Below the pieces are notes generated by a model. The model did no database searches. It was not told where the DNA came from and saw only the letters and a program-made list of their open reading frames with translations. A DNA stretch of 64,000 nt from a virus, in the IMG/VR virus record IMGVR_UViG_3300046542_000291, positions 177,641-241,640 of that record. One strand, given 5' to 3'. The first letter of the stretch is position 1. Every line of letters starts with the position of its first letter. This document shows, in pieces, positions 1-64,000 of the stretch. Both the position numbers and the translations under genes were made by a program.

Positions 1-1433
1 TTGTGTTCACGAGCCAGGGTGGAGTAGTTACGCACGTAGACCGAGTAATCCTCATATTTCTCCAGGTACTCTTCCAGCTCTTTGATCTCAGCCAGTACAC
101 GATCTTCAGCAGAAGAGCATTCACGCAGCTTTACTTCCAACTGAGGAAGCTCTTCTGGATTTATCCCCGGAGCAAACGTGTGTTGGCAGTTCGGGCAATG
201 AACATGCTCACAACCTTTCAGCCGAGAGATTCGTTGCTGTACCGCCAGACTGTAATCTTCCAGGCTACGACGCTTGGTGATCTTCTCTTTCAACAACTGT
301 TTGTTCTCAGTTGCTGTCTTGGTGTTCATCAAACCATCAGCGTTATCTGGAATGGTCAACATGATCGTGTAAAACCGATCGAAGGCTGTGTCCAGTTTGG
401 CTGTAGGGTCACCGTAGATGTCCAGGTTCACCAACGGAACTGGTCCACTATAAGACTGACACATCGAGAGTTGGTATTCCGCTTCGTCCAAGTATTCCTT
501 GTGACGTTCCTGGAGTTCCTTGATCTGCTCTGGTGTTGGTCGATCCACGTTAGACGGAACCGTAGCCTTGAGGTTTTCAAGCTCTTCTACCAGACGGTCT
601 ACAACAGCCTGTACGGTGCGATACTCACCAAGGCGTTGACTGACCTGCTCGTTGTACTGATCACGCCCAGAGACGGCTATAGAGTCGCTCAGCACTGGAT
701 ACGTACGTAGCAATTGCTTAGCACGCAGTAGAATGGCATCTAACTGCTGCTGCGCCTCTCCAACGTTACGGAACTGAGCCCCTTTGGTCGGTTGCTTCTC
801 TTGAAACAGCAAGTTCAACCGAGCAGTCAATCGCTTCGACTCAAGACGACGATGGTTCATCTCCGAATCATTCAGCAAGTCATGGTTCTCGTTAGCCAAA
901 CGCTTGTTGATCGTTTGTACGGTACCACCTTGAGCACGGTGTTCTTTGGAAACATCGTCCAGTACAGCAAACGCATACGACAGATCAACTGGGGATGCTT
1001 TGGTCAGCCACTCACGACGCTTAGCGGTTGACATCTTCGAAAACTTGGTCTTACCGATTTGGAGATCATGGATCTCACGAGTCAATCCGAACTCTTGCTT
1101 ACACAGTTCTTCTTGAACGGCGTAAGTGTGTCCTGGGTTCAGCTCAATGTCATCCTTAACAAACTTGTGATAACCTGTCCCTTTCCCGTAGGTGGATTCG
1201 AGGACATACCTCGATCCTTTGTGTCTACAATGGAACTCTTTGATCCCACCGCCTTTCTCAAACTCACTGTGGTGAGCAGGTAATGGTGACAGCTCTTCCA
1301 TGAGAGATGATTTTCCAGAGCCATTGCTCCCAATCATGACCATTAGGTTCTTTGTAGGAGTCCACTCGATGGATTGAATGTTCTTCACCATCAGTCGAGT
1401 ATACTTCTCCAAATACACTAAATCAATTTGCAT
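1..1433 (-). CDS. SbcC/Rad50-like ATPase, recombination/repair (partial)
   Basis: Translated by hand from the minus strand. The frame is open from an ATG at 1433 to the left edge, so only the first 477 or so residues are present. A Walker A motif (GSNGSGKSS, residues 35-43) follows a short N-terminal strand. A long charged, coiled-coil-like region comes next, then a CPNC pair near residues 413-416 that looks like the Rad50 zinc hook. This layout is typical of SbcC/Rad50/T4 gp46, the ATPase subunit of a DNA end-processing nuclease. In Rad50 the hook lies mid-protein, so a similar length and the second ATPase half should lie beyond the window. The SbcD/gp47 partner is not in the window. It is divergent from the spike operon, and a recombinase gene lies 11 kb away. 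Confidence 0.85.
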   Translation of the reverse strand, partial: MQIDLVYLEKYTRLMVKNIQSIEWTPTKNLMVMIGSNGSGKSSLMEELSPLPAHHSEFEKGGGIKEFHCRHKGSRYVLESTYGKGTGYHKFVKDDIELNPGHTYAVQEELCKQEFGLTREIHDLQIGKTKFSKMSTAKRREWLTKASPVDLSYAFAVLDDVSKEHRAQGGTVQTINKRLANENHDLLNDSEMNHRRLESKRLTARLNLLFQEKQPTKGAQFRNVGEAQQQLDAILLRAKQLLRTYPVLSDSIAVSGRDQYNEQVSQRLGEYRTVQAVVDRLVEELENLKATVPSNVDRPTPEQIKELQERHKEYLDEAEYQLSMCQSYSGPVPLVNLDIYGDPTAKLDTAFDRFYTIMLTIPDNADGLMNTKTATENKQLLKEKITKRRSLEDYSLAVQQRISRLKGCEHVHCPNCQHTFAPGINPEELPQLEVKLRECSSAEDRVLAEIKELEEYLEKYEDYSVYVRNYSTLAREH

Positions 1434-1507
1434 AATAAAGAGCCCTTAGCATTTCTTAGTATCCTATAGGGTAGCCTACCCGAGTAAATTTAATCGGAAA
1501 GAGTGTT
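1434..1507. promoter_or_regulatory. Divergent intergenic region between SbcC-like and spike genes
   Basis: This 74-base gap must hold starts for both operons. It contains ATCCTA, three bases, then GGTAG (1461-1474), the same arrangement as at 58432-58445 upstream of the helicase gene. An AT-rich stretch and a GGAAAGAG ribosome-binding site precede the spike ATG. Calling it a promoter is inference; no start site is known. Confidence 0.35.
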
Positions 1508-2359
1508 ATGGAAGAGAAGAAAACAGAACAACAGGCGTCAGTCTTTCACCTGTTTAGTTTGGGTATCTCGGTTGAGAACAAACCGCGTAACTCCACCCAG
1601 CTAAACGTACTGGCCAGTGAGAAGTCGTCAGCAGCTGACGGTGAGATCAACTACAACCCACAGGAATCCACCCGTAGCTTTACGGATGCGTTGGGTAACC
1701 AACAACAAGTGAAGACAACCGCAGAACGTTCTTTGGTCTGTGAATGGTTGCCTTCGGAAGATAACCGCGCTACGCCTCCCGATATCATGCGTAACGAGAA
1801 GATCGAGATCTGGCGACTCGGTGATAGCGACCAATACTACTGGCGCTCTATGGGCCTCTCCAACAAGCTCAGGACACTGGAGTCCGTGGTCTATACCTGG
1901 AACGCTTCTCCTAATCCAGGTGGGGCAGGTATTGACTTCAAGACGTGTTACTTCATGGCGATCTCTGCACATGATCAACACTTCACCATCGGTACGTCGA
2001 AAGCCAACGGTGAGCCTTACGCTTGGACATTCCAGATCAATACCAAGACAGGGGAGTTTACTCTCTGTGATGACATCGGTAACGAATTCGAGATCGTCTC
2101 TAAGGAAGGGCGTCTACAGCTGAAGAACATGGATGGGACATTCATTAAGGTGGAGCGTAAGCACATTGAAATGAATGCCTCCGAATACATCGACTTCACT
2201 TGTGGTGGTTCTAACTGGCGAATGACACCAGACAGTATTAAGGACAAGACTTCCAACCACAGTTCGGAGAGTACGAGCCATTCGTTCAAGACGGGGTCGT
2301 TTACAGTGCAAGCTGGAACAACCTCATTCAAAACCGGTTCGTTCGCAATCACGGGGTAA
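1508..2359 (+). CDS. Tail central-spike protein (gp5/VgrG-type)
   Basis: The protein has 283 residues. The N-terminal two-thirds is mixed strand and loop, with many aromatic residues. The last 50 or so residues are a Ser/Thr/Phe/Gly repeat (two copies of a FKTGSF unit) typical of the triple-stranded beta-helix of membrane-puncturing spikes. The gene ends five bases before a PAAR protein, its expected tip partner, so the two probably form the baseplate spike that contacts the outer membrane. No lysozyme domain is seen, unlike T4 gp5. The start follows a GGAAAGAG ribosome-binding site. Homology is inferred from fold pattern and context, not from a signature motif. Confidence 0.7.
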   Translation: MEEKKTEQQASVFHLFSLGISVENKPRNSTQLNVLASEKSSAADGEINYNPQESTRSFTDALGNQQQVKTTAERSLVCEWLPSEDNRATPPDIMRNEKIEIWRLGDSDQYYWRSMGLSNKLRTLESVVYTWNASPNPGGAGIDFKTCYFMAISAHDQHFTIGTSKANGEPYAWTFQINTKTGEFTLCDDIGNEFEIVSKEGRLQLKNMDGTFIKVERKHIEMNASEYIDFTCGGSNWRMTPDSIKDKTSNHSSESTSHSFKTGSFTVQAGTTSFKTGSFAITG

Positions 2360-2364
2360 TCGCT

Positions 2365-2631
2365 ATGGCTGGAGTAGCATGTGCTGGAGTCGATTCAGCT
2401 GGTGGTGTCATCAATGGTGGGGGTCAGTCGTTTGTTACTGTTAACGGAGCTCCCATGGCTGTTGTAGGGGATGGTGTGGCAGGTCACGGTAGTGGTTCAC
2501 ACGCCAGTGCAGTATTGGTTCAAGGTTCGTCCATCCTGACCATCAACGGTGTCCCCGTTGTGTTAGCGGGAATGCGGGCCAGTTGTAATGACCAAGCCAC
2601 CGGGCGCCCAAATGTAACCTGTAGTGCTTGA
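2365..2631 (+). CDS. PAAR-domain spike tip protein
   Basis: An 88-residue Gly/Val/Ala/Ser-rich protein. It has the PAAR layout: two halves with the pattern G-G-x-I/V-N-G-G followed by V-N-G-x-P-M/V-A/V, and His/Cys residues in the loops (Gly-His-Gly-Ser-Gly-Ser-His around residue 45, Cys near the ends) that could bind a metal. PAAR proteins form a sharp cone on the trimeric spike of contractile tails. It follows the spike gene by five bases in one operon, and a strong hairpin lies immediately after its stop. Confidence 0.85.
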   Translation: MAGVACAGVDSAGGVINGGGQSFVTVNGAPMAVVGDGVAGHGSGSHASAVLVQGSSILTINGVPVVLAGMRASCNDQATGRPNVTCSA

Positions 2632-2634
2632 CGA

Positions 2635-2665
2635 CATAAAAGCCTCCCTTCGGGGAGGCCTTATG
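2635..2665. terminator. Bidirectional terminator hairpin, CATAA/TTATG family
   Basis: The stem GCCTCCC-TTCG-GGGAGGC is flanked by CATAAAA on the left and CTTATG on the right, so each strand reads stem then TTATG. On the plus strand TTATTTTTT follows. It separates the convergent PAAR and internal-head genes. Confidence 0.85.
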
Positions 2666-3820
2666 TTATTTTTTGGCTTCGTACTGTTTCAGTACGTGGC
2701 TCAGGAAAGTTACCCACACGTTCAGCGTTACCGCCAACCAGTGCGTGTACTTGCCCATTGGCTCCGCCAGTCGTTGACTGACTTGACCCAACATCGAGAT
2801 AACCTTACCGCTGTCAACACCGGTTTCTTCCGACTTGCGGAGGAGTTGAGTGATGGCATCATCGACAACTGTTTTCACAGTACCGAATTCCTTCTCAGCA
2901 GAACCGCCTTTCTCACCAACAGCGATGATCTCACCGATCTGGTCATTGATACGTTTCAGTTCTTCGAGGGAGGGTACGGAGATGTCGCGTTCAGTTTGGT
3001 CAGCACTACCCAACTTCACTTCACCAAAACGGATGGAGAGAGCTTTGGTAACGCCTTCCACAATGTCACCACCAGAATTCAACTGGTCAGCAACGTCGTT
3101 TGGAGCGAGGTAGGTGAAAGCCATGTTACCTACCAGAACAGGACTGCGTTGCAAGCCTTCCTCGTAAGCAGCCGAACCCTCTGGTGCGTTGAAGTCACGA
3201 CGGAGTACGCCAGCAAACATCTTGCCGATTTCTTCGTCCATCTTCTCAGGTGTTGCATTGTCACCCAAAGAGGTAGCAATGTTCAGAGCACCACGAGAAG
3301 CGTTACGGCCGATGTTGGCCACAGCACGCGGATAGGTTTCCAAGAAGAACTTGGTCATCTTCTTCACGTCACCCAGGGCTTCCAGATCGTTACCCTTGAA
3401 CTCGCCGTTTACCGACAGCCGTTGGATACCGGAAATGGGCATCTCTCCTTGAACAGAGACATTGCCGAGTTTGACCAGCCGCTTGGTGATCTGTCCTTGG
3501 GCGGACTTCACAACAGCCAAAGAACCAGTGAACTTCACGAAGAAGCTACGAATGAGTTCGAACACGTAACGGATCGCATCTTTGGTGGCTTTGTAGGCCA
3601 CCTTGATACCGCTTTTGATCCCAGCGAGAGTAACGACGTTGGCGTCCTTGATAGAGAACGCCGGATCGATACTTTCCAAAGTGACACGCATGACGTGTGC
3701 CACTGGACCATCAACTTCCTCACGCCATTCCATCACTCGTTGATAACCTTCCAGTGCCATTTGGTACTGGTACAGTTTCTGTAGGTCGGAACCTACTTGA
3801 GACATGGTTGGTGCGGACAT
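2666..3820 (-). CDS. Internal head protein, paralogue 1
   Basis: A 384-residue protein. It shares three blocks with the next two minus-strand genes: an ESIDPAF block (residues 50-60), an RLSVNGEF block (about 130), and an SPVLVGNMAF block in the second half. Such families of paralogous internal-head proteins, cleaved by the prohead protease, build the inner body of phiKZ-like heads. This copy lacks the long acidic leader of its neighbours and diverges in the first block (SIKD instead of FKRTVP). The start follows AAGGAAAGC. Function within the head is inferred from family resemblance only. Confidence 0.7.
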   Translation of the reverse strand: MSAPTMSQVGSDLQKLYQYQMALEGYQRVMEWREEVDGPVAHVMRVTLESIDPAFSIKDANVVTLAGIKSGIKVAYKATKDAIRYVFELIRSFFVKFTGSLAVVKSAQGQITKRLVKLGNVSVQGEMPISGIQRLSVNGEFKGNDLEALGDVKKMTKFFLETYPRAVANIGRNASRGALNIATSLGDNATPEKMDEEIGKMFAGVLRRDFNAPEGSAAYEEGLQRSPVLVGNMAFTYLAPNDVADQLNSGGDIVEGVTKALSIRFGEVKLGSADQTERDISVPSLEELKRINDQIGEIIAVGEKGGSAEKEFGTVKTVVDDAITQLLRKSEETGVDSGKVISMLGQVSQRLAEPMGKYTHWLAVTLNVWVTFLSHVLKQYEAKK

Positions 3821-3830
3821 GATGCTTTCC

Positions 3831-5513
3831 TTACTGAGTCGAAACTACGCCGTCGTCCGATTTGCCACCGGCAGCTACTTCACCGCCACCCAGCAGACCT
3901 TCGTAGAAGGCGATGTAGGCTTTGACCAGGCTGACCAGCCAACCCATGAACATGCGTTGGTGTTCGAGCGAGGTTTTGGCAATGGCGTAGACGCCACTGT
4001 TTTCGGACAGCTTGCCGCCATCGTTGAACAGTTTCTCGTACGATTCGATCAGACGGATCGTGTTGGTGACCTGGGAGCTGGTGTTGTCCATGAAGTTGGC
4101 AACGATTTCTTTGACGCCCTTGATCACCGCAACAGCTTTGTCAGCCGAAGGAATAGTGATCTCGTTGTCGCCGCCGCTTTCGCCGTCGATGGAGGTGAAG
4201 TCGAACTTCAGGTGCTTGTCATCGGACACGGTTTCGGAAGCAGTCGAGGAAGCACCGAAGCCGATGAACATGGCCTTGTTACCAGGCAGTACTGGCGACT
4301 GGGTCACGTGGTCGTATTTGCTCAGAGCACTCGGTGGAGTGTCCTTGGTAGCTTTGAAGGAACTGAAGGTGGATTCGAGAACGCCTTGGGCCTTCTCTTC
4401 CAGGTCTTCGCCTTTCAGGTTCATCAGCTTGCCGACTTCGGTTGGCCATTGAACCATGATCTCGCCAGAGACCTTACCAACCATCTTGACGATCTCGAGG
4501 GAATCGCCCACGAAGTTGCCATTGATCGACAGACGGTCTGCACCTTTGACGGATTGCTTGTCGCCCGACTTCAGAGCGCCACCTTTCAGTTTCGGCTCCA
4601 GTGCGTTCAAACGCTCCAGGAGTTTACCAGCGTCATGGGACAGGTAGTTCCAGGCGTCGATGACAGCTTTGATCAGTTTCTTGACTGCTTCCTTAATAGC
4701 CCCGCCGATTTTGGCAGCGTTGGCTTTCAGGTTGTCCAGAAGTTCCATGGACACAACAGCCCGGGACATTGGAGTACCGAAACTTTCAACCGATGGAACA
4801 GTGCGCTTGAAGAAAGTTGGATCGAAAGCTTCCACAGAGATCTGAATGGCACGAGCCAGTTCAGGCGTGATCGGTTGCTTCTTCTTGCCCATGGTGGTGA
4901 GCAGGCCGATGTATTGCTCGAGGGCAGCTTCAACAGCTTCCATCTTTTGCAGGTCGGCAGCGATTGGGTCGGTAGCCGCTTGAGCTTTGTCCGAAGCTTC
5001 GGTAATACCGGAGGCGTCCAGAGTCTCGATGGCTTCTTCGACGTTCATCACGGATTCGTCAGCGGTCTTCGGCTCGATGTGCTCGGCTTCGTTCGCTTCG
5101 ATGTTGTCTTCTTGAGACACAACACCGGTGGTGATGTCTTTCTCGCCAGCTTTGACCGCGTTGGCAGTCTTGCCGTCAACGGAGTCCACTTCACCAGCGT
5201 TGGCTTCGTCAGTGCTGGTAGCAGCTTTGACTTTACCTACGTCTTGGGTAACAGCAGTACCGTCGCCACCGCCATCAGCTGGACCAGGTTGAGTGGTCTT
5301 CACGCCTTTGTCGGATGCACCCACTTCTTCCGAAGGGTTTACGGTATCGGTGATTTCTTTCTTCACGTCACCTTGGACAGGTGCAGCGACTTTGATGTTC
5401 TTGTCTTCGGCAACGGCTACGTTTTCGAGCGAGGCCAGCATTTCGAAGGCATTGACGTGACGTTTCTTAACAGCTGGTTTAGCTGCGGGTTTCTTTGCGG
5501 CGGTATTGGCCAT
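3831..5513 (-). CDS. Internal head protein, paralogue 2 (long acidic leader)
   Basis: A 560-residue protein. The first 30 residues are basic and Ala/Lys-rich. Residues 30-230 are Ala/Glu/Asp/Thr-rich and low in complexity, like a propeptide removed during head maturation. The conserved core then begins with FDPTFFKRTVPSVESFG, continues with RLSINGNF, and ends with an SPVLPGNKAMF block shared with paralogues 1 and 3. The triplet SVE just after FKRTVP fits the S/A/G-x-E site of the phiKZ prohead protease, so I infer cleavage there. Ten bases separate it from paralogue 1, in one operon. A GGAG ribosome-binding site precedes the start. Confidence 0.75.
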   Translation of the reverse strand: MANTAAKKPAAKPAVKKRHVNAFEMLASLENVAVAEDKNIKVAAPVQGDVKKEITDTVNPSEEVGASDKGVKTTQPGPADGGGDGTAVTQDVGKVKAATSTDEANAGEVDSVDGKTANAVKAGEKDITTGVVSQEDNIEANEAEHIEPKTADESVMNVEEAIETLDASGITEASDKAQAATDPIAADLQKMEAVEAALEQYIGLLTTMGKKKQPITPELARAIQISVEAFDPTFFKRTVPSVESFGTPMSRAVVSMELLDNLKANAAKIGGAIKEAVKKLIKAVIDAWNYLSHDAGKLLERLNALEPKLKGGALKSGDKQSVKGADRLSINGNFVGDSLEIVKMVGKVSGEIMVQWPTEVGKLMNLKGEDLEEKAQGVLESTFSSFKATKDTPPSALSKYDHVTQSPVLPGNKAMFIGFGASSTASETVSDDKHLKFDFTSIDGESGGDNEITIPSADKAVAVIKGVKEIVANFMDNTSSQVTNTIRLIESYEKLFNDGGKLSENSGVYAIAKTSLEHQRMFMGWLVSLVKAYIAFYEGLLGGGEVAAGGKSDDGVVSTQ

Positions 5514-5548
5514 TGGAAAAAACTCCGGGGATGATAGAGATTACATAA

Positions 5549-5570
5549 GGTTGGTACCGAAGTACCAACC
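5549..5570. terminator. Hairpin between internal-head genes
   Basis: The perfect stem GGTTGGTAC-CGAA-GTACCAACC lies between paralogues 3 and 2 and is preceded by CATAA on the plus strand. With no T-run it may attenuate transcription or stabilise mRNA rather than fully terminate it. Confidence 0.55.
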
Positions 5571-5587
5571 CTAGGTTTCATTGCTTG

Positions 5588-6994
5588 TTAGGCTTTCGCC
5601 GGAACACCTTTACCAGCAATGTGCTCGAGGAACCCGAGGTATGCCTTGATGGTACCAACCGCGTAACCGGTTACTTGACGAGTACCTACCAGACCAGCAC
5701 GTGCTGCCGAAGCGAGTACGTCGGAGTTAGGTACGCCACGCTGAATAGCAGCATCAATGTTCTTCTTGATCTTCGACAGATCACCTTGAGTAGCCTTGGC
5801 ATCCACCAGACCATCACACAGGTCGATCAGATCACCGACCAGTGCATCCAGTTCTTCGGACGAAGGCATCTTGACGGACTCAGGCACTTCTTCAGCATCT
5901 GGGTCATCTGCCAGTTCGAAACGGAAGATCTTCTCGAGGCCAGTGGCGCGTTCAGAGGTCGTCTCAGCGACCTTGTCGTTCACACCGACGAACAGTGCTT
6001 TGTCGCCAGGCATGGCGTCACTGCGCATTACCGAACCACCTTCACTCACCACCGAGGAAGGGGAAGCATCATCCGCAACGTTAAGGAACTTGTTGAAGAC
6101 CTGTTGAACGATCGTGTGCGAGTCTTTGGCGATGGTCTGGAACACTGCCAGCATTTCTGGCGACTCAGCATCTTTACCGTCGGCCTTTTCCATTTTGCCG
6201 ATAACAGCAGAGATGAAATAGTCCAGGCTCTTCGGCCACTGGGCAACCGCACCACGAACAGCGATCAGCATGTTCTGGGTTGGCACCGCACCAGCGAACT
6301 CACCGCGGGTGATCAGACGACGTACCTTGGCCGATGGAATGTCCTGACCTTCCTGAACGTTCTTGAACTGACCTTTCAGTTTGCCCAGACGTTCTTTCAG
6401 TGCCCCGGCATCACCGACCACCGAATGGAACAGGTTGATGAGGATTTCGATCAGCTTGCTGAAAGCTTCCTTGGCACCGGCAGCCACTTGGCCAACCTTT
6501 TCCTTGACGTTGTCCAGGAGTTCCAGGGAAACGGTCATGCGGCCGTCTTGTGCACTGAAACCTTCCAAAGCAGGAACGGTACGCTTGAAGAAAGCAGGGT
6601 CGTAGCTTTCCAGGGCTGCTTTAATAACAGCGGCTGTATCGGAGCTGATGGTTTCGTTGCGGTCGGTGGTAGCGGTGAGGATGCGTTCGAACTTCTCGAG
6701 GGCAGTTTTGCACTCGTCCATCTTCTGCATGTCACGATCGATCTCTTCACCTTTCTTGATCTCGTCCTGGATGGTGTCGGAGATCATGTCGGTTTCACCG
6801 GTGGTTACAGTGTCAGCTGCAACCGCTGCATCGCCATCGGAGTTGGCTTCGGCAACAGGAGCGTTAGCCGCTTCTTGAGTGCCGTCTGCGTTGACTTTGT
6901 TCACGTCAACTTCTTGGGCTACGCCGTCCTGCGATTCGAAACTGGCAACAGTGGCGAATACGTTAACTTTGGAGGCTGTGGATTTGGTGCGCAT
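5588..6994 (-). CDS. Internal head protein, paralogue 3
   Basis: A 468-residue protein with the same architecture as its neighbour: an acidic, Ala/Asp/Thr-rich leader of about 120 residues, then ESYDPAFFKRTVPALEGFS, an RRLITRGEF block, and a MPGDKALFVG block near residue 300. ALE after FKRTVP again matches the S/A/G-x-E prohead-protease consensus. The leader probably acts as a scaffold or targeting propeptide; this is inference from composition. The antisense strand is open over the whole gene, which reflects codon usage and not a second gene. Confidence 0.75.
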   Translation of the reverse strand: MRTKSTASKVNVFATVASFESQDGVAQEVDVNKVNADGTQEAANAPVAEANSDGDAAVAADTVTTGETDMISDTIQDEIKKGEEIDRDMQKMDECKTALEKFERILTATTDRNETISSDTAAVIKAALESYDPAFFKRTVPALEGFSAQDGRMTVSLELLDNVKEKVGQVAAGAKEAFSKLIEILINLFHSVVGDAGALKERLGKLKGQFKNVQEGQDIPSAKVRRLITRGEFAGAVPTQNMLIAVRGAVAQWPKSLDYFISAVIGKMEKADGKDAESPEMLAVFQTIAKDSHTIVQQVFNKFLNVADDASPSSVVSEGGSVMRSDAMPGDKALFVGVNDKVAETTSERATGLEKIFRFELADDPDAEEVPESVKMPSSEELDALVGDLIDLCDGLVDAKATQGDLSKIKKNIDAAIQRGVPNSDVLASAARAGLVGTRQVTGYAVGTIKAYLGFLEHIAGKGVPAKA

Positions 6995-7014
6995 GCGTAA
7001 AACTCCAGAAACGA

Positions 7015-7638
7015 CTAAGGGATCAACCCATTGTCTTTGATGATTTTCTCAGCGATAGCCAAGCGTTGTGCAAGTAGGGTTTTCTGACGACGTTCTTCTA
7101 CAAGAAGAGCATAGTCGGTTGTACGGTTGTTGATTTTCCCTTCACGCAATGCTTCAGCCAGGTTATGTTGGGCTGGCGTCATTACTGTCAAGAGTGGGAC
7201 CGCACCGATGTTGATGACCGGAGTCACACCGATGGTGTCTGAGATGATCTTGGAAACTTGGTCTTGCAGGAATTGCAAGTCCATAGCAACCGGGAGTGCC
7301 CCAATCGAAGCCGAGATTACCAGATGCTGGTAAGGAACGGATTCTACCGCGGGGTATTGAACCACGTAAGACGAAGGTACATAACGTGGAGCTTCCGTAT
7401 CGGACAGCAGAGTCAGTAAGACAACCCCGTCATTCCGATCACGCTGATAGTCCGCCTGCGGGATGGCAGGGGACGCGGTGGCATAAAACGTCTCGTAGAC
7501 GTTGACGCCTTGGTTCTCGATATCAACAAAGAATCGAGTTGCACCAAGGGTATACAGCAATCCTGGGGTGGTCGAGAATGGGTTCTTTAATACCCACCGA
7601 CCCTTCGTACCAATTTGCGGGATGATACCACTGGCCAT
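7015..7638 (-). CDS. Virion-type structural protein, unknown
   Basis: A 207-residue protein with no recognised domain. The first 110 residues look like beta-structure with many aromatic residues. The last 60 are charged and helical. It lies 20 bases upstream of internal-head paralogue 3 and follows another structural gene in the same minus-strand operon, so a tail or head-completion role is plausible but unproven. No signal peptide or membrane segment is seen. Confidence 0.6.
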   Translation of the reverse strand: MASGIIPQIGTKGRWVLKNPFSTTPGLLYTLGATRFFVDIENQGVNVYETFYATASPAIPQADYQRDRNDGVVLLTLLSDTEAPRYVPSSYVVQYPAVESVPYQHLVISASIGALPVAMDLQFLQDQVSKIISDTIGVTPVINIGAVPLLTVMTPAQHNLAEALREGKINNRTTDYALLVEERRQKTLLAQRLAIAEKIIKDNGLIP

Positions 7639-7701
7639 GGTGACTCCATTTGTAGGTTGGATAGATCATTAAATTGGTCAGGAAATCAAGGCGAAATAAA
7701 G

Positions 7702-7717
7702 GAGGGCCGAAGCCCTC
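7702..7717. terminator. Short intergenic hairpin
   Basis: Stem GAGGGC-CGAA-GCCCTC, between two minus-strand structural genes. AT-rich sequence (AATAAAG) follows on the minus strand. It is a probable terminator or processing hairpin. Confidence 0.5.
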
Positions 7718-7722
7718 GTCTA

Positions 7723-9042
7723 TTAAGACAGCTCTTCGACAGAGTGCTTGGTTGTAACCATGTAGTTCACACGCTTGTAGAACTTGCTGGCATACACGAC
7801 GCCATCACGTTTCATACGAGCAATACCTTTCGGTACCGAGGTGTAGAGATCCATCTCTTCAGCCGCTTTCAACAGCTCAACGAACATCACCATCCATTCC
7901 TTGGTGTTGTCCGAAATACGATCGAAGTCACCGTTGCCATCCAAGCTGTTCGTTACCAACATGTAGTCGGGGAACTGAGCAGAGAAGCGAACGATACCTT
8001 CACGGTTCTTCGGGTTACCAACGATACCGAAAGCCAACGAACGGTAGATGTTCGAGGAGAGTTCGTATTGCGCGTCGGTCCAGGCATCCGTGTAACCATT
8101 GCCACGTGCCGTACGACGGATCAGAGGTAGGTTCTTACGGGGATCGATTGTAGGGCTGTAGATCCCAGTAGCGTAGAGGCTACCTGGAATGGCGTACTGC
8201 TTCCACAAAGGAGTGATGATGAACTCAGTCCGACGAAAAAGCTCCGGGAGGATGGTTTCCCACTCTTCACGGGTGTGCGTCGAATTGGCCAGCAGTTCGT
8301 TAACGATCACGTCGTTGATGAGGTCAGGGTTGTTACCTGCTACACCGTAGATGAGAGCGAAGAACGGGGCTGGGACTTTGAAGGTCGGATCACGTGGGTT
8401 CACGTAGTCGTATTGCAAAGCCTGGGTGTACGTCATCGGGTACTTGCCACGGACGTCTTGGATCTCTTCGAACTTGGCAGGCAAGTCGATGTTGCGCAGG
8501 AGATCACGGACGACCAGAGGATCTTTGAAGAAGTCGTCGTACGGAATGATCGGCATTACAACAGAGATGAAGTACTCGTCGTACTGGCCAGCGAACGAAT
8601 CGTCCGACAGCCAAATCTGAACACGGTTCTGCTCCCCTGCCAACGCGCCTTCAAAGACGACGAACTCAGGGAGCCAGATGTTCTGGTTGGTCAACATGCG
8701 ACCGGTGGAGAAAGAGGTCAGTACTGCGCCGAACTCGGCCAATACCAACTGACGGCAAACTTGGGCATCCGCCGTCAGGGCGCCGGCAACAGCTTGGTCG
8801 AACAGGTATTCGCCCAACTTCAGAGCAAGCTCTTCATAGTAAGGCAGAACATCTACATGAGTTTCATCCCTTACGCTATGAAAGGAAACAAAACTCGTGC
8901 TTGGTGCCGACGCACTGATATGGATCGTTTTGTCTTTCGCGTAGGTACGGCTGTCAGAAGACAGTTCGCCGAACGTGGAAACTTGATCGGGAATATTACT
9001 GACCAGGGAAGGGTATTCAAAGAAACCTTTCAGGTTAAACAT
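7723..9042 (-). CDS. Virion-type structural protein, unknown
   Basis: A 439-residue soluble protein rich in Tyr, Phe and Pro, with no signal peptide or membrane segment. Composition and position at the head of the operon that encodes the internal-head proteins suggest a virion component. I recognise no family motif. The gene starts at an ATG preceded by GAGGACC and is divergent from the membrane-protein gene across a long leader region. Confidence 0.6.
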   Translation of the reverse strand: MFNLKGFFEYPSLVSNIPDQVSTFGELSSDSRTYAKDKTIHISASAPSTSFVSFHSVRDETHVDVLPYYEELALKLGEYLFDQAVAGALTADAQVCRQLVLAEFGAVLTSFSTGRMLTNQNIWLPEFVVFEGALAGEQNRVQIWLSDDSFAGQYDEYFISVVMPIIPYDDFFKDPLVVRDLLRNIDLPAKFEEIQDVRGKYPMTYTQALQYDYVNPRDPTFKVPAPFFALIYGVAGNNPDLINDVIVNELLANSTHTREEWETILPELFRRTEFIITPLWKQYAIPGSLYATGIYSPTIDPRKNLPLIRRTARGNGYTDAWTDAQYELSSNIYRSLAFGIVGNPKNREGIVRFSAQFPDYMLVTNSLDGNGDFDRISDNTKEWMVMFVELLKAAEEMDLYTSVPKGIARMKRDGVVYASKFYKRVNYMVTTKHSVEELS

Positions 9043-9236
9043 TTAACGGTCCTCATAAGCGGGGAACGATGGTAATCCATCTATAAAATCAGTCACTCCG
9101 CTTGTGTTTCTTAAAACGTCATGGTAGAATGGGTTTAAGCCCACGGGAAAATTGTCTACCGTTTTTGCAGTTCTGCGATAGAACCCTCAGTGAGGGTAAC
9201 GGGTAGGCGTAGTTTAATCATTGACTAGAGGTAGTC
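9043..9236. promoter_or_regulatory. Divergent control region with structured leader
   Basis: A 194-base gap between divergent operons. A sigma70-like pair TTGTGT (9102-9107), 16 bases, TAGAAT (9124-9129) faces the plus-strand genes. TAGAAT lies in CATGGTAGAAT, which recurs exactly at 58438-58448. Downstream are a hairpin with a T-run (9123-9166) and a short palindrome ACCCTC-AGT-GAGGGT (9183-9197). No tRNA cloverleaf could be drawn. Promoter calls are inference. Confidence 0.4.
9123..9166 (+). terminator. Hairpin with T-run in the leader
   Basis: An outer stem GGTAGA/TCTACC encloses an inner TGGGTTTAAGCCCA palindrome, and GTTTTTG follows. It lies some 70 bases before the first plus-strand gene, so it could be an attenuator. 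It overlaps the promoter-like TAGAAT, so only one reading may be right. Confidence 0.4.
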
Positions 9237-9524
9237 ATGTTCAGTGTAACTACACAAGCCTTGCTCACTATTTGGCCTTTCCTGAAACGGGCGATCTTTC
9301 GTGATCGTCCAATCCTTCAGGTAGTGCTGGAAAACCGCCATATCACCTTCATGTTTCTGTTGCTGGGTTTGTTGTTCAGTACAGTAGTGTGGGTGACCCG
9401 CGAGTTGGAAGTTGTTAAAGTTGAGAACGTCCGGTTGCGCTCCGAGTTGGAGGGTGTCCGCACCCAGATCGATTCGGCCGACATTATCGCTCGTAAAAAG
9501 CGATTGGACGAGTTGCTCAAGTAA
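9237..9524 (+). CDS. Small inner-membrane protein with coiled coil
   Basis: A 95-residue protein. A single membrane segment (about residues 36-54, FMFLLLGLLFSTVVW) is preceded by a basic stretch and followed by a charged helix with heptad-like Leu/Val spacing (residues 57-95). This is the shape of an i-spanin or of a small membrane anchor. The next gene, 24 bases on, encodes a lipoprotein. However, a clear Rz/Rz1 pair exists at 29.3-30.0 kb, so this pair may do something else, such as superinfection exclusion. No homologue recognised. Confidence 0.65.
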   Translation: MFSVTTQALLTIWPFLKRAIFRDRPILQVVLENRHITFMFLLLGLLFSTVVWVTRELEVVKVENVRLRSELEGVRTQIDSADIIARKKRLDELLK

Positions 9525-9548
9525 GTTACCTTATTGGGAGTGGAACAA

Positions 9549-9989
9549 ATGCGTCAAGTACTTTTAGTACTCTTTATGTTGATCAGTGGCTGTGTTTCTT
9601 ACAGCCCGATCTATCACAGCTCTTACAGTGTGGTGCAATACAGCAGTGCCTCCAACGTCACCAGTACGTCAACTCATACAACAAAAGAGGTGCCTGTTCA
9701 AAGTCCACCTGTGGTGAACGTACACATCGCTTCATCTGCTCCCACAAAGAGCCCCCCTGATTGTGTGCGGTTTACTTTACCGGTGGAAACGCCGTTACCA
9801 CCGAAGCCTCATTTCAGTGATCCTGAGACTGGCGCTCCAGAGGACATCCACGAGATGCTTCCGACGGATATCGATAAGGCACTTACGGCATATGCGAATA
9901 TGCTCCGCGATCACATTCGTAATGAACGCTCTCTACTTGAGCAAGCCCACGCAGAGTGGCTAAAGGCGTGTAAGAAAAGTACGGACTAG
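9549..9989 (+). CDS. Outer-membrane lipoprotein, proline-rich
   Basis: 146 residues from the ATG at 9549, chosen over an in-frame TTG at 9534 because GGGAGTGG sits at proper spacing and the signal peptide then begins cleanly. A hydrophobic segment with lipobox ISGC (Cys near residue 15) marks a lipoprotein. It is followed by a Ser/Thr-rich stretch, Pro-rich segments (PPVV, LPPKP) and a helical tail. The shape resembles an o-spanin but is longer than most. It pairs with the preceding membrane protein gene. Confidence 0.7.
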   Translation: MRQVLLVLFMLISGCVSYSPIYHSSYSVVQYSSASNVTSTSTHTTKEVPVQSPPVVNVHIASSAPTKSPPDCVRFTLPVETPLPPKPHFSDPETGAPEDIHEMLPTDIDKALTAYANMLRDHIRNERSLLEQAHAEWLKACKKSTD

Positions 9990-10036
9990 GCCAATGATCT
10001 AGTTCTGGTTTCTTACGCGTTTTTGAGAGGTTTGTT

Positions 10037-11539
10037 ATGGACGGTATCGTTCTTTATACTGACGGTTCATTTCGTCAGAATAAAGCAGGTTGGGGTATCC
10101 ACGGTTATACGTACAACGATGTCGCCATGAAGTCCAAGGCAGCCACGAAGCAGCAACCTACTGCGCGTGGTTATGAAGACGTTGAGGCAAAAGACACCGT
10201 CACTGTGATTGAATACATTGACGGGTACGGAAAGATCGAGGGTAAAGCAACCAACAACACAGCGGAATTGGGTGCAGCGATTGGTGCGTTTGAATATGCA
10301 CTGACGACACCCGCGAAGTCGATGGTCATGCGGATGGACAGTGAGTACGTTCGCAAAGGCATCTCTTCATGGATTCCAGGCTGGCAAAGAAACAACTGGG
10401 TCAAACCAGACGGTCTACCGGTAGCCAACAAGGATTACTGGTTGCGGTTGATCGATTTAAAGGCATCATGGTTGGAACCCAAGCGTAAACTGGAACTCCA
10501 GTGGATCAAAGGGCATTCCAATGACACGGGTAACGACAAGGCTGACGCGAACGCACTCCTGGGTGCGAATCACGAAACCAAGTATGTGGTAAAGCCTGCT
10601 GGAGAAGCTGCTGATCCTGTAGTTGCAGGTAGCATGACTAATCCGGTCTTGGTAGAGGTCGAAGCCGCTGTCATCAACAAGCCAAAGAAACAACCGGTTA
10701 ATCCGTTGGTTCTCGAGTCACGGCTATTGTTTGGCTTTAACACCGGGGAGAAGCCTGATGGGTTTTACTACATGTTCAACCTTGGGCGGTCTTCCAACTA
10801 CGGTGCGAAACCAAAGGACTCCGCCAAAGATAAGTTAGCGAAAGCTGACCTGTTGATTGGTCGTCCCATCAGTGATGCGACATTCGGTGTGTATAAGGCC
10901 TTGGAGCCGGACGAATTCATCGAAAGCCTCATTGACATGCATGCCAAGGAAATGCCAAGTGTTAACCCTGAACTGGGTGTGATTAACTTGGCTAACGTCT
11001 ATAGTGCACAGATCCGATCGCGACTGGATAACTCCGGTTCGACACTGCTGACCAAGCACACCGACATTCTGACACTGGCTACAGGCGATCACAAGCTGAT
11101 CAGCCGCACGTTGAACCCACCTCGTCGAGCTAACGAAGCAGTCGCTAAGTTCCAGATCCTCCAGCGCCAGTTGGAAGACTACCTAAGCGGTCGTAAGTCG
11201 ATGGGTGTCGATGTCATTGACGTTACCGATCTGTTCTTCGAGCAGGTCACATCAGGGAAGAAGGAGATTCGACAGCTCAAGAAAACGATTACCCAAAACA
11301 CGCAGGCGGTTGAAGCAACGGTGAAGTTCCGTGAACGAGATGTAAAGATCAAATTGGTCTTGAACATTGACATTCCGAGCCGTAACCAGCTGAACCGTAT
11401 TGGTGCAGGGTATTCGAAGGTAGCTTTGTTGATCACTGCTGTTGGGCCTATGGCCTATTCATACGCGACTGCGTTCGTAACGGACGATGGTTCAGCAATT
11501 TATCAGAGTCCGTACACGCAGTTCATCTTACCTAAGTAG
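10037..11539 (+). CDS. RNase HI with large C-terminal extension
   Basis: 500 residues. The N-terminal 175 or so form an RNase HI domain: D9 in LYTDGS, E77 in NNTAELG, D101 in RMDSEYV, H160 in IKGHS and D170 in DKADA, matching the catalytic D-E-D-D set plus His. It would cleave RNA in RNA:DNA hybrids, for example primers or R-loops. Residues 180-500 are an extra region with no recognised domain; it includes a Lys/Glu-rich helical part and a beta-rich end. Typical RNase HI is about 155 residues, so this is a fusion. An insertion of about 35 residues lies between the first two catalytic residues. Confidence 0.85.
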   Translation: MDGIVLYTDGSFRQNKAGWGIHGYTYNDVAMKSKAATKQQPTARGYEDVEAKDTVTVIEYIDGYGKIEGKATNNTAELGAAIGAFEYALTTPAKSMVMRMDSEYVRKGISSWIPGWQRNNWVKPDGLPVANKDYWLRLIDLKASWLEPKRKLELQWIKGHSNDTGNDKADANALLGANHETKYVVKPAGEAADPVVAGSMTNPVLVEVEAAVINKPKKQPVNPLVLESRLLFGFNTGEKPDGFYYMFNLGRSSNYGAKPKDSAKDKLAKADLLIGRPISDATFGVYKALEPDEFIESLIDMHAKEMPSVNPELGVINLANVYSAQIRSRLDNSGSTLLTKHTDILTLATGDHKLISRTLNPPRRANEAVAKFQILQRQLEDYLSGRKSMGVDVIDVTDLFFEQVTSGKKEIRQLKKTITQNTQAVEATVKFRERDVKIKLVLNIDIPSRNQLNRIGAGYSKVALLITAVGPMAYSYATAFVTDDGSAIYQSPYTQFILPK

Positions 11540-11549
11540 CGGGTATCAC

Positions 11550-11966
11550 ATGAACGTACTAACCAATATCCGATTGTTCATTGTCAAACAATGCACACGT
11601 GTCTGGATGGCTGTTTGGGCCATGTTGGATAACGACTTCAAACGGATGTGTGTGTTAGCCATCATCCATTCTAAATGGGTTGGTGGCGATGTGGTTCGGG
11701 AACGGTACACCAAGGTGGAGGATCTCAATCGCCAGTTGAATCTGGTGAACGACTCCTCAGCCTTGAAGTTCCCGACGGCCATCGCGGATCATTGCTTTAA
11801 AAGTCTCCCTAGTCTCTCCGAAGCATTGGAGACGACAGATTGCGGGTGGGGCCGTATTAAACGGTCAGTCCCCTGCTGGTTGCGATACTGCGACGAATCC
11901 GCGTTTCGTGATGACATCCAACGAGTGTTTGCTCTTTGTGTGGCCAGACCGATCGTGGCTGAGTAA
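11550..11966 (+). CDS. Unknown small protein
   Basis: 138 residues from the ATG at 11550, ten bases after the RNase H stop. A GCGGGT-like weak ribosome-binding site precedes it. The N-terminus is moderately hydrophobic (aromatic and Trp-rich, residues 10-40) but carries charges, so a membrane segment is doubtful. Cys residues occur through the C-terminal half. No recognised family. It is last in the plus-strand operon, just before a hairpin. Confidence 0.55.
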   Translation: MNVLTNIRLFIVKQCTRVWMAVWAMLDNDFKRMCVLAIIHSKWVGGDVVRERYTKVEDLNRQLNLVNDSSALKFPTAIADHCFKSLPSLSEALETTDCGWGRIKRSVPCWLRYCDESAFRDDIQRVFALCVARPIVAE

Positions 11967-11969
11967 CGA

Positions 11970-12000
11970 CATAATGCCCTCCCTTCGGGGAGGGCTTATG
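11970..12000. terminator. Bidirectional terminator hairpin, CATAA/TTATG family
   Basis: CATAAT, stem GCCCTCCC-TTCG-GGGAGGGC, then TTATG. It separates convergent genes, and the sequence is almost identical to the hairpin at 2635-2665. Confidence 0.85.
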
Positions 12001-12003
12001 CTG

Positions 12004-12876
12004 TCACAGACTGCGCAACTGATCTTCGATGCTATAAAGAGTAGCGTTGGTCTCAGTAACACGAGTGATCTGAAGGGCGTACCATTCGATCCATTTCGCT
12101 ACGGTTTGCAGTTCGTCACCGATCATGGCGATGAACTCCTTCGAGGCGGGGTCCTGGTCGCGTCCCAGGCGAATGAAGAGTTGTTGTGCAACAGTAGACA
12201 GGTTATCTACAGCGGCCTTCAGCTTGGATGGTGGAGCCTTCTGGAGCATGGCGGCGATTTCTACCATTACCTTCTCAGACTTCACGAACTCAGCGTTGTT
12301 GTGGAAGATGTCGCCGAAACGGCAGGTTGCATCGAAACCACCAGGGGTGAAGAACTTCGCTTCATCAGCAATCAGATCGGCAATACCGGTACTGGCTGGT
12401 GCACCGCCTTGGAAGTCACGACGATCACCACGTTCAGCTGCGGTGTTCATGTAGTGACCCAGGCGACGAGTGGCGGGTTCAACTACGTCAGTGATCAATG
12501 TAGTACACAGAGCAACCCGTGGCTTGAGCGATTCGACGTATTGCAGCATGTTGCCTTTGAAGCCCCGCATTTGGTCAACAGAGAGGTCTTCGATCTCTAC
12601 GTAACTCAGTGCCTTGGCAAAGCTGTCCATCTGTGCTGGGTGGAGCTGGGTGAGCGGAGCGTACGAGAAGGTAGTCAGCTTTTGAAAGCCTTCACGAATG
12701 CTGATACTCATCGAGGAAAAACGTTTGGCGAAATAATCACCAATCGAACCCATGACCGAGGCCTCTGTAGAGATCTGTTCACAGGTCAGGAAGAATGCTT
12801 TGATCGGATCGGCAGACGCTGCATGCGCCTCATTGGAAACCGTTTCAGCTGGAGCGTAGCGCGTAAGGAGCGACAT
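12004..12876 (-). CDS. Virion-type protein, possible internal-head relative
   Basis: A 290-residue, mostly helical protein, transcribed alone between two plus-strand operons. It has an N-terminal Ala/Glu-rich segment and an STEAS triplet region (residues 35-40) that would fit S-x-E processing. It does not contain the FKRTVP or RLSxNG blocks of the internal-head paralogues, so membership in that family is doubtful. A single-gene operon with its own flanking terminator suggests independent, probably late, expression. Confidence 0.55.
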   Translation of the reverse strand: MSLLTRYAPAETVSNEAHAASADPIKAFFLTCEQISTEASVMGSIGDYFAKRFSSMSISIREGFQKLTTFSYAPLTQLHPAQMDSFAKALSYVEIEDLSVDQMRGFKGNMLQYVESLKPRVALCTTLITDVVEPATRRLGHYMNTAAERGDRRDFQGGAPASTGIADLIADEAKFFTPGGFDATCRFGDIFHNNAEFVKSEKVMVEIAAMLQKAPPSKLKAAVDNLSTVAQQLFIRLGRDQDPASKEFIAMIGDELQTVAKWIEWYALQITRVTETNATLYSIEDQLRSL

Positions 12877-12969
12877 TAGAGAATTCCCTTGTGGGCCGAG
12901 AGTTTAAACATAAAATTACTCTCAAACTCAATTAATTGATTGGATCTATACTATCTAGAGGATAACTGC
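12877..12969. promoter_or_regulatory. Divergent intergenic region before recombinase
   Basis: A 93-base AT-rich gap between divergent genes. It holds TATACT within TCTATACTATC just before the recombinase ribosome-binding site (AGAGGAT) and a CATAAAATTA tract towards the minus-strand gene. No -35 box at proper spacing was found, so a phage-specific promoter is possible. Confidence 0.3.
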
Positions 12970-14403
12970 ATGTTCCAAGAATTTCACACCCCGGCTTTCC
13001 GTCCGGCGATTAACGTTGGTTGCCTGATGGACATTTCCAGCGGCCATTATGAGAAAGGCCCTAACGGGGAGATGGTTCTCAATGGTGGTCTGGATGCGTT
13101 GACGGGGATTGCTTCACGTCCAAACAACTTCAAGACCGCACTTGGTGTTTACATGCTGGCGATGGCTCGCCGTGCATTCCCTACATCGCACTCGATGATC
13201 TACGACACCGAAGGCACACTCGATCCGGTCAAACGTTTCGCTTCCGTTGCGCAACACTTCAGTGAGCTCGATCAAATTGATTGGGCTAACGATCCGTACT
13301 TCAAGTTCACCGACTTGTCCCGTTACAACGGTGACGAGTTCTTCTTCCAGTTGCGTAAAGCACTGGATGGTAAAGTGAAGTCCGAGAAAGAATACGTCCG
13401 TACTTCTCCGTTCGTCGGCATCGACGGCAAGCCGAAGAAGTTCATGCACCCAACCATGGCCTTCATCGACAGCTTCTCCAAGTTCCAAGTACAAGCCGTT
13501 GAAGAGATGTACTCCAAGCACAAGATCGGTGACTCGAAAGTCAACACCGATGCAATGACCAACGGCAAGGCGAAGAACCAACTGTTCAACCAGCTGCCGC
13601 AGATCTGTGCCAAGTCGAACGCCTACATCATCCTGACCGCTCACGTTGGTGACGTGATCAACATGGAGATGTACCCAACCGACAAACGTAACCTGACCGA
13701 GATGAAACGCGACACCGTGCTGAAAGGCGTATCAGGTGGCTTCTACTCTCTGCCGAACAACGTGTTCTCGGTTGAATCGAACAAGGTGATGTTGAACCAG
13801 GATAAGATGCCTATCTATCCTCTCGACAACGCTACGGCCATGCAAGGTGACTCTGACCTCCGTATTCTGGAGATCAAGAACTGGCGTGCGAAGAAAGGCA
13901 TCACCGGTGTTCCTTTCTACATCATCGTGTCTCAGACCGAAGGTGTATTGCCAGCACTGTCCGAGTTCCACTACTGCAAAGAAAACGGTTTCGGTATCGG
14001 TGGCAACCTTCAGAACTACTTCATCGAACTGTGTCCAGATGTTTCGCTGAGCCGTACCAAAGTACGCCAGAAGCTGAACGGTGACGCTAAGCTGCGTCGT
14101 GCGGTAGAGATTCAATCTGAAATGCTGCAACTGGTTCAGTTCCATCGTCGTCTGGATGTACCAACTCCAAGCGAACTGTTCGAAGGCCTCAAGAAGATGG
14201 GCTACGACTGGGACGTGTTGTTGGGTACTACTCGCGGTTACTGGATGTGTGAAGAAGAAGAGCACCTGAGCGACAAGAAGTTCCTGTCGACTCTGGACTT
14301 GATGCGCATGTTGAAAGGCGAGTACGTTCCGTTCTGGATGACCAAGGAAGAGAAGGCCAAGATCCTGCCGTTGGCTCTGCTGAACATGCCGGCTGCGGCC
14401 TAA
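12970..14403 (+). CDS. UvsX/RecA-like recombinase ATPase
   Basis: 477 residues from the ATG at 12970, chosen because AGAGGATAACTGC gives a good ribosome-binding site and residues upstream are atypical. The RecA-type core runs G46 to T56 with P-loop ending SRPNNFKT, a MIYDTEGTLD strand bearing the activating Glu (E81), and a Walker B strand TMAFIDSFS (162-170). The P-loop has Phe where Gly is usual, as in T4 UvsX (SFKS). It likely catalyses strand exchange or a related RecA-fold reaction in recombination-dependent replication. It resembles what I remember of phiKZ gp152. The C-terminal 150 residues are unassigned. Confidence 0.75.
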   Translation: MFQEFHTPAFRPAINVGCLMDISSGHYEKGPNGEMVLNGGLDALTGIASRPNNFKTALGVYMLAMARRAFPTSHSMIYDTEGTLDPVKRFASVAQHFSELDQIDWANDPYFKFTDLSRYNGDEFFFQLRKALDGKVKSEKEYVRTSPFVGIDGKPKKFMHPTMAFIDSFSKFQVQAVEEMYSKHKIGDSKVNTDAMTNGKAKNQLFNQLPQICAKSNAYIILTAHVGDVINMEMYPTDKRNLTEMKRDTVLKGVSGGFYSLPNNVFSVESNKVMLNQDKMPIYPLDNATAMQGDSDLRILEIKNWRAKKGITGVPFYIIVSQTEGVLPALSEFHYCKENGFGIGGNLQNYFIELCPDVSLSRTKVRQKLNGDAKLRRAVEIQSEMLQLVQFHRRLDVPTPSELFEGLKKMGYDWDVLLGTTRGYWMCEEEEHLSDKKFLSTLDLMRMLKGEYVPFWMTKEEKAKILPLALLNMPAAA

Positions 14404-14423
14404 TAACTGAGGGGAGGTGCACG

Positions 14424-14768
14424 TTGGATATTTACACCTTCCAGCTCGGTAAGTTAGAAAACTTGTTATTCAGTGACATCCCCTATTACGACACAACTGT
14501 TAAAAGCGGGTTGTGGCAATTGGCTCCTACGTGGGAGATCGTGATGGGGGTAAAGTCACGAACGATTTCTGAAGAGCAATACACCGCTCTTTATTGGGAC
14601 ATGTTGTTGCAACGATATCACATGTATCCCGAATTCTTCGACTGGTTGATTGCGCATCCAAATATAGCGTTTGGGTGTTACTGCATAGCCGGTAAGTTTT
14701 GTCACCGCCACATTATCGTTGAATTCCTAAAACATATTACAGAGGTACGCTATTGCGGAGAGCTCTAG
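14424..14768 (+). CDS. Small CHR-motif protein, possibly DUF488/DUF4326-like
   Basis: 114 residues starting at a TTG codon, supported by a strong GGGGAGG ribosome-binding site nine bases upstream; no usable ATG lies nearby. Near residues 85-100 is CYCIAGKFCHRH. Cys-x-Cys followed by a Cys-His-Arg is seen in DUF488/DUF4326-type phage proteins, whose biochemical role is unknown to me. The link rests on this short motif. The gene follows the recombinase by 20 bases in the same operon. Confidence 0.6.
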   Translation: MDIYTFQLGKLENLLFSDIPYYDTTVKSGLWQLAPTWEIVMGVKSRTISEEQYTALYWDMLLQRYHMYPEFFDWLIAHPNIAFGCYCIAGKFCHRHIIVEFLKHITEVRYCGEL

Positions 14769-14786
14769 TTACCATAAGGCCAGACC

Positions 14787-15095
14787 ATGAACATCAATCA
14801 AACCCTTTTCCAGGCCATCCGAGGTTCCGATCCGGAGTTGGCTGAGGACCTCAATCGACGCTTCCCTCTATTCTCGTCGATCATCGAGGTCAACCATTTC
14901 TTTCATCAACTGCTGTCGTCTTATCCATTCGATACGGCGGGTGTACGTTCGATGTTGCCACAGACTGATCAAGTCACTAATTGGTTCGCTGGGTTCCGTA
15001 CACATGTACTACCCTGGCTGATGCAGCATCGCTGCCCAACTGTGACCAACCGTAAAACCCCAGCAATGTACGAGACGGTATCTGGAACCGCGTAA
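14787..15095 (+). CDS. Unknown small protein
   Basis: 102 residues, soluble, with no recognised motif. It sits between the CHR-motif gene and a 224-residue gene in the recombinase operon, 18 bases after the former. AAGGCC upstream of ATG is a weak ribosome-binding site. Aromatic-rich helices dominate the middle. Confidence 0.5.
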   Translation: MNINQTLFQAIRGSDPELAEDLNRRFPLFSSIIEVNHFFHQLLSSYPFDTAGVRSMLPQTDQVTNWFAGFRTHVLPWLMQHRCPTVTNRKTPAMYETVSGTA

Positions 15096-15133
15096 CTATC
15101 GTATGTTAGTCTTATTGACAGAAGGTAGTTACC

Positions 15134-15808
15134 ATGTCCAAACGTAAACTCGCAGAGAAGGAAGCGTTGTATTTCGTCGACCGCTTCCTGCCGGGCAGCG
15201 AGAACCAAGCCGTCCTGAAGGAAGTGTTCTCGAAGATGTCGGACCCCGAGTTCGAACAGTGGATCTCTAACCTAGAGGACGAGAAAGAATACGTCACACT
15301 GTACGCTCCCAACCTACATGAAGTGACGCTCTCGATTGAGCGGAACTACAAAATTGCGGAAGACCTCGGTTTCGAGCTTTTCCAACAACTGGTTCTGACC
15401 AACCCGGCTACCGGTCAGACGTACCTGACACCAAACAAACATTTGGTGGGTATGGTGCCGATGCGACGTCAAGTACAGATGCTCGCGAAGAAACGTTCTA
15501 TCCCAGGATCGAGCCACATTGTGGATGATCGGTCTGGCCAAGCCTCAGGTGATTCGAAAGGTTCTCGGATGTCCGGTCCGGAGATCCAGGTTAACGCCTC
15601 GAAAGGTTTGCGGAACATGGTTCTTGAGTTGGTTAAATACCGTGGCGGTGATGCCACTGCGTACAACCTGATGAACCGTTCCATTATTGAAACTGGGGAA
15701 GCGTCGATGGAGTCAATCCTGGCGGCAGCACCAACCCTGGTCAAATCCAACAAGACGCTCTCCATCTACCTGACAGGCATGGGGTTGCGAAATAATCTGG
15801 TCGACTAA
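15134..15808 (+). CDS. Unknown protein
   Basis: A 224-residue soluble protein. The N-terminal half is acidic and helical. The middle carries a basic, Gly/Ser-rich loop (about residues 120-150). The C-terminal half is helical with a short Leu/Asn-rich end. GAAGGTAG precedes the ATG. Three bases separate it from the next gene, so the two are likely translationally coupled. I recognise no family. Confidence 0.6.
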   Translation: MSKRKLAEKEALYFVDRFLPGSENQAVLKEVFSKMSDPEFEQWISNLEDEKEYVTLYAPNLHEVTLSIERNYKIAEDLGFELFQQLVLTNPATGQTYLTPNKHLVGMVPMRRQVQMLAKKRSIPGSSHIVDDRSGQASGDSKGSRMSGPEIQVNASKGLRNMVLELVKYRGGDATAYNLMNRSIIETGEASMESILAAAPTLVKSNKTLSIYLTGMGLRNNLVD

Positions 15809-15811
15809 ACC

Positions 15812-16288
15812 ATGACTACACTTGAAAATATGCAGCACGCCTGGAAACAGGCTTTGTTGGAAATCATCAACACCAGCGAGAACGCTCACGAGTCCTGTGA
15901 GTTCATTGCTACGTTGTGCGCCTACATTAAAAGGCAGGGCTTCATGCGTGAAGCCGTTGACACTAAAGTCATCAACTTCATCTACGACGAGATTCGCGTA
16001 TCTAGCGATAAGTTCAATTTGATCATGGACGCTGCTGTTGTGTTCAAGATGGAGCTGACGCATTGGTTGGATTCGATCAGTCTGATGTGTGGTGCTCACG
16101 AGGTGTTCACCAAGGACACGAAGATCGTTGATAAGGTCCAGGTCGATCGTTTGGCTGGGGTAACCTACTACAACGATCTCTACACGAACAACACCTGGTT
16201 GTTGATGTTGTTCTTCGCCTCTACCCAACACCGGATTACCAATCAGGTAATCATGGAGTCTGGGGTCAAGGAGAAGCCTAACAAATGA
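15812..16288 (+). CDS. Unknown protein
   Basis: A 158-residue, mostly helical protein with no signal peptide. It begins four bases after the preceding stop and overlaps the next gene by ATGA, giving tight coupling with both. No catalytic motif is evident. It probably works with one of its operon partners. Confidence 0.6.
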   Translation: MTTLENMQHAWKQALLEIINTSENAHESCEFIATLCAYIKRQGFMREAVDTKVINFIYDEIRVSSDKFNLIMDAAVVFKMELTHWLDSISLMCGAHEVFTKDTKIVDKVQVDRLAGVTYYNDLYTNNTWLLMLFFASTQHRITNQVIMESGVKEKPNK

Positions 16289-17019
16289 GTATCCGAAGAC
16301 TGTTGATTGACTATGACTGTCTCCAGGATACTCGTCTGGGGGTGATCCGTAACATCGATGAAGACATCGTTGTTCATTTGGTGAAGAATGACGACTACTG
16401 GTTGCGTGATAACGACAACTGGGAGAAGCTCACAGGAGGCCGTCTAACGAACGAACAGTTCCAAGAGGCATACGCGGCACGGGGTGGCGAGAACACGCAC
16501 CTGACGTTGAATGCGAGCTTCGAGACGGGTATCTTTCCGTTCATCATGCACTTGTTGGTAGAAGCAGACATTATTCAGCAGAATAACCTGACCGCTTTCA
16601 ATGATGAGCTGGGTTTGGCTATTAACATCTGGCCGTATGTACTCAACTTCCAACAGAAGCAAGAACTCATTCAGATCACTCGTGAGAAGTATGGTTCTGA
16701 GTTGCATGTGGTCGTGGAGTCTCATTCACCGGAACAGCTCACACCGGAATTCATGTACGGCCTTTACGGCGGGTATCTCTGCTACAGTTACCAAGACTGG
16801 GTGAAACTTCACTATCGTGATTTGGCACTTGCTCGTATGCCAGACTTTAACTTCATCCATCCCAAGTTGTTTGAGAAGGATGTAGAGCATCTGGATATCG
16901 AGCAGCGGAAGTGGGAGCTGTTACGGTTCCGTGCGGACTGGCAATCCATGATGGACTTTGATTACATCGATTCCAAATGGTTCTCGTTGGTTCGTATTGA
17001 CACGAATCCACCTGAATAA
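16285..17019 (+). CDS. Unknown protein
   Basis: A 244-residue, acidic, Trp/Tyr-rich soluble protein, starting in the ATGA overlap with the previous gene. It contains an N-terminal strand LLIDYDCLQD with Asp residues but no complete HAD or nuclease motif set that I can trace. It is the last gene of the operon and is followed by two hairpins. Confidence 0.55.
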   Translation: MSIRRLLIDYDCLQDTRLGVIRNIDEDIVVHLVKNDDYWLRDNDNWEKLTGGRLTNEQFQEAYAARGGENTHLTLNASFETGIFPFIMHLLVEADIIQQNNLTAFNDELGLAINIWPYVLNFQQKQELIQITREKYGSELHVVVESHSPEQLTPEFMYGLYGGYLCYSYQDWVKLHYRDLALARMPDFNFIHPKLFEKDVEHLDIEQRKWELLRFRADWQSMMDFDYIDSKWFSLVRIDTNPPE

Positions 17020-17024
17020 ACTGA

Positions 17025-17046
17025 GGAAGCCTTCGGGCTTCCTTTA
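17025..17046 (+). terminator. Rho-independent terminator of the recombinase operon
   Basis: Stem GGAAGCC-TTCG-GGCTTCC followed by TTTATGCCGTC, the same tail as in the repeated terminator family. It lies five bases after the last plus-strand stop codon. Confidence 0.85.
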
Positions 17047-17052
17047 TGCCGT

Positions 17053-17082
17053 CATAAAGCCTCCCCGAAGGGAGGCGATATG
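17053..17082. terminator. Terminator hairpin, CATAA/TATG family
   Basis: Stem GCCTCCC-CGAA-GGGAGGC between CATAAA and GATATG. Read on the minus strand it ends the fibre-paralogue operon with a TTTATGACGG tail. Together with the previous hairpin it insulates convergent operons. Confidence 0.8.
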
Positions 17083-17083
17083 T

Positions 17084-18007
17084 TTACGTCACCAGTTCCA
17101 AGATCGGACACCAGAGAGTTGACGTGGCTGAGGTTGCGGTTGGTGGTGTAGTTGGGAAACCATCAATCGAGTTGGGGATTGTGTTCGCCGTACGGGAAAC
17201 AACGCTTGACGCACTGTGCCAATCCGCAGTTAACCGATGAAGCCCTGCCGACAACGCAGAAAGACTGTCTTCGAACGCTGGGATGGCGAAGTCATTGAAC
17301 TCACGCGCTATATAGCACGCTGCCAGTACCTTGTCTACTTCACCGCCACGGAGATCCACTTGGGTTGTTCCCGTCGTGGCGAACGAGACGCGGGAAGTTG
17401 CAAGGCGCACAACAAATTGATGTACGGACTGACTGATTGTCTTCCCTTGTGCGGGTGTCCCATACAGTGTTTTAATTTGAGCTGGCCAATCGGCTACTGG
17501 CGTAAGCCCATATACCAAACCAGCCTGATACAACGATAACCACGACAGCGCTGATGCCACGTGTACGTTAGGGTAAAATAGGATCTTTCCCTTATACACG
17601 ATTTTGTGCCAGTAGTTCCCGGTTGCCGCGTTAACCGTTGAGAGACTCGTCATGCCAGTTGCTTGAAGGAACTCAACTGCTGAAAAGATATCTTCCAATG
17701 GCACTCGGCCGAAGTAACCATATTCCCAGTTACCACGAGCCAATGTTTGTGGCCCAGGTCCCGTGTAGGGGATGTACGCGATTACGAACTCCGCAGACGG
17801 GGCCTCATCCACCCCTTGAACACTCGTGACCACGTAGTGATAGGTAACGCCGCGTTGAACTGTGTTATCTGTCCAGGTCGTTACGTTACCCGCCACCGTT
17901 GCCACAGGCACACCAAGGTTACCCTGATCGATCTTATTCAAAGATCGGTAAATGTTGTGCGTCTCTACCGATGCGTTATGATCGATCCAATCCAATTTGA
18001 TTGGCAT
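17084..18007 (-). CDS. Fibre-like protein, GYFG family copy 1
   Basis: 307 residues. The N-terminal 90 or so look like a fibronectin type III-type sandwich (Trp, alternating Thr/Val, Tyr-His-Tyr-Val near the end). A linker GPGPQTLARGNWEYGYFGRV joins it to a C-terminal globular domain ending in LWCPILELVT. Three further tandem genes share the linker and the W-P-x-LEL ending. I infer surface-exposed appendages, perhaps variable receptor-binding or decorating proteins; no enzymatic motif is seen. Confidence 0.65.
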   Translation of the reverse strand: MPIKLDWIDHNASVETHNIYRSLNKIDQGNLGVPVATVAGNVTTWTDNTVQRGVTYHYVVTSVQGVDEAPSAEFVIAYIPYTGPGPQTLARGNWEYGYFGRVPLEDIFSAVEFLQATGMTSLSTVNAATGNYWHKIVYKGKILFYPNVHVASALSWLSLYQAGLVYGLTPVADWPAQIKTLYGTPAQGKTISQSVHQFVVRLATSRVSFATTGTTQVDLRGGEVDKVLAACYIAREFNDFAIPAFEDSLSALSAGLHRLTADWHSASSVVSRTANTIPNSIDGFPTTPPTATSATSTLWCPILELVT

Positions 18008-18017
18008 TAGTTAGTCC

Positions 18018-18977
18018 TCAAAATTGTAGTTCCAACAACGGTGTCCATGTAGTGACCTGGCCCTGCGGTGTGCCTTGAAGTACACCATCGATATTACCAA
18101 TTGGACCACGCACCAATGAGATTCGGTTGTTGATGACCGTCCCCGTGATGTGCTGGGTAATGGTGCCTTGGTTGGTCGGAGCGATTGCAGTCGGGGCCAC
18201 CTGTTGTACTCCGTTATCATCCCAAAGCGAACTGGTGTTGTAAGCCAGTGTGCCATTGGTGTTGATACGGCCCATGGTAAGGTCCCACTCACAACCATCA
18301 ACCCACGCTGTTGGTGTGTTCCAGTCAGCGAGGAGCACATTAGTCGGTCGGTTGGACCCTTTAAAGGTTCGAGCCAGGAAGTTATACCCGTTAAGGGCGA
18401 CAATCTTCTTCTGGTTAACCCCTACCAAGTTCGACGGAGTTGGGTGTAGCTCTAACCCAGTACTGTCTACACCATACATCAGACCCAATGCATAGATCTG
18501 ATCCCAGGTAATCGACCAACGGATAGAACCGCAGGGGACAAAGATGATTTTGCCACTTAGAGCAAACTTGTAGTAATGACTAATGGTAACGTCGGCATGG
18601 GGACCGCCGCCACCAGAGAACCCAAGGGCTGTCAGCAAAGCCGATTGCGTAGCAATATCCGCGGCAATTACTCGACCAAAGTAACCCGCTTCCCATGTAC
18701 CTCGGGACAACGTCTGTGGCCCAGGGCCAGTGTTGGCGAAATAGCCGTAGATCTGGTTGTCACCCAGGTATGTATCTGCTCCCCGGTCGAATGCAATACG
18801 GAAGTAATAGACCGTGTTGTCTGTTGGAGGCGTCCATACAAAAGACGTCTCTGTTCCAGCCAAAGTAGCAATCGGTGCTGGGAGGGTATCGTCTGGAATC
18901 CGACTGGTTGAAACATAAATCCGAATTGCTGTGGCTACCCCTGCATTAGAGGCAGGCCAGTTAAGTGTAATTGCCAT
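18018..18977 (-). CDS. Fibre-like protein, GYFG family copy 2
   Basis: 319 residues with the same layout as copy 1: a fibronectin III-like N-terminal domain (VWTPPTDNTVYYFRI), the linker GPGPQTLSRGTWEAGYFG near residue 95, and a C-terminal domain ending TTWTPLLELQF. The C-terminal domain diverges most from its neighbours, as expected for a receptor-facing part. Gaps to its neighbours are ten bases. Confidence 0.65.
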   Translation of the reverse strand: MAITLNWPASNAGVATAIRIYVSTSRIPDDTLPAPIATLAGTETSFVWTPPTDNTVYYFRIAFDRGADTYLGDNQIYGYFANTGPGPQTLSRGTWEAGYFGRVIAADIATQSALLTALGFSGGGGPHADVTISHYYKFALSGKIIFVPCGSIRWSITWDQIYALGLMYGVDSTGLELHPTPSNLVGVNQKKIVALNGYNFLARTFKGSNRPTNVLLADWNTPTAWVDGCEWDLTMGRINTNGTLAYNTSSLWDDNGVQQVAPTAIAPTNQGTITQHITGTVINNRISLVRGPIGNIDGVLQGTPQGQVTTWTPLLELQF

Positions 18978-18987
18978 GTCCCCTCAC

Positions 18988-19929
18988 TTAGATAGCCGGA
19001 GCTACCAATTCAAGGATTGGATACCAACTAGCCAGGTAGGTGTTGGCGTTGCACTGACGCTGACCGATACCAGCACGACTCTCTGTGTTAATCCCTCGCC
19101 GTACAACCGGGGAACCAGCTGTATCGCTGAGCTCTTGGATCGCTGCACCGGTATAACCGTTCCATGGACCAGGGAGAATTTCCTGTACCCCTTGACTCGC
19201 TACGTTCACCAGGCGTTGGCCTGTTGGAACAAACTTACATAGGGGAGCTACGAAGTCCGTCCATTCGTTAGGGAACTCAACTGGGTCGGGCACAGCTGCC
19301 ACTGGGACAATACGGGTAGCATCATCGCTGTAGCCTTTCATGCAACGAACAATGAACGTATCTGGGCCGATCTTGACAGTCTTACGTTGGTCAGTCGCAG
19401 TGGCGCCGTTACGGTGTGGTCCGTTACCTGTGATGCCAAACATGATACCCGCGCTGTACATGTCGGTCCATTGCACCGATTGACCAAGGCAGGAGTTTGG
19501 AACGAAATAGACAACACCGTTCCGTACGTACTTATGCCAGGTTGGTGATGCGTTAGTACCAGGGCCAGCTTGGAAGTTCACTGCGGCGCGCAGGTTGGCG
19601 GTGTTGATGAAGTCCATCGACGAGATCGAACCGAAATAACCGTAGTTGTAATCCCCGTACTTCAACTCAGAAGGACCAGGACCCAAGCGAGGAACAGCTT
19701 GGATACGGTAGTTGGTTGTAACTACACGGTCGTTGGCACTGATCGTTTCGAACACGTAGTAGTAATACTTACCACGGGTTGCGTTTGGATCTGTCCATTC
19801 CGCTTCACCCGCCGAGAGAGTGGCTACAGGGGCAGGTAGGTTGGCCGTATCGATTGGAGTATCACCACGGTAGATCTTGACTGTGACTGGCACCGTATTG
19901 ATGTTAGTCCAAAGATGTTTAAGGTTCAT
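18988..19929 (-). CDS. Fibre-like protein, GYFG family copy 3
   Basis: 313 residues. An N-terminal Ig/fibronectin-like domain carries GEAEWTDPNATRGKYYYYV, followed by the linker LGPGPSELKYGDYNYGYFG and a C-terminal domain ending WYPILELVAPAI. The linker has PSELK in place of PQTLxRG, so this copy is more distant than copies 1 and 2 are from each other. Confidence 0.65.
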   Translation of the reverse strand: MNLKHLWTNINTVPVTVKIYRGDTPIDTANLPAPVATLSAGEAEWTDPNATRGKYYYYVFETISANDRVVTTNYRIQAVPRLGPGPSELKYGDYNYGYFGSISSMDFINTANLRAAVNFQAGPGTNASPTWHKYVRNGVVYFVPNSCLGQSVQWTDMYSAGIMFGITGNGPHRNGATATDQRKTVKIGPDTFIVRCMKGYSDDATRIVPVAAVPDPVEFPNEWTDFVAPLCKFVPTGQRLVNVASQGVQEILPGPWNGYTGAAIQELSDTAGSPVVRRGINTESRAGIGQRQCNANTYLASWYPILELVAPAI

Positions 19930-19939
19930 TAATTACCCC

Positions 19940-20932
19940 TTAGGTTCTTGTAAAAGACATGGATACTGGAAGAAGTTGGTTTACAACCGTTAAGTTCTGT
20001 GGGCGTCGGGCTTGATCAATAAACGTAGCACTCAAGCTGCTTGGTACTTTAACGACGCTGGCATCACTCGATGTCAATAGAACAGGACTGTACACAACGT
20101 CAGTGAACACCCCAGTGACGCTTAGAGGACCGGCGTTACCGGTGTACTGTGAATAGAGAGCATACGGATTAAATGCATGGTTTTCGCCAGAGACCAGTTC
20201 CAGGACTGGGCGCCAACCATCGCTAGTTGCACGGACAGTTGCTTTCGCACCCCCTGCGGTTACACCAGTTGGTCCACGGAACATGGCGTTAGCCACGTTG
20301 GCTGCCGATGTCTCCTGCAGGATACCCAGGGTTGTATTGCCCCCCGCCCCCAAATCTACACCGGGCCATTTCTCGAACAGGCCTGTGTTAGGACGACCGT
20401 TTGCTCCTGTGGTCAGCAACCGGAAGATAAGGTCGTTGTGTTCGTTGCCTTCAGCCAAACCAAAAGCGGTGTAGTCGACACCCACGTATGGATCAACCGA
20501 AGCACCTTTCATTGTTCGGATAGCTAACTTCCATGGAATTGTCACGCCACTTTCAGGCTTAACGAGGATGTTCCACTGGGAGGTGGGTGATCCTGCAACC
20601 GGATACGGACCATTGCTGTTCATGCCGTACATGGCGCCAGCTTTATAGACGTCGTTCCATGACAGATTGTATCGAGTAAAATCTTTACATACAAAAAGAA
20701 ACTTGCCCTTGTAGATGAATTTCATCCAGACGTTATCAGTTTCTTTGTTAACAAGACCAGCAGTAAAATTTAGCGCAGTGCTGATCTCCCAGCCTTGAAA
20801 GAGTTCAACGGAGGAAACAGTACCGAAGTAACCAATGTCCTCGTTGCCAGCCCTTAGGTTTTTATTCCCAGGGCCGGATTCAGGGAAATACTGCTTACCG
20901 AGTGCTCCACTGAATAGGAGTAGTTCATTCAT
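19940..20932 (-). CDS. Fibre-like protein, GYFG family copy 4, rearranged
   Basis: 330 residues. This copy has lost the N-terminal sandwich: the linker motif (SGPGNKNLRAGNEDIGYFG) begins at about residue 18. The shared globular domain ends WRPVLELV near residue 250, then an 80-residue extension with Ig-like spacing (SVTGVFTDVVYSPV) follows. The domain order is thus the reverse of its three neighbours. It is the first gene of the four in transcription order. Confidence 0.65.
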   Translation of the reverse strand: MNELLLFSGALGKQYFPESGPGNKNLRAGNEDIGYFGTVSSVELFQGWEISTALNFTAGLVNKETDNVWMKFIYKGKFLFVCKDFTRYNLSWNDVYKAGAMYGMNSNGPYPVAGSPTSQWNILVKPESGVTIPWKLAIRTMKGASVDPYVGVDYTAFGLAEGNEHNDLIFRLLTTGANGRPNTGLFEKWPGVDLGAGGNTTLGILQETSAANVANAMFRGPTGVTAGGAKATVRATSDGWRPVLELVSGENHAFNPYALYSQYTGNAGPLSVTGVFTDVVYSPVLLTSSDASVVKVPSSLSATFIDQARRPQNLTVVNQLLPVSMSFTRT

Positions 20933-20979
20933 CTTGAAACCCCTGCTTTGAAAATAAATTATGCATAGTATTGCCGAGG

Positions 20980-21008
20980 CATAAAGCCTCCCTTGCGGGA
21001 GGCTGATG
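20980..21008. terminator. Terminator hairpin, CATAA/TGATG family
   Basis: CATAAA, stem GCCTCCC-TTGC-GGGAGGC, then TGATG. It lies between the chaperone-like gene and the four GYFG genes on the minus strand, where the tail reads TTTATGCC. Confidence 0.75.
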
Positions 21009-21009
21009 C

Positions 21010-21660
21010 TTACAGGGTAAACAATTCAACCGGGGCTACAGGAAGTTCGGCAAGGGAAGTCGCCGCAGTTACTGTGTCTTTGAATGTCCAGATGACACCA
21101 TAGCCGTCGCTTACCGCTTTGAAGGCAGCGTTCGCAACGTCTACCATTTCGGCAGCAGTCAAAGTTACGTTGACGTTCTCATACACACGGAATGGGAAAG
21201 TCAGTGGTTGGTTGGCCTCTACTGCTTCCTTGGCGATGACGCGCAAGGCAGTGATGTTCTGGCGGTCAGATACACGGATCTGTACGTGGTAAACATTCTC
21301 ACCAAACTGGTAAGGGAATCCGGTATCGAAACGAGCGATACGCAGGGTCTCTGCTTCAGCCAGCAATGCTGCTTTCTTTACAGCCAGGTTGGTAGCCAGT
21401 TCACCAGCGGTGTAGTCACGTACGTTCCACACACGGTACCAGCTACCGTTGCGTTGTTCAGGAGCACCTTCGGTTACAACATCACCGGCAGGTACATCAC
21501 TTTCGAGGACTTCTTCATAGCCCCACTCCAATAGATCAGCCGCTTCCATCTTGGAAGGAAACTGTGTATTGGGGACGCGTTCGCTGAGCGAAGGCAGGTA
21601 CAACGGGTAGGTGCCGGTCTCAACTTCAATCAGGCGGGTGTTGCGGGTAATCGTTGACAT
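21010..21660 (-). CDS. Tail-fibre assembly-like protein (DUF4376-type C-terminus)
   Basis: 216 residues from the ATG at 21660; an upstream in-frame start lacks a ribosome-binding site, whereas AAGGATT precedes this one. The second half follows the DUF4376 pattern: helical segment, DTGFPYQFGENVYHVQIRVSDRQNI, then a strand, a second helix and a Lys near the end. Proteins of this kind accompany phage tail fibres and are thought to assist assembly or cap them. It lies directly downstream of the large fibre gene in transcription order, fitting that role. Confidence 0.65.
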   Translation of the reverse strand: MSTITRNTRLIEVETGTYPLYLPSLSERVPNTQFPSKMEAADLLEWGYEEVLESDVPAGDVVTEGAPEQRNGSWYRVWNVRDYTAGELATNLAVKKAALLAEAETLRIARFDTGFPYQFGENVYHVQIRVSDRQNITALRVIAKEAVEANQPLTFPFRVYENVNVTLTAAEMVDVANAAFKAVSDGYGVIWTFKDTVTAATSLAELPVAPVELFTL

Positions 21661-21702
21661 GGAAATAATCCTTAAAGCGAATCGGGTAGACTCGGTGGTA
21701 AA

Positions 21703-21731
21703 CATAAATGCCTCCGGTTGGAGGCATTATG
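21703..21731. terminator. Terminator hairpin, CATAA/TTATG family
   Basis: CATAAA-TGCCTCC-GGTT-GGAGGCA-TTATG, with a nearly perfect dyad. It lies ten bases after the collagen-like fibre stop on the minus strand. Confidence 0.8.
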
Positions 21732-21740
21732 CTGTTTCAC

Positions 21741-24700
21741 TTAACCTGTGGTTACTGCACCCTGCGATGCAATCCACTCGGTACCATCCCAAAGGAGGGT
21801 AACGACTGTTTTATAACCAGTCAAGGCTGGTGGCGAACCACCGTTCCACTTGATCGCACCGCCAGTACCAGTACTGTAGGTAACGACCCCCGCAGTCCCT
21901 CGAATAACGACAACAACTGTCATGGACCGAGTATTGCCAGGGTTGGTGGTGAGTGAGATGTCCTTCGCGGTGCTGTTTACGTTGTTATCCAAGTAAACAA
22001 CCTGAGTGGTCAGTGCGTTGATCGCGATGGTCGCAGAAACCGAGGTGAGCGGCAGGCTGTAGTTATCGAACGATACCCACGCCGAGCTCTTACGGACGTA
22101 TTGCTTACCGTCAGTAGGGGCTTCACCGATACCCGCAGCCGGAGCTACGTACTCGACCCAGTTGGTGTTCTGACCCGAGCGCAAGTAAGTCTTGCCCGCG
22201 GTAGTCGGAGCTTCAGCCACACCAGCTACGTATTCCACCCACGTAGCATCTTGACCACGACGCAGGTAGGTCTTACCAGCTGTGGTTGGTGCCTCAGGGA
22301 TGCCCGATGCAGGGATGGTCAGCTCGATCCACTTGGGATCGGTATCGGCCGTTTTGAACACACGCACGAACTGCTTGACGTCATCCTTGGTTGCCAAGTC
22401 GATGATCGCTTTCGGGAAGACAATTTCTTGCCAAACCGGTTCGGTACCATCGGTCTTGTAGATACGGACCATTTGCTTGCCGTCTTTAACAGACAGGTCT
22501 GCAATCGTTGGTGGGAACACCAACTCAGTCCACTCGCCTTCGTTAGTCGCCGAGCCATCTTTCAGAGTACGAGCGTACAGTTTGTCAGCGACCATGGCCG
22601 GAGCCTCGTCCACCAACAGCGGTACCCACTCGGTACCCAAACGTACAACCTTACCGAGGGAAGGCAGAGGCGAGTTAACGTCACCTGCAACCAACTGACC
22701 CCAGTGCATCCAGCCCAGGTTCGCCGTCTTATAGAAGACTTGGAAAGTGGTCGATACAGCCCAGTCACCAGTGTTACCCGTGAAACCAGCCGTAGGCTCA
22801 GGCATGTCAGGTGGCAGAGTCAACCAGCGCGAACCGATATCACCCTTATCACCTTTCTTACCTTGGATACCCTGACCACCAATAGGACCTTGTTCGCCCT
22901 GTGGACCACGGATAGGACCAACGTCAATCCACATACCACCCGAATCGGTAGTCCAGATTGCCAGATTGTTACCGATCAGATAACCATCGCCCAGTGCACC
23001 GGTTGGGTGAGCTGTTTGCAATGCAGCCAGGGTAGCGTAGCTGCCCAGGATGTTGATCGATTTACCAGTCAGACCTTGCGGACCGATTGGACCCTGCTCA
23101 CCTTGCAGACCGATGATGTCGAACGGACCAGCCCACTCACCGTCAACCAAGACGTACAGCATCTTGTCATCTTCAGTGAAGTAGCCATCGCCTTCAGCAG
23201 CAGTTGCCTTTGGAGGCAAGCCCGCTACAGTAGCAACGTTACCGCGCATGTTGATGCCGGTACCTTGATCACCCTTGTCGCCTTTCTCACCCTGGATACG
23301 ACCAACCGAATGCCACGCACCACCAGTGCAGACGAACATCTCGCCCAGCTGATCGATGTAGGCTTTCCCTTCGTTACCGGAAGGAGGCGGAATGGTTGGA
23401 TCAGCTTCAGTCAGGACCTTGATGACTTCGATGGATTGACCATCTGCGCCGTCAGTACCATTCGTACCGTTGGTACCTGGATCGCCTTTGAACGAACCCA
23501 GACTTACCCACGCAGCAGAAATCCACATGTAGAGGGTGTTGGTATCCTGAACCGAATAGCAGTCCTGCTCAGCAGCGCCGACAGGTAGAGCTGCGAAGTT
23601 GGCAACAGCACCTTTAACAACGACGTTCGCGCCATCAGTACCGTTAGTCCCATTGGTGCCTTTCAAGGAAGCCAGCCATGCAGCCTGGTTACCTACGAAG
23701 CCACCGTCAACCGCCACTTGGTAAGCGGACTTACCGTCAGCGCCTTTGAATGGACCAGCATCGATCCAGGCAGCAGCCACGTAGATGTGCAGGTGACCGG
23801 TATCCAGTGCAACCCATGCATCTTGTTCAGCTGGGGTAGGCAACGCTTGGATAGCTGCCAGGTTAGGTTGGGTACCATTGACCTGGAGGTTACGACCGTC
23901 TACACCATCGTCACCTTTATCGCCTTTGATCGAGTCGCCCTGATCACCTTTGTCACCCTTATCGCCTTTCAGCGAAGCGAGCCACTCTTGTACAGTACCA
24001 ACAAAGCCTTCAGCTTTGGCGATCTCGTAAGCAGACAACCCACCCGCAGAACCGAGGTCGATGTAGTCGAGGTCAGCTTCAACCCAGATGTACAGGGTCG
24101 AGCCAACGTACCAGGCTTCGGTTTCAACACCAGGACGTGGCAGGGAACCGACGTCGGGTTTAATGCCCGCTACCTTGAAAGGAACAGCCGGATCACCCTG
24201 GTCGCCTTTGATGGAATCACCTTGGTCACCTTTATCGCCCTTGTCCCCTTTCAGCGACAACAGCCATGCAGCCTCAGTGCCAACGAAACCGTTGTCCTTG
24301 GCGATCTGGTAAGCAGACTTACCAACCAGGCTGGCAATCCAGGTAGCTTCGTTACCGATGTAACCGGAATCCAAAGCGGACTGATAAGCCGATTTACCGA
24401 TGAGGGTAGTCAGCCATTGAGCCTGCGAACCAACGAAGCCGTTTACCACAGCTACGTCGTATGCCGACTTACCTTCAGCACCTGGTACACCGATACGAAC
24501 CCAGTTATCAGGTTCAGGCAACAGCAGGTACATCTCGTTCTTCCAAACGTAGGCATCACCGATTTCGTTCGACGATGGGTCTGGAAGTGGGTTGGCATTT
24601 GGCCAAGTACCCAGGAAGGTAATACCCTTCGGACCCAGGAGGGATTCCGAATCGGTCCACTCAGTACCGTTCCACACCCGGAGGTGGGCAACAACGAAGT

Positions 24701-26111
24701 AAGCATCACCGATGTTCAGACTGCCTGTTTCGATGGCATCCAGGTCTTGCTGAGTATCGAGCGTACCCAGGACTTTAATCCCGTAACCACCCGCACCAGC
24801 ATCACCCTTCACACCTTTCAGAGACGCAATGAATGCAGCCTCATCACCGGTGTTACCCAGGCCCAGCCAGGATTGGTAAGCAGACTTACCCACCAGGCTC
24901 AGGAGCCAGGCAGCTTTATCGCCAACGAAACCTTCAGCTACAGCGGTGTCGTAAGCCGAATCACCATCAATCCCACGAAGGGAATCGAGCCATTGGGAAA
25001 TGGTCCCTTGGAAGCCTTCGTCCTGTGCTACCTGGAAAGCCGATTTACCAGTGTCACCTTTTACGCCAACACCGATATCACCCTTGTCGCCTTTATCCCC
25101 TTTCAGGGTAGCGAGCCATTGGGCTTCAGTACCCACGTAACCACCAGCAACTGCTACTTGGTAAGCGGACTTACCAACCAACGATGCTAGCCATTGGGTG
25201 GAGGTGCCTTGGAAACCGTCTTCAACCGCGATTTCATAAGCAGACTTACCTTCAGCGCCAGGGACGCCAATCTTTGTCCAACCATCCGGGTCAGGCAGCA
25301 GCAGATACATTTCGTGATTCCACACGTATGCATCGCCGATGTCATTGGCTGTAGTTGGAGGCAAAGGCGAGGCATCGGGCCACGCACCGAGGAAGTTGAT
25401 ACCACGAGGACCGAACAACGACTCGGAATCGGTCCAGAAGGTACCGTTCCATACACGCAGATGACCTTGAACGAAATAAGCCGAACCTACGTCGAGGTCA
25501 GTGGTTGGGATTTCATCCAGTTCAGCTTGATCAGCGAGCGTACCCAGCACTTTAACGCTGGTGCCGTCAATGCCGTCGTCACCTTTATCGCCTTTGATGC
25601 TTTCGCCGGCATCACCTGTGTCGCCCTTGTCACCTTTCAGGGTGAGGAGCCATTCAGGTTGGGTACCAACGAAACCGTTGTCCAGGGCAACCTGATAGGC
25701 TGATTTGCCTACGAGGGTTTTCAGGAAGTCAGCTTCAGTACCTACGAAGCCGTTATCTTTCGCGATCTCATAGACAGATTTGCCTTGATCGCCGTCGTCA
25801 CCCCGATCACCTTTGATCGAAGCGATGAATGCTGTTTCGTCACCGATGTTACCGAGTTCTTTCCAGATCTGGTAAGCAGACTTGCCTTGCAACGAAGCAA
25901 GCCATTCCTGCACGGTACCAACAAAGCCGTTCTGGACTGCCACTTCATAAGCGGACAAACCGGCGTTGCTACGAATTTTGGATACCAGTAGGCGGTAGTT
26001 TTTCCACTTACCGTCCGGTTCCAGGCGGATGACTTCCAGGAATTCATCCCCACTGATCGTAATCAGCGAGTCCATTCCAGAAATCATACCCTTGTTGGTT
26101 GGATCAGCCAT
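21741..26111 (-). CDS. Long collagen-like tail-fibre protein
   Basis: 1,456 residues. The N-terminal 45 residues (SGMDSLITISGDEFLEV) match the start of the short fibre gene at 26793-27398 and are probably the virion attachment domain. Many copies follow of a repeat of about 25 residues, GKSAYQVAVDNGFVGT then WLASLKG, each often ending in a collagen-type Gly-x-y run such as GDKGDKGDQGDSIKGDKGDD. Carbohydrate-binding-like inserts (two with LRVWNGTFWTDSESL) interrupt the repeats. Three tandem repeats with EAPTTAGKTYLR lie near the C-terminus, and the end is beta-rich. It probably trimerises as a receptor-contacting fibre. It occupies the place of phiKZ gp145 as I remember it. Confidence 0.85.
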   Translation of the reverse strand: MADPTNKGMISGMDSLITISGDEFLEVIRLEPDGKWKNYRLLVSKIRSNAGLSAYEVAVQNGFVGTVQEWLASLQGKSAYQIWKELGNIGDETAFIASIKGDRGDDGDQGKSVYEIAKDNGFVGTEADFLKTLVGKSAYQVALDNGFVGTQPEWLLTLKGDKGDTGDAGESIKGDKGDDGIDGTSVKVLGTLADQAELDEIPTTDLDVGSAYFVQGHLRVWNGTFWTDSESLFGPRGINFLGAWPDASPLPPTTANDIGDAYVWNHEMYLLLPDPDGWTKIGVPGAEGKSAYEIAVEDGFQGTSTQWLASLVGKSAYQVAVAGGYVGTEAQWLATLKGDKGDKGDIGVGVKGDTGKSAFQVAQDEGFQGTISQWLDSLRGIDGDSAYDTAVAEGFVGDKAAWLLSLVGKSAYQSWLGLGNTGDEAAFIASLKGVKGDAGAGGYGIKVLGTLDTQQDLDAIETGSLNIGDAYFVVAHLRVWNGTEWTDSESLLGPKGITFLGTWPNANPLPDPSSNEIGDAYVWKNEMYLLLPEPDNWVRIGVPGAEGKSAYDVAVVNGFVGSQAQWLTTLIGKSAYQSALDSGYIGNEATWIASLVGKSAYQIAKDNGFVGTEAAWLLSLKGDKGDKGDQGDSIKGDQGDPAVPFKVAGIKPDVGSLPRPGVETEAWYVGSTLYIWVEADLDYIDLGSAGGLSAYEIAKAEGFVGTVQEWLASLKGDKGDKGDQGDSIKGDKGDDGVDGRNLQVNGTQPNLAAIQALPTPAEQDAWVALDTGHLHIYVAAAWIDAGPFKGADGKSAYQVAVDGGFVGNQAAWLASLKGTNGTNGTDGANVVVKGAVANFAALPVGAAEQDCYSVQDTNTLYMWISAAWVSLGSFKGDPGTNGTNGTDGADGQSIEVIKVLTEADPTIPPPSGNEGKAYIDQLGEMFVCTGGAWHSVGRIQGEKGDKGDQGTGINMRGNVATVAGLPPKATAAEGDGYFTEDDKMLYVLVDGEWAGPFDIIGLQGEQGPIGPQGLTGKSINILGSYATLAALQTAHPTGALGDGYLIGNNLAIWTTDSGGMWIDVGPIRGPQGEQGPIGGQGIQGKKGDKGDIGSRWLTLPPDMPEPTAGFTGNTGDWAVSTTFQVFYKTANLGWMHWGQLVAGDVNSPLPSLGKVVRLGTEWVPLLVDEAPAMVADKLYARTLKDGSATNEGEWTELVFPPTIADLSVKDGKQMVRIYKTDGTEPVWQEIVFPKAIIDLATKDDVKQFVRVFKTADTDPKWIELTIPASGIPEAPTTAGKTYLRRGQDATWVEYVAGVAEAPTTAGKTYLRSGQNTNWVEYVAPAAGIGEAPTDGKQYVRKSSAWVSFDNYSLPLTSVSATIAINALTTQVVYLDNNVNSTAKDISLTTNPGNTRSMTVVVVIRGTAGVVTYSTGTGGAIKWNGGSPPALTGYKTVVTLLWDGTEWIASQGAVTTG
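21760..26000 (-). repeat. In-frame repeat region: SAYxxAxxxGFVGT units and collagen-like triplets
   Basis: Inside the long fibre gene, near-identical protein units recur more than a dozen times. The DNA for GDKGDKGDQG also recurs nearly verbatim, for example around 23940-23970 and 24220-24250. Two longer duplicated blocks (LRVWNGTFWTDSESL and LRVWNGTEWTDSESL with about 120 residues around each) lie near 25420 and 24650. Such repeats could recombine and change fibre length. Confidence 0.75.
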
Positions 26112-26221
26112 CTCAGTGTTCCTTTGTAAAGAGCCTTAGTAAAATCAAACTGGTCGTCTTACTAAAACTGAAATAAGACTCATACAGTACTGTAAAATAA
26201 TACCAAGGTGACATAAGGCGG
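26112..26221 (-). promoter_or_regulatory. AT-rich upstream region of the long fibre gene
   Basis: About 110 bases, AT-rich, between the preceding operon's hairpin and the fibre start. It holds the perfect 12-base palindrome TACAGTACTGTA (26183-26194), which on the minus strand includes TACTGT, a -10-like hexamer. AAAGGAAC precedes the ATG. Promoter or operator function is inference. Confidence 0.35.
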
Positions 26222-26245
26222 CATAAAGGAAGTCCCCGAGGGGAC
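26222..26245. terminator. Terminator hairpin with TTTATGCCG tail
   Basis: Stem GTCCCC-GA-GGGGAC. On the minus strand the sequence continues TTCCTTTATGCCGCCTTATG, carrying the family tail. It ends the short-fibre/lysis operon just before the long fibre gene. Confidence 0.7.
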
Positions 26246-26256
26246 CCCCAGTTTTG

Positions 26257-26739
26257 TTACGGTGTAACGACACCAGCATCGAGATGCCAGCCATCACCAT
26301 CCTTGGTGAATCCGATATCGGTGAGCAGAGCCAGGAGGCCCAAACCGGTAGCGAATTTGTCATCGTCAGTACCAGCGATCAGTTCTGCACCAGTCGCTTT
26401 GACTGGAACAACAACTGGATCAGGCAGTTGAGCAGCGGGAACTTTACCAGCGACCAGGGTCGCAATGGAGTTACCCACTTCGGAATCATCAACCTTGCCA
26501 TCCAAAGCAGCTTGGAGACCGGTGACTTTGCTGATGGCCAGTTCGAGAGCAGCGGTACTTGCGTCGATCAACGCTTGTACTTCAGTCTCGTTCAGACCTG
26601 TGTCAAACAACTTACCGCCTGCTGTGACTCCATCCTGCAGGCGAATCTGTTTAGCCTCGGTATCGATGAAGATCGAACCTTCAGCACCTACGAAAGTAGT
26701 TGCAGCGGCCGTGTTACCACGTTTAAACAGAATGATCAT
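26257..26739 (-). CDS. Short tail-fibre-like protein with Mtd-type N-terminus
   Basis: 160 residues. The first 45 (LFKRGNTAAA then GSIFIDTEAKQIRLQDG) match the small N-terminal domain found on many phage fibre and tropism-determinant proteins, of the form RRGT...GE...DT...L..GDG. A helical, Ala-rich stalk (ALDGKVDDSEVGN) follows, then a short C-terminal end. It probably forms a small trimeric appendage or connects to the long fibre. AAAGGATAC precedes the ATG. Confidence in the role is moderate. Confidence 0.65.
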   Translation of the reverse strand: MIILFKRGNTAAATTFVGAEGSIFIDTEAKQIRLQDGVTAGGKLFDTGLNETEVQALIDASTAALELAISKVTGLQAALDGKVDDSEVGNSIATLVAGKVPAAQLPDPVVVPVKATGAELIAGTDDDKFATGLGLLALLTDIGFTKDGDGWHLDAGVVTP

Positions 26740-26792
26740 GCGTTGTATCCTTTCAGTGAATGTGCGTCTATGCGCTTTCTTTGTTTGGTGAC

Positions 26793-27398
26793 CTACGACG
26801 CTTCAACAACACCTTCATCAAAGATGATATCGGAGCGGTCGTCTGTCAACCGGACTCCTTCCAACGATAGGAGGACTGACATGACCTCAGTGGTCATCTG
26901 CGTCCGCAGCACACGCTTGTTCAATTCAACTTGCGTAGGCTGAGAGACCGGTTTTTCCAGGTCGGGGGTATTATCTACCTTGTCCAACCCAATCAGCGAA
27001 CGGTCGAAGACAACCCATTCTGCAACGCCTGCTTCATTGGCAACAAGAAACTTGTTGTGATCCAGTGGGTCATGGCTGTACAGAGGAGCGATGCCAGCTA
27101 CCCATTCTGCTTCTGTCCCAGTGAACACACCGTGACGAACCGCGATTTCATACGCTGAGTCGCCAATGAGTGTTACCAGAAACTCTGCTTCGGTACCGAC
27201 AAACCCGCCATCGACAGCTACGTCGTAAACAGATTTACCCGTACGGAGTTTGGACGCATTTACACGGAAGTTCTTAAAGCTCCCGTCTGGCATGCGTTTA
27301 ACGACTTCCACAAACTCGTCACCCGAGAGGGACAAGAGTGGTTCCATGCCGGAGAGCATGTTAATGTTGGATTCCCCGGCGGTAGTCCCGTTTGCCAT
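26793..27398 (-). CDS. Short fibre protein sharing the long fibre's N-terminus
   Basis: 201 residues. Residues 14-50 (SGMEPLLSLSGDEFVEV, then PDGSFKNFRVNASKLR) parallel the start of the 1,456-residue fibre, and two SAYE/SVYD GFVGT repeat units follow. The collagen-like region is missing and the last 90 residues are unrelated. It looks like a short version of the fibre that could occupy the same attachment point, or a truncated duplicate. AAAGGACC precedes the ATG. Confidence 0.7.
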   Translation of the reverse strand: MANGTTAGESNINMLSGMEPLLSLSGDEFVEVVKRMPDGSFKNFRVNASKLRTGKSVYDVAVDGGFVGTEAEFLVTLIGDSAYEIAVRHGVFTGTEAEWVAGIAPLYSHDPLDHNKFLVANEAGVAEWVVFDRSLIGLDKVDNTPDLEKPVSQPTQVELNKRVLRTQMTTEVMSVLLSLEGVRLTDDRSDIIFDEGVVEAS

Positions 27399-27441
27399 TG
27401 TGTGGTCCTTTCAGAAGATTTTCTACATAAGGTTAAGCAGA

Positions 27442-28233
27442 TCAAGCACGATGCTTGGCGACCTTACTTTCGAACGTGGCAATCACTTCACCGATAGTGC
27501 GTGGACGCCCTTTCACGTAGAAGATGCCTTCGTTTGCTTCAGCCTGTTTCGGGAACAGCGCTACAGCGTCACCACTCGTAGGAGCGGTCAAGAAGCGAGC
27601 CGCTGTACCGACACCAAAGAAGTGTGCAGCGTACAGGTCGACATCAGTTGGTTCACGACCAATCTTTGACTTCAAGATACGGGCGTTATCCAACAGCAGG
27701 TGTGCACCCATCAGGGCATTCATCCGAGGATCGAGTCGCAACTTACGGCCAGGATCGGAAGTGATCCCGTACTGTTTACCGAACAAACGAATGCAGTCAT
27801 CCCACGTAGCGTCCAGATGCTGAAACCAACCCACTGCCGACGACGTATCTGCTTTTACCAGGTAATCGAACGAGGACTCAATCGATGCGAAAGTGGCCAG
27901 CAGTTTTGCACTGGCTCCAGTAATCGTAGCGACAGCTTGCAGTGTGGGCATTGCGGCGGAACGCGATCGGTTCGCGGCAGGCATTGGGATCTGGTTCAGG
28001 ATTGACACAGAGGGGGCTGCGGCTGGAGCTTTTACCGATTGCAATGCTCCAAGGGTATCCTTACCAGCAACACCATCGGCGGCGAGGCCTACGCTCTTCT
28101 GGAAGGTCTTAACGGCAATGACCGTAGCCTCACCGAACTTCCCGTCCGCATCAACGTAGTAACCTTTTTGAGTCAGAGTCGTTTGCAACTCTTTGACTTC
28201 AGGACTTTGGTCCCCTTTCTTAAGCAGTGCCAT
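27442..28233 (-). CDS. Modular endolysin: peptidoglycan binding plus lytic transglycosylase
   Basis: 263 residues from the internal ATG at 28233, chosen because the peptidoglycan-binding domain begins there (MALLKKGDQSPEVKELQ) and GGAGAAC precedes it. Residues 1-66 form a PG_binding_1 domain (GKFGEATVIAVKTFQ, DGVAGKDTLGAL). Residues 95-263 are a transglycosylase domain with catalytic Glu likely at 119 (ASIESSFD) and GWFQHLDATWDD. Order and length match the phiKZ gp144 and EL gp188 endolysins, which cleave the glycan chain. No signal peptide is seen, so release depends on a holin, whose candidate lies two genes upstream. Confidence 0.92.
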   Translation of the reverse strand: MALLKKGDQSPEVKELQTTLTQKGYYVDADGKFGEATVIAVKTFQKSVGLAADGVAGKDTLGALQSVKAPAAAPSVSILNQIPMPAANRSRSAAMPTLQAVATITGASAKLLATFASIESSFDYLVKADTSSAVGWFQHLDATWDDCIRLFGKQYGITSDPGRKLRLDPRMNALMGAHLLLDNARILKSKIGREPTDVDLYAAHFFGVGTAARFLTAPTSGDAVALFPKQAEANEGIFYVKGRPRTIGEVIATFESKVAKHRA

Positions 28234-28243
28234 CGGTGTTCTC

Positions 28244-28780
28244 CTAGACGACATGTTCCATTTCACGGATGTCGCCAGTTTCCATCAGACGGGGGTCACC
28301 ATCTTCAAGGTAGCGGGCCCAACCGTTTACATCAAGTACTTCCACGGTAATTTCAACTTCACCGTAGTAAGCGTAACTACCCATGAGCGCCTTCAATGTG
28401 TATTTGAAGGATGTGTCACGGCTGTTGATCACAACGTTGGAAAATGACAGGTCATCTGGACCGAAGTGCATATTCCGAGAACGATTGATCTCTTTGGCAA
28501 TCGTAGCGGGGGTAGGCAAGCCTGTTACCCGGATAATTGCATCACGACCAATGGGTGTCAACTGGAGGTCCAGTCGCCGATAGACGTATGGGAATTTACG
28601 CCCTGTCTTTCGGTTGGTCATCTCAATGAAAGTACGCCCAGGAACAGCTGGCAGAGGAGCGAAGAACATATCGTCAAAATTGACGTAGTCTTCCTCAATA
28701 CCCTCCATCGGCATTTCTTCTTGAGCAAGTCGTACGAGTGCCGCGCGAGACGGCATGTCATACGGAAAGCGATCATTCAT
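28244..28780 (-). CDS. Unknown protein with EDG-type C-terminus
   Basis: 178 residues. The body is beta-rich and unassigned. The C-terminus (RYLEDGDPRLMETGDIREME) is a short E-D-G/E-T-G repeat often seen at the ends of phage proteins and resembling the open frame after the capsid gene. It sits between the endolysin and the holin candidate, ten bases from the endolysin. Position suggests lysis or tail, but the sequence does not decide. Confidence 0.55.
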   Translation of the reverse strand: MNDRFPYDMPSRAALVRLAQEEMPMEGIEEDYVNFDDMFFAPLPAVPGRTFIEMTNRKTGRKFPYVYRRLDLQLTPIGRDAIIRVTGLPTPATIAKEINRSRNMHFGPDDLSFSNVVINSRDTSFKYTLKALMGSYAYYGEVEITVEVLDVNGWARYLEDGDPRLMETGDIREMEHVV

Positions 28781-28837
28781 GCTAAACCTCGTTCCTGTGG
28801 CTTATAAAAATTTGGTTAACCCACATAGCATTATAAA

Positions 28838-28861
28838 GTCCTCCCCGTTTAAGGGGAGGAC
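28838..28861. terminator. Terminator hairpin between lysis genes
   Basis: Stem GTCCTCCCC-GTTTAA-GGGGAGGAC in AT-rich flanks (ATTATAAA left, AGTATATTTT right). It would terminate minus-strand transcription after the holin candidate; ATAATGC follows on that strand. Confidence 0.8.
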
Positions 28862-28873
28862 AGTATATTTTAC

Positions 28874-29275
28874 TCAGGAGGCGATCATCATTTTAGCAAC
28901 CTCAAAGAGGCCAGTGATGATCATTTTGAAGACGTCGGTCATTTCTGACGCGATCTCGCCTTCTGTCCGGACAACAGTGGATGCATATCCACACCCGACG
29001 ACCACGGCAAGTATAGCCATCGCCAGAACAGTGAATTTATAACTGTCCTTTTGACGAAGGCCTTTAAATTCCTTCTTTAATGCCAGATCCCGTTTACCTT
29101 CATCAGGACACTTGTAAACAGCTACAAGTGCTTGGTCCCCGCTGGTGGCTGTTGTCAGAGCGTCCTCACCACTGAGCAGCAAGGTCGCATTCAAGAATGC
29201 AACGATTTGCACAGCGCCGTTCCCCGAGGAGAGTGAATCCTCACCCAAGGCGCTAAGGAGTTCTTCGAGGGTCAT
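28874..29275 (-). CDS. Membrane protein, holin candidate
   Basis: 133 residues from the ATG at 29275, which overlaps the o-spanin stop by 23 bases. Residues 1-75 are soluble. A clear membrane segment lies at about 80-102 (FTVLAMAILAVVVGCGY). A second weakly hydrophobic helix (MIITGLFEVAKMMIA) ends the protein. Clustering with spanins and endolysin suggests the holin or pinholin function, but soluble N-terminal domains of this size are unusual in holins. Confidence 0.55.
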   Translation of the reverse strand: MTLEELLSALGEDSLSSGNGAVQIVAFLNATLLLSGEDALTTATSGDQALVAVYKCPDEGKRDLALKKEFKGLRQKDSYKFTVLAMAILAVVVGCGYASTVVRTEGEIASEMTDVFKMIITGLFEVAKMMIAS

Positions 29276-29603
29276 GGTTCTTCTCCAAATCACGTTGTTG
29301 TTGGCTCCATTCACGTGACTTGCGAACTTGGCGATTACATAAGCCAAGTGCATCGGTCTGCATCATGGCGTAGTCGGACATCAAAAGGAAGCGAGCTTCC
29401 CAATCCGTGATTCCCGGATACACCAGACTATAGCGAGCCTTTGCATTGATGAGCTCCTCCTCTGTTGGAGAAGGAACTACGTAGCACAGTGCCGTCAAGC
29501 TACTGGGGATTGCAACCACTACCGGTCTGGATGGTGGCTGCACAGTATTTGTCGTGCATCCTGTTAGCCAAGACAGAAAGACGATCATGATCACGACTAA
29601 CAT
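29253..29603 (-). CDS. Rz1: Rz1-type o-spanin lipoprotein
   Basis: 116 residues from the ATG at 29603, inside the Rz gene in another frame; the two overlap by 104 bases. A hydrophobic signal ends in the lipobox LTGC (Cys near residue 16), then a Pro-rich stretch (PPSRPVVV) and a helical tail. It would sit in the outer membrane and reach across the periplasm to the Rz protein. Embedded Rz1 reading frames are a known arrangement. In-frame sequence upstream of 29603 has no signal peptide, which decides the start. Confidence 0.8.
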   Translation of the reverse strand: MLVVIMIVFLSWLTGCTTNTVQPPSRPVVVAIPSSLTALCYVVPSPTEEELINAKARYSLVYPGITDWEARFLLMSDYAMMQTDALGLCNRQVRKSREWSQQQRDLEKNHDPRRTP

Positions 29604-30000
29604 CAGTCGAGGACCCGGTGGGCCGATCTTTAACTTCCCGCTTCCCTCCCGTAGTTTTGGGAGGAGGTGGAGGCGGCGCCTCCGGCTTTTGAACTCGTTC
29701 TGGCTCTCTGGCCAAGTTAAGGTACTCATCAATCGCTCCTGTACGCGACTTGTCCTGCTCTAACTTCTCATCTTGTTTATCCTGGATCAGTTCAGTCACG
29801 ACGTTATCGGTGATGGTTGCCGATTGGTCTCTTACGACTGCATCTTGAGCAAGCACAGTGATATCAGCTTTCTTTGCAGCGAGCTGGTCTCTGTTCTTGT
29901 CGTACTTAATCCAAATGCCGTAACTGGCAAGTGCTATGGTGATCATGACTCCGATAAGGAGCCACTCAAACCACTTGATGTTCTTTAACCAAAGAATCAT
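29500..30000 (-). CDS. Rz: Rz-type i-spanin
   Basis: 166 residues. The N-terminal membrane segment (about 12-30, WLLIGVMITIALASYGIWI) is preceded by Lys/Trp residues, the usual signal anchor. Residues 30-95 are a charged, Gln/Asp/Lys-rich coiled coil. A polyproline run (residues 107-114) and a basic linker follow, and the end has two Cys. It complexes with the Rz1 lipoprotein to fuse the membranes in the last step of lysis. The ATG overlaps the RuvC stop by ATGA. Confidence 0.8.
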   Translation of the reverse strand: MILWLKNIKWFEWLLIGVMITIALASYGIWIKYDKNRDQLAAKKADITVLAQDAVVRDQSATITDNVVTELIQDKQDEKLEQDKSRTGAIDEYLNLAREPERVQKPEAPPPPPPKTTGGKREVKDRPTGSSTDVSRDHDRLSVLANRMHDKYCAATIQTGSGCNPQ

Positions 30001-30578
30001 GGCTTACCTTTTCCTTGACAGATATTGGTTGCGCAGTACAATGCCACGGCGCAGGCGTCGATAGAGTGTTCGTCCAGTTCATCTGGGTCTACGAGCCACT
30101 CAATGTCATCCCGTGCCATCATTGCCACCTTCACGTCATTCTTGTCTGTCCCTTTGACTTTCTTCATCCCCGCGTTGATCTTCACCGTTGAAGGATCGAT
30201 CTGCCACAATGGAAGGAATGGGTCGTATTGAAATACAGCGGAGCGGATAACCACTACGCATTCCACCAGAGCGGCGAATGCAGCAGCAAACCGACCGAGG
30301 TAGTTGGACTCAACAATGATGGCGTGGGGCTTCACGCGCCGCAATACGTCAACAACTGCATCACTCATTTGCAGCAAGCGAACTTGCTTGTTGCCCTGTA
30401 ACTCAGCGAACGCACTGTAATGTGGATGGTTGTCCTTAAGGTGGACCGTATATGACTCACGGACCACCTTCTTGCTTCCGTCCAGTTTGTCTTCCATTAC
30501 AGAGACGCCGAGGTGGTATGACCCAGGGTCAAACGCCACGGTTACAAATGGATCATCTCGCTCTGGAAGTTTTAACAT
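29997..30578 (-). CDS. RuvC-like Holliday-junction resolvase
   Basis: 193 residues with the RuvC catalytic layout: D17 in VAFDPGSYHLG, E90 in IIVESNYLG, and D174 in EHSIDACAVAL with the nearby acidic E170. The fold is RNase H-like and the enzyme would cut four-way junctions made during recombination and packaging. Length is close to E. coli RuvC (173). It is oddly placed between lysis and structural genes and overlaps Rz by four bases. Phage resolvases of this class also occur in phiKZ relatives. Confidence 0.85.
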   Translation of the reverse strand: MLKLPERDDPFVTVAFDPGSYHLGVSVMEDKLDGSKKVVRESYTVHLKDNHPHYSAFAELQGNKQVRLLQMSDAVVDVLRRVKPHAIIVESNYLGRFAAAFAALVECVVVIRSAVFQYDPFLPLWQIDPSTVKINAGMKKVKGTDKNDVKVAMMARDDIEWLVDPDELDEHSIDACAVALYCATNICQGKGKP

Positions 30579-30587
30579 GGGGAAGCC

Positions 30588-31475
30588 TTATGCGAACGTC
30601 GCCACGTTAAGTGCTTGGTCGCCCAGCATTGGTTCAGCAGCACCGATGTCGTAGACCATGGTCAGGCCATTGCTGTTGAAAGCAATTGGGTGGTTGGTCG
30701 CAACGTGTACGTTCAACTGGCAACCCAGAACTTCCAGGTAGTTGAAGGTGGCACCGGAACCAGACTGACCTGGGACCATTTGGTCAACGCCGGAGCACAG
30801 ACCAATTTCAGAGATGACCGGGGAACGAGTCGAACCAGTGCGGATACGGTGAGCGTTGGTGATCTCAGCGATATCTTCTTTGGTCAACTTGACTTCCACA
30901 ATAGCGGAAGCCGAAATAGTTTTGTTCGAACCAACAACCACACCGTTGTTACTGATAACCGGTGGAACGGGGTTCAGGTCGTCCAAGGTAGGCACGTACG
31001 GTTTGGTGTGTGGAATGCCTTCAACGATCTCGATCTCGAGCAGTTGAGCAACCACAGCGGTGGTGTTGATACGACGACCGTAGTAAGCGAAGTACGGCTT
31101 ACCTTTGTAGGTCTCTGCTTTACGCAGGCAGTACTTGTCACGCTCCAACGCCGTCAGGTCGTCGGTAGCTTCGCGCAGCACAAACGGGATGTGGTTGTAC
31201 AGTGCGTTGTGATTCGTGCGGTGAGGAAGAACGTCGGTCTCATCGGAGCCGTCATCCGCTACCACGGTGTAGTGACCTTTGTTGCCGATCACCATGTACT
31301 TGAATACGGGCAGCGCTCCAGCTGGAGGCGCTACGTTGTTCTGAATGTTGAACTTCTGGTTCAACGTGGTGTTCGCGAGCATGTTGAACTTCAAACCCAT
31401 GAACTTGACGGTCTGCAGTAGAGAGCCGATCGCCGTTCGAGTGACGTTCACAACTTGTTGATCAAGTACAGACAT
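30588..31475 (-). CDS. Virion-type structural protein, unknown
   Basis: 295 residues from the ATG at 31475, where AAGGAAG gives a good ribosome-binding site; the in-frame extension upstream is atypical. The body is beta-rich with Asn/Val/Thr and no transmembrane segment. The C-terminal third has Gly/Ser loops and [12 protein letters not shown] recognise no family. The operon of resolvase, spanins and fibres suggests a tail component. Confidence 0.6.
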
Positions 31476-31537
31476 CTGTGTCTTCCTTAAGCGTTGTGGG
31501 GTAAGTACTATTGTACTATTGAGTAGGGATGTTGAAC

Positions 31538-32026
31538 TTACAGCAATTGTTCGACCGGAGTACGAACCATCATGCAAGCCCAGAGTTGTCCGCTAGCGGA
31601 TGTTTTCAGCTCGTGCACTTCAGACAGGCAGAAGTGAATACCTTCACCCGGCTGCAGTGTAATCGGATGGCCGGCGATTTCGATGGTTTGTTCTTGCATC
31701 GCGTACGCCAAGACTTTACCACAATGGCCACCCTTACCAACCCAGTACGTCATGACGTCTAGGAAACCTGTCCTTGGAGGAATGTCCAAGAACCAGCATT
31801 GTTTGGCTTTCTTCGTTTGAAGAGCGGGGAACTGTGCTCGATAGGTTTCACGTTGAGCGTGAGTCCAGTTGAACCACTTCGAGTAGTTGTAGATGCTCAA
31901 ACCGGCGGGGCCATTGGCACCCTGTCTACGGCGAGCACCGTAAGCGTCCGAGAAGGTCAACTCGCCTTTAAGGGAGACGAGTTCACTGACTGCTTCTGGT
32001 GTGAGGCTGTGCAGACGTGTGTACAT
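31538..32026 (-). CDS. Unknown, possible cupin-type fold
   Basis: 162 residues. The second half has strands ending [19 protein letters not shown], like the last strands of a double-stranded beta-helix, and parallels GKGICFPRKSDPHEV in the next gene. It lacks the HxD pair, so an active oxygenase is not supported. It may be a degenerate relative or a sugar-binding cupin. The neighbour lies ten bases upstream in the same operon. Confidence 0.5.
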
Positions 32027-32036
32027 GTCTACTCCT

Positions 32037-32597
32037 TTAAGCGTACAGGAAAATGATTACATAACGTTTATGCTTAACAGGCGGTACTTCATGCGGATCA
32101 GACTTCCGAGGGAAGCAAATACCTTTACCAGGTTGATCGACATGGAACTCACCCATGATGTTCACGCCATCCCCATTGTCACTCAGGGCAACAACCATGT
32201 TGTACTGATACACTGCCAGGTCAATATGCTCGGGCATACCGAATCCAACTTCGTATCGGTTGATGCAGACTTCTTCGAGGATAGACTTTGGAATGGACGG
32301 AGCCAAGTCCCAAAGTGCTTCACGGAGTTCACCAGGCATCTGGTTGTGTCCCATGAACCAGTAGTCGCTCTCTGAGGTGCCGTTGGTGGGGATAGAGTTA
32401 ATCTTTAAGCGATGGTACCAGTAAGCGTCTGGAAGTGTCTCCAGCACGCTCACAATGGCTTCAGCGGTCTCTTTAGAAAACGCTACCACCGGTGATCTGA
32501 CGGGGCCCAAGGGCTTCGTGTAGACCGCCTTCGTATCGAGCGTTTTCTTCAGCTGCAAGTTGTTCATTGCTGATGTAAACGTAGTCGGGAGACTCAC
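32037..32597 (-). CDS. 2OG-Fe(II) oxygenase-like protein
   Basis: 186 residues. The second half fits the prolyl-hydroxylase-type signature: H124-x-D126 (PEHIDLAVYQYN), a Gly/Asp-rich turn, distal H169 (KSDPHEV) and R178, spaced as in the iron and 2-oxoglutarate binding sites. It starts with GTG at 32597, supported by AAGGAATT eight bases upstream. The first 125 bases overlap the next upstream gene in another frame. The substrate is unknown; candidates are a virion protein or a nucleotide. Confidence 0.65.
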   Translation of the reverse strand: MSLPTTFTSAMNNLQLKKTLDTKAVYTKPLGPVRSPVVAFSKETAEAIVSVLETLPDAYWYHRLKINSIPTNGTSESDYWFMGHNQMPGELREALWDLAPSIPKSILEEVCINRYEVGFGMPEHIDLAVYQYNMVVALSDNGDGVNIMGEFHVDQPGKGICFPRKSDPHEVPPVKHKRYVIIFLYA

Positions 32598-33030
32598 GAT
32601 AGAATTCCTTACTGTTAGCGTTGACGTCTTTGCAGAGATCGATGTACGATAGCATCTCAGCGAGTTCCGGCAATTCTACGCCGGTTTTCTCAGCGATGAG
32701 TTGCAGAGCACGCCCGAGGATGTTGACTTGCTGGACCACCGGATACAGTTTGGTGATCTTCTGGGACATGGCTGCATCGAGTTGGGCTTCGTAGAACGGC
32801 TGAGGACCTTCGTTACGATCGACGATGGTGTAATGTGGATATTCGCCCATCACCCGATCGTTTACCATGTCGAATTCGTCCTCGACGAAAACCATGTACT
32901 CTTTACCGCTCAGTGTTTCTGGATCAACCCAACCGATAGTGTTGATCCATTTGCCGTTTGCTTTGTTGAAGCAGAGGATCGCTTTAACGCGACCCTCCGT
33001 TGCAAGTGCAGATGTGTCGATGTTTTGCAT
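32473..33030 (-). CDS. Unknown, possible fibre-associated protein
   Basis: 185 residues. Mixed N-terminal strands include FNKANGKWINTIGWVD, followed by a helical middle and an acidic end. It lies directly downstream of the fibre paralogues in transcription order, 16 bases after their last stop, which would suit a chaperone or baseplate component. No motif is decisive. Its last 125 bases overlap the oxygenase-like gene, an overlap unusually long for this genome. Confidence 0.5.
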   Translation of the reverse strand: MQNIDTSALATEGRVKAILCFNKANGKWINTIGWVDPETLSGKEYMVFVEDEFDMVNDRVMGEYPHYTIVDRNEGPQPFYEAQLDAAMSQKITKLYPVVQQVNILGRALQLIAEKTGVELPELAEMLSYIDLCKDVNANSKEFYRESPDYVYISNEQLAAEENARYEGGLHEALGPRQITGGSVF

Positions 33031-33045
33031 GGGGTTACCTCAAGG

Positions 33046-34389
33046 TTACCAGATTTGAACCCACGAAGCCTGGCCTACCTTCTCGTAAATAACGAAGTAG
33101 TCATACCAAACATCCGGGGTTGGGTTTTGATAGATGGTGGCCATGGCCTGCGTTCCGATTGGGAAAGAAGACATGTCCTGGAAGATTGCGTTACACCAGT
33201 TGATCCCAGCTTGCGCTGAACCTTGACGACCAGCCGATACGTACTTCTTCCTTCCGGAGTTGTACGTTGCCAACAGGTCAGACCAACGGCGCCACACACC
33301 ATCCCCACACAGTGCCCAGTTCCAAGTGTCGAAACCGATACCCTGGCCATTAAGCCCCAGTTGTGTATGGGGGAAACCACCGAAAGCAGTGTTGATATCT
33401 GATGGGTTAAGATTGGTGGTGATGGCTTGTCGAGCCTGAGCTTGGTTGCGGCCATTCCACAGGGTAGAGTTGGCTGCTGTGTCAGTCCACAGATACTTCG
33501 CCGTGAAGGCTTGATCAATCTCAGCAATCGTCCAGCAGTTAGCATCGACAGCCTTCGTGCCGTGTGGGTTGTTGAAGTTCGACACGTGTGCCGCGAGATC
33601 TGGCAACGGGCCTTCGTTCAGGATGCGGTACATCCCACCGATTGGCATGTAGTGCGTGGAGTCTGTACGCGACAAGACTTGTGCACCAGTAGCCATGGCC
33701 CAGTTGTTGATGTAGTCCAGGTGAACTTTGAACTTGTCGGTGGCATGAGGGTTCTCCTGGTCCACCAAGTGCGCATTCACCTTGATCGCGTATGCATCAA
33801 TTGCATCACGACCTTTCTGCACGTAATCGTTCGCGTACTCCGTGTTCGCTGCAACGATTGCTTTGGTACCCGCAGCCCAAGCTTTACCGATCCGGTCAAT
33901 CTCGGTGACTGTGGTTTCCATACCCCAGAGTTGCCACCATTCGTGACCGTGGTCTTTGGGAACGTACGCTGTTGGTTTGCCAATGATGTCTTCCCACTTA
34001 AGGCTGAAGTTTTCCTCAGCCAGGGAAGCGAGCAGTGCCTTCAATTCCTTTACGGAGATACTGAAGTGTCCACCGACAGCTTGGTACTCAACCGTGATCG
34101 GTCCTTGAACGGTTGGATTCTTGACAACCACCAAACCCATCACTTCTTTCGCCGTCAAGTCAGACAAGCCAGCGTAGTGATAAACCGTAGTGTAGTCTGT
34201 ACCTGGGACCAAAGAACGAGTAGTGGAATCACGGACAACCATTGACGCAGAGTAGAACGCCCCATGATCCGTCACAAAGATCCGATCGGCTTTACCGGGG
34301 ACCTTGATGAGGGGATGGGTTTCATTCTCCCTGAGGTTCGATCGAGCCTTGCCCGATAGATCAAGAGGGAGGAAGGTAAGAACGGCCAT
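33046..34389 (-). CDS. Baseplate/tail-fibre protein, paralogue A
   Basis: 447 residues. It begins with the 130-residue domain shared with paralogues B, C and D (FLPLDLSGKARSNLRENE, AVGGHFSIS). A helical stalk with two HxxN-NPH-type motifs (HLVDQENPHATD, HVSNFNNPHGTK) follows, then a C-terminal domain (FIPI-type, ending QASWVQIW). NPH motifs punctuate trimeric phage stalks. I liken the set to phiKZ gp131-135, which build baseplate fibres, from memory and without alignment. The start overlaps B's stop by one base (TAATG). Confidence 0.75.
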   Translation of the reverse strand: MAVLTFLPLDLSGKARSNLRENETHPLIKVPGKADRIFVTDHGAFYSASMVVRDSTTRSLVPGTDYTTVYHYAGLSDLTAKEVMGLVVVKNPTVQGPITVEYQAVGGHFSISVKELKALLASLAEENFSLKWEDIIGKPTAYVPKDHGHEWWQLWGMETTVTEIDRIGKAWAAGTKAIVAANTEYANDYVQKGRDAIDAYAIKVNAHLVDQENPHATDKFKVHLDYINNWAMATGAQVLSRTDSTHYMPIGGMYRILNEGPLPDLAAHVSNFNNPHGTKAVDANCWTIAEIDQAFTAKYLWTDTAANSTLWNGRNQAQARQAITTNLNPSDINTAFGGFPHTQLGLNGQGIGFDTWNWALCGDGVWRRWSDLLATYNSGRKKYVSAGRQGSAQAGINWCNAIFQDMSSFPIGTQAMATIYQNPTPDVWYDYFVIYEKVGQASWVQIW

Positions 34390-35780
34390 TATGCCCCGCC
34401 TCCGTTAGTTGTCCATGTGGTACGACCACTGGAACCAGATTGGTAAAGAATCATTGTGCTTCGGGTGGTGTTATAAACGACAGCACCGTTACCCGTGTAC
34501 GATTCACGAGTCCGTGCATAGTGGTAGAAGCAAAGCGATCCGTAAGGATACGCATTCAGGTCGACTAACCATGCGTTCGCCGTGTTGACTGCAGAATCAC
34601 GATCGCCGAACTCACCAGCAATGTAAAACGTCTTGGTTGCGCGTTTAACGTCGCGTGCAATAACGTCATTGATTGCTTGGAATCGACCGTCTGGTTTGAA
34701 GACAGTATCGCGTGGGTTATAGCCCGGGAGTGGGCCATATGGATTCATCAGGCCCATCGGATACATCCCGATAGTGAGGTTCCAGGTACTGTTGTTCTGC
34801 TGTACAAGTGGTTGCAACGAAGCCGCCGTCTGACCAAAGAACGCAGCTGTCTTTTCCATCGTAGCATTTTGGTCTACGTAGAGGCGCGCCTTGTCGTTCA
34901 TCTGCGTTACGGTGTAGACGCTCAACTGCGCAGCCGTGTTACGGTGTGGGTTGTTGTGGTCTGCGACGTGTGCATTCAGGATCGGCGTAAAGTTGGCGTC
35001 CAATGCCATCCCGATCGACCACGGTGTAGCGTAGATGTTCATGATCGTGCCGTTGGTGAGACGGGCTTGAGTTTCGGTTGCAGTTGGTGCGTTCAACACA
35101 TTACCCAACCCAATCTTTGCGGCTGTGTCAACGTGTGGGTTCTGCTTGTCGTTAATGTGCGTAGTCAAACGCGCTTCAACAGCAGCCAACTCCCCTTCGA
35201 TGATCTTCATCTTCGCATCAAAGTCGAGATAGATCGCATCGAGCGTCTTACCTGCTTTCTTACCGAGTGCAGCTGACATGCGTTTGAACTGGACTACTGA
35301 AGGCGTAAAGCCATACAGTTCCCAGAGTGGGTGCATGTGACCCCCTGGTGCAAAGTCATCCGGTTTGCCTTTGATGTTATTCCAGTGAACCTTACGGGTG
35401 TCGTTAAGCAAGCCTATTGCCGAAGCAGCAATGGCTGTACCCACTTTCTCATAAGGACCACCGACCATCTGGGCGTCCACGTAAATCTTGCTGTGAACCT
35501 TGGGATTCGTGACTACGATGACAGCACAGCACGTCTTACCGTTGACTGCAGTTACTTCCGAGTTGAAACCCACAACTTGATAGTCGCGTGTCTCGCTCAG
35601 TTCGTAACCGTTCTCATCGATAATGTACATGTCTTCCGTATAGAAGTACCCATGATCGAGTACAACACACCGGTAGTCCAACGCATACAGCGCGGACATG
35701 TCATGGGATTCACTTCGCGTGCGGTTCTTTAACTCAGTCCCAGTCCAGTCGACCGGGAACTTATGCAGAAGTGGGTTCAT
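34389..35780 (-). CDS. Baseplate/tail-fibre protein, paralogue B
   Basis: 463 residues. It has the shared N-terminal domain (VDWTGTELKNRTRSES, QMVGGPYEKV), an NPH stalk (HINDKQNPHVDT, HVADHNNPHRNT) with VGLGNV-type spacers, and a C-terminal domain like those of A and C: a helix, an FYIAGEFGDRDSA loop, and Ser/Thr-rich strands. Differences lie mainly in the last 90 residues, probably the exposed part. Fourteen bases separate it from C. Confidence 0.75.
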   Translation of the reverse strand: MNPLLHKFPVDWTGTELKNRTRSESHDMSALYALDYRCVVLDHGYFYTEDMYIIDENGYELSETRDYQVVGFNSEVTAVNGKTCCAVIVVTNPKVHSKIYVDAQMVGGPYEKVGTAIAASAIGLLNDTRKVHWNNIKGKPDDFAPGGHMHPLWELYGFTPSVVQFKRMSAALGKKAGKTLDAIYLDFDAKMKIIEGELAAVEARLTTHINDKQNPHVDTAAKIGLGNVLNAPTATETQARLTNGTIMNIYATPWSIGMALDANFTPILNAHVADHNNPHRNTAAQLSVYTVTQMNDKARLYVDQNATMEKTAAFFGQTAASLQPLVQQNNSTWNLTIGMYPMGLMNPYGPLPGYNPRDTVFKPDGRFQAINDVIARDVKRATKTFYIAGEFGDRDSAVNTANAWLVDLNAYPYGSLCFYHYARTRESYTGNGAVVYNTTRSTMILYQSGSSGRTTWTTNGGGA

Positions 35781-35793
35781 CTTTTCCTTCCTA

Positions 35794-37140
35794 TTAAACG
35801 GTTACCCAACCGCCAGCTGTCTTGTAGAACAGGTACGATGGATTGTAGTTGTACCAATCTTCACCGTTACCCCAACCTTGACCTACCGAGGCAACCAGTC
35901 GAGCGAAAGCCATCGACCCAATAGTGGCGTATGGCTGTACAGCGTTCAGCCAGTTGGTGGTGGCATTGGGATCGTTACTGACGCCAGCGATTATAAACAG
36001 CTGTGCTCCTGGCTCGGTTACGTACTCGGCCATGATGTCCGTGACTCGCGACCAGCGTTTGTCACCACGGAAGACTGTGTTCCATTCCAATGGACCAGTG
36101 CCCATTTTAACAGCTTGGAGCATGCCGTTTGGGAAGTACGAGGAACGTAGGTTCTTTCGCAATTGGGCAACGTAACTGTCGTAGGTTGTCCAAGCACCGT
36201 TGTAGACGATGTTTAGGGCATTGGCTACGGTTGACCCCTTCTGCTGTTTGCCCCCGATGATGGCATTCGCCTGTTCACGAGAGTGTGCATTCAACTGAGT
36301 GAAGGTCAAGTCATGTGGATCGGCTGGGTTCTGATCTACGTGGTTCTTCAGTGGAATAGAAGCATACTGGTCATTGATCAACCAAGCCTGTCGTGGCACC
36401 AGATAATGGTCATTCGAAGCGATGGCCAATGCTTGCGGATCGGTGGCTACTGGCAAGTTGCGCAACAGACCCAACCCAACCTTTTCCGCAGTAGAGTCGT
36501 GTGGGTTTGCTTTATCATTGATGTGACGTTGCAAACGATCGTTGAACAAGGCCAAGAACTCAGCTAGCCGATCCCGTACGGACTCACGTAGTTCTTCTTC
36601 GGCATCCTCAGGACCCATCAGCAAACGGCGTGCAATGTTCTCCAACTCGTTATTCATCGGTTGGTATCCATCCAAGCCCCATCGCTCTTGTACGAGCTCT
36701 CCGGGGCCCCAGATCGGTTCATAACCGTTATAGTCGATCCAATCCGGTACGTGACCAGGTGTAGCGTTGTAGAACGCGATGTAATCGTTGATGACACTGA
36801 AGCTGTAAGCCAGATCACCACCGACCATCTGTGCAGAAACGTGAACCTCGTCCGTCAGGGCGTGGTTGATGAAAACAATTGCACTGCAGACTTCCAGACC
36901 CACCCGATCGCTCAAAAGGCGATGCTTGTAAGTACAGATGTAGTCCACGTTGGGACGCAGCTTGTTGTAATCCTTATCGTAGACCTTGAGCCCTTTCGTA
37001 TAAAAACCACCGTGGAAGAGGGTGATGATTTTATACGGGAAACCATCAAGGTCCACCAACAGGTGTTCTTCGCTACCAATGAGGTTGTTCGGGTTAGTGC
37101 CCGTGAGGTCGAGTGGTAGCTGTACGACTGGGTTATCCAT
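35794..37140 (-). CDS. Baseplate/tail-fibre protein, paralogue C
   Basis: 448 residues. The shared N-terminal domain is closest to D (LPLDLTGTNPNNLIGSEEH versus DLTGTNPLNLITGE). The stalk has HINDKANPHDST, and the C-terminal domain has LFIIAGVSNDPNATTNWLN, parallel to B. It probably occupies the same structural layer as A and B. Confidence 0.75.
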   Translation of the reverse strand: MDNPVVQLPLDLTGTNPNNLIGSEEHLLVDLDGFPYKIITLFHGGFYTKGLKVYDKDYNKLRPNVDYICTYKHRLLSDRVGLEVCSAIVFINHALTDEVHVSAQMVGGDLAYSFSVINDYIAFYNATPGHVPDWIDYNGYEPIWGPGELVQERWGLDGYQPMNNELENIARRLLMGPEDAEEELRESVRDRLAEFLALFNDRLQRHINDKANPHDSTAEKVGLGLLRNLPVATDPQALAIASNDHYLVPRQAWLINDQYASIPLKNHVDQNPADPHDLTFTQLNAHSREQANAIIGGKQQKGSTVANALNIVYNGAWTTYDSYVAQLRKNLRSSYFPNGMLQAVKMGTGPLEWNTVFRGDKRWSRVTDIMAEYVTEPGAQLFIIAGVSNDPNATTNWLNAVQPYATIGSMAFARLVASVGQGWGNGEDWYNYNPSYLFYKTAGGWVTV

Positions 37141-37161
37141 GGTTAACTCCGTACGGATAAA

Positions 37162-37175
37162 GCCTCAAAAGAGGC
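37162..37175. terminator. Weak hairpin upstream of paralogue C
   Basis: Stem GCCTC-AAAA-GAGGC preceded by GGATAAA. It is short and lacks a T-run on the minus strand (TTTATCC follows), and resembles a degraded copy of the repeated terminator. Confidence 0.4.
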
Positions 37176-37205
37176 ACGGTTGCCCATGCCCCTCTTGATT
37201 GGTTT

Positions 37206-37523
37206 TTACGGCAGGCGATCACTTGCATCTTTGAATGCCTGGCCCAAAGGCTCATAGACATTCGTTTCAGCCCAGTCGCGTGTGCGGCGGGGCGTCATTA
37301 CCGATGTGTTGTTTACGCCGGTCTGTGCTTGTACCAGGGTCGATGGAGGATAGTTCTCCACTCGCTTAAGACCTACATCCCCTGCACCGATTTGTTTCAG
37401 TGCTTTGATGCTGGCTTCATGCGAATTGAGACGATCCCGAACCGTGGCCAGTTTAGTAGCCACGGAAGACCCGAACCGACGCAGTTGCGTCAGCATGTCA
37501 CTGATCTTTTGGAAACCGATCAT
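37206..37523 (-). CDS. Small stalk-type fibre protein
   Basis: 105 residues. An N-terminal coiled coil (residues 1-45) precedes VGLKRVENYPP and NTSVMTPRRTRDWAE, the pattern that in larger fibre proteins follows an NPH segment (VGLGNV then SVMTPxxT). It thus looks like an isolated fibre stalk unit, probably a linker or partner of the neighbouring paralogues. Four bases separate it from D. Confidence 0.6.
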   Translation of the reverse strand: MIGFQKISDMLTQLRRFGSSVATKLATVRDRLNSHEASIKALKQIGAGDVGLKRVENYPPSTLVQAQTGVNNTSVMTPRRTRDWAETNVYEPLGQAFKDASDRLP

Positions 37524-37526
37524 GGG

Positions 37527-39749
37527 TTACTCCGGAATGCTGGTGCCACGGTGACCGTAAAGCAACGAGTTGTCCGGAGAGTTACCCCAGAACTGAACGT
37601 TGTTCTTCGTATCCACCGTCACAGTGAAATTGTAACCGGCAGCTGCCGAGAGGTATGGACCAGAAGCCGGATCGACTTCCAATTGACCTTCCGAGTTATC
37701 CCCGAAGAGAACAACTGCACCTGTTGCCAGAACATAGGCGAAGTGACCGAATGTACCTGTCTGAGTTTGGATACCAACAACGTTAGCTGTTGCAACCACA
37801 CCCGAAGCGTCATGGAACACTGGAGCTGCTACACGAGTCAACGTGAAGTTCGCACCTGGTCGGCCGATCTGGTAGATGTACGGCTTACCCTGAACCGAGC
37901 TGATTACCGAAACGTAATCATCACCGATTTTAATGTCAGCGATTTCATCCGTTGCATCTGCCGCTACGATCAATGCCGTTACAGCGGTGACCATCGCGTT
38001 GAATGCGGTTACCCAGTTAGGCAGACCGAAGCCTTTCCAACCCGTTGCATCTTCCAGTACCGACGTTTCACCCAGATACTTCGTTTGGCCAGTGGAGAAC
38101 ATCGCCACTGGGCCATTCGCTGCAGCCGAGACCAGAGTCAGGTTGCCAGCTGCCGTGAAGGAGTACAGATCACCTGGAGGGGTTTGTGCACCACCGCCCG
38201 GAGGAGCCACGTACTTCTGTACCCACACTTTATCCTTGGTTGCCCAGATCTTGGCGCAAGCGTTAGCCGGCAAGAAGGCAACGTCGTCTTTCCAGCCCGG
38301 AGGGGCTTGAATGGCGTTAGGACCTACGGACTTGACAGCCCCGGTAGGTGTGATGTAGTAGTAAGCACCTGGAAGGGAAACCCAACGATCCGTAGAGTTC
38401 TTCATCTTCGCCGGCCAACCAGCCGTCTGTGGATTGGCTTGCACTAACCACGACGTCGAGAATGCGGTATCCGCACTGTACGTGTCGTAACCCGCTTGAA
38501 CAGAACCGATCAACTGACGGAGAGCAGTGTTTGCTTCTTCAGGAGTAGTCGGGTCAGCCACGATTACATCGGACACGCCGTTAGCGTTATCCGCGTGTGC
38601 AGTTGTGACTTGGTCGATGATCGACTCAGCCTGTGATACCGCTACGAAACCGTCTTCCCATTCAGCTGGGGTCTTCCCGCCGAATGTAGTCGCATCACCA
38701 CCGCCACCCGAAATGTCAGCCAACTTTTGGTCGATCTGCGCATTGGAGTACATACCCAGGATAGCCGGGGTAAGTTCGTGTGGGTTGTTGTGGTTAGCAA
38801 TGTGATCACGGATCAAGTTCTCGAGTGCATCGATGCGAGGCAGGTCAAGAAGTTGGGTGATCAACAGCGAGCTGGTGTATGGAGTCATCAACGACGAATC
38901 GTTAGTGATGTCCACAGCCATCGTCGGTGTAGCTTTGACGAAGTTCGGGAGGTTACCCAGGTTGATATCTGCTGCAACCAGACCGTGGACGTTACCACGG
39001 GCATTGATGTGCGAGTTGAGCGGAATCAACGCCTTGTCTTGGATCTGGAGCAACGTACCCCGCGGGGACATGTACAGATCGCTTCGGGCGCCAGCAGTAG
39101 CCTCGGCATCGGTAGCCATGGCGAAGTTCTGCACGTTACCCAGTTCCACATGAACCTTGGTGGTTCGGTGTGGGTTGTTGTAGTTCGTGATGTGGCTTTG
39201 AGAAGCCCCTTCGGCCGAAGCCTCGATGATGGCAGCCAGGTCTTCCAGTGCCTTCAGGATCTCAGCCGAACCTACCAATGAATCAACAGGCTGGTTGTGT
39301 TCCAGAGGTGGGAAGAGAGCAGGCAGTACATCGATCTGAGCCCAGGTACGAACCAACGGGTTGAATTGTCGGTTAGACAACTCAGCCAGAATAGCTGCAT
39401 CACTGAAGCCCCACTGTCCACCAATCGTCCGGTACTGTAGCCGTGCTTGTCCTTGAATCGTCTTCTTCATGAAACGGATCGAACCTGCGATCGGTCGGCC
39501 AATCGAAGACATTGCTTCGATGAACAGGTGACCAATGAGGTAGTCTTCGTTTTCTACGTACGGTACTCCGGTCAGGTGGTTAGTAACCACCAAGGAGTCA
39601 GCGAAGTACGGCGCTGCTTTTGGGATGATAAAGTAGTAGTCATCAGGCCCAGGTACTTGCAGTGTGTGCACTTCGCCCGTGATGAGGTTGAGCGGGTTGG
39701 TACCCGTCAGGTCCTCTTCATAGAGACCAGTTGTACTCATAGTGGACAT
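37527..39749 (-). CDS. Baseplate/tail-fibre protein, paralogue D, with RCC1-like end
   Basis: 740 residues, the longest of the set. The N-terminal domain carries EEDLTGTNPLNLITGE. Three stalk motifs follow (HITNYNNPH, HINARGNVHG, HIANHNNPH), then a Gly-rich hinge (SGGGGDA) and a large C-terminal region. The C-terminal repeats (AVVLFGDNSEGQLE, NNVQFWGNSP) have the W/F-G-x-N/D-x-x-G-Q-L signature of RCC1-type beta-propeller blades, which in phage fibres probably bind a receptor or carbohydrate. It is the first gene in this operon. Confidence 0.75.
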   Translation of the reverse strand: MSTMSTTGLYEEDLTGTNPLNLITGEVHTLQVPGPDDYYFIIPKAAPYFADSLVVTNHLTGVPYVENEDYLIGHLFIEAMSSIGRPIAGSIRFMKKTIQGQARLQYRTIGGQWGFSDAAILAELSNRQFNPLVRTWAQIDVLPALFPPLEHNQPVDSLVGSAEILKALEDLAAIIEASAEGASQSHITNYNNPHRTTKVHVELGNVQNFAMATDAEATAGARSDLYMSPRGTLLQIQDKALIPLNSHINARGNVHGLVAADINLGNLPNFVKATPTMAVDITNDSSLMTPYTSSLLITQLLDLPRIDALENLIRDHIANHNNPHELTPAILGMYSNAQIDQKLADISGGGGDATTFGGKTPAEWEDGFVAVSQAESIIDQVTTAHADNANGVSDVIVADPTTPEEANTALRQLIGSVQAGYDTYSADTAFSTSWLVQANPQTAGWPAKMKNSTDRWVSLPGAYYYITPTGAVKSVGPNAIQAPPGWKDDVAFLPANACAKIWATKDKVWVQKYVAPPGGGAQTPPGDLYSFTAAGNLTLVSAAANGPVAMFSTGQTKYLGETSVLEDATGWKGFGLPNWVTAFNAMVTAVTALIVAADATDEIADIKIGDDYVSVISSVQGKPYIYQIGRPGANFTLTRVAAPVFHDASGVVATANVVGIQTQTGTFGHFAYVLATGAVVLFGDNSEGQLEVDPASGPYLSAAAGYNFTVTVDTKNNVQFWGNSPDNSLLYGHRGTSIPE

Positions 39750-39859
39750 CGCGCCCTCCTATATAGCGCTGGTGCGCGTTGTTAGCTTAATGATGTGAAA
39801 TTCATACATCAGCGGTTTTAAATTCACATAGGATTGTCCAATCCCGCCGGAGGATATAG
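39750..39859. promoter_or_regulatory. Divergent intergenic region between fibre D and a structural gene
   Basis: 110 bases between divergent starts. It contains an inverted repeat TGATGT-N9-ACATCA (39791-39811) and AT-rich TTTTAAATTCACATAGG before the plus-strand gene, whose ribosome-binding site is CGGAGGA. Promoters must lie here but no consensus pair was found. Confidence 0.35.
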
Positions 39860-41110
39860 ATGTATACCCTAGTAAGAGCTCGCAATCGATCGGATCGTCG
39901 AGCCGGTCGGTGGCAAGAAGCCGATTTGCAAAATGTTCCTGTAACAACGCTGACCACCGTTTACGGTGAAGTGTTGCTCTACATCGAATACCCTGGTCCG
40001 GGAATCCCACATCACAAAGCCCTGTACTTCGACAAGGTTACCGAGTTGATGAACGGGGTTGCCCCAACTGTAACTGTTCAGGAATGGTTGGACAGCTTGG
40101 GTGGTATGACACTGCCCTTTGAAGATGCTCTCCCTAACGAAACCATTCGTTTGGTGAAGTACGTTCAAGCTTGGCATGGTGGTTACAACATCAAGCCTAA
40201 AGGTCGTAATCTCAACGTAGATTCTCAACAGTCTAAGTTCGTGAAAGAAGACTTGGTGGTTACTCACCCAACGCACGATTACCTTGCCATGGATGACTAC
40301 ACCCTGTGGACGGTAAACGGTTACTTCCATATGACCGATGCCAGTACTGCCGGGTTGGTAATCTACGACGGTAATACCTCGTTGCGGAAAGCCAACAACA
40401 ACCAGATCGGTGCGTACTCGTTCGAGACCATCGGGAAGCTGAAGAAGTACCCCATCAAACCGGAATACATCACAGCTCAGAAACCAGGTGCTCCATTGGT
40501 AGATGCGTGTTACATCACACTGCCTTCGACTATCGACATTACCAACAAGACTGTTCTGTTGGTGACCGGTGGTTATCTGCAAGTGTTGAGTAGCAACTAC
40601 ATGCCAGTGGGTGAACGTACGTGGCGTCTGTCTCTGGGTGGGTTGATGGTCTTGGACCGTTACATCCAGTCTTTGAAAGAACTCGACTTGTCTTCACTGA
40701 ACTTGGTGATTGACGAGAAGAACCCTACCTTATTGTCGGTTGCTCAATTGCGCAGTGACGAAACGGTAATGGCTTACTTGACACTGACTCAATCGTTTAT
40801 CGTAGTTGTAGATACACCGAAGTTCTTCCAGGACCTCGAGCCTATTGAAAGCTTGAAGTTGCCAGGTCGGCATGTGGATCTGGAAGCCAGTCAATTGCCT
40901 TTGATTGGTGCTTACGGGAAGATGTTGGATTACCACACCATCCACGAAGTTGATCAGTACGTCTACGCTTCGGTTGAGAACCGTCGGTATAACTACGATG
41001 CTCGTCATCGTAACTGGCAAGACAAACCGCTGGTTGACGGTGGACGCTACCCATCGCATCCCTTCGTTCATGAGGGTGCATTCTTCCGGCTCTTGGGCAC
41101 GGAAGGTTAA
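39860..41110 (+). CDS. Virion-type structural protein, unknown
   Basis: 416 residues, transcribed alone between minus-strand operons with a hairpin at its end. It is beta-rich with many Tyr/Leu/Val residues and the middle holds repeated NxT/VxLP strands. There is no membrane segment and no motif I recognise. Its place next to the portal, and divergent from fibre D, suggests a tail or baseplate role. Confidence 0.6.
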   Translation: MYTLVRARNRSDRRAGRWQEADLQNVPVTTLTTVYGEVLLYIEYPGPGIPHHKALYFDKVTELMNGVAPTVTVQEWLDSLGGMTLPFEDALPNETIRLVKYVQAWHGGYNIKPKGRNLNVDSQQSKFVKEDLVVTHPTHDYLAMDDYTLWTVNGYFHMTDASTAGLVIYDGNTSLRKANNNQIGAYSFETIGKLKKYPIKPEYITAQKPGAPLVDACYITLPSTIDITNKTVLLVTGGYLQVLSSNYMPVGERTWRLSLGGLMVLDRYIQSLKELDLSSLNLVIDEKNPTLLSVAQLRSDETVMAYLTLTQSFIVVVDTPKFFQDLEPIESLKLPGRHVDLEASQLPLIGAYGKMLDYHTIHEVDQYVYASVENRRYNYDARHRNWQDKPLVDGGRYPSHPFVHEGAFFRLLGTEG

Positions 41111-41115
41111 GACGG

Positions 41116-41146
41116 CATAAAAGCCTCCCGCAAGGGAGGCCTTATG
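41116..41146. terminator. Bidirectional terminator hairpin, CATAA/TTATG family
   Basis: GGCATAAAA, stem GCCTCCC-GCAA-GGGAGGC, then CTTATG. The minus strand reads TTTTATGCCGTC after the stem. It separates convergent genes. Confidence 0.85.
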
Positions 41147-41149
41147 TTG

Positions 41150-43933
41150 TTACTGAGGTTTGTCCTTATCAGGATCTTCTTCTTCCTCGTCTTCTTCATC
41201 CTTGGCTGCAGCGTCGACTGGGTTGTCGAGGCCGTCAGTGTTACCAGCTGCGTCTTCATCTGCGTTGGCATCAGTGCCAGCCGCATCATCAAACCCACCA
41301 TCACCAGTATCGCTCCCAGCATCCCCACCGGCGTCACCGCCTGTGTCTCCACCGAGATCGTCCCCACCGAAGCCGTCATCGCCTCCGCCGGAGTCACCAC
41401 CACCAAAACCATCATCTCCACCACCGCCGAATCCACCGTCGTCTCCTCCGGTATCACCGCCAGTGTCACCCCCTCCACCAAAGCCACCCGAGTCAGCTCC
41501 GCCAGCTTCTTCAATAACTGCTTTAAAGTCCTTAGCGAATTTCTCCTTGGTGTCTTTCTGGACCTTAGCAAATTCCAGGAAGGCACGACCCATTGTCTCT
41601 TGGGCTTGACCCATGAAGTCCAACAGGCTGAATGCTGGTTTCTCGCCATCCATTTCCAACAGGATGTTGAGTTCAGGCAAGATGTTGTTACTGGACAAGA
41701 ACTGACGCTTGAAGTAAGCCTTCGTGTTAGCGATGATCGTGTCAGCCAAACCTGTAACACCCATGATCTCATCCGGGAACATATCCGGGGTGATGTAGGC
41801 TTCCAGGGCGGTATCCAACAGACGGGTGTAAGCTTCGTAGGTCTCAGCCTGACGTTCGTGCTGTGTGGTGTCCGGTGCAGGCAGACTCACTTCGATCGCT
41901 TCAATGAAGTCATCGATCAGTTCATCAATGCTGAGGTCTTTCTGTTCCTCGTTCAGCATCTCTTTGTTGCGGATCAGGATCTTGGCCATCTTCTGGCGCA
42001 GGATCGAGCTGTGCTTGGTGAACACCTTAACGAACTTGCTAAGGAACTCAACGAACACTTTCTGCTTAGCCCGTACACGACGTGACATTACCAGGTCATT
42101 CTGAGTAGCGGTAGTAGCGAAGTCTGGAGAAGACATCGGGTCTACTTTCTCAGGGTGAACACCCATCGAGGAGATGTGCATCCGGCGCAGACGGTCCTGA
42201 AGGTCAGGGTTACCGGCTTGCTGGTTAGTATTGTAGTCGTCGTACTCAACTTTGGTCTCTGCATAATCCGCACCGTTGGTGTTGATTGCAAAGTCAAAGC
42301 CCGAACGGATCAGGTGATCCATTGCTTGAGCTGGATCGGGTGCAGCCAATGGGAAAGACCGGTGGGCCGATTCCATGATCATCGACTGGATGTTGTTGAT
42401 CGTTTGTTCCGGGTCAATATCGTCCGGGTCGAGGGTGATGCTCACCTTCTTACGACCAACGGCGTTACGCATGCCACCCATGGTATCAGCCATGAGCAGA
42501 GTCGAACGCATGGTAGCGATCATCTTCGAGCGTTGCAGCAGGGTTTCACCGATGCCGTTCTCGTTGTAATCGAAAGCCATGTAGATGCACAGTTCAGCTG
42601 GGATGAATACCAGTTGGGTGCACTTGGACTTCCAGCTACGGAACAACATGATCCGTTGGATCTCTTCGGTCATACCGACAGTGATCTCTTGATCGTACGC
42701 ACCGTTACGCAGGCGGTTGTTCAGGTCGTTAACGATAATGGAGTTGTAGGTCTTTTGAACCTCGTCCAATTCGTAGTCGCCCTTCGTGTTACCTTGACCC
42801 AATGCTTCTTTGGTCAGGCGCAGGATCTCGGAGTTCTGGTCATTACCACCGCCGCCTTTCCAGCCGGCTTGCAGTTCGCCGTAGAAGTCACGGGTCGAGT
42901 CTTTCGATACCGGATAACCGTTTTGGTCAACCAGCAGGAAGTAGCCGATGTGTTCTTGTGGACGCCCTTGCATGAAGACAGGGATAACCGCTTCCATTGG
43001 TGGGAGCAGAGGCAATGGATGGCCAACAGATTGACGTTCCATGAACTCAGGTGAACTCACCACTTGGGTGTGTTCCGCGTTACCACCACGAGCACGCTGA
43101 TACAGACGCTCGATGTCTTCAGGTGTGAAGGCGTGCATCTTTGGATCTTCGGTCACCTGAGCTTCCAGGCCGACTTGATACGTACGCAGTTTCGCACTGA
43201 TGAACTTGTCACGAATCTTCTTACCGAATACTGGACCCTTCAATACGTTGAAGTTATCCGTCACCATCAAAAGAGGCGACTTGGCAATACGGTTCGATTG
43301 GTCAGCTGTGGTATTCCAGGACTCCATGGAGATCCCAGTCTTTTCCGGATGCCCCAGGAAACCCAATGGCTTACCGGCCCCGAAGTCACGCTGAATAGAG
43401 GTAAGCGATTCCATCGAGACATGGCGATTACCGTTTACCATCTTGTCCAAAACGTTCTCTGGGAGAACGATATGCACCGCCGCGCCTTTACGGAACAGGA
43501 TGTCACGGAGGATCAGGTCGAGACGGTCGTTAATCTTATAGTCTCTTTTAAAATGCTCTTCAATGGGCTCGATAAGCAGGCGAGCGACTTCGCTGTCAAA
43601 CAGCACAGGGTCGCTGGTAAAAGTCAAATCTGTTTCACCCAAGTCCTTAGGGGACAAGATGCTACCGACCAGAACGGTTTCTACCAATTCAAGGTCAGGG
43701 AGGAGTTGCATGATCGAGTCAGAGTCAACAACATCCTGGGATGTTTGACGCGAGACTTTATCAAGGGTCTGCCGGTTAATACCAACCCGAGGGTTGTTCA
43801 CACTGCGACCAATCTCCCCTGTATCTTTACGGAGTAGATTCAGCAATGCTGCTGTCGGAGTGAGGGGGTTCAAACCCTTCTCATCCTTTTCGAACATGGG
43901 GTAACTTTTTTGGTTACCGTTTTGCCGAGCCAT
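41150..43933 (-). CDS. Portal protein
   Basis: 927 residues. The middle and clip/stem part resembles large-phage portals: a Glu/Lys-rich region with [21 protein letters not shown], then a helical segment [19 protein letters not shown] and a long C-terminal helix region. A dodecamer would form the DNA entry channel. The last 100 or so residues are a Gly/Asp-rich tract ([13 protein letters not shown] and alternatives) plus an acidic end, unusual for portals and perhaps disordered. Position relative to capsid and fibres matches what I recall of phiKZ gp129. Homology is from pattern and context, not from alignment. Confidence 0.7.
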
Positions 43934-43967
43934 AGATAGCTCCTATTTAAACAAGTGAGTAAATGCC
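43934..43967. promoter_or_regulatory. Short divergent gap between portal and structural gene
   Basis: Only 34 bases separate divergent starts, so promoters for the two genes must overlap or lie within the coding sequences. It contains AGCTCCTATTTAAACAAG with TATTTAAA; ribosome-binding sites take up most of the rest. Confidence 0.3.
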
Positions 43968-46133
43968 ATGAGCAACATGTACTTTGGGGTTTACCGTGAC
44001 GATGTGATGAAGTTGGCCCGATCCTTTGTGATCAAGTTTGACCATATCGCAACTGCGATTAATGATCAACTTAAAGCCGTCGGCATTGAAACCGATCCGG
44101 ATGAACCGACTACCTGGAAATACTACAAGAACTTAGCTGGCGAGTATCATGAGACAGACATCATGATGACCGTCCGCTCGATGGACACGTTGGAAATCAT
44201 TGACTTCACTAAAGAGTCGTTGACCATTCACCGTGCCACTGCCCGTGAGTATTACCCAGGCAGTGTTTACTACAACAACTTGGTTCGTGAGTTCCCAGAC
44301 CAGGCCAGTTTGATCACCGGAATCCTGTATCCCATTGACATCGAAACGGCTATCAATTCACATAATGGGGAGATTTTGTACTACGATCCTAAATACGTAG
44401 ACAATAATGAAGACGATTTCCTCCCCGCGATGCAGGATTGGGTCACAGTATTTTACGGAACTTGGTACAACGATGCGTTCACTTTGACGGACGATCTGTA
44501 CCTAGCTTCCTTCTTGGGTCACCTCTACGGCAAGATCCCAGTTGCGATCATGCTTTACCAACTGCGGAATGCGAAGACCCGCCGAGTCGGTAGTTTCCAC
44601 TTGCGTCAACACTTGGCGTCTAACTCACGTCTGGACGAGTTCATCCCGTACTTGATGAAGTCTCAACAACTTCACCTCTACCGGAACGTCAACTGGTACG
44701 AGCGAAACGTTGGTAAGGAAAAGACCTGGGGTCGGTTGGTTGACAAGATCCTCACCCCACGTGGTATTCCGTTGATCTGGTACAACATCAAGCAGAACAC
44801 CGAGAAGATGCCTGAGGAGCTCTCTCCGACGGTTGACATGGTGAAGCTGAACCAGAACTGGCCTGTCATCCAGGAGAACCTGGAGAAGACCACAGTCGGT
44901 GTGGTGTTGGAACGTGAAGATCCTTTGGCTCGTGATAACCCACTGGTTCGCTTTGACATGGAGAAAGAGATCGAAGAGAAGGTGAGTTCTGACCAGTTCA
45001 GTATTCTCCCTACCAAGATCCTCGACTCGGAGGTTATTGACCGTTCGACTTCGTCGGTGCGTTCTTTGATGTCGGTGCTGTTGGCTGAGTGGTTGGACCT
45101 GTCGTCCCGTGGTAAGTATCGTGCTTACGTACAGATCCCTCATCCCCGCACTGGCGAACTGATGACCATCACTGTAAAGGATGCGTTCATCATGATGCTC
45201 TACTGCTACATGAAAGTATGGGAGATCCCGATGGGAAACATCCCTACTGTTGTGGCGTACGAAGTCATGCGTCCTCGGTTGCCTATGCAGGATGAGTTGA
45301 TCAACATGGTTGACTGGAACGTTGTGCACATGCCAACTATCCACGCTATCCAGGATCGGATCACCCCGATGGGTGATTACATCTCCACCGAGCAGTTCTA
45401 CCTCGACTGTACTCGCTTCCACAATGAGTACCTGGCATGCTGGGAACTCTACTCGTTCCAGGAACACTACCTGGGTCGGGCTTACTGCGAGAACGTAGTG
45501 AAGGCCCACTACATGAACCGTCGCTGCCAGTTGGTGGATCAGCCTACGGACTTCGAGTCGTACTTCACCAACATGGGTATCGATCTGAAAGACTTGCGTC
45601 AATCGGAATACGAACAGTTGGTTAACGACACGATCAACATCGCAACGGGTTCTAACCTGTACAAGATCATCACTTTGGGTGAGATTCAACGAGAACTGCT
45701 GCGACTGATGGGTCGGATGTCTTCATACCCCCTCCAGTACCTCCGCAACGTCGCTTTCACGAACTTCCACGTCATCGGCACTGTAGCGGTGCGGTTAGGG
45801 GATTACAAGGCTGACGCGGCGTCCTACGCAAACATCAACATCGGCGTGATCAACGTCATGTCGTACCGATCGAGTGCGGAACATTACATTCCGATCTACG
45901 ATAAAGATGTCATCCCAGGGATCAACTACACCTACGATCAAACGTTGGAACGGAAGATCGACCCAACAGTGACTATCAAGGACTTGACGGATGCCAGTTC
46001 TAACACCCGTGTTAACATTCCAATCGTGGGGATTCGTGCGGTGACATTCACCTACGATGAAACACCTCCAGCTGACGGGACGTTGGATGGTTACTTGAAC
46101 TCTGACGATTCTACCTGGCCTGCTGTGGAGTAA
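43968..46133 (+). CDS. Virion-type structural protein, unknown
   Basis: 721 residues, no signal peptide or membrane segment. Mixed strand and helix, rich in Tyr, Asn and Asp. It is divergent from the portal gene and its stop overlaps the next start (TAATG), giving coupling. The next two plus-strand genes probably form one functional unit with it. I recognise no family; a head-tail connector or tail role is possible. Confidence 0.6.
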   Translation: MSNMYFGVYRDDVMKLARSFVIKFDHIATAINDQLKAVGIETDPDEPTTWKYYKNLAGEYHETDIMMTVRSMDTLEIIDFTKESLTIHRATAREYYPGSVYYNNLVREFPDQASLITGILYPIDIETAINSHNGEILYYDPKYVDNNEDDFLPAMQDWVTVFYGTWYNDAFTLTDDLYLASFLGHLYGKIPVAIMLYQLRNAKTRRVGSFHLRQHLASNSRLDEFIPYLMKSQQLHLYRNVNWYERNVGKEKTWGRLVDKILTPRGIPLIWYNIKQNTEKMPEELSPTVDMVKLNQNWPVIQENLEKTTVGVVLEREDPLARDNPLVRFDMEKEIEEKVSSDQFSILPTKILDSEVIDRSTSSVRSLMSVLLAEWLDLSSRGKYRAYVQIPHPRTGELMTITVKDAFIMMLYCYMKVWEIPMGNIPTVVAYEVMRPRLPMQDELINMVDWNVVHMPTIHAIQDRITPMGDYISTEQFYLDCTRFHNEYLACWELYSFQEHYLGRAYCENVVKAHYMNRRCQLVDQPTDFESYFTNMGIDLKDLRQSEYEQLVNDTINIATGSNLYKIITLGEIQRELLRLMGRMSSYPLQYLRNVAFTNFHVIGTVAVRLGDYKADAASYANINIGVINVMSYRSSAEHYIPIYDKDVIPGINYTYDQTLERKIDPTVTIKDLTDASSNTRVNIPIVGIRAVTFTYDETPPADGTLDGYLNSDDSTWPAVE

Positions 46134-47011
46134 TGCCCATGATGTATATCACACGCGATTATTGCAAGACTGATCCATGGACTGCAATCATCGACATGAT
46201 AAATGCCAACTACTTCTTCCAGCTTTATCCAGGGATTGTAAAGCTGAAGGAGTTTGAGGCGATGGGGCCTAAGCGTACCCGGATTGTGATCGAGCCTAAC
46301 CGTTCATCCAATCCAGGTAACTTGTTGCCTCCGATTGATCGCACCGAGTTCTTCTACGACCGGTTGAACTGCGCTGAGTTCTTCCGTCAGGGTGTGGCTT
46401 ACAATGTGAATGGGATTAGTCTCCCAATTACATCGTGGGACATTGTCCAGATGGTGGGGGCAAAGAATGCGATTGTCTTTGATGTGGACGACTTCCTTTA
46501 CGAGGAGTTTGATTCATTCACACCGTTCCAAGACATGATCGTTCAAGCCAACCCCAAGTCACTGCGCTTTGTGGGGTTCTTGAAGTTCCGCTTGTTCAAC
46601 ACCATCCAGAAGGATCTGGCTACTTTGGGTGGGACGAATGAATTCCCATTGATCAACGTGGAACAGGGTAACGGGAAACTCATTGGGGATTACCTGCTGA
46701 ACCAATACGACTTCACCCAGTGGCGGGAGATGCTTGAGCCAATTGAGGTGGGGGCATCGACTCGTGTCAAAGAACTGGCTGCCATGATGCGAACTGTTTC
46801 TGGGCGACCATGGAACGTAGCCGCTATTAATGGACCTTTCAATCTCAATCACGCGATCGGGGTTGACCAGTTCAAATGTCGTATCCGTTACAACGGCGCT
46901 ATCACCCCGGAGTGGTCTCCACGCACCGAGTTCAGAAAGGTGTTGGTGATCGAGTTGGATGGTACCCTCTGTACCACCGCACAGGGCCTCCTACGGCTCC
47001 ATTACAACTGA
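46133..47011 (+). CDS. Virion-type protein, unknown
   Basis: 292 residues. It starts in a TAATG overlap with the 721-residue gene; a second in-frame ATG two codons on (MMYITRDY) is an alternative. Strand-rich, with many Asn/Phe/Pro residues. No domain recognised. The operon with the large structural gene suggests tail or connector assembly. Confidence 0.6.
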   Translation: MPMMYITRDYCKTDPWTAIIDMINANYFFQLYPGIVKLKEFEAMGPKRTRIVIEPNRSSNPGNLLPPIDRTEFFYDRLNCAEFFRQGVAYNVNGISLPITSWDIVQMVGAKNAIVFDVDDFLYEEFDSFTPFQDMIVQANPKSLRFVGFLKFRLFNTIQKDLATLGGTNEFPLINVEQGNGKLIGDYLLNQYDFTQWREMLEPIEVGASTRVKELAAMMRTVSGRPWNVAAINGPFNLNHAIGVDQFKCRIRYNGAITPEWSPRTEFRKVLVIELDGTLCTTAQGLLRLHYN

Positions 47012-47018
47012 GGCAGCC

Positions 47019-47453
47019 ATGCATTACCATGACTTCAAACAAAAGCTCCTGCGAGCTTACAGCGCGGCTAATCACCTAGAGAAGCCGGTGACGGTGGACG
47101 ATGTTGACTTTATCAACGCTGGAGTGTGGTTGCAGGGCGCTTGTAACGCCAAGGTCACCATCCGAGCAAAAGGAACGAGTGAGAACTTTAAAGGGGAAGA
47201 CGAGATCTTCTACAATCGGGTAAGGTTTGATTACATTGCCCGAGCTTTGAAGTTGTCACAAAAGAAGAACGCATTCAAGTTCACCCACGAGGCACTTCCG
47301 ATTCTTCGGAGTACTCACGGGATCAGTGTCTACGAGACGGACTTCTTTAACGATCCGATTGCAGCTGGGTCGACTACATTCCAGTTAAAGCCACGGATTG
47401 ACTCCTTGGTTTGGATGCCGCCGTACGCAGGTGTCATTACCTACGCGGAATAA
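47019..47453 (+). CDS. Unknown protein
   Basis: 144 residues from the ATG at 47019, seven bases after the previous stop and preceded by GAGGC; an earlier in-frame start lies inside the previous gene and lacks a ribosome-binding site. Mixed helix and strand with no motif. It is last in the operon, and a long A-run and hairpin follow. Confidence 0.6.
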   Translation: MHYHDFKQKLLRAYSAANHLEKPVTVDDVDFINAGVWLQGACNAKVTIRAKGTSENFKGEDEIFYNRVRFDYIARALKLSQKKNAFKFTHEALPILRSTHGISVYETDFFNDPIAAGSTTFQLKPRIDSLVWMPPYAGVITYAE

Positions 47454-47471
47454 CACAAAAAAAAATGACGG

Positions 47472-47502
47472 CATAAGGCAGCCCCGAAGGGCTGCCAATA
47501 TG
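47472..47502. terminator. Bidirectional terminator hairpin, CATAA/TATG family
   Basis: A run of A bases, GACGGCATAA, stem GGCAGCCC-CGAA-GGGCTGCC, then AATATGTCGTC. The minus strand reads CTTATGCCGTC then a long T-run, so minus-strand termination should be strong. Confidence 0.85.
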
Positions 47503-47506
47503 TCGT

Positions 47507-47899
47507 CTAAGTACCACCATCGTAGATCTTGTTGGCTTGACGTTCATTAAGATACCTTGCACAACGATGCGCGTCGCGACAGTTGGGCATCTTAACTAGC
47601 ATTGGACTGCTGATAGTGCGCAGATGGGTGCGCCAGTCTTTTGCGGTCACGCCTTCTCGTTCTGCTTTGGCGATAAACACGCGATTCTTTTCCATCACGT
47701 TTTCACGGGCAGCACGGGTCTTGCGATATTTCTTGTTCATCCGAATGGCGTAAGACGAACTCAGCCCTGGGATGACAAACTCGAATCGCACGTGCTTGTA
47801 GTAGAGTGGACGGAAGACGTCTTCCTGCCATCCCTTCAATTGGGCACTGTACGCCTCGAAGGCACGTTCCGCATTAATAGGTCTTTTGGACTTCTTCAT
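47507..47899 (-). CDS. Small basic protein, paralogue of 48196-48600
   Basis: 130 residues, Lys/Arg-rich. It shares with the gene at 48196-48600 an N-terminal K-R-P-I/V-N-A-E block, an Ala-Tyr/Phe-Ser helix with Leu and Trp, FIAKAERE/FIAQRRLI, a Trp-Arg motif after an Ala, and a short ARYLNE/ARRFMYEE end. Function unknown; nucleic-acid contact is conceivable from charge alone. The start overlaps the next gene by 26 bases. Confidence 0.55.
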   Translation of the reverse strand: MKKSKRPINAERAFEAYSAQLKGWQEDVFRPLYYKHVRFEFVIPGLSSSYAIRMNKKYRKTRAARENVMEKNRVFIAKAEREGVTAKDWRTHLRTISSPMLVKMPNCRDAHRCARYLNERQANKIYDGGT

Positions 47900-48209
47900 T
47901 GGATACCATCACGCTTTGCACGAACCCCTTCTCACGAGAAGGGATCTGCTTAGCCTTTACGTTGAAGTTAAGACGCTCACGCATCCGATAGCTTTGACCG
48001 AAACGAACATGTGCTTGGCGGGAAGCCCTTTGCTTTCGCAATGCCCCTTTGATTGTTTGCATTTCCCCCTTAGTGAGGTTAACGCCAGGCCAAGACGCAT
48101 ACACCAACATGTGACCGATCAATTCAGCTCGGCGAAAGGATTCAAACCGTTTCTTGTTGATGCGCTGTTTACGGTTCTCTTTGTAGAAGATCCGTTTAAC
48201 AGCGCCCAT
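47874..48209 (-). CDS. Small basic protein between two paralogues
   Basis: 111 residues from the ATG at 48209, chosen over an in-frame upstream start inside the neighbouring gene. It is extremely basic in residues 5-25 (Arg/Lys) and again near residue 60. No similarity to the two flanking paralogues was obvious. It overlaps both neighbours, so the three genes form one translationally coupled cluster. Confidence 0.5.
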   Translation of the reverse strand: MGAVKRIFYKENRKQRINKKRFESFRRAELIGHMLVYASWPGVNLTKGEMQTIKGALRKQRASRQAHVRFGQSYRMRERLNFNVKAKQIPSREKGFVQSVMVSNEEVQKTY

Positions 48210-48600
48210 CGTAAAGTTCCTCCTCGTACATGAACCGGCGGGCCAGTTCAGGATCAACGTTGAACGGCAGCTCCGGCAAAGGCATACGAGGAAAGCACTT
48301 TGTAAAAGCTACGAACTCACGCCAGATGGCTGGAGTCAGTTCTTTCACATTGTTGATAGCTTCCTGCTTTACCCAGATCGATTCGATCAGGCGACGTTGT
48401 GCGATAAACTTCTTATCCACCCGTGCGCTTTTCATTTGGAGCTGGTTACCGTCACGTGCATACGTGCGGCGCAGTCTTTCAAACCGACGACGTTTACCAT
48501 CGAGACGATAGTACTCGTCTATCAGTTTCGCTGTCCAGGACAGCACGGAGAAAGCATAGTCTTGACCACGCTTCTCCGCATTTACAGGTTTACGTTTCAT
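48196..48600 (-). CDS. Small basic protein, paralogue of 47507-47899
   Basis: 134 residues. Its shared blocks with 47507-47899 are KRKPVNAE at the start, an AYS/AFS-LxxW helix, a basic helix, FIAQRRL, AxWR and an ARRF ending. No family recognised. GGGTCACA precedes the start. Eight bases separate it from the 233-residue gene upstream. Confidence 0.55.
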   Translation of the reverse strand: MKRKPVNAEKRGQDYAFSVLSWTAKLIDEYYRLDGKRRRFERLRRTYARDGNQLQMKSARVDKKFIAQRRLIESIWVKQEAINNVKELTPAIWREFVAFTKCFPRMPLPELPFNVDPELARRFMYEEELYDGRC

Positions 48601-48608
48601 TGTGACCC

Positions 48609-49310
48609 TTAGGCGATCGCTACTACGAACGCACCATCTTTGAAGCCGAGTTCATGTTTGTCTGCATCCCACCAGATATCCACACCGATGTTCTGAAGAC
48701 GTTGGGCAATCTCTTTCACCAAACCCTTGCTATTGCGGGCTTGGAAGCGCAGCTGCTCGTAGAGAGCTTTATGGCTGTGTTTCAGGTACTTGAGACGAAG
48801 CTTCTCCATCTCATCCTGTTGCGTCCAGGAACCTTTCGGCAGCACGTCGGTGTACTGCATACCCAGACGGTTGAGCAGACGCAGGTCTTCACGGAGAGCA
48901 CGTACGTTGTACATGATCGCCATGTCGATGGAGCCGCCGTGTGGCATGCAGACCGAGTCATCTTCGATGAACACGTTGGTCGGGGCTTGGTTCAATTGCG
49001 GTTGGGTGGCATACGGGTTGTAAGGGCCGTACTCGCCATTCTTGAACACGTACATGTCCATGGTGGACAGATCGGTGTAGACGGTGTTAGCGTCGCCTAC
49101 GGTTGGCAGATCGTCCAGGGAGATAACGGTGGCGAAGTTTACTTCTTTGGTTTGGTACGCACCGATATACACAGGTTGTTTGATTGGAGCAGACATAGTG
49201 GCTTGCTGATTCATGGTCGCTTCCTTTTCCATTTCTTCGAGCAGGCTTGCGTCGAAGTTAGGGTTATGAATTGGGGAGGTGTTGAAACGAGCGCTGTGAG
49301 TTGCTTGCAT
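48609..49310 (-). CDS. Unknown protein
   Basis: 233 residues. A flexible N-terminal region (Asn/Gln/Ser/Thr-rich) precedes a beta-rich segment (TVYTDLSTMDMYVF with GEYGPYNP) and a helical C-terminal third (LRLLNRLGMQYTD, KHSHKALYEQLRFQ). The strand pattern with YVFKNGEYGPY resembles small beta domains on phage fibres. No firm assignment. Thirty-seven bases separate it from the upstream gene. Confidence 0.55.
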   Translation of the reverse strand: MQATHSARFNTSPIHNPNFDASLLEEMEKEATMNQQATMSAPIKQPVYIGAYQTKEVNFATVISLDDLPTVGDANTVYTDLSTMDMYVFKNGEYGPYNPYATQPQLNQAPTNVFIEDDSVCMPHGGSIDMAIMYNVRALREDLRLLNRLGMQYTDVLPKGSWTQQDEMEKLRLKYLKHSHKALYEQLRFQARNSKGLVKEIAQRLQNIGVDIWWDADKHELGFKDGAFVVAIA

Positions 49311-49347
49311 TACAAGAGTTCCTATTTTCTATTAGTAGTGGATCGGG

Positions 49348-49791
49348 TTAGACAGCTGTTTTGTTGTCTGGGTTGTCTTCGTGGTTAGCCCAAGGGATAA
49401 CATCGAATTGGGTGATCGTGGTTACACGTTTGTCTGGGCCCATGACAGCTTCAAACTTACGAGCCGCCAAAGCGAACGTCACGCTATCCACGTAATACAT
49501 GTCGTCCAGGATTTGACCGAATGGACCACAGAATTCGATTTCCGCAATGAACTTCTTACGGACGTCGCAGATGATCGGATCAATCAGCTTGGCGCAGACG
49601 CGGTTAGAGTCGATGATAGATAGCCGGTGATACCAGGCTTCATCGGTCGGATAAAAACGTTGATCAAAACGTGGATTGCCGTATTCAACGAAATACGCAT
49701 TCGACTGTTTTGAGCGTTCGATATAATCCTCTACCGCTTTTATGTATTCGGGGGACTTATCGGATAAATCAATTTCAGTAAACAGTGACAT
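49348..49791 (-). CDS. Unknown protein
   Basis: 147 residues. It is acidic at both ends, with a Tyr/Asp-rich N-terminal helix and a middle domain bearing Cys residues (RVCAKLIDPIICDV, EFCGPFG). No metal-binding pattern is complete. It is preceded by a weak ribosome-binding site and by the hairpin at 49811-49834. Confidence 0.55.
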   Translation of the reverse strand: MSLFTEIDLSDKSPEYIKAVEDYIERSKQSNAYFVEYGNPRFDQRFYPTDEAWYHRLSIIDSNRVCAKLIDPIICDVRKKFIAEIEFCGPFGQILDDMYYVDSVTFALAARKFEAVMGPDKRVTTITQFDVIPWANHEDNPDNKTAV

Positions 49792-49810
49792 TGCCTATTC
49801 TCGATATAAA

Positions 49811-49834
49811 TGCCTGCCCGATAAGGGGCAGGCA
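49811..49834. terminator. Terminator hairpin after the Gln-rich protein gene
   Basis: Stem TGCCTGCCC-CGATAAG-GGGCAGGCA. The plus strand continues CTTTATGGGTTTT and the minus strand TTTATATCG. On the minus strand it lies 12 bases after the stop of the gene at 49846-51933. Confidence 0.75.
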
Positions 49835-49845
49835 CTTTATGGGTT

Positions 49846-51933
49846 TTACACCTGCTTGATCAGCATGGCGGTGTCCATGATGAAACCACGGAACACTTCC
49901 AGGTAAACGCCATCGGCGGTGATCAGACGGATGCGACGCTTGAGCAGCTCTTCTTTGGTGTGACGCTTGAAGATGCTTTTCAGTACATCGATGAAGACCT
50001 GGTGAGTCAGGCTGGAAACCAGCTGTGGCTCTTTCGAGATCTTCAGAGCGCTGTCGGTCAGTTGAGCCTGGGTCCAACCCAGTTGGAAGTTGATGTACGC
50101 ATCAACAACCGCGACCGCCGTTGCACTGTTGCTGGTTTCAGCAAACTGCAGGTTCAGGTTCTTGCCGAACATCAGCGAAGTACCGGCTTTGAACTTATCA
50201 ACCGTTGGCTGACCGTAACGACCGAGCAACACATCAATCAGCGCACCCATGTCGTCGGTGAAGCTGTCGATGTCCAGGTTCTCGATGGACAGTGCATCCT
50301 TGATGAACAAGTTGACACCGGTAGTCATGCGATCGTTCAGGAAGCGGAACACACGGGTAGGCAGTTTGCCATCCAATGTCATCTGCTTCAAGTCTTTCGC
50401 AAACATCATGATGTCGTTCAAGCGCGTTTTCTCACGCAGCTCTTCGAACACTTCTGGAGTGATGTCGAGCAGGTGAGTACGGGACGACTTGTACTCGTGG
50501 CACGGAATGATGTCGTCTTCCATCAACGCCATGTTTTCCTGAATGTACTGGCGAGCTTCGATCTCGTTTTCCATGTCGGTAGAGCCCTGCAGCTCAACTG
50601 GCAGTTCGACCGGAGTCAACTCGTCAGTCAGGTCGAGCTTCATGACTTCTTCCAGCGGCTTCATGCCGTTCACGCCATTGCTGATTGGAACAGCCGTAAC
50701 GCGGATCTCGCCGTCAGGACGATAAGCAGCTGCACGCAGCGACTCGTCGATCTCGTGACGCATGTATTCCAACATCTGGTGGTCCTCCCACTTCACGAAG
50801 CTTTCTTTCACAGTACCGTCTGGCCAGCGGGTGTACATCCGCAGATACATGGTAGGGTCGCACGATTGCTCGTACGGGTCATTGGAACCACCGGTGCGAA
50901 CCCAGCCCAGTGCAGCGGCCAGATGTGCAGGACGAGTCTCTACGCCACCAGGGGAGTAGATCACATCGAACGGACGCAGGACGTTGATTACCACGCCCAT
51001 CGGGACGAAGTAGTTCGGGTCCATGACAACGTCTTTCACAGACATCGGCACTGGCAGGTCGGTTTGTTGAACCGGCTGTTGTTGGAATTGTTGTTGCATC
51101 GCTGGTTGATCTCCGTAAAGCGGATTGGAGGGTTCGCCGTACTGCTCTACCGGCTGAATGGGTTTCGCCATTTCCGCTTGTGGAACGTCGTAGGTGTCAC
51201 CCATGTTACCAGCGGGTGCCATTTGTTGTTGCAGATGATTCAACTGCATTGGTTGCACGGCAGCTTGCGTGTTGACGGTCAGCTGGTTCATCATCGCTTG
51301 CGGCTGTTGAGGCTGCATTTGATAACTACCCATGGTGTTCATCATGGGTTGCTGTTGGTACTGCTGCGACTGGCCGTATTGTGGCGGCTGCATGTACTGT
51401 GGTTGTTGTTGCATCGCACCCGATGCATACGTGCGCCAGTCAACCTGGAAGTTACCGAACTTCATCTGGTACTGTTGAATCTCAGCCATTTGCTGAGGGT
51501 TCAGGAACTGTTGCAGTTGTGGAAACGCAACGGCCATCTGACCGAGGTAGAAGTTCTTGCAGGTTTGCGCCGCTTTGGTCGGAGCGATCTGTGGATTGTT
51601 AGCCTGCGGTTGCATGACCAACATGAATTCCAACAGGTTCGCTACGTAGCCACACCATTCAGTCCATTGCGGGTTGTTGAAGTTGCCATTGGCCATGACG
51701 TTGTACGCAAAGGTGTGCATGTTGGTGCGGTTTACCGCTGCCTGCAACTCACCGCGGAAACGACCAATCGCTTCCAGAACCAATTGCTGGTTCTGTTGTT
51801 GCCACGGACGCAGTTGCAGCTGTGGCACCTTGTCGTTCGAGAACGGCAGGTTTGGACTGAACGTACCTTGATCGACTTGGTTGATGGGGAATGGAAGTTG
51901 CTGCTGTTGTTGCTGAGGCTGCATGTTGTACAT
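49846..51933 (-). CDS. Large protein with Gln-rich N-terminal region
   Basis: 695 residues. The first 260 or so contain many Gln-rich low-complexity runs (Gln repeats, Met-Gln-Pro), with short globular segments between. A Met/Pro/Asp region follows, then a well-formed C-terminal part (residues 320-695) with helices RVFRFLNDRMTTGVN and LLGRYGQPTVDKF. No domain recognised. It is transcribed with the RNAP fragment, 64 bases downstream. Poly-Gln regions often mark flexible or phase-forming proteins; this is speculation. Confidence 0.65.
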   Translation of the reverse strand: MYNMQPQQQQQQLPFPINQVDQGTFSPNLPFSNDKVPQLQLRPWQQQNQQLVLEAIGRFRGELQAAVNRTNMHTFAYNVMANGNFNNPQWTEWCGYVANLLEFMLVMQPQANNPQIAPTKAAQTCKNFYLGQMAVAFPQLQQFLNPQQMAEIQQYQMKFGNFQVDWRTYASGAMQQQPQYMQPPQYGQSQQYQQQPMMNTMGSYQMQPQQPQAMMNQLTVNTQAAVQPMQLNHLQQQMAPAGNMGDTYDVPQAEMAKPIQPVEQYGEPSNPLYGDQPAMQQQFQQQPVQQTDLPVPMSVKDVVMDPNYFVPMGVVINVLRPFDVIYSPGGVETRPAHLAAALGWVRTGGSNDPYEQSCDPTMYLRMYTRWPDGTVKESFVKWEDHQMLEYMRHEIDESLRAAAYRPDGEIRVTAVPISNGVNGMKPLEEVMKLDLTDELTPVELPVELQGSTDMENEIEARQYIQENMALMEDDIIPCHEYKSSRTHLLDITPEVFEELREKTRLNDIMMFAKDLKQMTLDGKLPTRVFRFLNDRMTTGVNLFIKDALSIENLDIDSFTDDMGALIDVLLGRYGQPTVDKFKAGTSLMFGKNLNLQFAETSNSATAVAVVDAYINFQLGWTQAQLTDSALKISKEPQLVSSLTHQVFIDVLKSIFKRHTKEELLKRRIRLITADGVYLEVFRGFIMDTAMLIKQV

Positions 51934-51958
51934 CGAGTTATTTCCTGTTTTGAATTAA

Positions 51959-51980
51959 TGGACTACTTCGCCGTAGTCCA
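51959..51980. terminator. Hairpin between RNAP fragment and Gln-rich gene
   Basis: Perfect stem TGGACTAC-TTCGCC-GTAGTCCA. On the minus strand AATTAAT follows. It may attenuate transcription entering the Gln-rich gene. Confidence 0.6.
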
Positions 51981-51997
51981 CATCACACGACTGGACT

Positions 51998-53629
51998 TTA
52001 GCGAGTAAACTTCTTCTGCGTTGTGTCAATCAATACACGGATGTCTTCACGACGCTCGATCAAACCAGTAGAACTGATCTGTGCGAACATGTTCAAACGA
52101 CCACGACCGTCCGGGTTATTCTTCGGTTGGTTCTTGTATTGACCTACTTCAGCAATCGAAGCGTGGATCAATCGGCTTTGGTCCCCGATCAGGGATTTGT
52201 TGTGTGCCTTACTCGACTTCGCCCGATCCTGAGGAACCAGGATAGAACTGCAGCGGATAATCTTGTTATCCCCCGGCATCGAGAGCGTATCCAATTCACC
52301 GTGCTCAGACGTGAGTTTGCGGATGGCTGTGTTGAGTTTGAACGATCGCTTCAAGCCATCATTCAACTCGGTCAACGACCATTCCGTTTTATCCCGACGA
52401 GACTGGAACAAGAACGCGAACATGGAGACCGCATAGTTGAAGTCGTCCATGATGTATGGCAATACCGTCAGACGCTTACCGTACATCGATGTTTCGTCGA
52501 TATCGGTGTCGTACAGATGGTGTGCCAGGTCAGTCATTATTACGTGGAACAGTTCCCAGATGTTAGTCGCCTTTACCCCTACGGAGTGCAGCTCATCCAT
52601 GGTCATCTCGTCAAGCGAGTTTTCCAAGGAGTGCATGTGCGACCGGATGTTCTCCAGGATCTTACCGATGTTCTCGAAGTCACCGAAAACCATCTGACCC
52701 AGGATTACCCGCCACATGTCGATGTTGTCGACGTACTCGGGTTGTTGAAAGCGATCTGGGAATGCATCGGCTACGTACCAGAACCCAGCAACCAGACGTC
52801 GAATGAAGTCGGTCTCTTGATCCTTCGGTAGTACGAGGCACAGTTCGCCAATCGGGTGCTTGTTCTTCAGCCATGAAGCCGACTGATAGAAGTTGTACTT
52901 CTCGACTGGGTATTCCTTTGGATCGAAGTCGCGCAGCCACCCCACCTTGATATCCACACCGGCCCATTGCTTGAATGTCTGGGTAACACCAAACTGAGCA
53001 AAGAAGTATTGTGTCAGGCTGGATTCGATGCGTGGGCGATTGTCCAAATCTTTCTTGGTCCGTTTACCCATCTCGTTGTGAATCTGAGACCAGATCACAT
53101 ACATGATTTCCCGTTCACCATTACGCAGGTAGTGGTGATCTTGTTGCTTGAACGTCAACTTCGTACGACGGAACGGGATGAAGATGGAACCGTTCAGTAC
53201 AGAGAAGCCTACGTCCTTGGTTACTGCAGATGCAACATACTTCGCGCCGTTGAGTGTCAACGTGCCGCCTGGTCCCACGAATGGCAACAGAACGAACCGT
53301 GGAAACAATGGCTCCCCTTTGTAACGAAAGTTCAGCTGGACCATGTACGTGTCGGTCTTGGCGATGTTGGCAATTCGCTTCGAACCGTATTCCCGTGTGA
53401 TCTCCTCGAAGTGTTTCCATGGAGTACAGACAGTATTACCAGCGTACTCAAACCCTTCAGCCCACAGTGGCTGGTTAATGCGCATCAGCTGGTCGATGTA
53501 TTTGCGCGTTTGGTTCATGCCGGTTTCCCGGTCGATCGACATCAGATGGTCTACCGCGATCCCTTCTGCGAGGATTGGATTCATTCGCGGTGTCCGTGCG
53601 TCGATGCGCTTAATCAACTCAACATCCAT
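51998..53629 (-). CDS. RNA polymerase beta-subunit fragment (N-terminal half), phage multisubunit type
   Basis: 543 residues. The block PFVGPGGTLTLNGAKYVAS near residue 115-135 parallels the bacterial beta GTFIINGxERV strand, and the segment after it (GSIFIPFRRTKLTF) keeps the same order. The N-terminal 110 residues resemble the beta protrusion. phiKZ-like phages encode beta and beta-prime split into pieces for virion and non-virion polymerases. A fragment three genes from the capsid fits the non-virion gp123-type subunit, as I remember it. A virion-type beta fragment is the alternative. No beta-prime or sigma-like gene is in this window. Confidence 0.65.
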   Translation of the reverse strand: MDVELIKRIDARTPRMNPILAEGIAVDHLMSIDRETGMNQTRKYIDQLMRINQPLWAEGFEYAGNTVCTPWKHFEEITREYGSKRIANIAKTDTYMVQLNFRYKGEPLFPRFVLLPFVGPGGTLTLNGAKYVASAVTKDVGFSVLNGSIFIPFRRTKLTFKQQDHHYLRNGEREIMYVIWSQIHNEMGKRTKKDLDNRPRIESSLTQYFFAQFGVTQTFKQWAGVDIKVGWLRDFDPKEYPVEKYNFYQSASWLKNKHPIGELCLVLPKDQETDFIRRLVAGFWYVADAFPDRFQQPEYVDNIDMWRVILGQMVFGDFENIGKILENIRSHMHSLENSLDEMTMDELHSVGVKATNIWELFHVIMTDLAHHLYDTDIDETSMYGKRLTVLPYIMDDFNYAVSMFAFLFQSRRDKTEWSLTELNDGLKRSFKLNTAIRKLTSEHGELDTLSMPGDNKIIRCSSILVPQDRAKSSKAHNKSLIGDQSRLIHASIAEVGQYKNQPKNNPDGRGRLNMFAQISSTGLIERREDIRVLIDTTQKKFTR

Positions 53630-53643
53630 TTCCTACTCCCGGG

Positions 53644-54681
53644 TTAAGCTGGGTCTTTATGGCGCCGCCCCACCGTCCACTTGAAACCCGCATATACAGC
53701 TGGTATTAGTAGCGAAAGCGCAGCTTTGATCTTCGTGCTCTTTTCGAGGATATCAGCTACGTCAGCGACGCTTAGGATTCCCCATACTTTCTTCTCTGCA
53801 GCTTTCTTGTCCGGTTCCGGCTTCTTATCCGGGGTCTTCTTGTCCTCCTCGTACGTGTAGGTCGGATCGTGATACCGGCGGAACTCGTGATACCGCTTCC
53901 CCTTGTCCGCTGGTGATAAACCGATATAAGCTACACATGCTTCGAAGTCGGTGTAGTACCCATTAATGCGAAGTTCAGTTAACTTGAAGACTTCAACTGT
54001 TCCTTCGCTTTCAATCCGAAGTCCTTCGGGTTGTTCGAGATCGCATTTGTTGGTGGCGAGTCGAATGGGTTTGTTCCCCATGGGTGTCCACAGGTACATT
54101 GTCATTGGGTCATGTGAGTTAAAGGAGACCTTCACACCGTCGGTATGTTGTTCTTCAATAGTCTCTGACCAGAGCTTTGGCATTTCCATCCGCTCTTTGT
54201 ATTTCTCTAGGCCAACCATCAGGCCTAGTTGTTCGAGAAAGATTCCGTTGGGAGATCGTTCGAGGTCATCATACGACAAGGCATAATGGAAAGTAATAGC
54301 TCGGCTATAAGCCAGCTCCGTTGGATTGTTATTAGTGTTGTTATAATGCAGAATGATCTCACGCCATGTGTCTGCATCAATCCATGGTGCCAAACGTCTT
54401 GCGTCATTAAAGTCGATGTCTGTGACTGAGTTAGTTTTGATGGTGATCTCAATAACGACGTCGCGTTCAATGGCGTTGCGTACCGCAGGGATGGTGATTG
54501 GTAAACCCAGTGCATTAAAGGTGACCAACGACACGTGTGTGTAGTTGACTACCCGGAAATGTATATCAGCTTGGAACTGTGGACTGTGGAACGCTAAAGC
54601 AGTTGCGGTGGGTTGGATGCGAACCCGCCCAAGCTTTGGCGAATCCTTCCGTCTAACTACTGGGTCATTAATGGTGCTCAT
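53644..54681 (-). CDS. Unknown protein with C-terminal membrane segment
   Basis: 345 residues. The first 265 are soluble and strand-rich. A highly charged Lys/Glu/Pro linker (about 270-300) follows, then a helix and a probable membrane segment near 318-337 (ALSLLIPAVYAGFKW) with a basic tail. A tail-anchored topology is thus likely. It lies between the RNAP fragment (15 bases) and the 211-residue gene (2 bases). Family unknown. Confidence 0.6.
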   Translation of the reverse strand: MSTINDPVVRRKDSPKLGRVRIQPTATALAFHSPQFQADIHFRVVNYTHVSLVTFNALGLPITIPAVRNAIERDVVIEITIKTNSVTDIDFNDARRLAPWIDADTWREIILHYNNTNNNPTELAYSRAITFHYALSYDDLERSPNGIFLEQLGLMVGLEKYKERMEMPKLWSETIEEQHTDGVKVSFNSHDPMTMYLWTPMGNKPIRLATNKCDLEQPEGLRIESEGTVEVFKLTELRINGYYTDFEACVAYIGLSPADKGKRYHEFRRYHDPTYTYEEDKKTPDKKPEPDKKAAEKKVWGILSVADVADILEKSTKIKAALSLLIPAVYAGFKWTVGRRHKDPA

Positions 54682-54682
54682 C

Positions 54683-55318
54683 CTACTCTGCCTTAAAATC
54701 TCTAAGCTCTAAATCACCAAGGCTCACACGCCTCGCTTGATAGCGGGCTTCTTGACGATCCAGACCTTTCTTTTGATTAGTTCCCCGCGGCTTCCGTCCG
54801 GATTCAGCCGATACGTCTCCTGCATCACGTACCTTCGTACGCTTGCTGGTTTTTCCTTGACGTTGTCGACGGTGTCGGGTAGGTTCGATGTCTTCACCGA
54901 TTGGAAAGGGTAACCTCCAATCGATTTCGTTATCGGCCAGTGGGGGCATAGTCCCACAGGCTTTGGCCAGTGGAGTGAGATCGGTGTACTGGGCAGGACG
55001 AGTATCTACACGATTGGTAGGCTCAGTATTTCCTTCCGCAACAACGATCACATTACCAGCAGACTTTAAGTTGTCGATGACAACAGTCTCTACTACAACT
55101 TCAACAGCTTGAGTAGCCAACGTGTCAGCATCTACTACGAACTCCTGGGACTCGTAGGTTTCTTCTTCTACGATTACCACTTCAGTTACTGCAGCCATAA
55201 CTGCTTCAACTGGATCAAATTCATGCATGTGTGCAGCGATGTCGAAGTTCCGGGCTTCGGAATACTTCCCATCGAGATAACGTTCGACAATAGTCGCAAC
55301 TTTCTCAAAGAAGTTCAT
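54683..55318 (-). CDS. Unknown, acidic-to-basic two-part protein
   Basis: 211 residues. The N-terminal 110 are acidic, Glu/Val-rich (EAVMAAVTEVVIVEEET) and look low in complexity. The C-terminal 100 are strongly basic (RHRRQRQGKTSKRTK, RRVSLGDLELR). This sharp split suggests a linker or nucleic-acid-associated protein. It is the first gene of the operon that carries the RNAP fragment. GGAATAG is a weak ribosome-binding site. Confidence 0.55.
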   Translation of the reverse strand: MNFFEKVATIVERYLDGKYSEARNFDIAAHMHEFDPVEAVMAAVTEVVIVEEETYESQEFVVDADTLATQAVEVVVETVVIDNLKSAGNVIVVAEGNTEPTNRVDTRPAQYTDLTPLAKACGTMPPLADNEIDWRLPFPIGEDIEPTRHRRQRQGKTSKRTKVRDAGDVSAESGRKPRGTNQKKGLDRQEARYQARRVSLGDLELRDFKAE

Positions 55319-55405
55319 TGGAATAGTCCTGTTGATTAATTTGGGTATAGTTTCTATTACTGTTGTAATATAGATCTAAGATTTTTTAGAGTAAAAAGAA
55401 AAGCG
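55319..55405. promoter_or_regulatory. AT-rich region downstream of capsid operon
   Basis: About 87 bases between the capsid terminator and the 211-residue gene on the minus strand, with long A/T stretches (TAATATAGATC, TTTTTTAGAG on the plus strand). It probably holds the minus-strand promoter for the RNAP-fragment operon. No consensus box was found. Confidence 0.35.
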
Positions 55406-55436
55406 GCATAAAGCCTCCCCGAAGGGAGGCAGTATG
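55406..55436. terminator. Terminator hairpin after the major capsid gene, CATAA/TATG family
   Basis: GCGGCATAAA, stem GCCTCCC-CGAA-GGGAGGC, AGTATG. On the minus strand the stem is followed by TTTATGCCGC then CTTTTCTTTTT. It lies two bases after the second stop codon of the capsid reading frame. Confidence 0.85.
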
Positions 55437-55437
55437 T

Positions 55438-55524
55438 TTAAGGCTCTAGGTACCGATTGGTGGTACCGTCTTCCAGGGTCCGGTATGTCCCGTCTTCTAG
55501 TCGACGGCCATCTCCCGGATTCCT
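55438..55524 (-). other. In-frame open extension beyond the capsid stop codon
   Basis: After the capsid UGA (55525-55527) the same frame stays open for 28 codons to a UAA at 55438-55440. It encodes RNPGDGRRLEDGTYR followed by TLEDGTTNRYLEP, with two LEDGT units. It has no ATG, GTG or TTG start in frame. It could be a readthrough tail, the remnant of a longer capsid, or chance. Openness over 28 codons alone is not significant; the EDG repeat is what makes it notable. Confidence 0.4.
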
Positions 55525-57756
55525 TCAAGCACCCAAGGCGTCGATCACTGGTTTGTTCCAGGTCGATTTGCCCATCACTTCTTCCAGACCGGTGATGGTC
55601 AGGTTGATAGCGAACGGGATGTTGTTCACGTGCAGGTTGAACGGAACGGCCGCGATTTCGCGAGTAACCTGGTTGCCGCCACGAGAGATCGGCAGGTCAG
55701 CGATTACGGTCGATACGTAGAAGAACTGACCGAAGGACAGGATGTCGTTTTCGGTTGGGTTCTTACGAGTAGGAACAACCACCAGCTTGCCGTCGAACAG
55801 CTCGTTGTTGGTAGTTACCAGATCGTATTCCAGGATTGCGCCCAGAGTACGGTCGTCGCCTTGGGTCATCAGGTAGTTACCGATTTCTTTGTCGGTAGCG
55901 AAGATGAACATCGGCTTCTCGTCCTGGTTACCCGAGATCACGCGGAAGGCCGCTTCGATGTTCGAGTCACGGTAGGCAGGGAACAGGATGCCTTTGGTGT
56001 AGTTCAGGATGGTGGAGCAAACGTCCTGCCATTTGTCCTGAGACTTCAGGTTGTCGATGTGATCCGGCAGGTGAAGAGTACCTTCACGGTAGGTCGGACG
56101 CATCATGATGCTCAGAGCACCTTCAACCTGGTTGAACTTCGGACGATCAACGCCCTGGGTCACGGTTTCTTTCAGCTGTGCCAGGTAGTTCAGCAGACGC
56201 TTAACGGCGTTGTTGCTGTTCCGGATGTTCGTGTTGACGGTCAACGCCTTCACGATATCGCCAGGACCGGTGTCTTCCATGGTGCTCAGCGGCAGGGTAA
56301 CCGGGCTGTGCATCGGGATTGGGTGACGGAACTGGATGGCACGGGTCTGCAGCAGGTGACCACGCTGACGACGGTTGGTGTTGGTGAAGCGGACGTCGAG
56401 GTCGAAACCAACAACTTCCAGATCGCCAATGGCGTCGACAATGGTCTTACCATCACCTTGGGTGAGGGAGATCAGTTTGCGGTCTTCATCGACGATACGG
56501 TCGATTTCGATACCACTCACGCCGTAACGTGCGTCGCCTTTCGAAGTCGATACGTGACCGTTGAACGCAACGCTGATGCGTGCGGTCCACTTACGGTTGA
56601 TCAGCTCTTGCATCTGAGCGGATACCGAGTTGTCGATGGCTTTGGTTTCTGCACCGACCAGCAGGTCTTCGGAAACGAAGTCCAGCTTAGCGATACGGGT
56701 GTCGCCGATCAGGCCAGGTTGGAACACTGCGGTTGGCAGGCGGTCAACTTGGAACTTGATGATCTTACCGTCGAACTTGACGTACAGAGCTTTCAGGCGG
56801 CCACTCGGGTCGATGGTGTCGGAAACGTCCAGCATGCCTTTCTGCACGAGCAGGTTGGCGTTGGAGTTACCCATCAGGTCGATCTTCTTACCGGGCTTCA
56901 GCGGGCCGGTAGTGAACGACATGTTTTGTTCGTTGGTCACGGTGTAGTGCGGAACTACGGCCGAGGAAACGAAGAAGTCCAGGTTGGAACCGTCTGGATC
57001 GACCGCAGGAATCAGGTCGGTGCAGTTGTCGTCCAGGATGGACGGGTCACGGTAGGCTTCTACCATGTTCACTTCTTCGCTGGACATCTTCTGGCCGCTG
57101 ACGGCGTGGTAGACGTCTTTCATGACGGCGATGTACGGCAGTACCTGAACAACACCACCTTCAACTGGGTTGATGACGGTAGTTGGGTACAGACGTTCAG
57201 CGAACTCGTCCTGGCGGGAAGCTTCCAGGTTGTAACCAACGGTCACGACGCGGAAGTCGCGCTGCGATTTTTCGTTGTAGTTTTCCAGACCGGTGAACTG
57301 ACCGTCTTGGAATACCTGCAGGTTACCAGCAGGGCCGTTGAACTGGTGTTGCACGTGCTTGACGTTCGGATCGCTGTTGTCGAAGCTTTCTTTCGAAACT
57401 TGACGCAGGCCCTTGACGTAAGTCGGGAAGTCAGCCATGGCGATGGCGGACATGGCAGCGGCGCGCTGTTGGTTGACAGTGATGTGCTGACGGCCGGTTT
57501 CGGTGATGTGCTCGAAACCGTAGTTCGCCAGGAGCTTGCCCATGTCGTTGTAGATGTTGCCGGCAGTGATCAGCTTGTCTTCGGAGATGTTACCGAAGTT
57601 TTCCATGCTGAGGTGCGAGACCAGGGCCTTGCCCTTGTCCAGGATGTTGTCGGCGAAGTCTTCGTCTTTCTTCAGAGCGCCGAGGAAGTCTTCCATGCTG
57701 AAACGAGTGTAGGTCTTCTCAGCATTGTGTTTGAACAGCTTGTCAAGTTGGGACAT
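55525..57756 (-). CDS. Major capsid protein
   Basis: 743 residues, about the size of the phiKZ major capsid protein. The first 123 residues are helical, with acidic and SMEDF/SMENF segments, and look like a cleaved propeptide. An SKE triplet at 121-123 followed by SF matches the S/A/G-x-E processing pattern. The rest is rich in Val, Thr and Asp with no membrane segment. AAGGAACG precedes the start. Codon choice is strongly biased (GC-rich third positions), as in highly expressed phage genes. The identification rests on size, composition, position and synteny. Confidence 0.75.
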   Translation of the reverse strand: MSQLDKLFKHNAEKTYTRFSMEDFLGALKKDEDFADNILDKGKALVSHLSMENFGNISEDKLITAGNIYNDMGKLLANYGFEHITETGRQHITVNQQRAAAMSAIAMADFPTYVKGLRQVSKESFDNSDPNVKHVQHQFNGPAGNLQVFQDGQFTGLENYNEKSQRDFRVVTVGYNLEASRQDEFAERLYPTTVINPVEGGVVQVLPYIAVMKDVYHAVSGQKMSSEEVNMVEAYRDPSILDDNCTDLIPAVDPDGSNLDFFVSSAVVPHYTVTNEQNMSFTTGPLKPGKKIDLMGNSNANLLVQKGMLDVSDTIDPSGRLKALYVKFDGKIIKFQVDRLPTAVFQPGLIGDTRIAKLDFVSEDLLVGAETKAIDNSVSAQMQELINRKWTARISVAFNGHVSTSKGDARYGVSGIEIDRIVDEDRKLISLTQGDGKTIVDAIGDLEVVGFDLDVRFTNTNRRQRGHLLQTRAIQFRHPIPMHSPVTLPLSTMEDTGPGDIVKALTVNTNIRNSNNAVKRLLNYLAQLKETVTQGVDRPKFNQVEGALSIMMRPTYREGTLHLPDHIDNLKSQDKWQDVCSTILNYTKGILFPAYRDSNIEAAFRVISGNQDEKPMFIFATDKEIGNYLMTQGDDRTLGAILEYDLVTTNNELFDGKLVVVPTRKNPTENDILSFGQFFYVSTVIADLPISRGGNQVTREIAAVPFNLHVNNIPFAINLTITGLEEVMGKSTWNKPVIDALGA

Positions 57757-57817
57757 GTTGCGTTCCTTCGAAGGAGGTTTTTGGTGGTGTTACAAAGTAT
57801 TCAGGGATCTACTCACA

Positions 57818-58363
57818 CTATCGTGCAGCAGATGCCTCTAAATAATTAGTGAAAAGTTTCGTCGCGGCCACACTTTCAAATGTGCGGGTACGCAACAGCT
57901 CGTTGATCATACTATCAAACAGAGCCAGGTTTAACTTGCTGGAGAGTCGTGCCGGATCGCCATTATCACCGTGCAACCTCTGCTGCACTGCAACCCAAAG
58001 ATTCTCATCCACAGGATAAAGAGTATAGTCGTACACCCCGAAGGATGGCGTCTTCGCTCTCATCAACGCATTGGATGCAATGCGCCCTTCCACACGATTG
58101 TGTAGATCCACAGCCTTATGTTGGCCAAGGCCAGACACTTCAGCCGCCTTTGCGAGCCCGGTGATGGGACTATCCGCGAGTTCAACATCCGTCGATTGAC
58201 AGAAGCTGAACGGGAATTTGTTCATAGCATCGTGAATGTCAGCGAGGTCACTCACCGATGCTACCGATGCTATATAGTTGGTATCCAGCAACTTGGTGAA
58301 CTGGACACCGTCAGTTTGGAATTGCTCCAAAACCGACTGGGGAATAACAAGAAGCTTTACCAT
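57818..58363 (-). CDS. Unknown protein
   Basis: 181 residues from the ATG at 58363, where the protein begins MVKLLVIPQS and GGAGATG lies upstream; an upstream in-frame start is Cys/Trp-rich and unlikely. Mixed helix and strand. No motif recognised. It is the first gene of the capsid operon (62 bases upstream of the capsid start), so it may be a head-assembly factor. Confidence 0.55.
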   Translation of the reverse strand: MVKLLVIPQSVLEQFQTDGVQFTKLLDTNYIASVASVSDLADIHDAMNKFPFSFCQSTDVELADSPITGLAKAAEVSGLGQHKAVDLHNRVEGRIASNALMRAKTPSFGVYDYTLYPVDENLWVAVQQRLHGDNGDPARLSSKLNLALFDSMINELLRTRTFESVAATKLFTNYLEASAAR

Positions 58364-58495
58364 CGGGTAACATCTCCACTGAAAAACATAGCTAATACAT
58401 AGCAATAAGTAACAAATGACTTAGCTATTTTATCCTACATGGTAGAATCATTCACATAAGAATTCGAAAATCAAATCATTAGGATCATAGCCACA
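58364..58495. promoter_or_regulatory. Divergent control region between capsid operon and helicase
   Basis: 132 AT-rich bases. ATCCTA-CAT-GGTAG (58432-58445) repeats the arrangement at 1461-1474, and CATGGTAGAAT repeats that at 9118-9129. TAGAAT (58443-58448) could be a -10 box with TTAGCT 16 bases upstream. AGGATCATAG is the weak ribosome-binding site for the helicase. Confidence 0.4.
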
Positions 58496-60028
58496 ATGTC
58501 GTCTCCTAAACAACTATTGGTTAGCTGCATCACTTTGCTGTGCTTGGAGCACCGTGAAGATTCCCCGGCATCGGCCTCTACTGAGCTGATCTCGGAAGTT
58601 CTGGAAACGATCCAGGTTAAAGAAACGACCATCGACTCTGATCATGGTCGGCAAACATTCTTGGAGATGCGTCGTCTTGTTCAAGACTTGAACAGCAAGA
58701 CTCCAGTTGAATTCCCTAGCACGATGGAAGTCCTCCAGCACGTGCAAGTAGTCTGCCGTGAAGAGACCTATCTCTACGAAGCAGTAGCAATGGCGGTTAA
58801 CGAGATCATGCCCGATGGGCAATCCGTTATGCGCCGCGTCAATGAGAAGCGTAATGGCTTGCGCGCTTATCTTAACGACAACATGATTAACAAGATCATG
58901 CGTGAGTACTCGCAGAAGCTCTTGTTCAGCCAAGCGGGTTCCACTAACTCGATCGCTCTGATTCGTGAGATGAACGAGAAGCTCGATCCTTACGTTAAGG
59001 CACGAGATGAAGCACGTCACCCGGCTGAGATCGGTACACTGGACTTCGATGATCCAGAGTCGGTAGCGAAGTACTTCGATGCGGTGAAAGACACCATGTC
59101 AACTGAAGGTGCTTTCAAGACGGGTTGGAAAGGTCTTAACCGGATGCTCGGTAAACTCGGCGCTATGCGTCGTGGTGAGTTCATCCTGGGTGGTGGTCTG
59201 CAGCACAACTTTAAAACAGGTTTTGCTCTGACCGTCTTTGCACACGTTGCACTCTTTAACAAACCGTTCATGCGGGACAAGAATAAGAAGCCGATGCTTC
59301 TGTTCGTAACCCTCGAGAACGAGCTGTCAGATAACTTGCTCATCCTCTATAAGTACCTCATGGAGAACGAGACAGGTGAAGCGGTCGACGAGACTCAGAT
59401 CAACACAGCAGAAGCTGTAGCCTATATCACTGCGCGTTTGCAGGAGACAGGCTTCAAGATTATGCTTACTCGATTTGACCCGACTGACTTCTCCATTGCC
59501 GGTTTCACCAACTGGCTCGATGGTATTCAAGCGCGTGGGTATGAACTTCAATACCTGTGTGTTGACTATCTCAACATGTTGCCGAAGACTGGGCTCGATG
59601 CGAAAGTAGCGGGTGACGATATTCGTCTGTTGTTCCGTCGTATGCGGAACTACACTGCTCCACGTGGCATTACCTTCTTCAGTCCTCATCAGCTTTCTTC
59701 TGACGCATTGCAATTGATGCGTGAGAACGTTGAAGACTTCGTGAAGGTAGTAGCGAACCGTGGCTTCTATGATGGTTGCCGTCGACTCGGTCAAGAGCCT
59801 GACTTGGAGTTGATCTTCCACATCGTTAAAGTCGGTGGGAAGTCGTACTTCACTATTCAACGTGGTAAGCACCGTAACAACGTTACAGCTGAAGCGGATC
59901 AGTATTGCGTGTTGCCGTTCGCTCCAATCGGAACGATCCCATGGGACGTTGACAAAGAGGTTGATTACAGCCTTCGTCAACTGCCGGGTATGGGTGGCGG
60001 TGACGACGACGGTGCATGGTCGATGTAA
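58496..60028 (+). CDS. DnaB-like replicative helicase
   Basis: 510 residues. A helical N-terminal region (1-200) precedes a RecA-type core: P-loop GGLQHNFKT (about 233-241), a LENE segment with the catalytic-Glu position (VTLENELSD, about 271-279), and a Walker B strand YLCVDYLNML (353-362) like DnaB's VIDYLQLM. It would unwind DNA as a hexamer at the replication fork. The P-loop has Phe for the usual Gly-Lys Gly, as in the recombinase here. A Gly/Asp-rich tail ends the protein. It lies on the plus strand, alone but for two small genes. Confidence 0.8.
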   Translation: MSSPKQLLVSCITLLCLEHREDSPASASTELISEVLETIQVKETTIDSDHGRQTFLEMRRLVQDLNSKTPVEFPSTMEVLQHVQVVCREETYLYEAVAMAVNEIMPDGQSVMRRVNEKRNGLRAYLNDNMINKIMREYSQKLLFSQAGSTNSIALIREMNEKLDPYVKARDEARHPAEIGTLDFDDPESVAKYFDAVKDTMSTEGAFKTGWKGLNRMLGKLGAMRRGEFILGGGLQHNFKTGFALTVFAHVALFNKPFMRDKNKKPMLLFVTLENELSDNLLILYKYLMENETGEAVDETQINTAEAVAYITARLQETGFKIMLTRFDPTDFSIAGFTNWLDGIQARGYELQYLCVDYLNMLPKTGLDAKVAGDDIRLLFRRMRNYTAPRGITFFSPHQLSSDALQLMRENVEDFVKVVANRGFYDGCRRLGQEPDLELIFHIVKVGGKSYFTIQRGKHRNNVTAEADQYCVLPFAPIGTIPWDVDKEVDYSLRQLPGMGGGDDDGAWSM

Positions 60029-60057
60029 AGATACCTTGGTGGTAGCTACAGGAATGG

Positions 60058-60075
60058 TTCTCCCTTCGGGGAGAA
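60058..60075 (+). terminator. Hairpin between helicase and downstream genes
   Basis: Stem TTCTCCC-TTCG-GGGAGAA followed by TTTATTCCG. It has a TTTAT tail, as in the repeated family, but the flanking CATAA is missing. It may attenuate readthrough to the next genes. Confidence 0.7.
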
Positions 60076-60105
60076 TTTATTCCGTTAAAGAATTCCGGAG
60101 AAAGC

Positions 60106-60516
60106 ATGAAACCAATTGATTGCCTGATCAGTTCCTTACAGGACAAGATTCGGTGGCACAAACGTTCAGGGATTGGTACACGTATCAGAGTCTACGTGGC
60201 TCGCCAGAACTTAACAGTTGTAACTGAAGCCTTGGGTAAGGTTGCTCACGAACTCCTGCGCGGGGGCGAATGGGACGCCTCGGAGATGGGTGAGAAGGAA
60301 TACCAGATCCGTCGGGAACAACTGATCAAAGAACTGTTCTATTCACAGCGCATTTGGGTTGAGGTCATTCGTAAGGATTGGCCTTTCCCAGGTGGTGACT
60401 TCCTGTGTCTGCATCCAGCGATGGCAGATGAGATTTACTTCGACCTGACTCCTTGTGATTCAGTCCCTACAATCGAACCAGAGGTTTTTGATGAGCAATC
60501 CGTCCCCGTCACGTGA
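60106..60516 (+). CDS. Unknown protein, paralogue of the next gene
   Basis: 136 residues. It shares with the next gene an R-I-x-V strand near residue 25, a helix with VxxxLGKVAHELLRG, and a later strand QRIWVEVIRKDWP. An acidic tail is extra. GGAGAAAGC is a strong ribosome-binding site. Unknown function, probably linked to replication through operon position after the helicase. Confidence 0.6.
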   Translation: MKPIDCLISSLQDKIRWHKRSGIGTRIRVYVARQNLTVVTEALGKVAHELLRGGEWDASEMGEKEYQIRREQLIKELFYSQRIWVEVIRKDWPFPGGDFLCLHPAMADEIYFDLTPCDSVPTIEPEVFDEQSVPVT

Positions 60517-60850
60517 TTTGATCAATGCAGTCATGGAACGACTGAAGTCGGATATGGAGCTGCGTCTTCGTACGCAGTACCGTATTGAAGTACCTGCTTA
60601 TAAAGTCGGAACCGTAATGGCTGACTTGGCTGGTCGTGTGCATCAAGAGCTGCATGGTGTCTCTAAGGACTACCACAGCACGCCAGAAGGTCAGTTGAGT
60701 GTTGCATGCGCCAGAGTCTTTGTCGCTCTCCACAAGCAGCGTAAGATCCTTATCGACGTCATTGGGGTTAATGAGCCAATTGGTAAGACCTACGTTACGC
60801 TCGATTACAACGGCAGTGACCGTCTTCGGTACTTCCGCGATATCAGCTGA
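60491..60850 (+). CDS. Unknown protein, paralogue of the preceding gene
   Basis: 119 residues from the ATG at 60491, inside the last 26 bases of the preceding gene; AGAGG lies upstream. It shares the pattern YRIEVPAYKVGTV, DLAGRVHQELHG, QRKILIDVIGVNEP with its neighbour, so the pair arose by tandem duplication. No domain recognised. Confidence 0.6.
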   Translation: MSNPSPSRDLINAVMERLKSDMELRLRTQYRIEVPAYKVGTVMADLAGRVHQELHGVSKDYHSTPEGQLSVACARVFVALHKQRKILIDVIGVNEPIGKTYVTLDYNGSDRLRYFRDIS

Positions 60851-60868
60851 AACAAAAAAAAAATACGG

Positions 60869-60903
60869 CATAAGGCCAGCCCCGTAAAGGGCTGGCTTTT
60901 ATG
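60869..60903. terminator. Bidirectional terminator hairpin, CATAA/TTATG family
   Basis: A run of ten A bases, TACGGCATAA, stem GGCCAGCCC-CGTAAA-GGGCTGGC, then TTTTATGTCG. The minus strand reads CTTATGCCGTATTTTTTTT. Strong T-runs follow on both sides. Confidence 0.9.
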
Positions 60904-60911
60904 TCGTGTTG

Positions 60912-61145
60912 TTACAGCGAACGGATGTACGTCAATGCATCGTGAACATGGATCGGATCACACGCATGACACCACACACCCGGAGAACCTACTTCAGCAA
61001 CCAACAAACCAGATGCTTCCCAGAAGTAGGTAACCCCACCGATTGAAGCAATGTCCCAATCCTGCCAACTCCAGAGACGTGTGTCCCCTTTGTCTTGCAG
61101 GTTCTTTGCCATTGCCTTGATTTCGTCCAACAGTGCTTCAGCCAT
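60912..61145 (-). CDS. Small unknown protein
   Basis: 77 residues. A helical start (EALLDEIKAMAKNLQDKG) precedes a Trp-rich segment (LWSWQDWDIASIGG). No motif recognised. AAGGAG lies near the start. It lies ten bases downstream of the 914-residue gene. Confidence 0.5.
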   Translation of the reverse strand: MAEALLDEIKAMAKNLQDKGDTRLWSWQDWDIASIGGVTYFWEASGLLVAEVGSPGVWCHACDPIHVHDALTYIRSL

Positions 61146-61154
61146 GATGGCTCC

Positions 61155-63899
61155 TTAGGAAACGATGAGTTGCACTTTCACAGGCTCGCCTTCGTAACCA
61201 AGAGTGGTTGCGATGGTGTCTGCTTGATCCAGCATTTCGTCCAAGTCCATGTCGGTGACTTCGATCACTTGGCCACCAGCATACGTCAGGATCAGTTTGT
61301 TACGGAAGTCCACACCGGTTTCATCGGTGCGTTCATACGAACTCAGATCAACGAAGTCACGGAGGTCAGGGCGGATGTCGAGTTCCATACCGAGTTTACG
61401 GTCAGGGTGAACTTTTGAAGCCAGTGAGATCTGCACGTCCGAGCGATTCGGAGTAGCAGGTTGCTCAACCAGTTCTTCGCCGATGAAGTCCTGGATGGTC
61501 TTGGCCAGATGTTCAGGCAAGCGGATCGACATGCGGCCATCGCCCAGATCGGTGATTTCACCACCGGTAAGTTTGGCTACGTGTGCCATCAACCCATCGA
61601 ACAGACCGCCAGACTTGGTCAGTCGCTTGGAGATGATGTCCTGGATCATGGTGGTGCGTTCAGCACCGGAAGGTTCGCGCTCGTGAGCAGCGCGGAAGGT
61701 TTGATGTTTTTCAGCCAAGAGCGAAAGCTCGTAACTGGTCAGTTGGTCAATCGGGCGAGGTGCCTTACGCGCCAGCTCAGCCATCGTGTCCGGGTGGATG
61801 CCCCGATGGGATTGCATTTGCTCGAACATGGTACCACGCTGATGCGACGCTGACCCTGTGAAAATACCGAAGTTTGGGGCGCCACCGATCAGGGAAGCGA
61901 GGTAATCACTACTTGGGTTATTGGAAGATTGTTTCACTGGTTGTGGTTCCTCTTTAGGTTTTGGAAGGAAGGCGTTTGCCCAGGCACTGTTATTACCAAT
62001 GGCGTTCTCGATACCTGTGATGAATGCCAGTTGTTCGAACAGCCCTTTGATGAAGGCATCTGCATCTTCAGGGGTGGAAGTACCACGAGGACCGACGTTG
62101 CTCAACCAGTCCAGTGGACCGCCATTACGCAGAATGGAATCATGCAGACGCTGTTGTGCATCGCGGTGGGTGGCCTTGAACAGGTCGTTGTTGCCGCTGA
62201 GGGCGCGCTGAATGTCCAGCAGGCGTTTCGGGACAACACCATCGAGCTTCTGGGTGAATAGCGACTCAGGGAACTTGTACACGCCCGGGCCACCAAAGAT
62301 AGATTTCTGCATGTGTTCGATACGCTCTTTTTCAAGTGGGCTTTCGTACGTTGCGGTTGGATCGTAGTTGACCGATTCCAGGAAGGCTTCGGCCAGGTGT
62401 TGGTCAGGAACATTGAGATCGTTCCAGACGTTGATACCCACACCACGAGAACGCAGTTCTTTGATACCGGGATCGGTATCTTCCTGTTGTTTACGGCTAC
62501 GGCCCAGAGGACCAGGCAAATTAGCAGCCGCCAGATCGGTTGGGAGAACCATAGGTTCCTGGTTGGTGATGTGATGACGTTGGGCAGCTTCTTGCCGTTG
62601 GACGTGAGTCAGGCAATCACTGACATCCAACTGGCCCAGGTTGTCACCCTCGTATACGGAATCGAAGTTAGCCTTGGCATGCCGACGGGTCAGACCTTGG
62701 ATCTCTTCGGCTTTAAGGGTGTTCAGCAGGTTGGTGGTAGTGTTGCTGTAGGTAATCTCACCAGTCTTTGCGTTGTACAGCACACCTTCGCCATGCAACA
62801 TCGGCAGGCGAGTCACCATAACAGCCAGCAGGCGGTTGATGATTTCCTTGGCGCAGTTGGAATGTTTCGGGGTGTACTGGTGTTCGGCTTTGATGTACTT
62901 AGCCAGTTGTGCTGGGTCGTACTGGTGACGTTCGCCGGTTTCATCGGTGACGTGGAAACCGATCAGGTTGAGGGGAGGTTCTGGTTGGTCATCTTGAAGT
63001 GACATGTCAGGAGCCTTGGGCAGTTTGGATTTGTATTCGCCGAGAGTTGAATGGCGGATGATGTTGTAACCATTATCCTGGAGGATGACCTGACAGCCAT
63101 CTTCTTTATCGTTGGCCAGAAGCGTTGCCATAATTTCGTCGTATTTCTGGTTGACCCAGTACGACATGTTGGCTGGCCAGAGGGTAGGAACCCCTTCGTG
63201 GATACCGTTTATACGGTCGTTGTAGTACATGGGCTTACCGTCAACATCAATGACCTTAATGTAAAGGTCGGTGCTGTCGATTCTGGGGTTAGCGCCCATG
63301 GCCTTTGCACCATCACCGATATCGCCAAGATCAGAGAACTTTACGAACTGCATATCTGATTCCACGAATGCGTGTTCCGGATGCCGATTAGCCATCATCT
63401 TGCGGACGTAATCTTTGGCATAGTCGGTGGCGGCCATGTTGCCCCCATTCATCACGAGCGGCTGGTATTGATGGCTGATACGGCCCAGTTGCCAATCGGC
63501 TAGCAGGTAGAGGTGATCTTCTTCGCCCCCTACATGTAGAACAACTGCATTGTCCGGCTTGTAGTCACGTGCCATCTGGCGATAGACGTCACGGACGCTC
63601 ATGATAACCAGTTCGTGATTGAGCCCAGGCGCAAACCAGATGTCCTTACCCACGTGTTCTGGGTAATGTGCAACAATGAGGTCATGCAGTGAACGGAGAT
63701 ACGCCCAGTTATCGTAACGGATATCGGGTTGATTCCATTTTACGATCTGGTTGTTGAGGTTGGGTTTACCAACAGTACGGTCCTCCAACCAGTAGTCTTT
63801 ATCGCCAATGCGAATGACTGGGGAGGTTGCATCACGAACGGACTGGTAGCCGTTCATCTTACCGAGGATCAATTCGCCTGGGTTAGTAATCTTGCTCAT
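61155..63899 (-). CDS. Large virion-type protein, unknown
   Basis: 914 residues, soluble, no membrane segments or signal peptide. The N-terminal 270 residues are compact, with many Trp, Tyr and His. A Pro/Gln linker region lies near 300-315. The rest is helical, with a low-complexity QPVKQSSNNPSS near 650 and an acidic end. I recognise no family; size, lack of motifs and position beside the capsid region suggest a structural or injected virion protein. GGAGTTTC is the ribosome-binding site. Confidence 0.6.
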   Translation of the reverse strand: MSKITNPGELILGKMNGYQSVRDATSPVIRIGDKDYWLEDRTVGKPNLNNQIVKWNQPDIRYDNWAYLRSLHDLIVAHYPEHVGKDIWFAPGLNHELVIMSVRDVYRQMARDYKPDNAVVLHVGGEEDHLYLLADWQLGRISHQYQPLVMNGGNMAATDYAKDYVRKMMANRHPEHAFVESDMQFVKFSDLGDIGDGAKAMGANPRIDSTDLYIKVIDVDGKPMYYNDRINGIHEGVPTLWPANMSYWVNQKYDEIMATLLANDKEDGCQVILQDNGYNIIRHSTLGEYKSKLPKAPDMSLQDDQPEPPLNLIGFHVTDETGERHQYDPAQLAKYIKAEHQYTPKHSNCAKEIINRLLAVMVTRLPMLHGEGVLYNAKTGEITYSNTTTNLLNTLKAEEIQGLTRRHAKANFDSVYEGDNLGQLDVSDCLTHVQRQEAAQRHHITNQEPMVLPTDLAAANLPGPLGRSRKQQEDTDPGIKELRSRGVGINVWNDLNVPDQHLAEAFLESVNYDPTATYESPLEKERIEHMQKSIFGGPGVYKFPESLFTQKLDGVVPKRLLDIQRALSGNNDLFKATHRDAQQRLHDSILRNGGPLDWLSNVGPRGTSTPEDADAFIKGLFEQLAFITGIENAIGNNSAWANAFLPKPKEEPQPVKQSSNNPSSDYLASLIGGAPNFGIFTGSASHQRGTMFEQMQSHRGIHPDTMAELARKAPRPIDQLTSYELSLLAEKHQTFRAAHEREPSGAERTTMIQDIISKRLTKSGGLFDGLMAHVAKLTGGEITDLGDGRMSIRLPEHLAKTIQDFIGEELVEQPATPNRSDVQISLASKVHPDRKLGMELDIRPDLRDFVDLSSYERTDETGVDFRNKLILTYAGGQVIEVTDMDLDEMLDQADTIATTLGYEGEPVKVQLIVS

Positions 63900-63926
63900 G
63901 GTGAAACTCCTAGTGATTGGATTGAA

Positions 63927-64000
63927 TTAATCGAGGTGATTTTTGAGCATATGGAACAGGTTCCAGTCTACCGAGTAGACACAGATCTGTGGTGCACTGA
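63927..64000 (-). CDS. C-terminal end of a minus-strand protein (partial)
   Basis: Reading inward from the right edge, a frame stays open to a TAA at 63927-63929, encoding SAPQICVYSVDWN then LFHMLKNHLD. It lies 28 bases before the 914-residue gene, as expected for the upstream member of the operon. Only 23 codons are visible, so this is tentative. Confidence 0.4.
   Translation of the reverse strand, partial: SAPQICVYSVDWNLFHMLKNHLD

Follow-up and report, generated by a model that had tools for sequence, protein, structure and literature searches.

A conserved LEDG-repeat tail in frame behind the UGA of the major capsid gene of phiKZ-like jumbo phages points to programmed stop-codon readthrough

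Directly behind the UGA stop codon of its major capsid gene, a phiKZ-like jumbo phage carries a short open stretch in the same frame that encodes LEDG repeats, and this stretch is conserved as coding sequence throughout one clade of capsid genes. From the comparison of these sequences we consider it probable, at roughly 85%, that programmed readthrough of the UGA yields a minor capsid subunit tagged at its C-terminus with the LEDG repeats. The arrangement suggests an additional tag, overlooked by annotators, on a small share of the capsid subunits. If true, this would be, within the literature searched, the first case in which a dsDNA tailed phage uses programmed stop-codon readthrough to make a form of its major capsid protein, and the range of coat-gene readthrough would extend beyond RNA viruses to dsDNA tailed phages. 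A full-text search of open-licence papers, with subscription literature outside its scope, returned no earlier report of this capsid readthrough. The capsid proteins of phiKZ and PhiPA3, both models among the nucleus-forming jumbo phages, have so far been treated as single products; a conserved second capsid form would mean that the virion has a component not yet counted and offers a ready site for tags. Furthermore, the signal is short and genetically simple (UGA, 8 nt and a hairpin), which suits the study of readthrough on bacterial ribosomes.

The capsid gene and its in-frame tail

The window, that is the whole stretch of DNA analysed, comprises 64,000 nucleotides (positions 177,641 to 241,640) of the 310,396-base virus record IMGVR_UViG_3300046542_000291, which comes from a phiKZ-like, Pseudomonas-type jumbo phage. 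Its capsid protein scored 744 bits (cut-off 27) over residues 95-729 against Pfam PhiKZ_MCP (PF25620) and matched PHROG family phrog_3231 (major head protein), and is thus a member of the phiKZ gp120 family; it is 82% identical to the protein of Pseudomonas phage Psa21 and 63% identical to phiKZ gp120. The known phiKZ protein of 747 residues ends at the UGA: the chain in PDB 8y6v has the length without the tail, as does the annotated CDS, and the tail is absent from every annotation that we examined.

An earlier note on this DNA had described a capsid gene ending GCT TGA and then 28 open codons up to a TAA, and both sequence and coordinates are correct (minus strand, ...GGT GCT TGA; Table 1). 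The sequence also bears out that the tail of the window holds no in-frame ATG, GTG or TTG. The spacing of two bases between the TAA and the terminator, in contrast, is true only for a loosely extended hairpin; the GC-rich hairpin itself lies 7 bases from the TAA. As the terminator hairpin sits after the tail, the capsid mRNA should include the tail.

Table 1. Features of the window around the end of the capsid gene, and the gp143 homologue
Feature	Position	Strand	Basis
Major capsid protein gene, phiKZ gp120 homologue, 743 codons + UGA	55525..57756	-	Pfam PhiKZ_MCP, phrog_3231, 82% identity to Psa21 capsid protein
UGA codon, candidate readthrough site	55525..55527	-	UGA in 22/22 tail-bearing capsid genes
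Conserved 28-codon LEDG-repeat tail, RNPGDGRRLEDGTYRTLEDGTTNRYLEP	55441..55524	-	Open capsid frame, conservation, coding score
8 nt between UGA and stem-loop	55517..55524	-	Alignments A3 and A4, columns 4-11
Stem-loop in tail RNA	55458..55516	-	GGG 55514-55516 with CC(C) 55458-55460; CCGTC 55503-55507 with GACGG 55466-55470
TAA, stop codon of extended frame	55438..55440	-	Sequence
Terminator hairpin behind tail	55413..55430	-	Sequence; same motif 3' of tail in relatives
phiKZ gp143 homologue, virion protein; C-terminus with the same LEDG repeats, no stop between	28244..28780	-	phrog_2935, head and packaging; homologue C-termini

Two further elements lie close by. The terminator-like hairpin GCCTCCC-TTCG-GGGAGGC followed by CTTTATGCCG recurs in near-identical copies at about 20 places across the record, including 55413-55430, and relatives have a similar motif behind their capsid genes. 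The hairpin has no long T run and may be a terminator of the phage RNA polymerase. Between the terminator and the next gene, at window positions 55340-55400, there is a motif close to AGATCTATATTAC, also found in most close relatives, which is probably a phage promoter.

Conservation and coding signature of the tail

The comparison covered 22 distinct members of one capsid clade, the window included; the relatives are 48-82% identical in the capsid protein, and several of the genomes compared are metagenomic. In every member the capsid gene is followed by UGA and an in-frame LEDG tail of 24-30 codons. Bounded by the UGA and the next stop, the tail reads AGKGYRYLENGTIRYLEDGNARKLEE in phiKZ, AGKGTLRYMENGNVRYLEDGVARRLDTPVI in PhiPA3 and TGKGGFRYMEDGTTVRYEESGIARRLER in 201phi2-1. 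The same arrangement occurs in Psa21, Phabio, Viktualia and HPP-Temi, in further IMG/VR contigs, the most divergent of them 54% identical, and in Noxifer (48%); a scan of genome contigs for relatives gave none. The open frame and EDG-like motifs are kept throughout (22/22), the separating codon is the same UGA in every relative that bears the extension, and neither a fusion of capsid and tail (0/22) nor a loss of the tail (0/22) was seen. The comparison of this interval in related phages, which the earlier note had proposed, therefore favours its suggestion: the UGA and the EDG-like codons are conserved, and the frameshifts and stops that would speak against it are absent. Within the phiKZ species, the tail region is at least 99.3% identical among 47 records. 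Differences were inspected in five of these: two are synonymous, one lying in the second-last capsid codon and the other in the tail, and a third makes a stop of the last tail codon, which leaves a tail ending in ...LE like that of many relatives.

In the capsid tree, all 22 tail-bearing genes fall in one clade with a support of 100/100. The outgroups nearest to this clade lack the LEDG tail and mostly use UAA as the stop codon; in the closest of them (contigs L052, L054, L057, L058 and L062) the capsid gene ends in UAA and no tail follows. Because the tail-bearing genes form a single clade, the invariant UGA counts as one origin with long retention, and not as many origins.

The tail also changes in the way a translated sequence does. 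Substitutions cluster at third codon positions, and pN/pS over the tail, a measure that had likewise been proposed beforehand, is 0.45-0.48. The protein-similarity score of the tail frame gave z = 4.5 among near relatives, 6.4 among far relatives and 7.5 for all, and none of the 1000-2000 shuffles of alignment columns against which it was judged reached the observed score. Across 21 aligned tails there is no stop codon in the capsid frame, versus 25 and 23 in the other two frames. Thus, conserved coding sequence lies in frame past the capsid stop, as readthrough demands, and the view that the open frame is more than chance is strengthened both by its recurrence in all 22 capsid genes and by these coding scores. 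When post-stop sequences were scanned across the whole genome of the window against Psa21, phiKZ and PhiPA3, the capsid gene alone among the long genes had a conserved extension lacking its own start; the other high scorers, classed by inspection, were either short ORFs that are probably spurious or separate genes downstream that have start codons. A genome-wide reassignment of UGA was considered and rejected, since UGA terminates many long ORFs and the conserved extension occurs only at the capsid gene.

The repeat itself has a counterpart within the same phages. The earlier note had remarked that it resembles the end of the protein at 28244-28780, and this likeness is real: that protein, a member of the phiKZ gp143 family, ends ...ARYLEDGDPRLMETGDIREMEHVV immediately before its stop codon. 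The corresponding C-termini are ...IRLLENGAARYLENGQIRYLES in phiKZ, ...ARVLEDGTFRYTEDGNLRELEH in PhiPA3 and ...ARYLEDGDPRLMETGDIRELEHA in Psa21.

The stem-loop behind the UGA and competing explanations

A hairpin can form in the tail RNA of both the near and the far group of relatives, its GGG/CCC base beginning 8 nt past the UGA. In the far group (10 sequences, including phiKZ, PhiPA3 and 201phi2-1), five of the 12 outer-helix pairs have changed on both sides, the whole structure holds 15 double-change cells versus 5.8 +/- 2.0 in shuffles (0/500), and shifting the pairing by 1-3 columns reduces every measure. The near group, which includes the window, has the same pairing in 97% of cells, with variation too low for covariation; in the window itself only two of the three GGG/CCC pairs at the base are intact. 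When synonymous codons were shuffled within each tail, the folding became weaker (mean z -1.28 versus -0.24 +/- 0.30 in homologous windows of the capsid gene), and the stability of the hairpin was not significant against resampling with the codon usage of the capsid gene. Support for the hairpin thus comes from covariation in the far group and not from raw stability.

According to a review, structures that act in readthrough usually start some 8 nt past the stop codon (PMC3542737). A 3' structure at about this distance, which is a common but not universal feature of readthrough, is found here, with covariation in the far group and the pairs present in the near group, and the position of the stem-loop after the UGA is the geometry of readthrough stimulators. 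Elsewhere in ten genomes, the pattern UGA-N8-GGG-N6-CCG gave scattered matches. The nucleotide after the capsid UGA varies among the 22 genes (A in 15, G in 6 and C in 1), and the triplets there include AGG, AGT, AAG, ACT, GCT, GAT and GAC.

Several other explanations of the tail have to be weighed against readthrough. A simple frameshift cannot produce it, because the tail lies in the net zero frame. The tail could be made as a separate micro-protein, through reinitiation after the capsid stop or from a non-standard start: it is a self-contained repeat, many members have a purine-rich, Shine-Dalgarno-like AAGGA or AAAGGG just past the UGA, and the outgroup contig L053 has an in-frame ATG three codons past its UGA. 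We nevertheless judge this improbable, as ATG, GTG and TTG are entirely absent from 14 of the 22 tails, the position of the start codon varies where there is one (codons 9, 16, 20, 21, 22 and 29), and no near-cognate start is common to all 22; it would also leave unexplained why the tail always starts in the capsid frame directly behind the stop. It is very improbable that constraint acts on RNA or DNA only, through a processing site or through a hairpin that serves RNA stability or is associated with the terminator, with the tail untranslated. The conserved hairpin does lie close to the terminator, but the coding signature is confined to one frame that is open in all members, the amino-acid motifs survive synonymous change, and in gp143 this peptide repeat is translated as the C-terminus.

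The earlier note had offered a live minor capsid form and the remnant of a longer ancestor as alternatives. Decay from a longer ancestral capsid protein, with the tail as its remnant, would agree with the single origin of the tail in the capsid tree and with gp143, which still bears the repeat in frame. However, the retention described above, with the frame, the EDG-like motifs and the UGA in every member and not one tail fused or decayed, makes this scarcely credible, and we reject it because frame and UGA would not persist over such divergence; the live minor form is the one favoured. In bacterial selenocysteine genes the UGA is followed by a hairpin that lies within the reading frame, a layout that the capsid gene fits. 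Even so, the least credible reading is that this UGA encodes selenocysteine and the hairpin acts as a bacterial SECIS element: the hairpin covers most of the tail and has a variable apex, an Rfam search gave no match at threshold, and the extension of a capsid protein is not a redox role.

The proposed readthrough product and related systems

Under programmed readthrough, the capsid gene would give two proteins. Most ribosomes would terminate at the UGA, giving the normal capsid protein; in a small fraction a near-cognate host tRNA, most likely tRNA-Trp, would decode the UGA, and these ribosomes would translate 28 more codons and so add the C-terminal LEDG-repeat tag. The stem-loop, built from the codons of the tail itself, would hinder termination and set the ratio of the two forms, and the tagged subunits would co-assemble in the head as a minor capsid form. 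The sequences show the conservation, the coding selection, the invariant UGA, the stem-loop with covariation in the far group and the same repeat on gp143; translation by readthrough, the small share of subunits affected, incorporation into the virion and the role of the tag are inferred. A tRNA-Trp gene is present in the phage of the window and in Psa21 and is absent from phiKZ and PhiPA3, so in the latter two a host tRNA must suffice. A suppressor tRNA of the phage was considered as well and is not required, given that phiKZ and PhiPA3 have no tRNA-Trp and that the tRNA-Trp(CCA) of the window's genome looks ordinary (G24, 5-bp anticodon stem). Its gene belongs to a group of tRNA genes for Tyr, Asp, Asn and Trp(CCA) at L027:9269-14153 (G000:C1:49269-54153).

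Two virion proteins of one phage thus share a type of tag, which gp143 (phrog_2935) carries on every copy, its repeat being fused without a stop, and the capsid protein apparently only after readthrough; family searches place the two proteins in different families. The tag would most likely serve the head as a small module for binding or display. We give even odds to a more specific proposal, in which phiKZ-like nucleus-forming phages use hairpin-stimulated UGA readthrough to give a fixed minority of capsid subunits the small LEDG docking tag that every copy of gp143 bears, and so bring a shared partner to the head. Comparison of the LEDG repeats with the PDB gave nothing convincing, and a structure prediction of capsid plus tail was unusable (mean pLDDT 45). 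The phiKZ maturation protease cleaves after S/A/G-X-E (PMC5694885). Inspection of the phiKZ tail shows no such site, and the tail should therefore survive head maturation. Furthermore, the distantly related capsid of phiKp24 has a pore at the centre of the hexamer that is lined by the C-terminal loops (PMC9700779), and the LEDG tag may therefore be presented there.

The Q-beta A1 protein is a coat-protein readthrough extension. In the CP-RTD proteins of luteo-, polero-, enamo- and furoviruses (PMC3542737, PMC9553062) the extended coat protein is likewise a minor form, as we expect here. The present case differs in that it concerns a dsDNA tailed phage and bacterial ribosomes, and in its much shorter tail (24-30 codons), which itself forms the hairpin and whose product is predicted. 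Type II readthrough combines UGA with an extended stem-loop (PMC3542737, PMC9553062). The capsid signal would work alike, but the UGA-CGG/UGA-CUA context of eukaryotic type II sites is absent and we do not class it as a member. In T7 gene 10A/10B and other capsid and tail proteins of tailed phages, one gene also gives two forms, the minor one extended at its C-terminus; these use -1 or +1 frameshifting, and the extensions are often Ig-like (PMC5009743). The LEDG tail, in contrast, follows a UGA in the zero frame, and what it encodes is a short repeat, not an Ig-like domain.

Contig L053 is the exception in this last respect. At L053:3266-3877 its capsid UGA is followed directly and in frame by an open stretch of 203 codons that encodes a Big_2 Ig-like domain (37 bits, cut-off 22.8); in its nearest sisters the capsid gene ends in UAA and has no Big_2 extension. 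This may be a second readthrough extension or a case of reinitiation, which the ATG three codons in makes possible there. A Big_2 Ig-like domain (28.7 bits) also occurs in the phage genome of the window, in a 187-codon open frame at G000:C1:78852-79040 (locus L119). Finally, phage Goslar has 28 open codons after its capsid UGA (L067:2953-3033; TTVAASLDDILDDNVADGFIAPDIHPAP) that are found in no other phage record, and FLC9 and Haymo also have a capsid UGA, with open stretches of 18 and 16 codons behind it, respectively.
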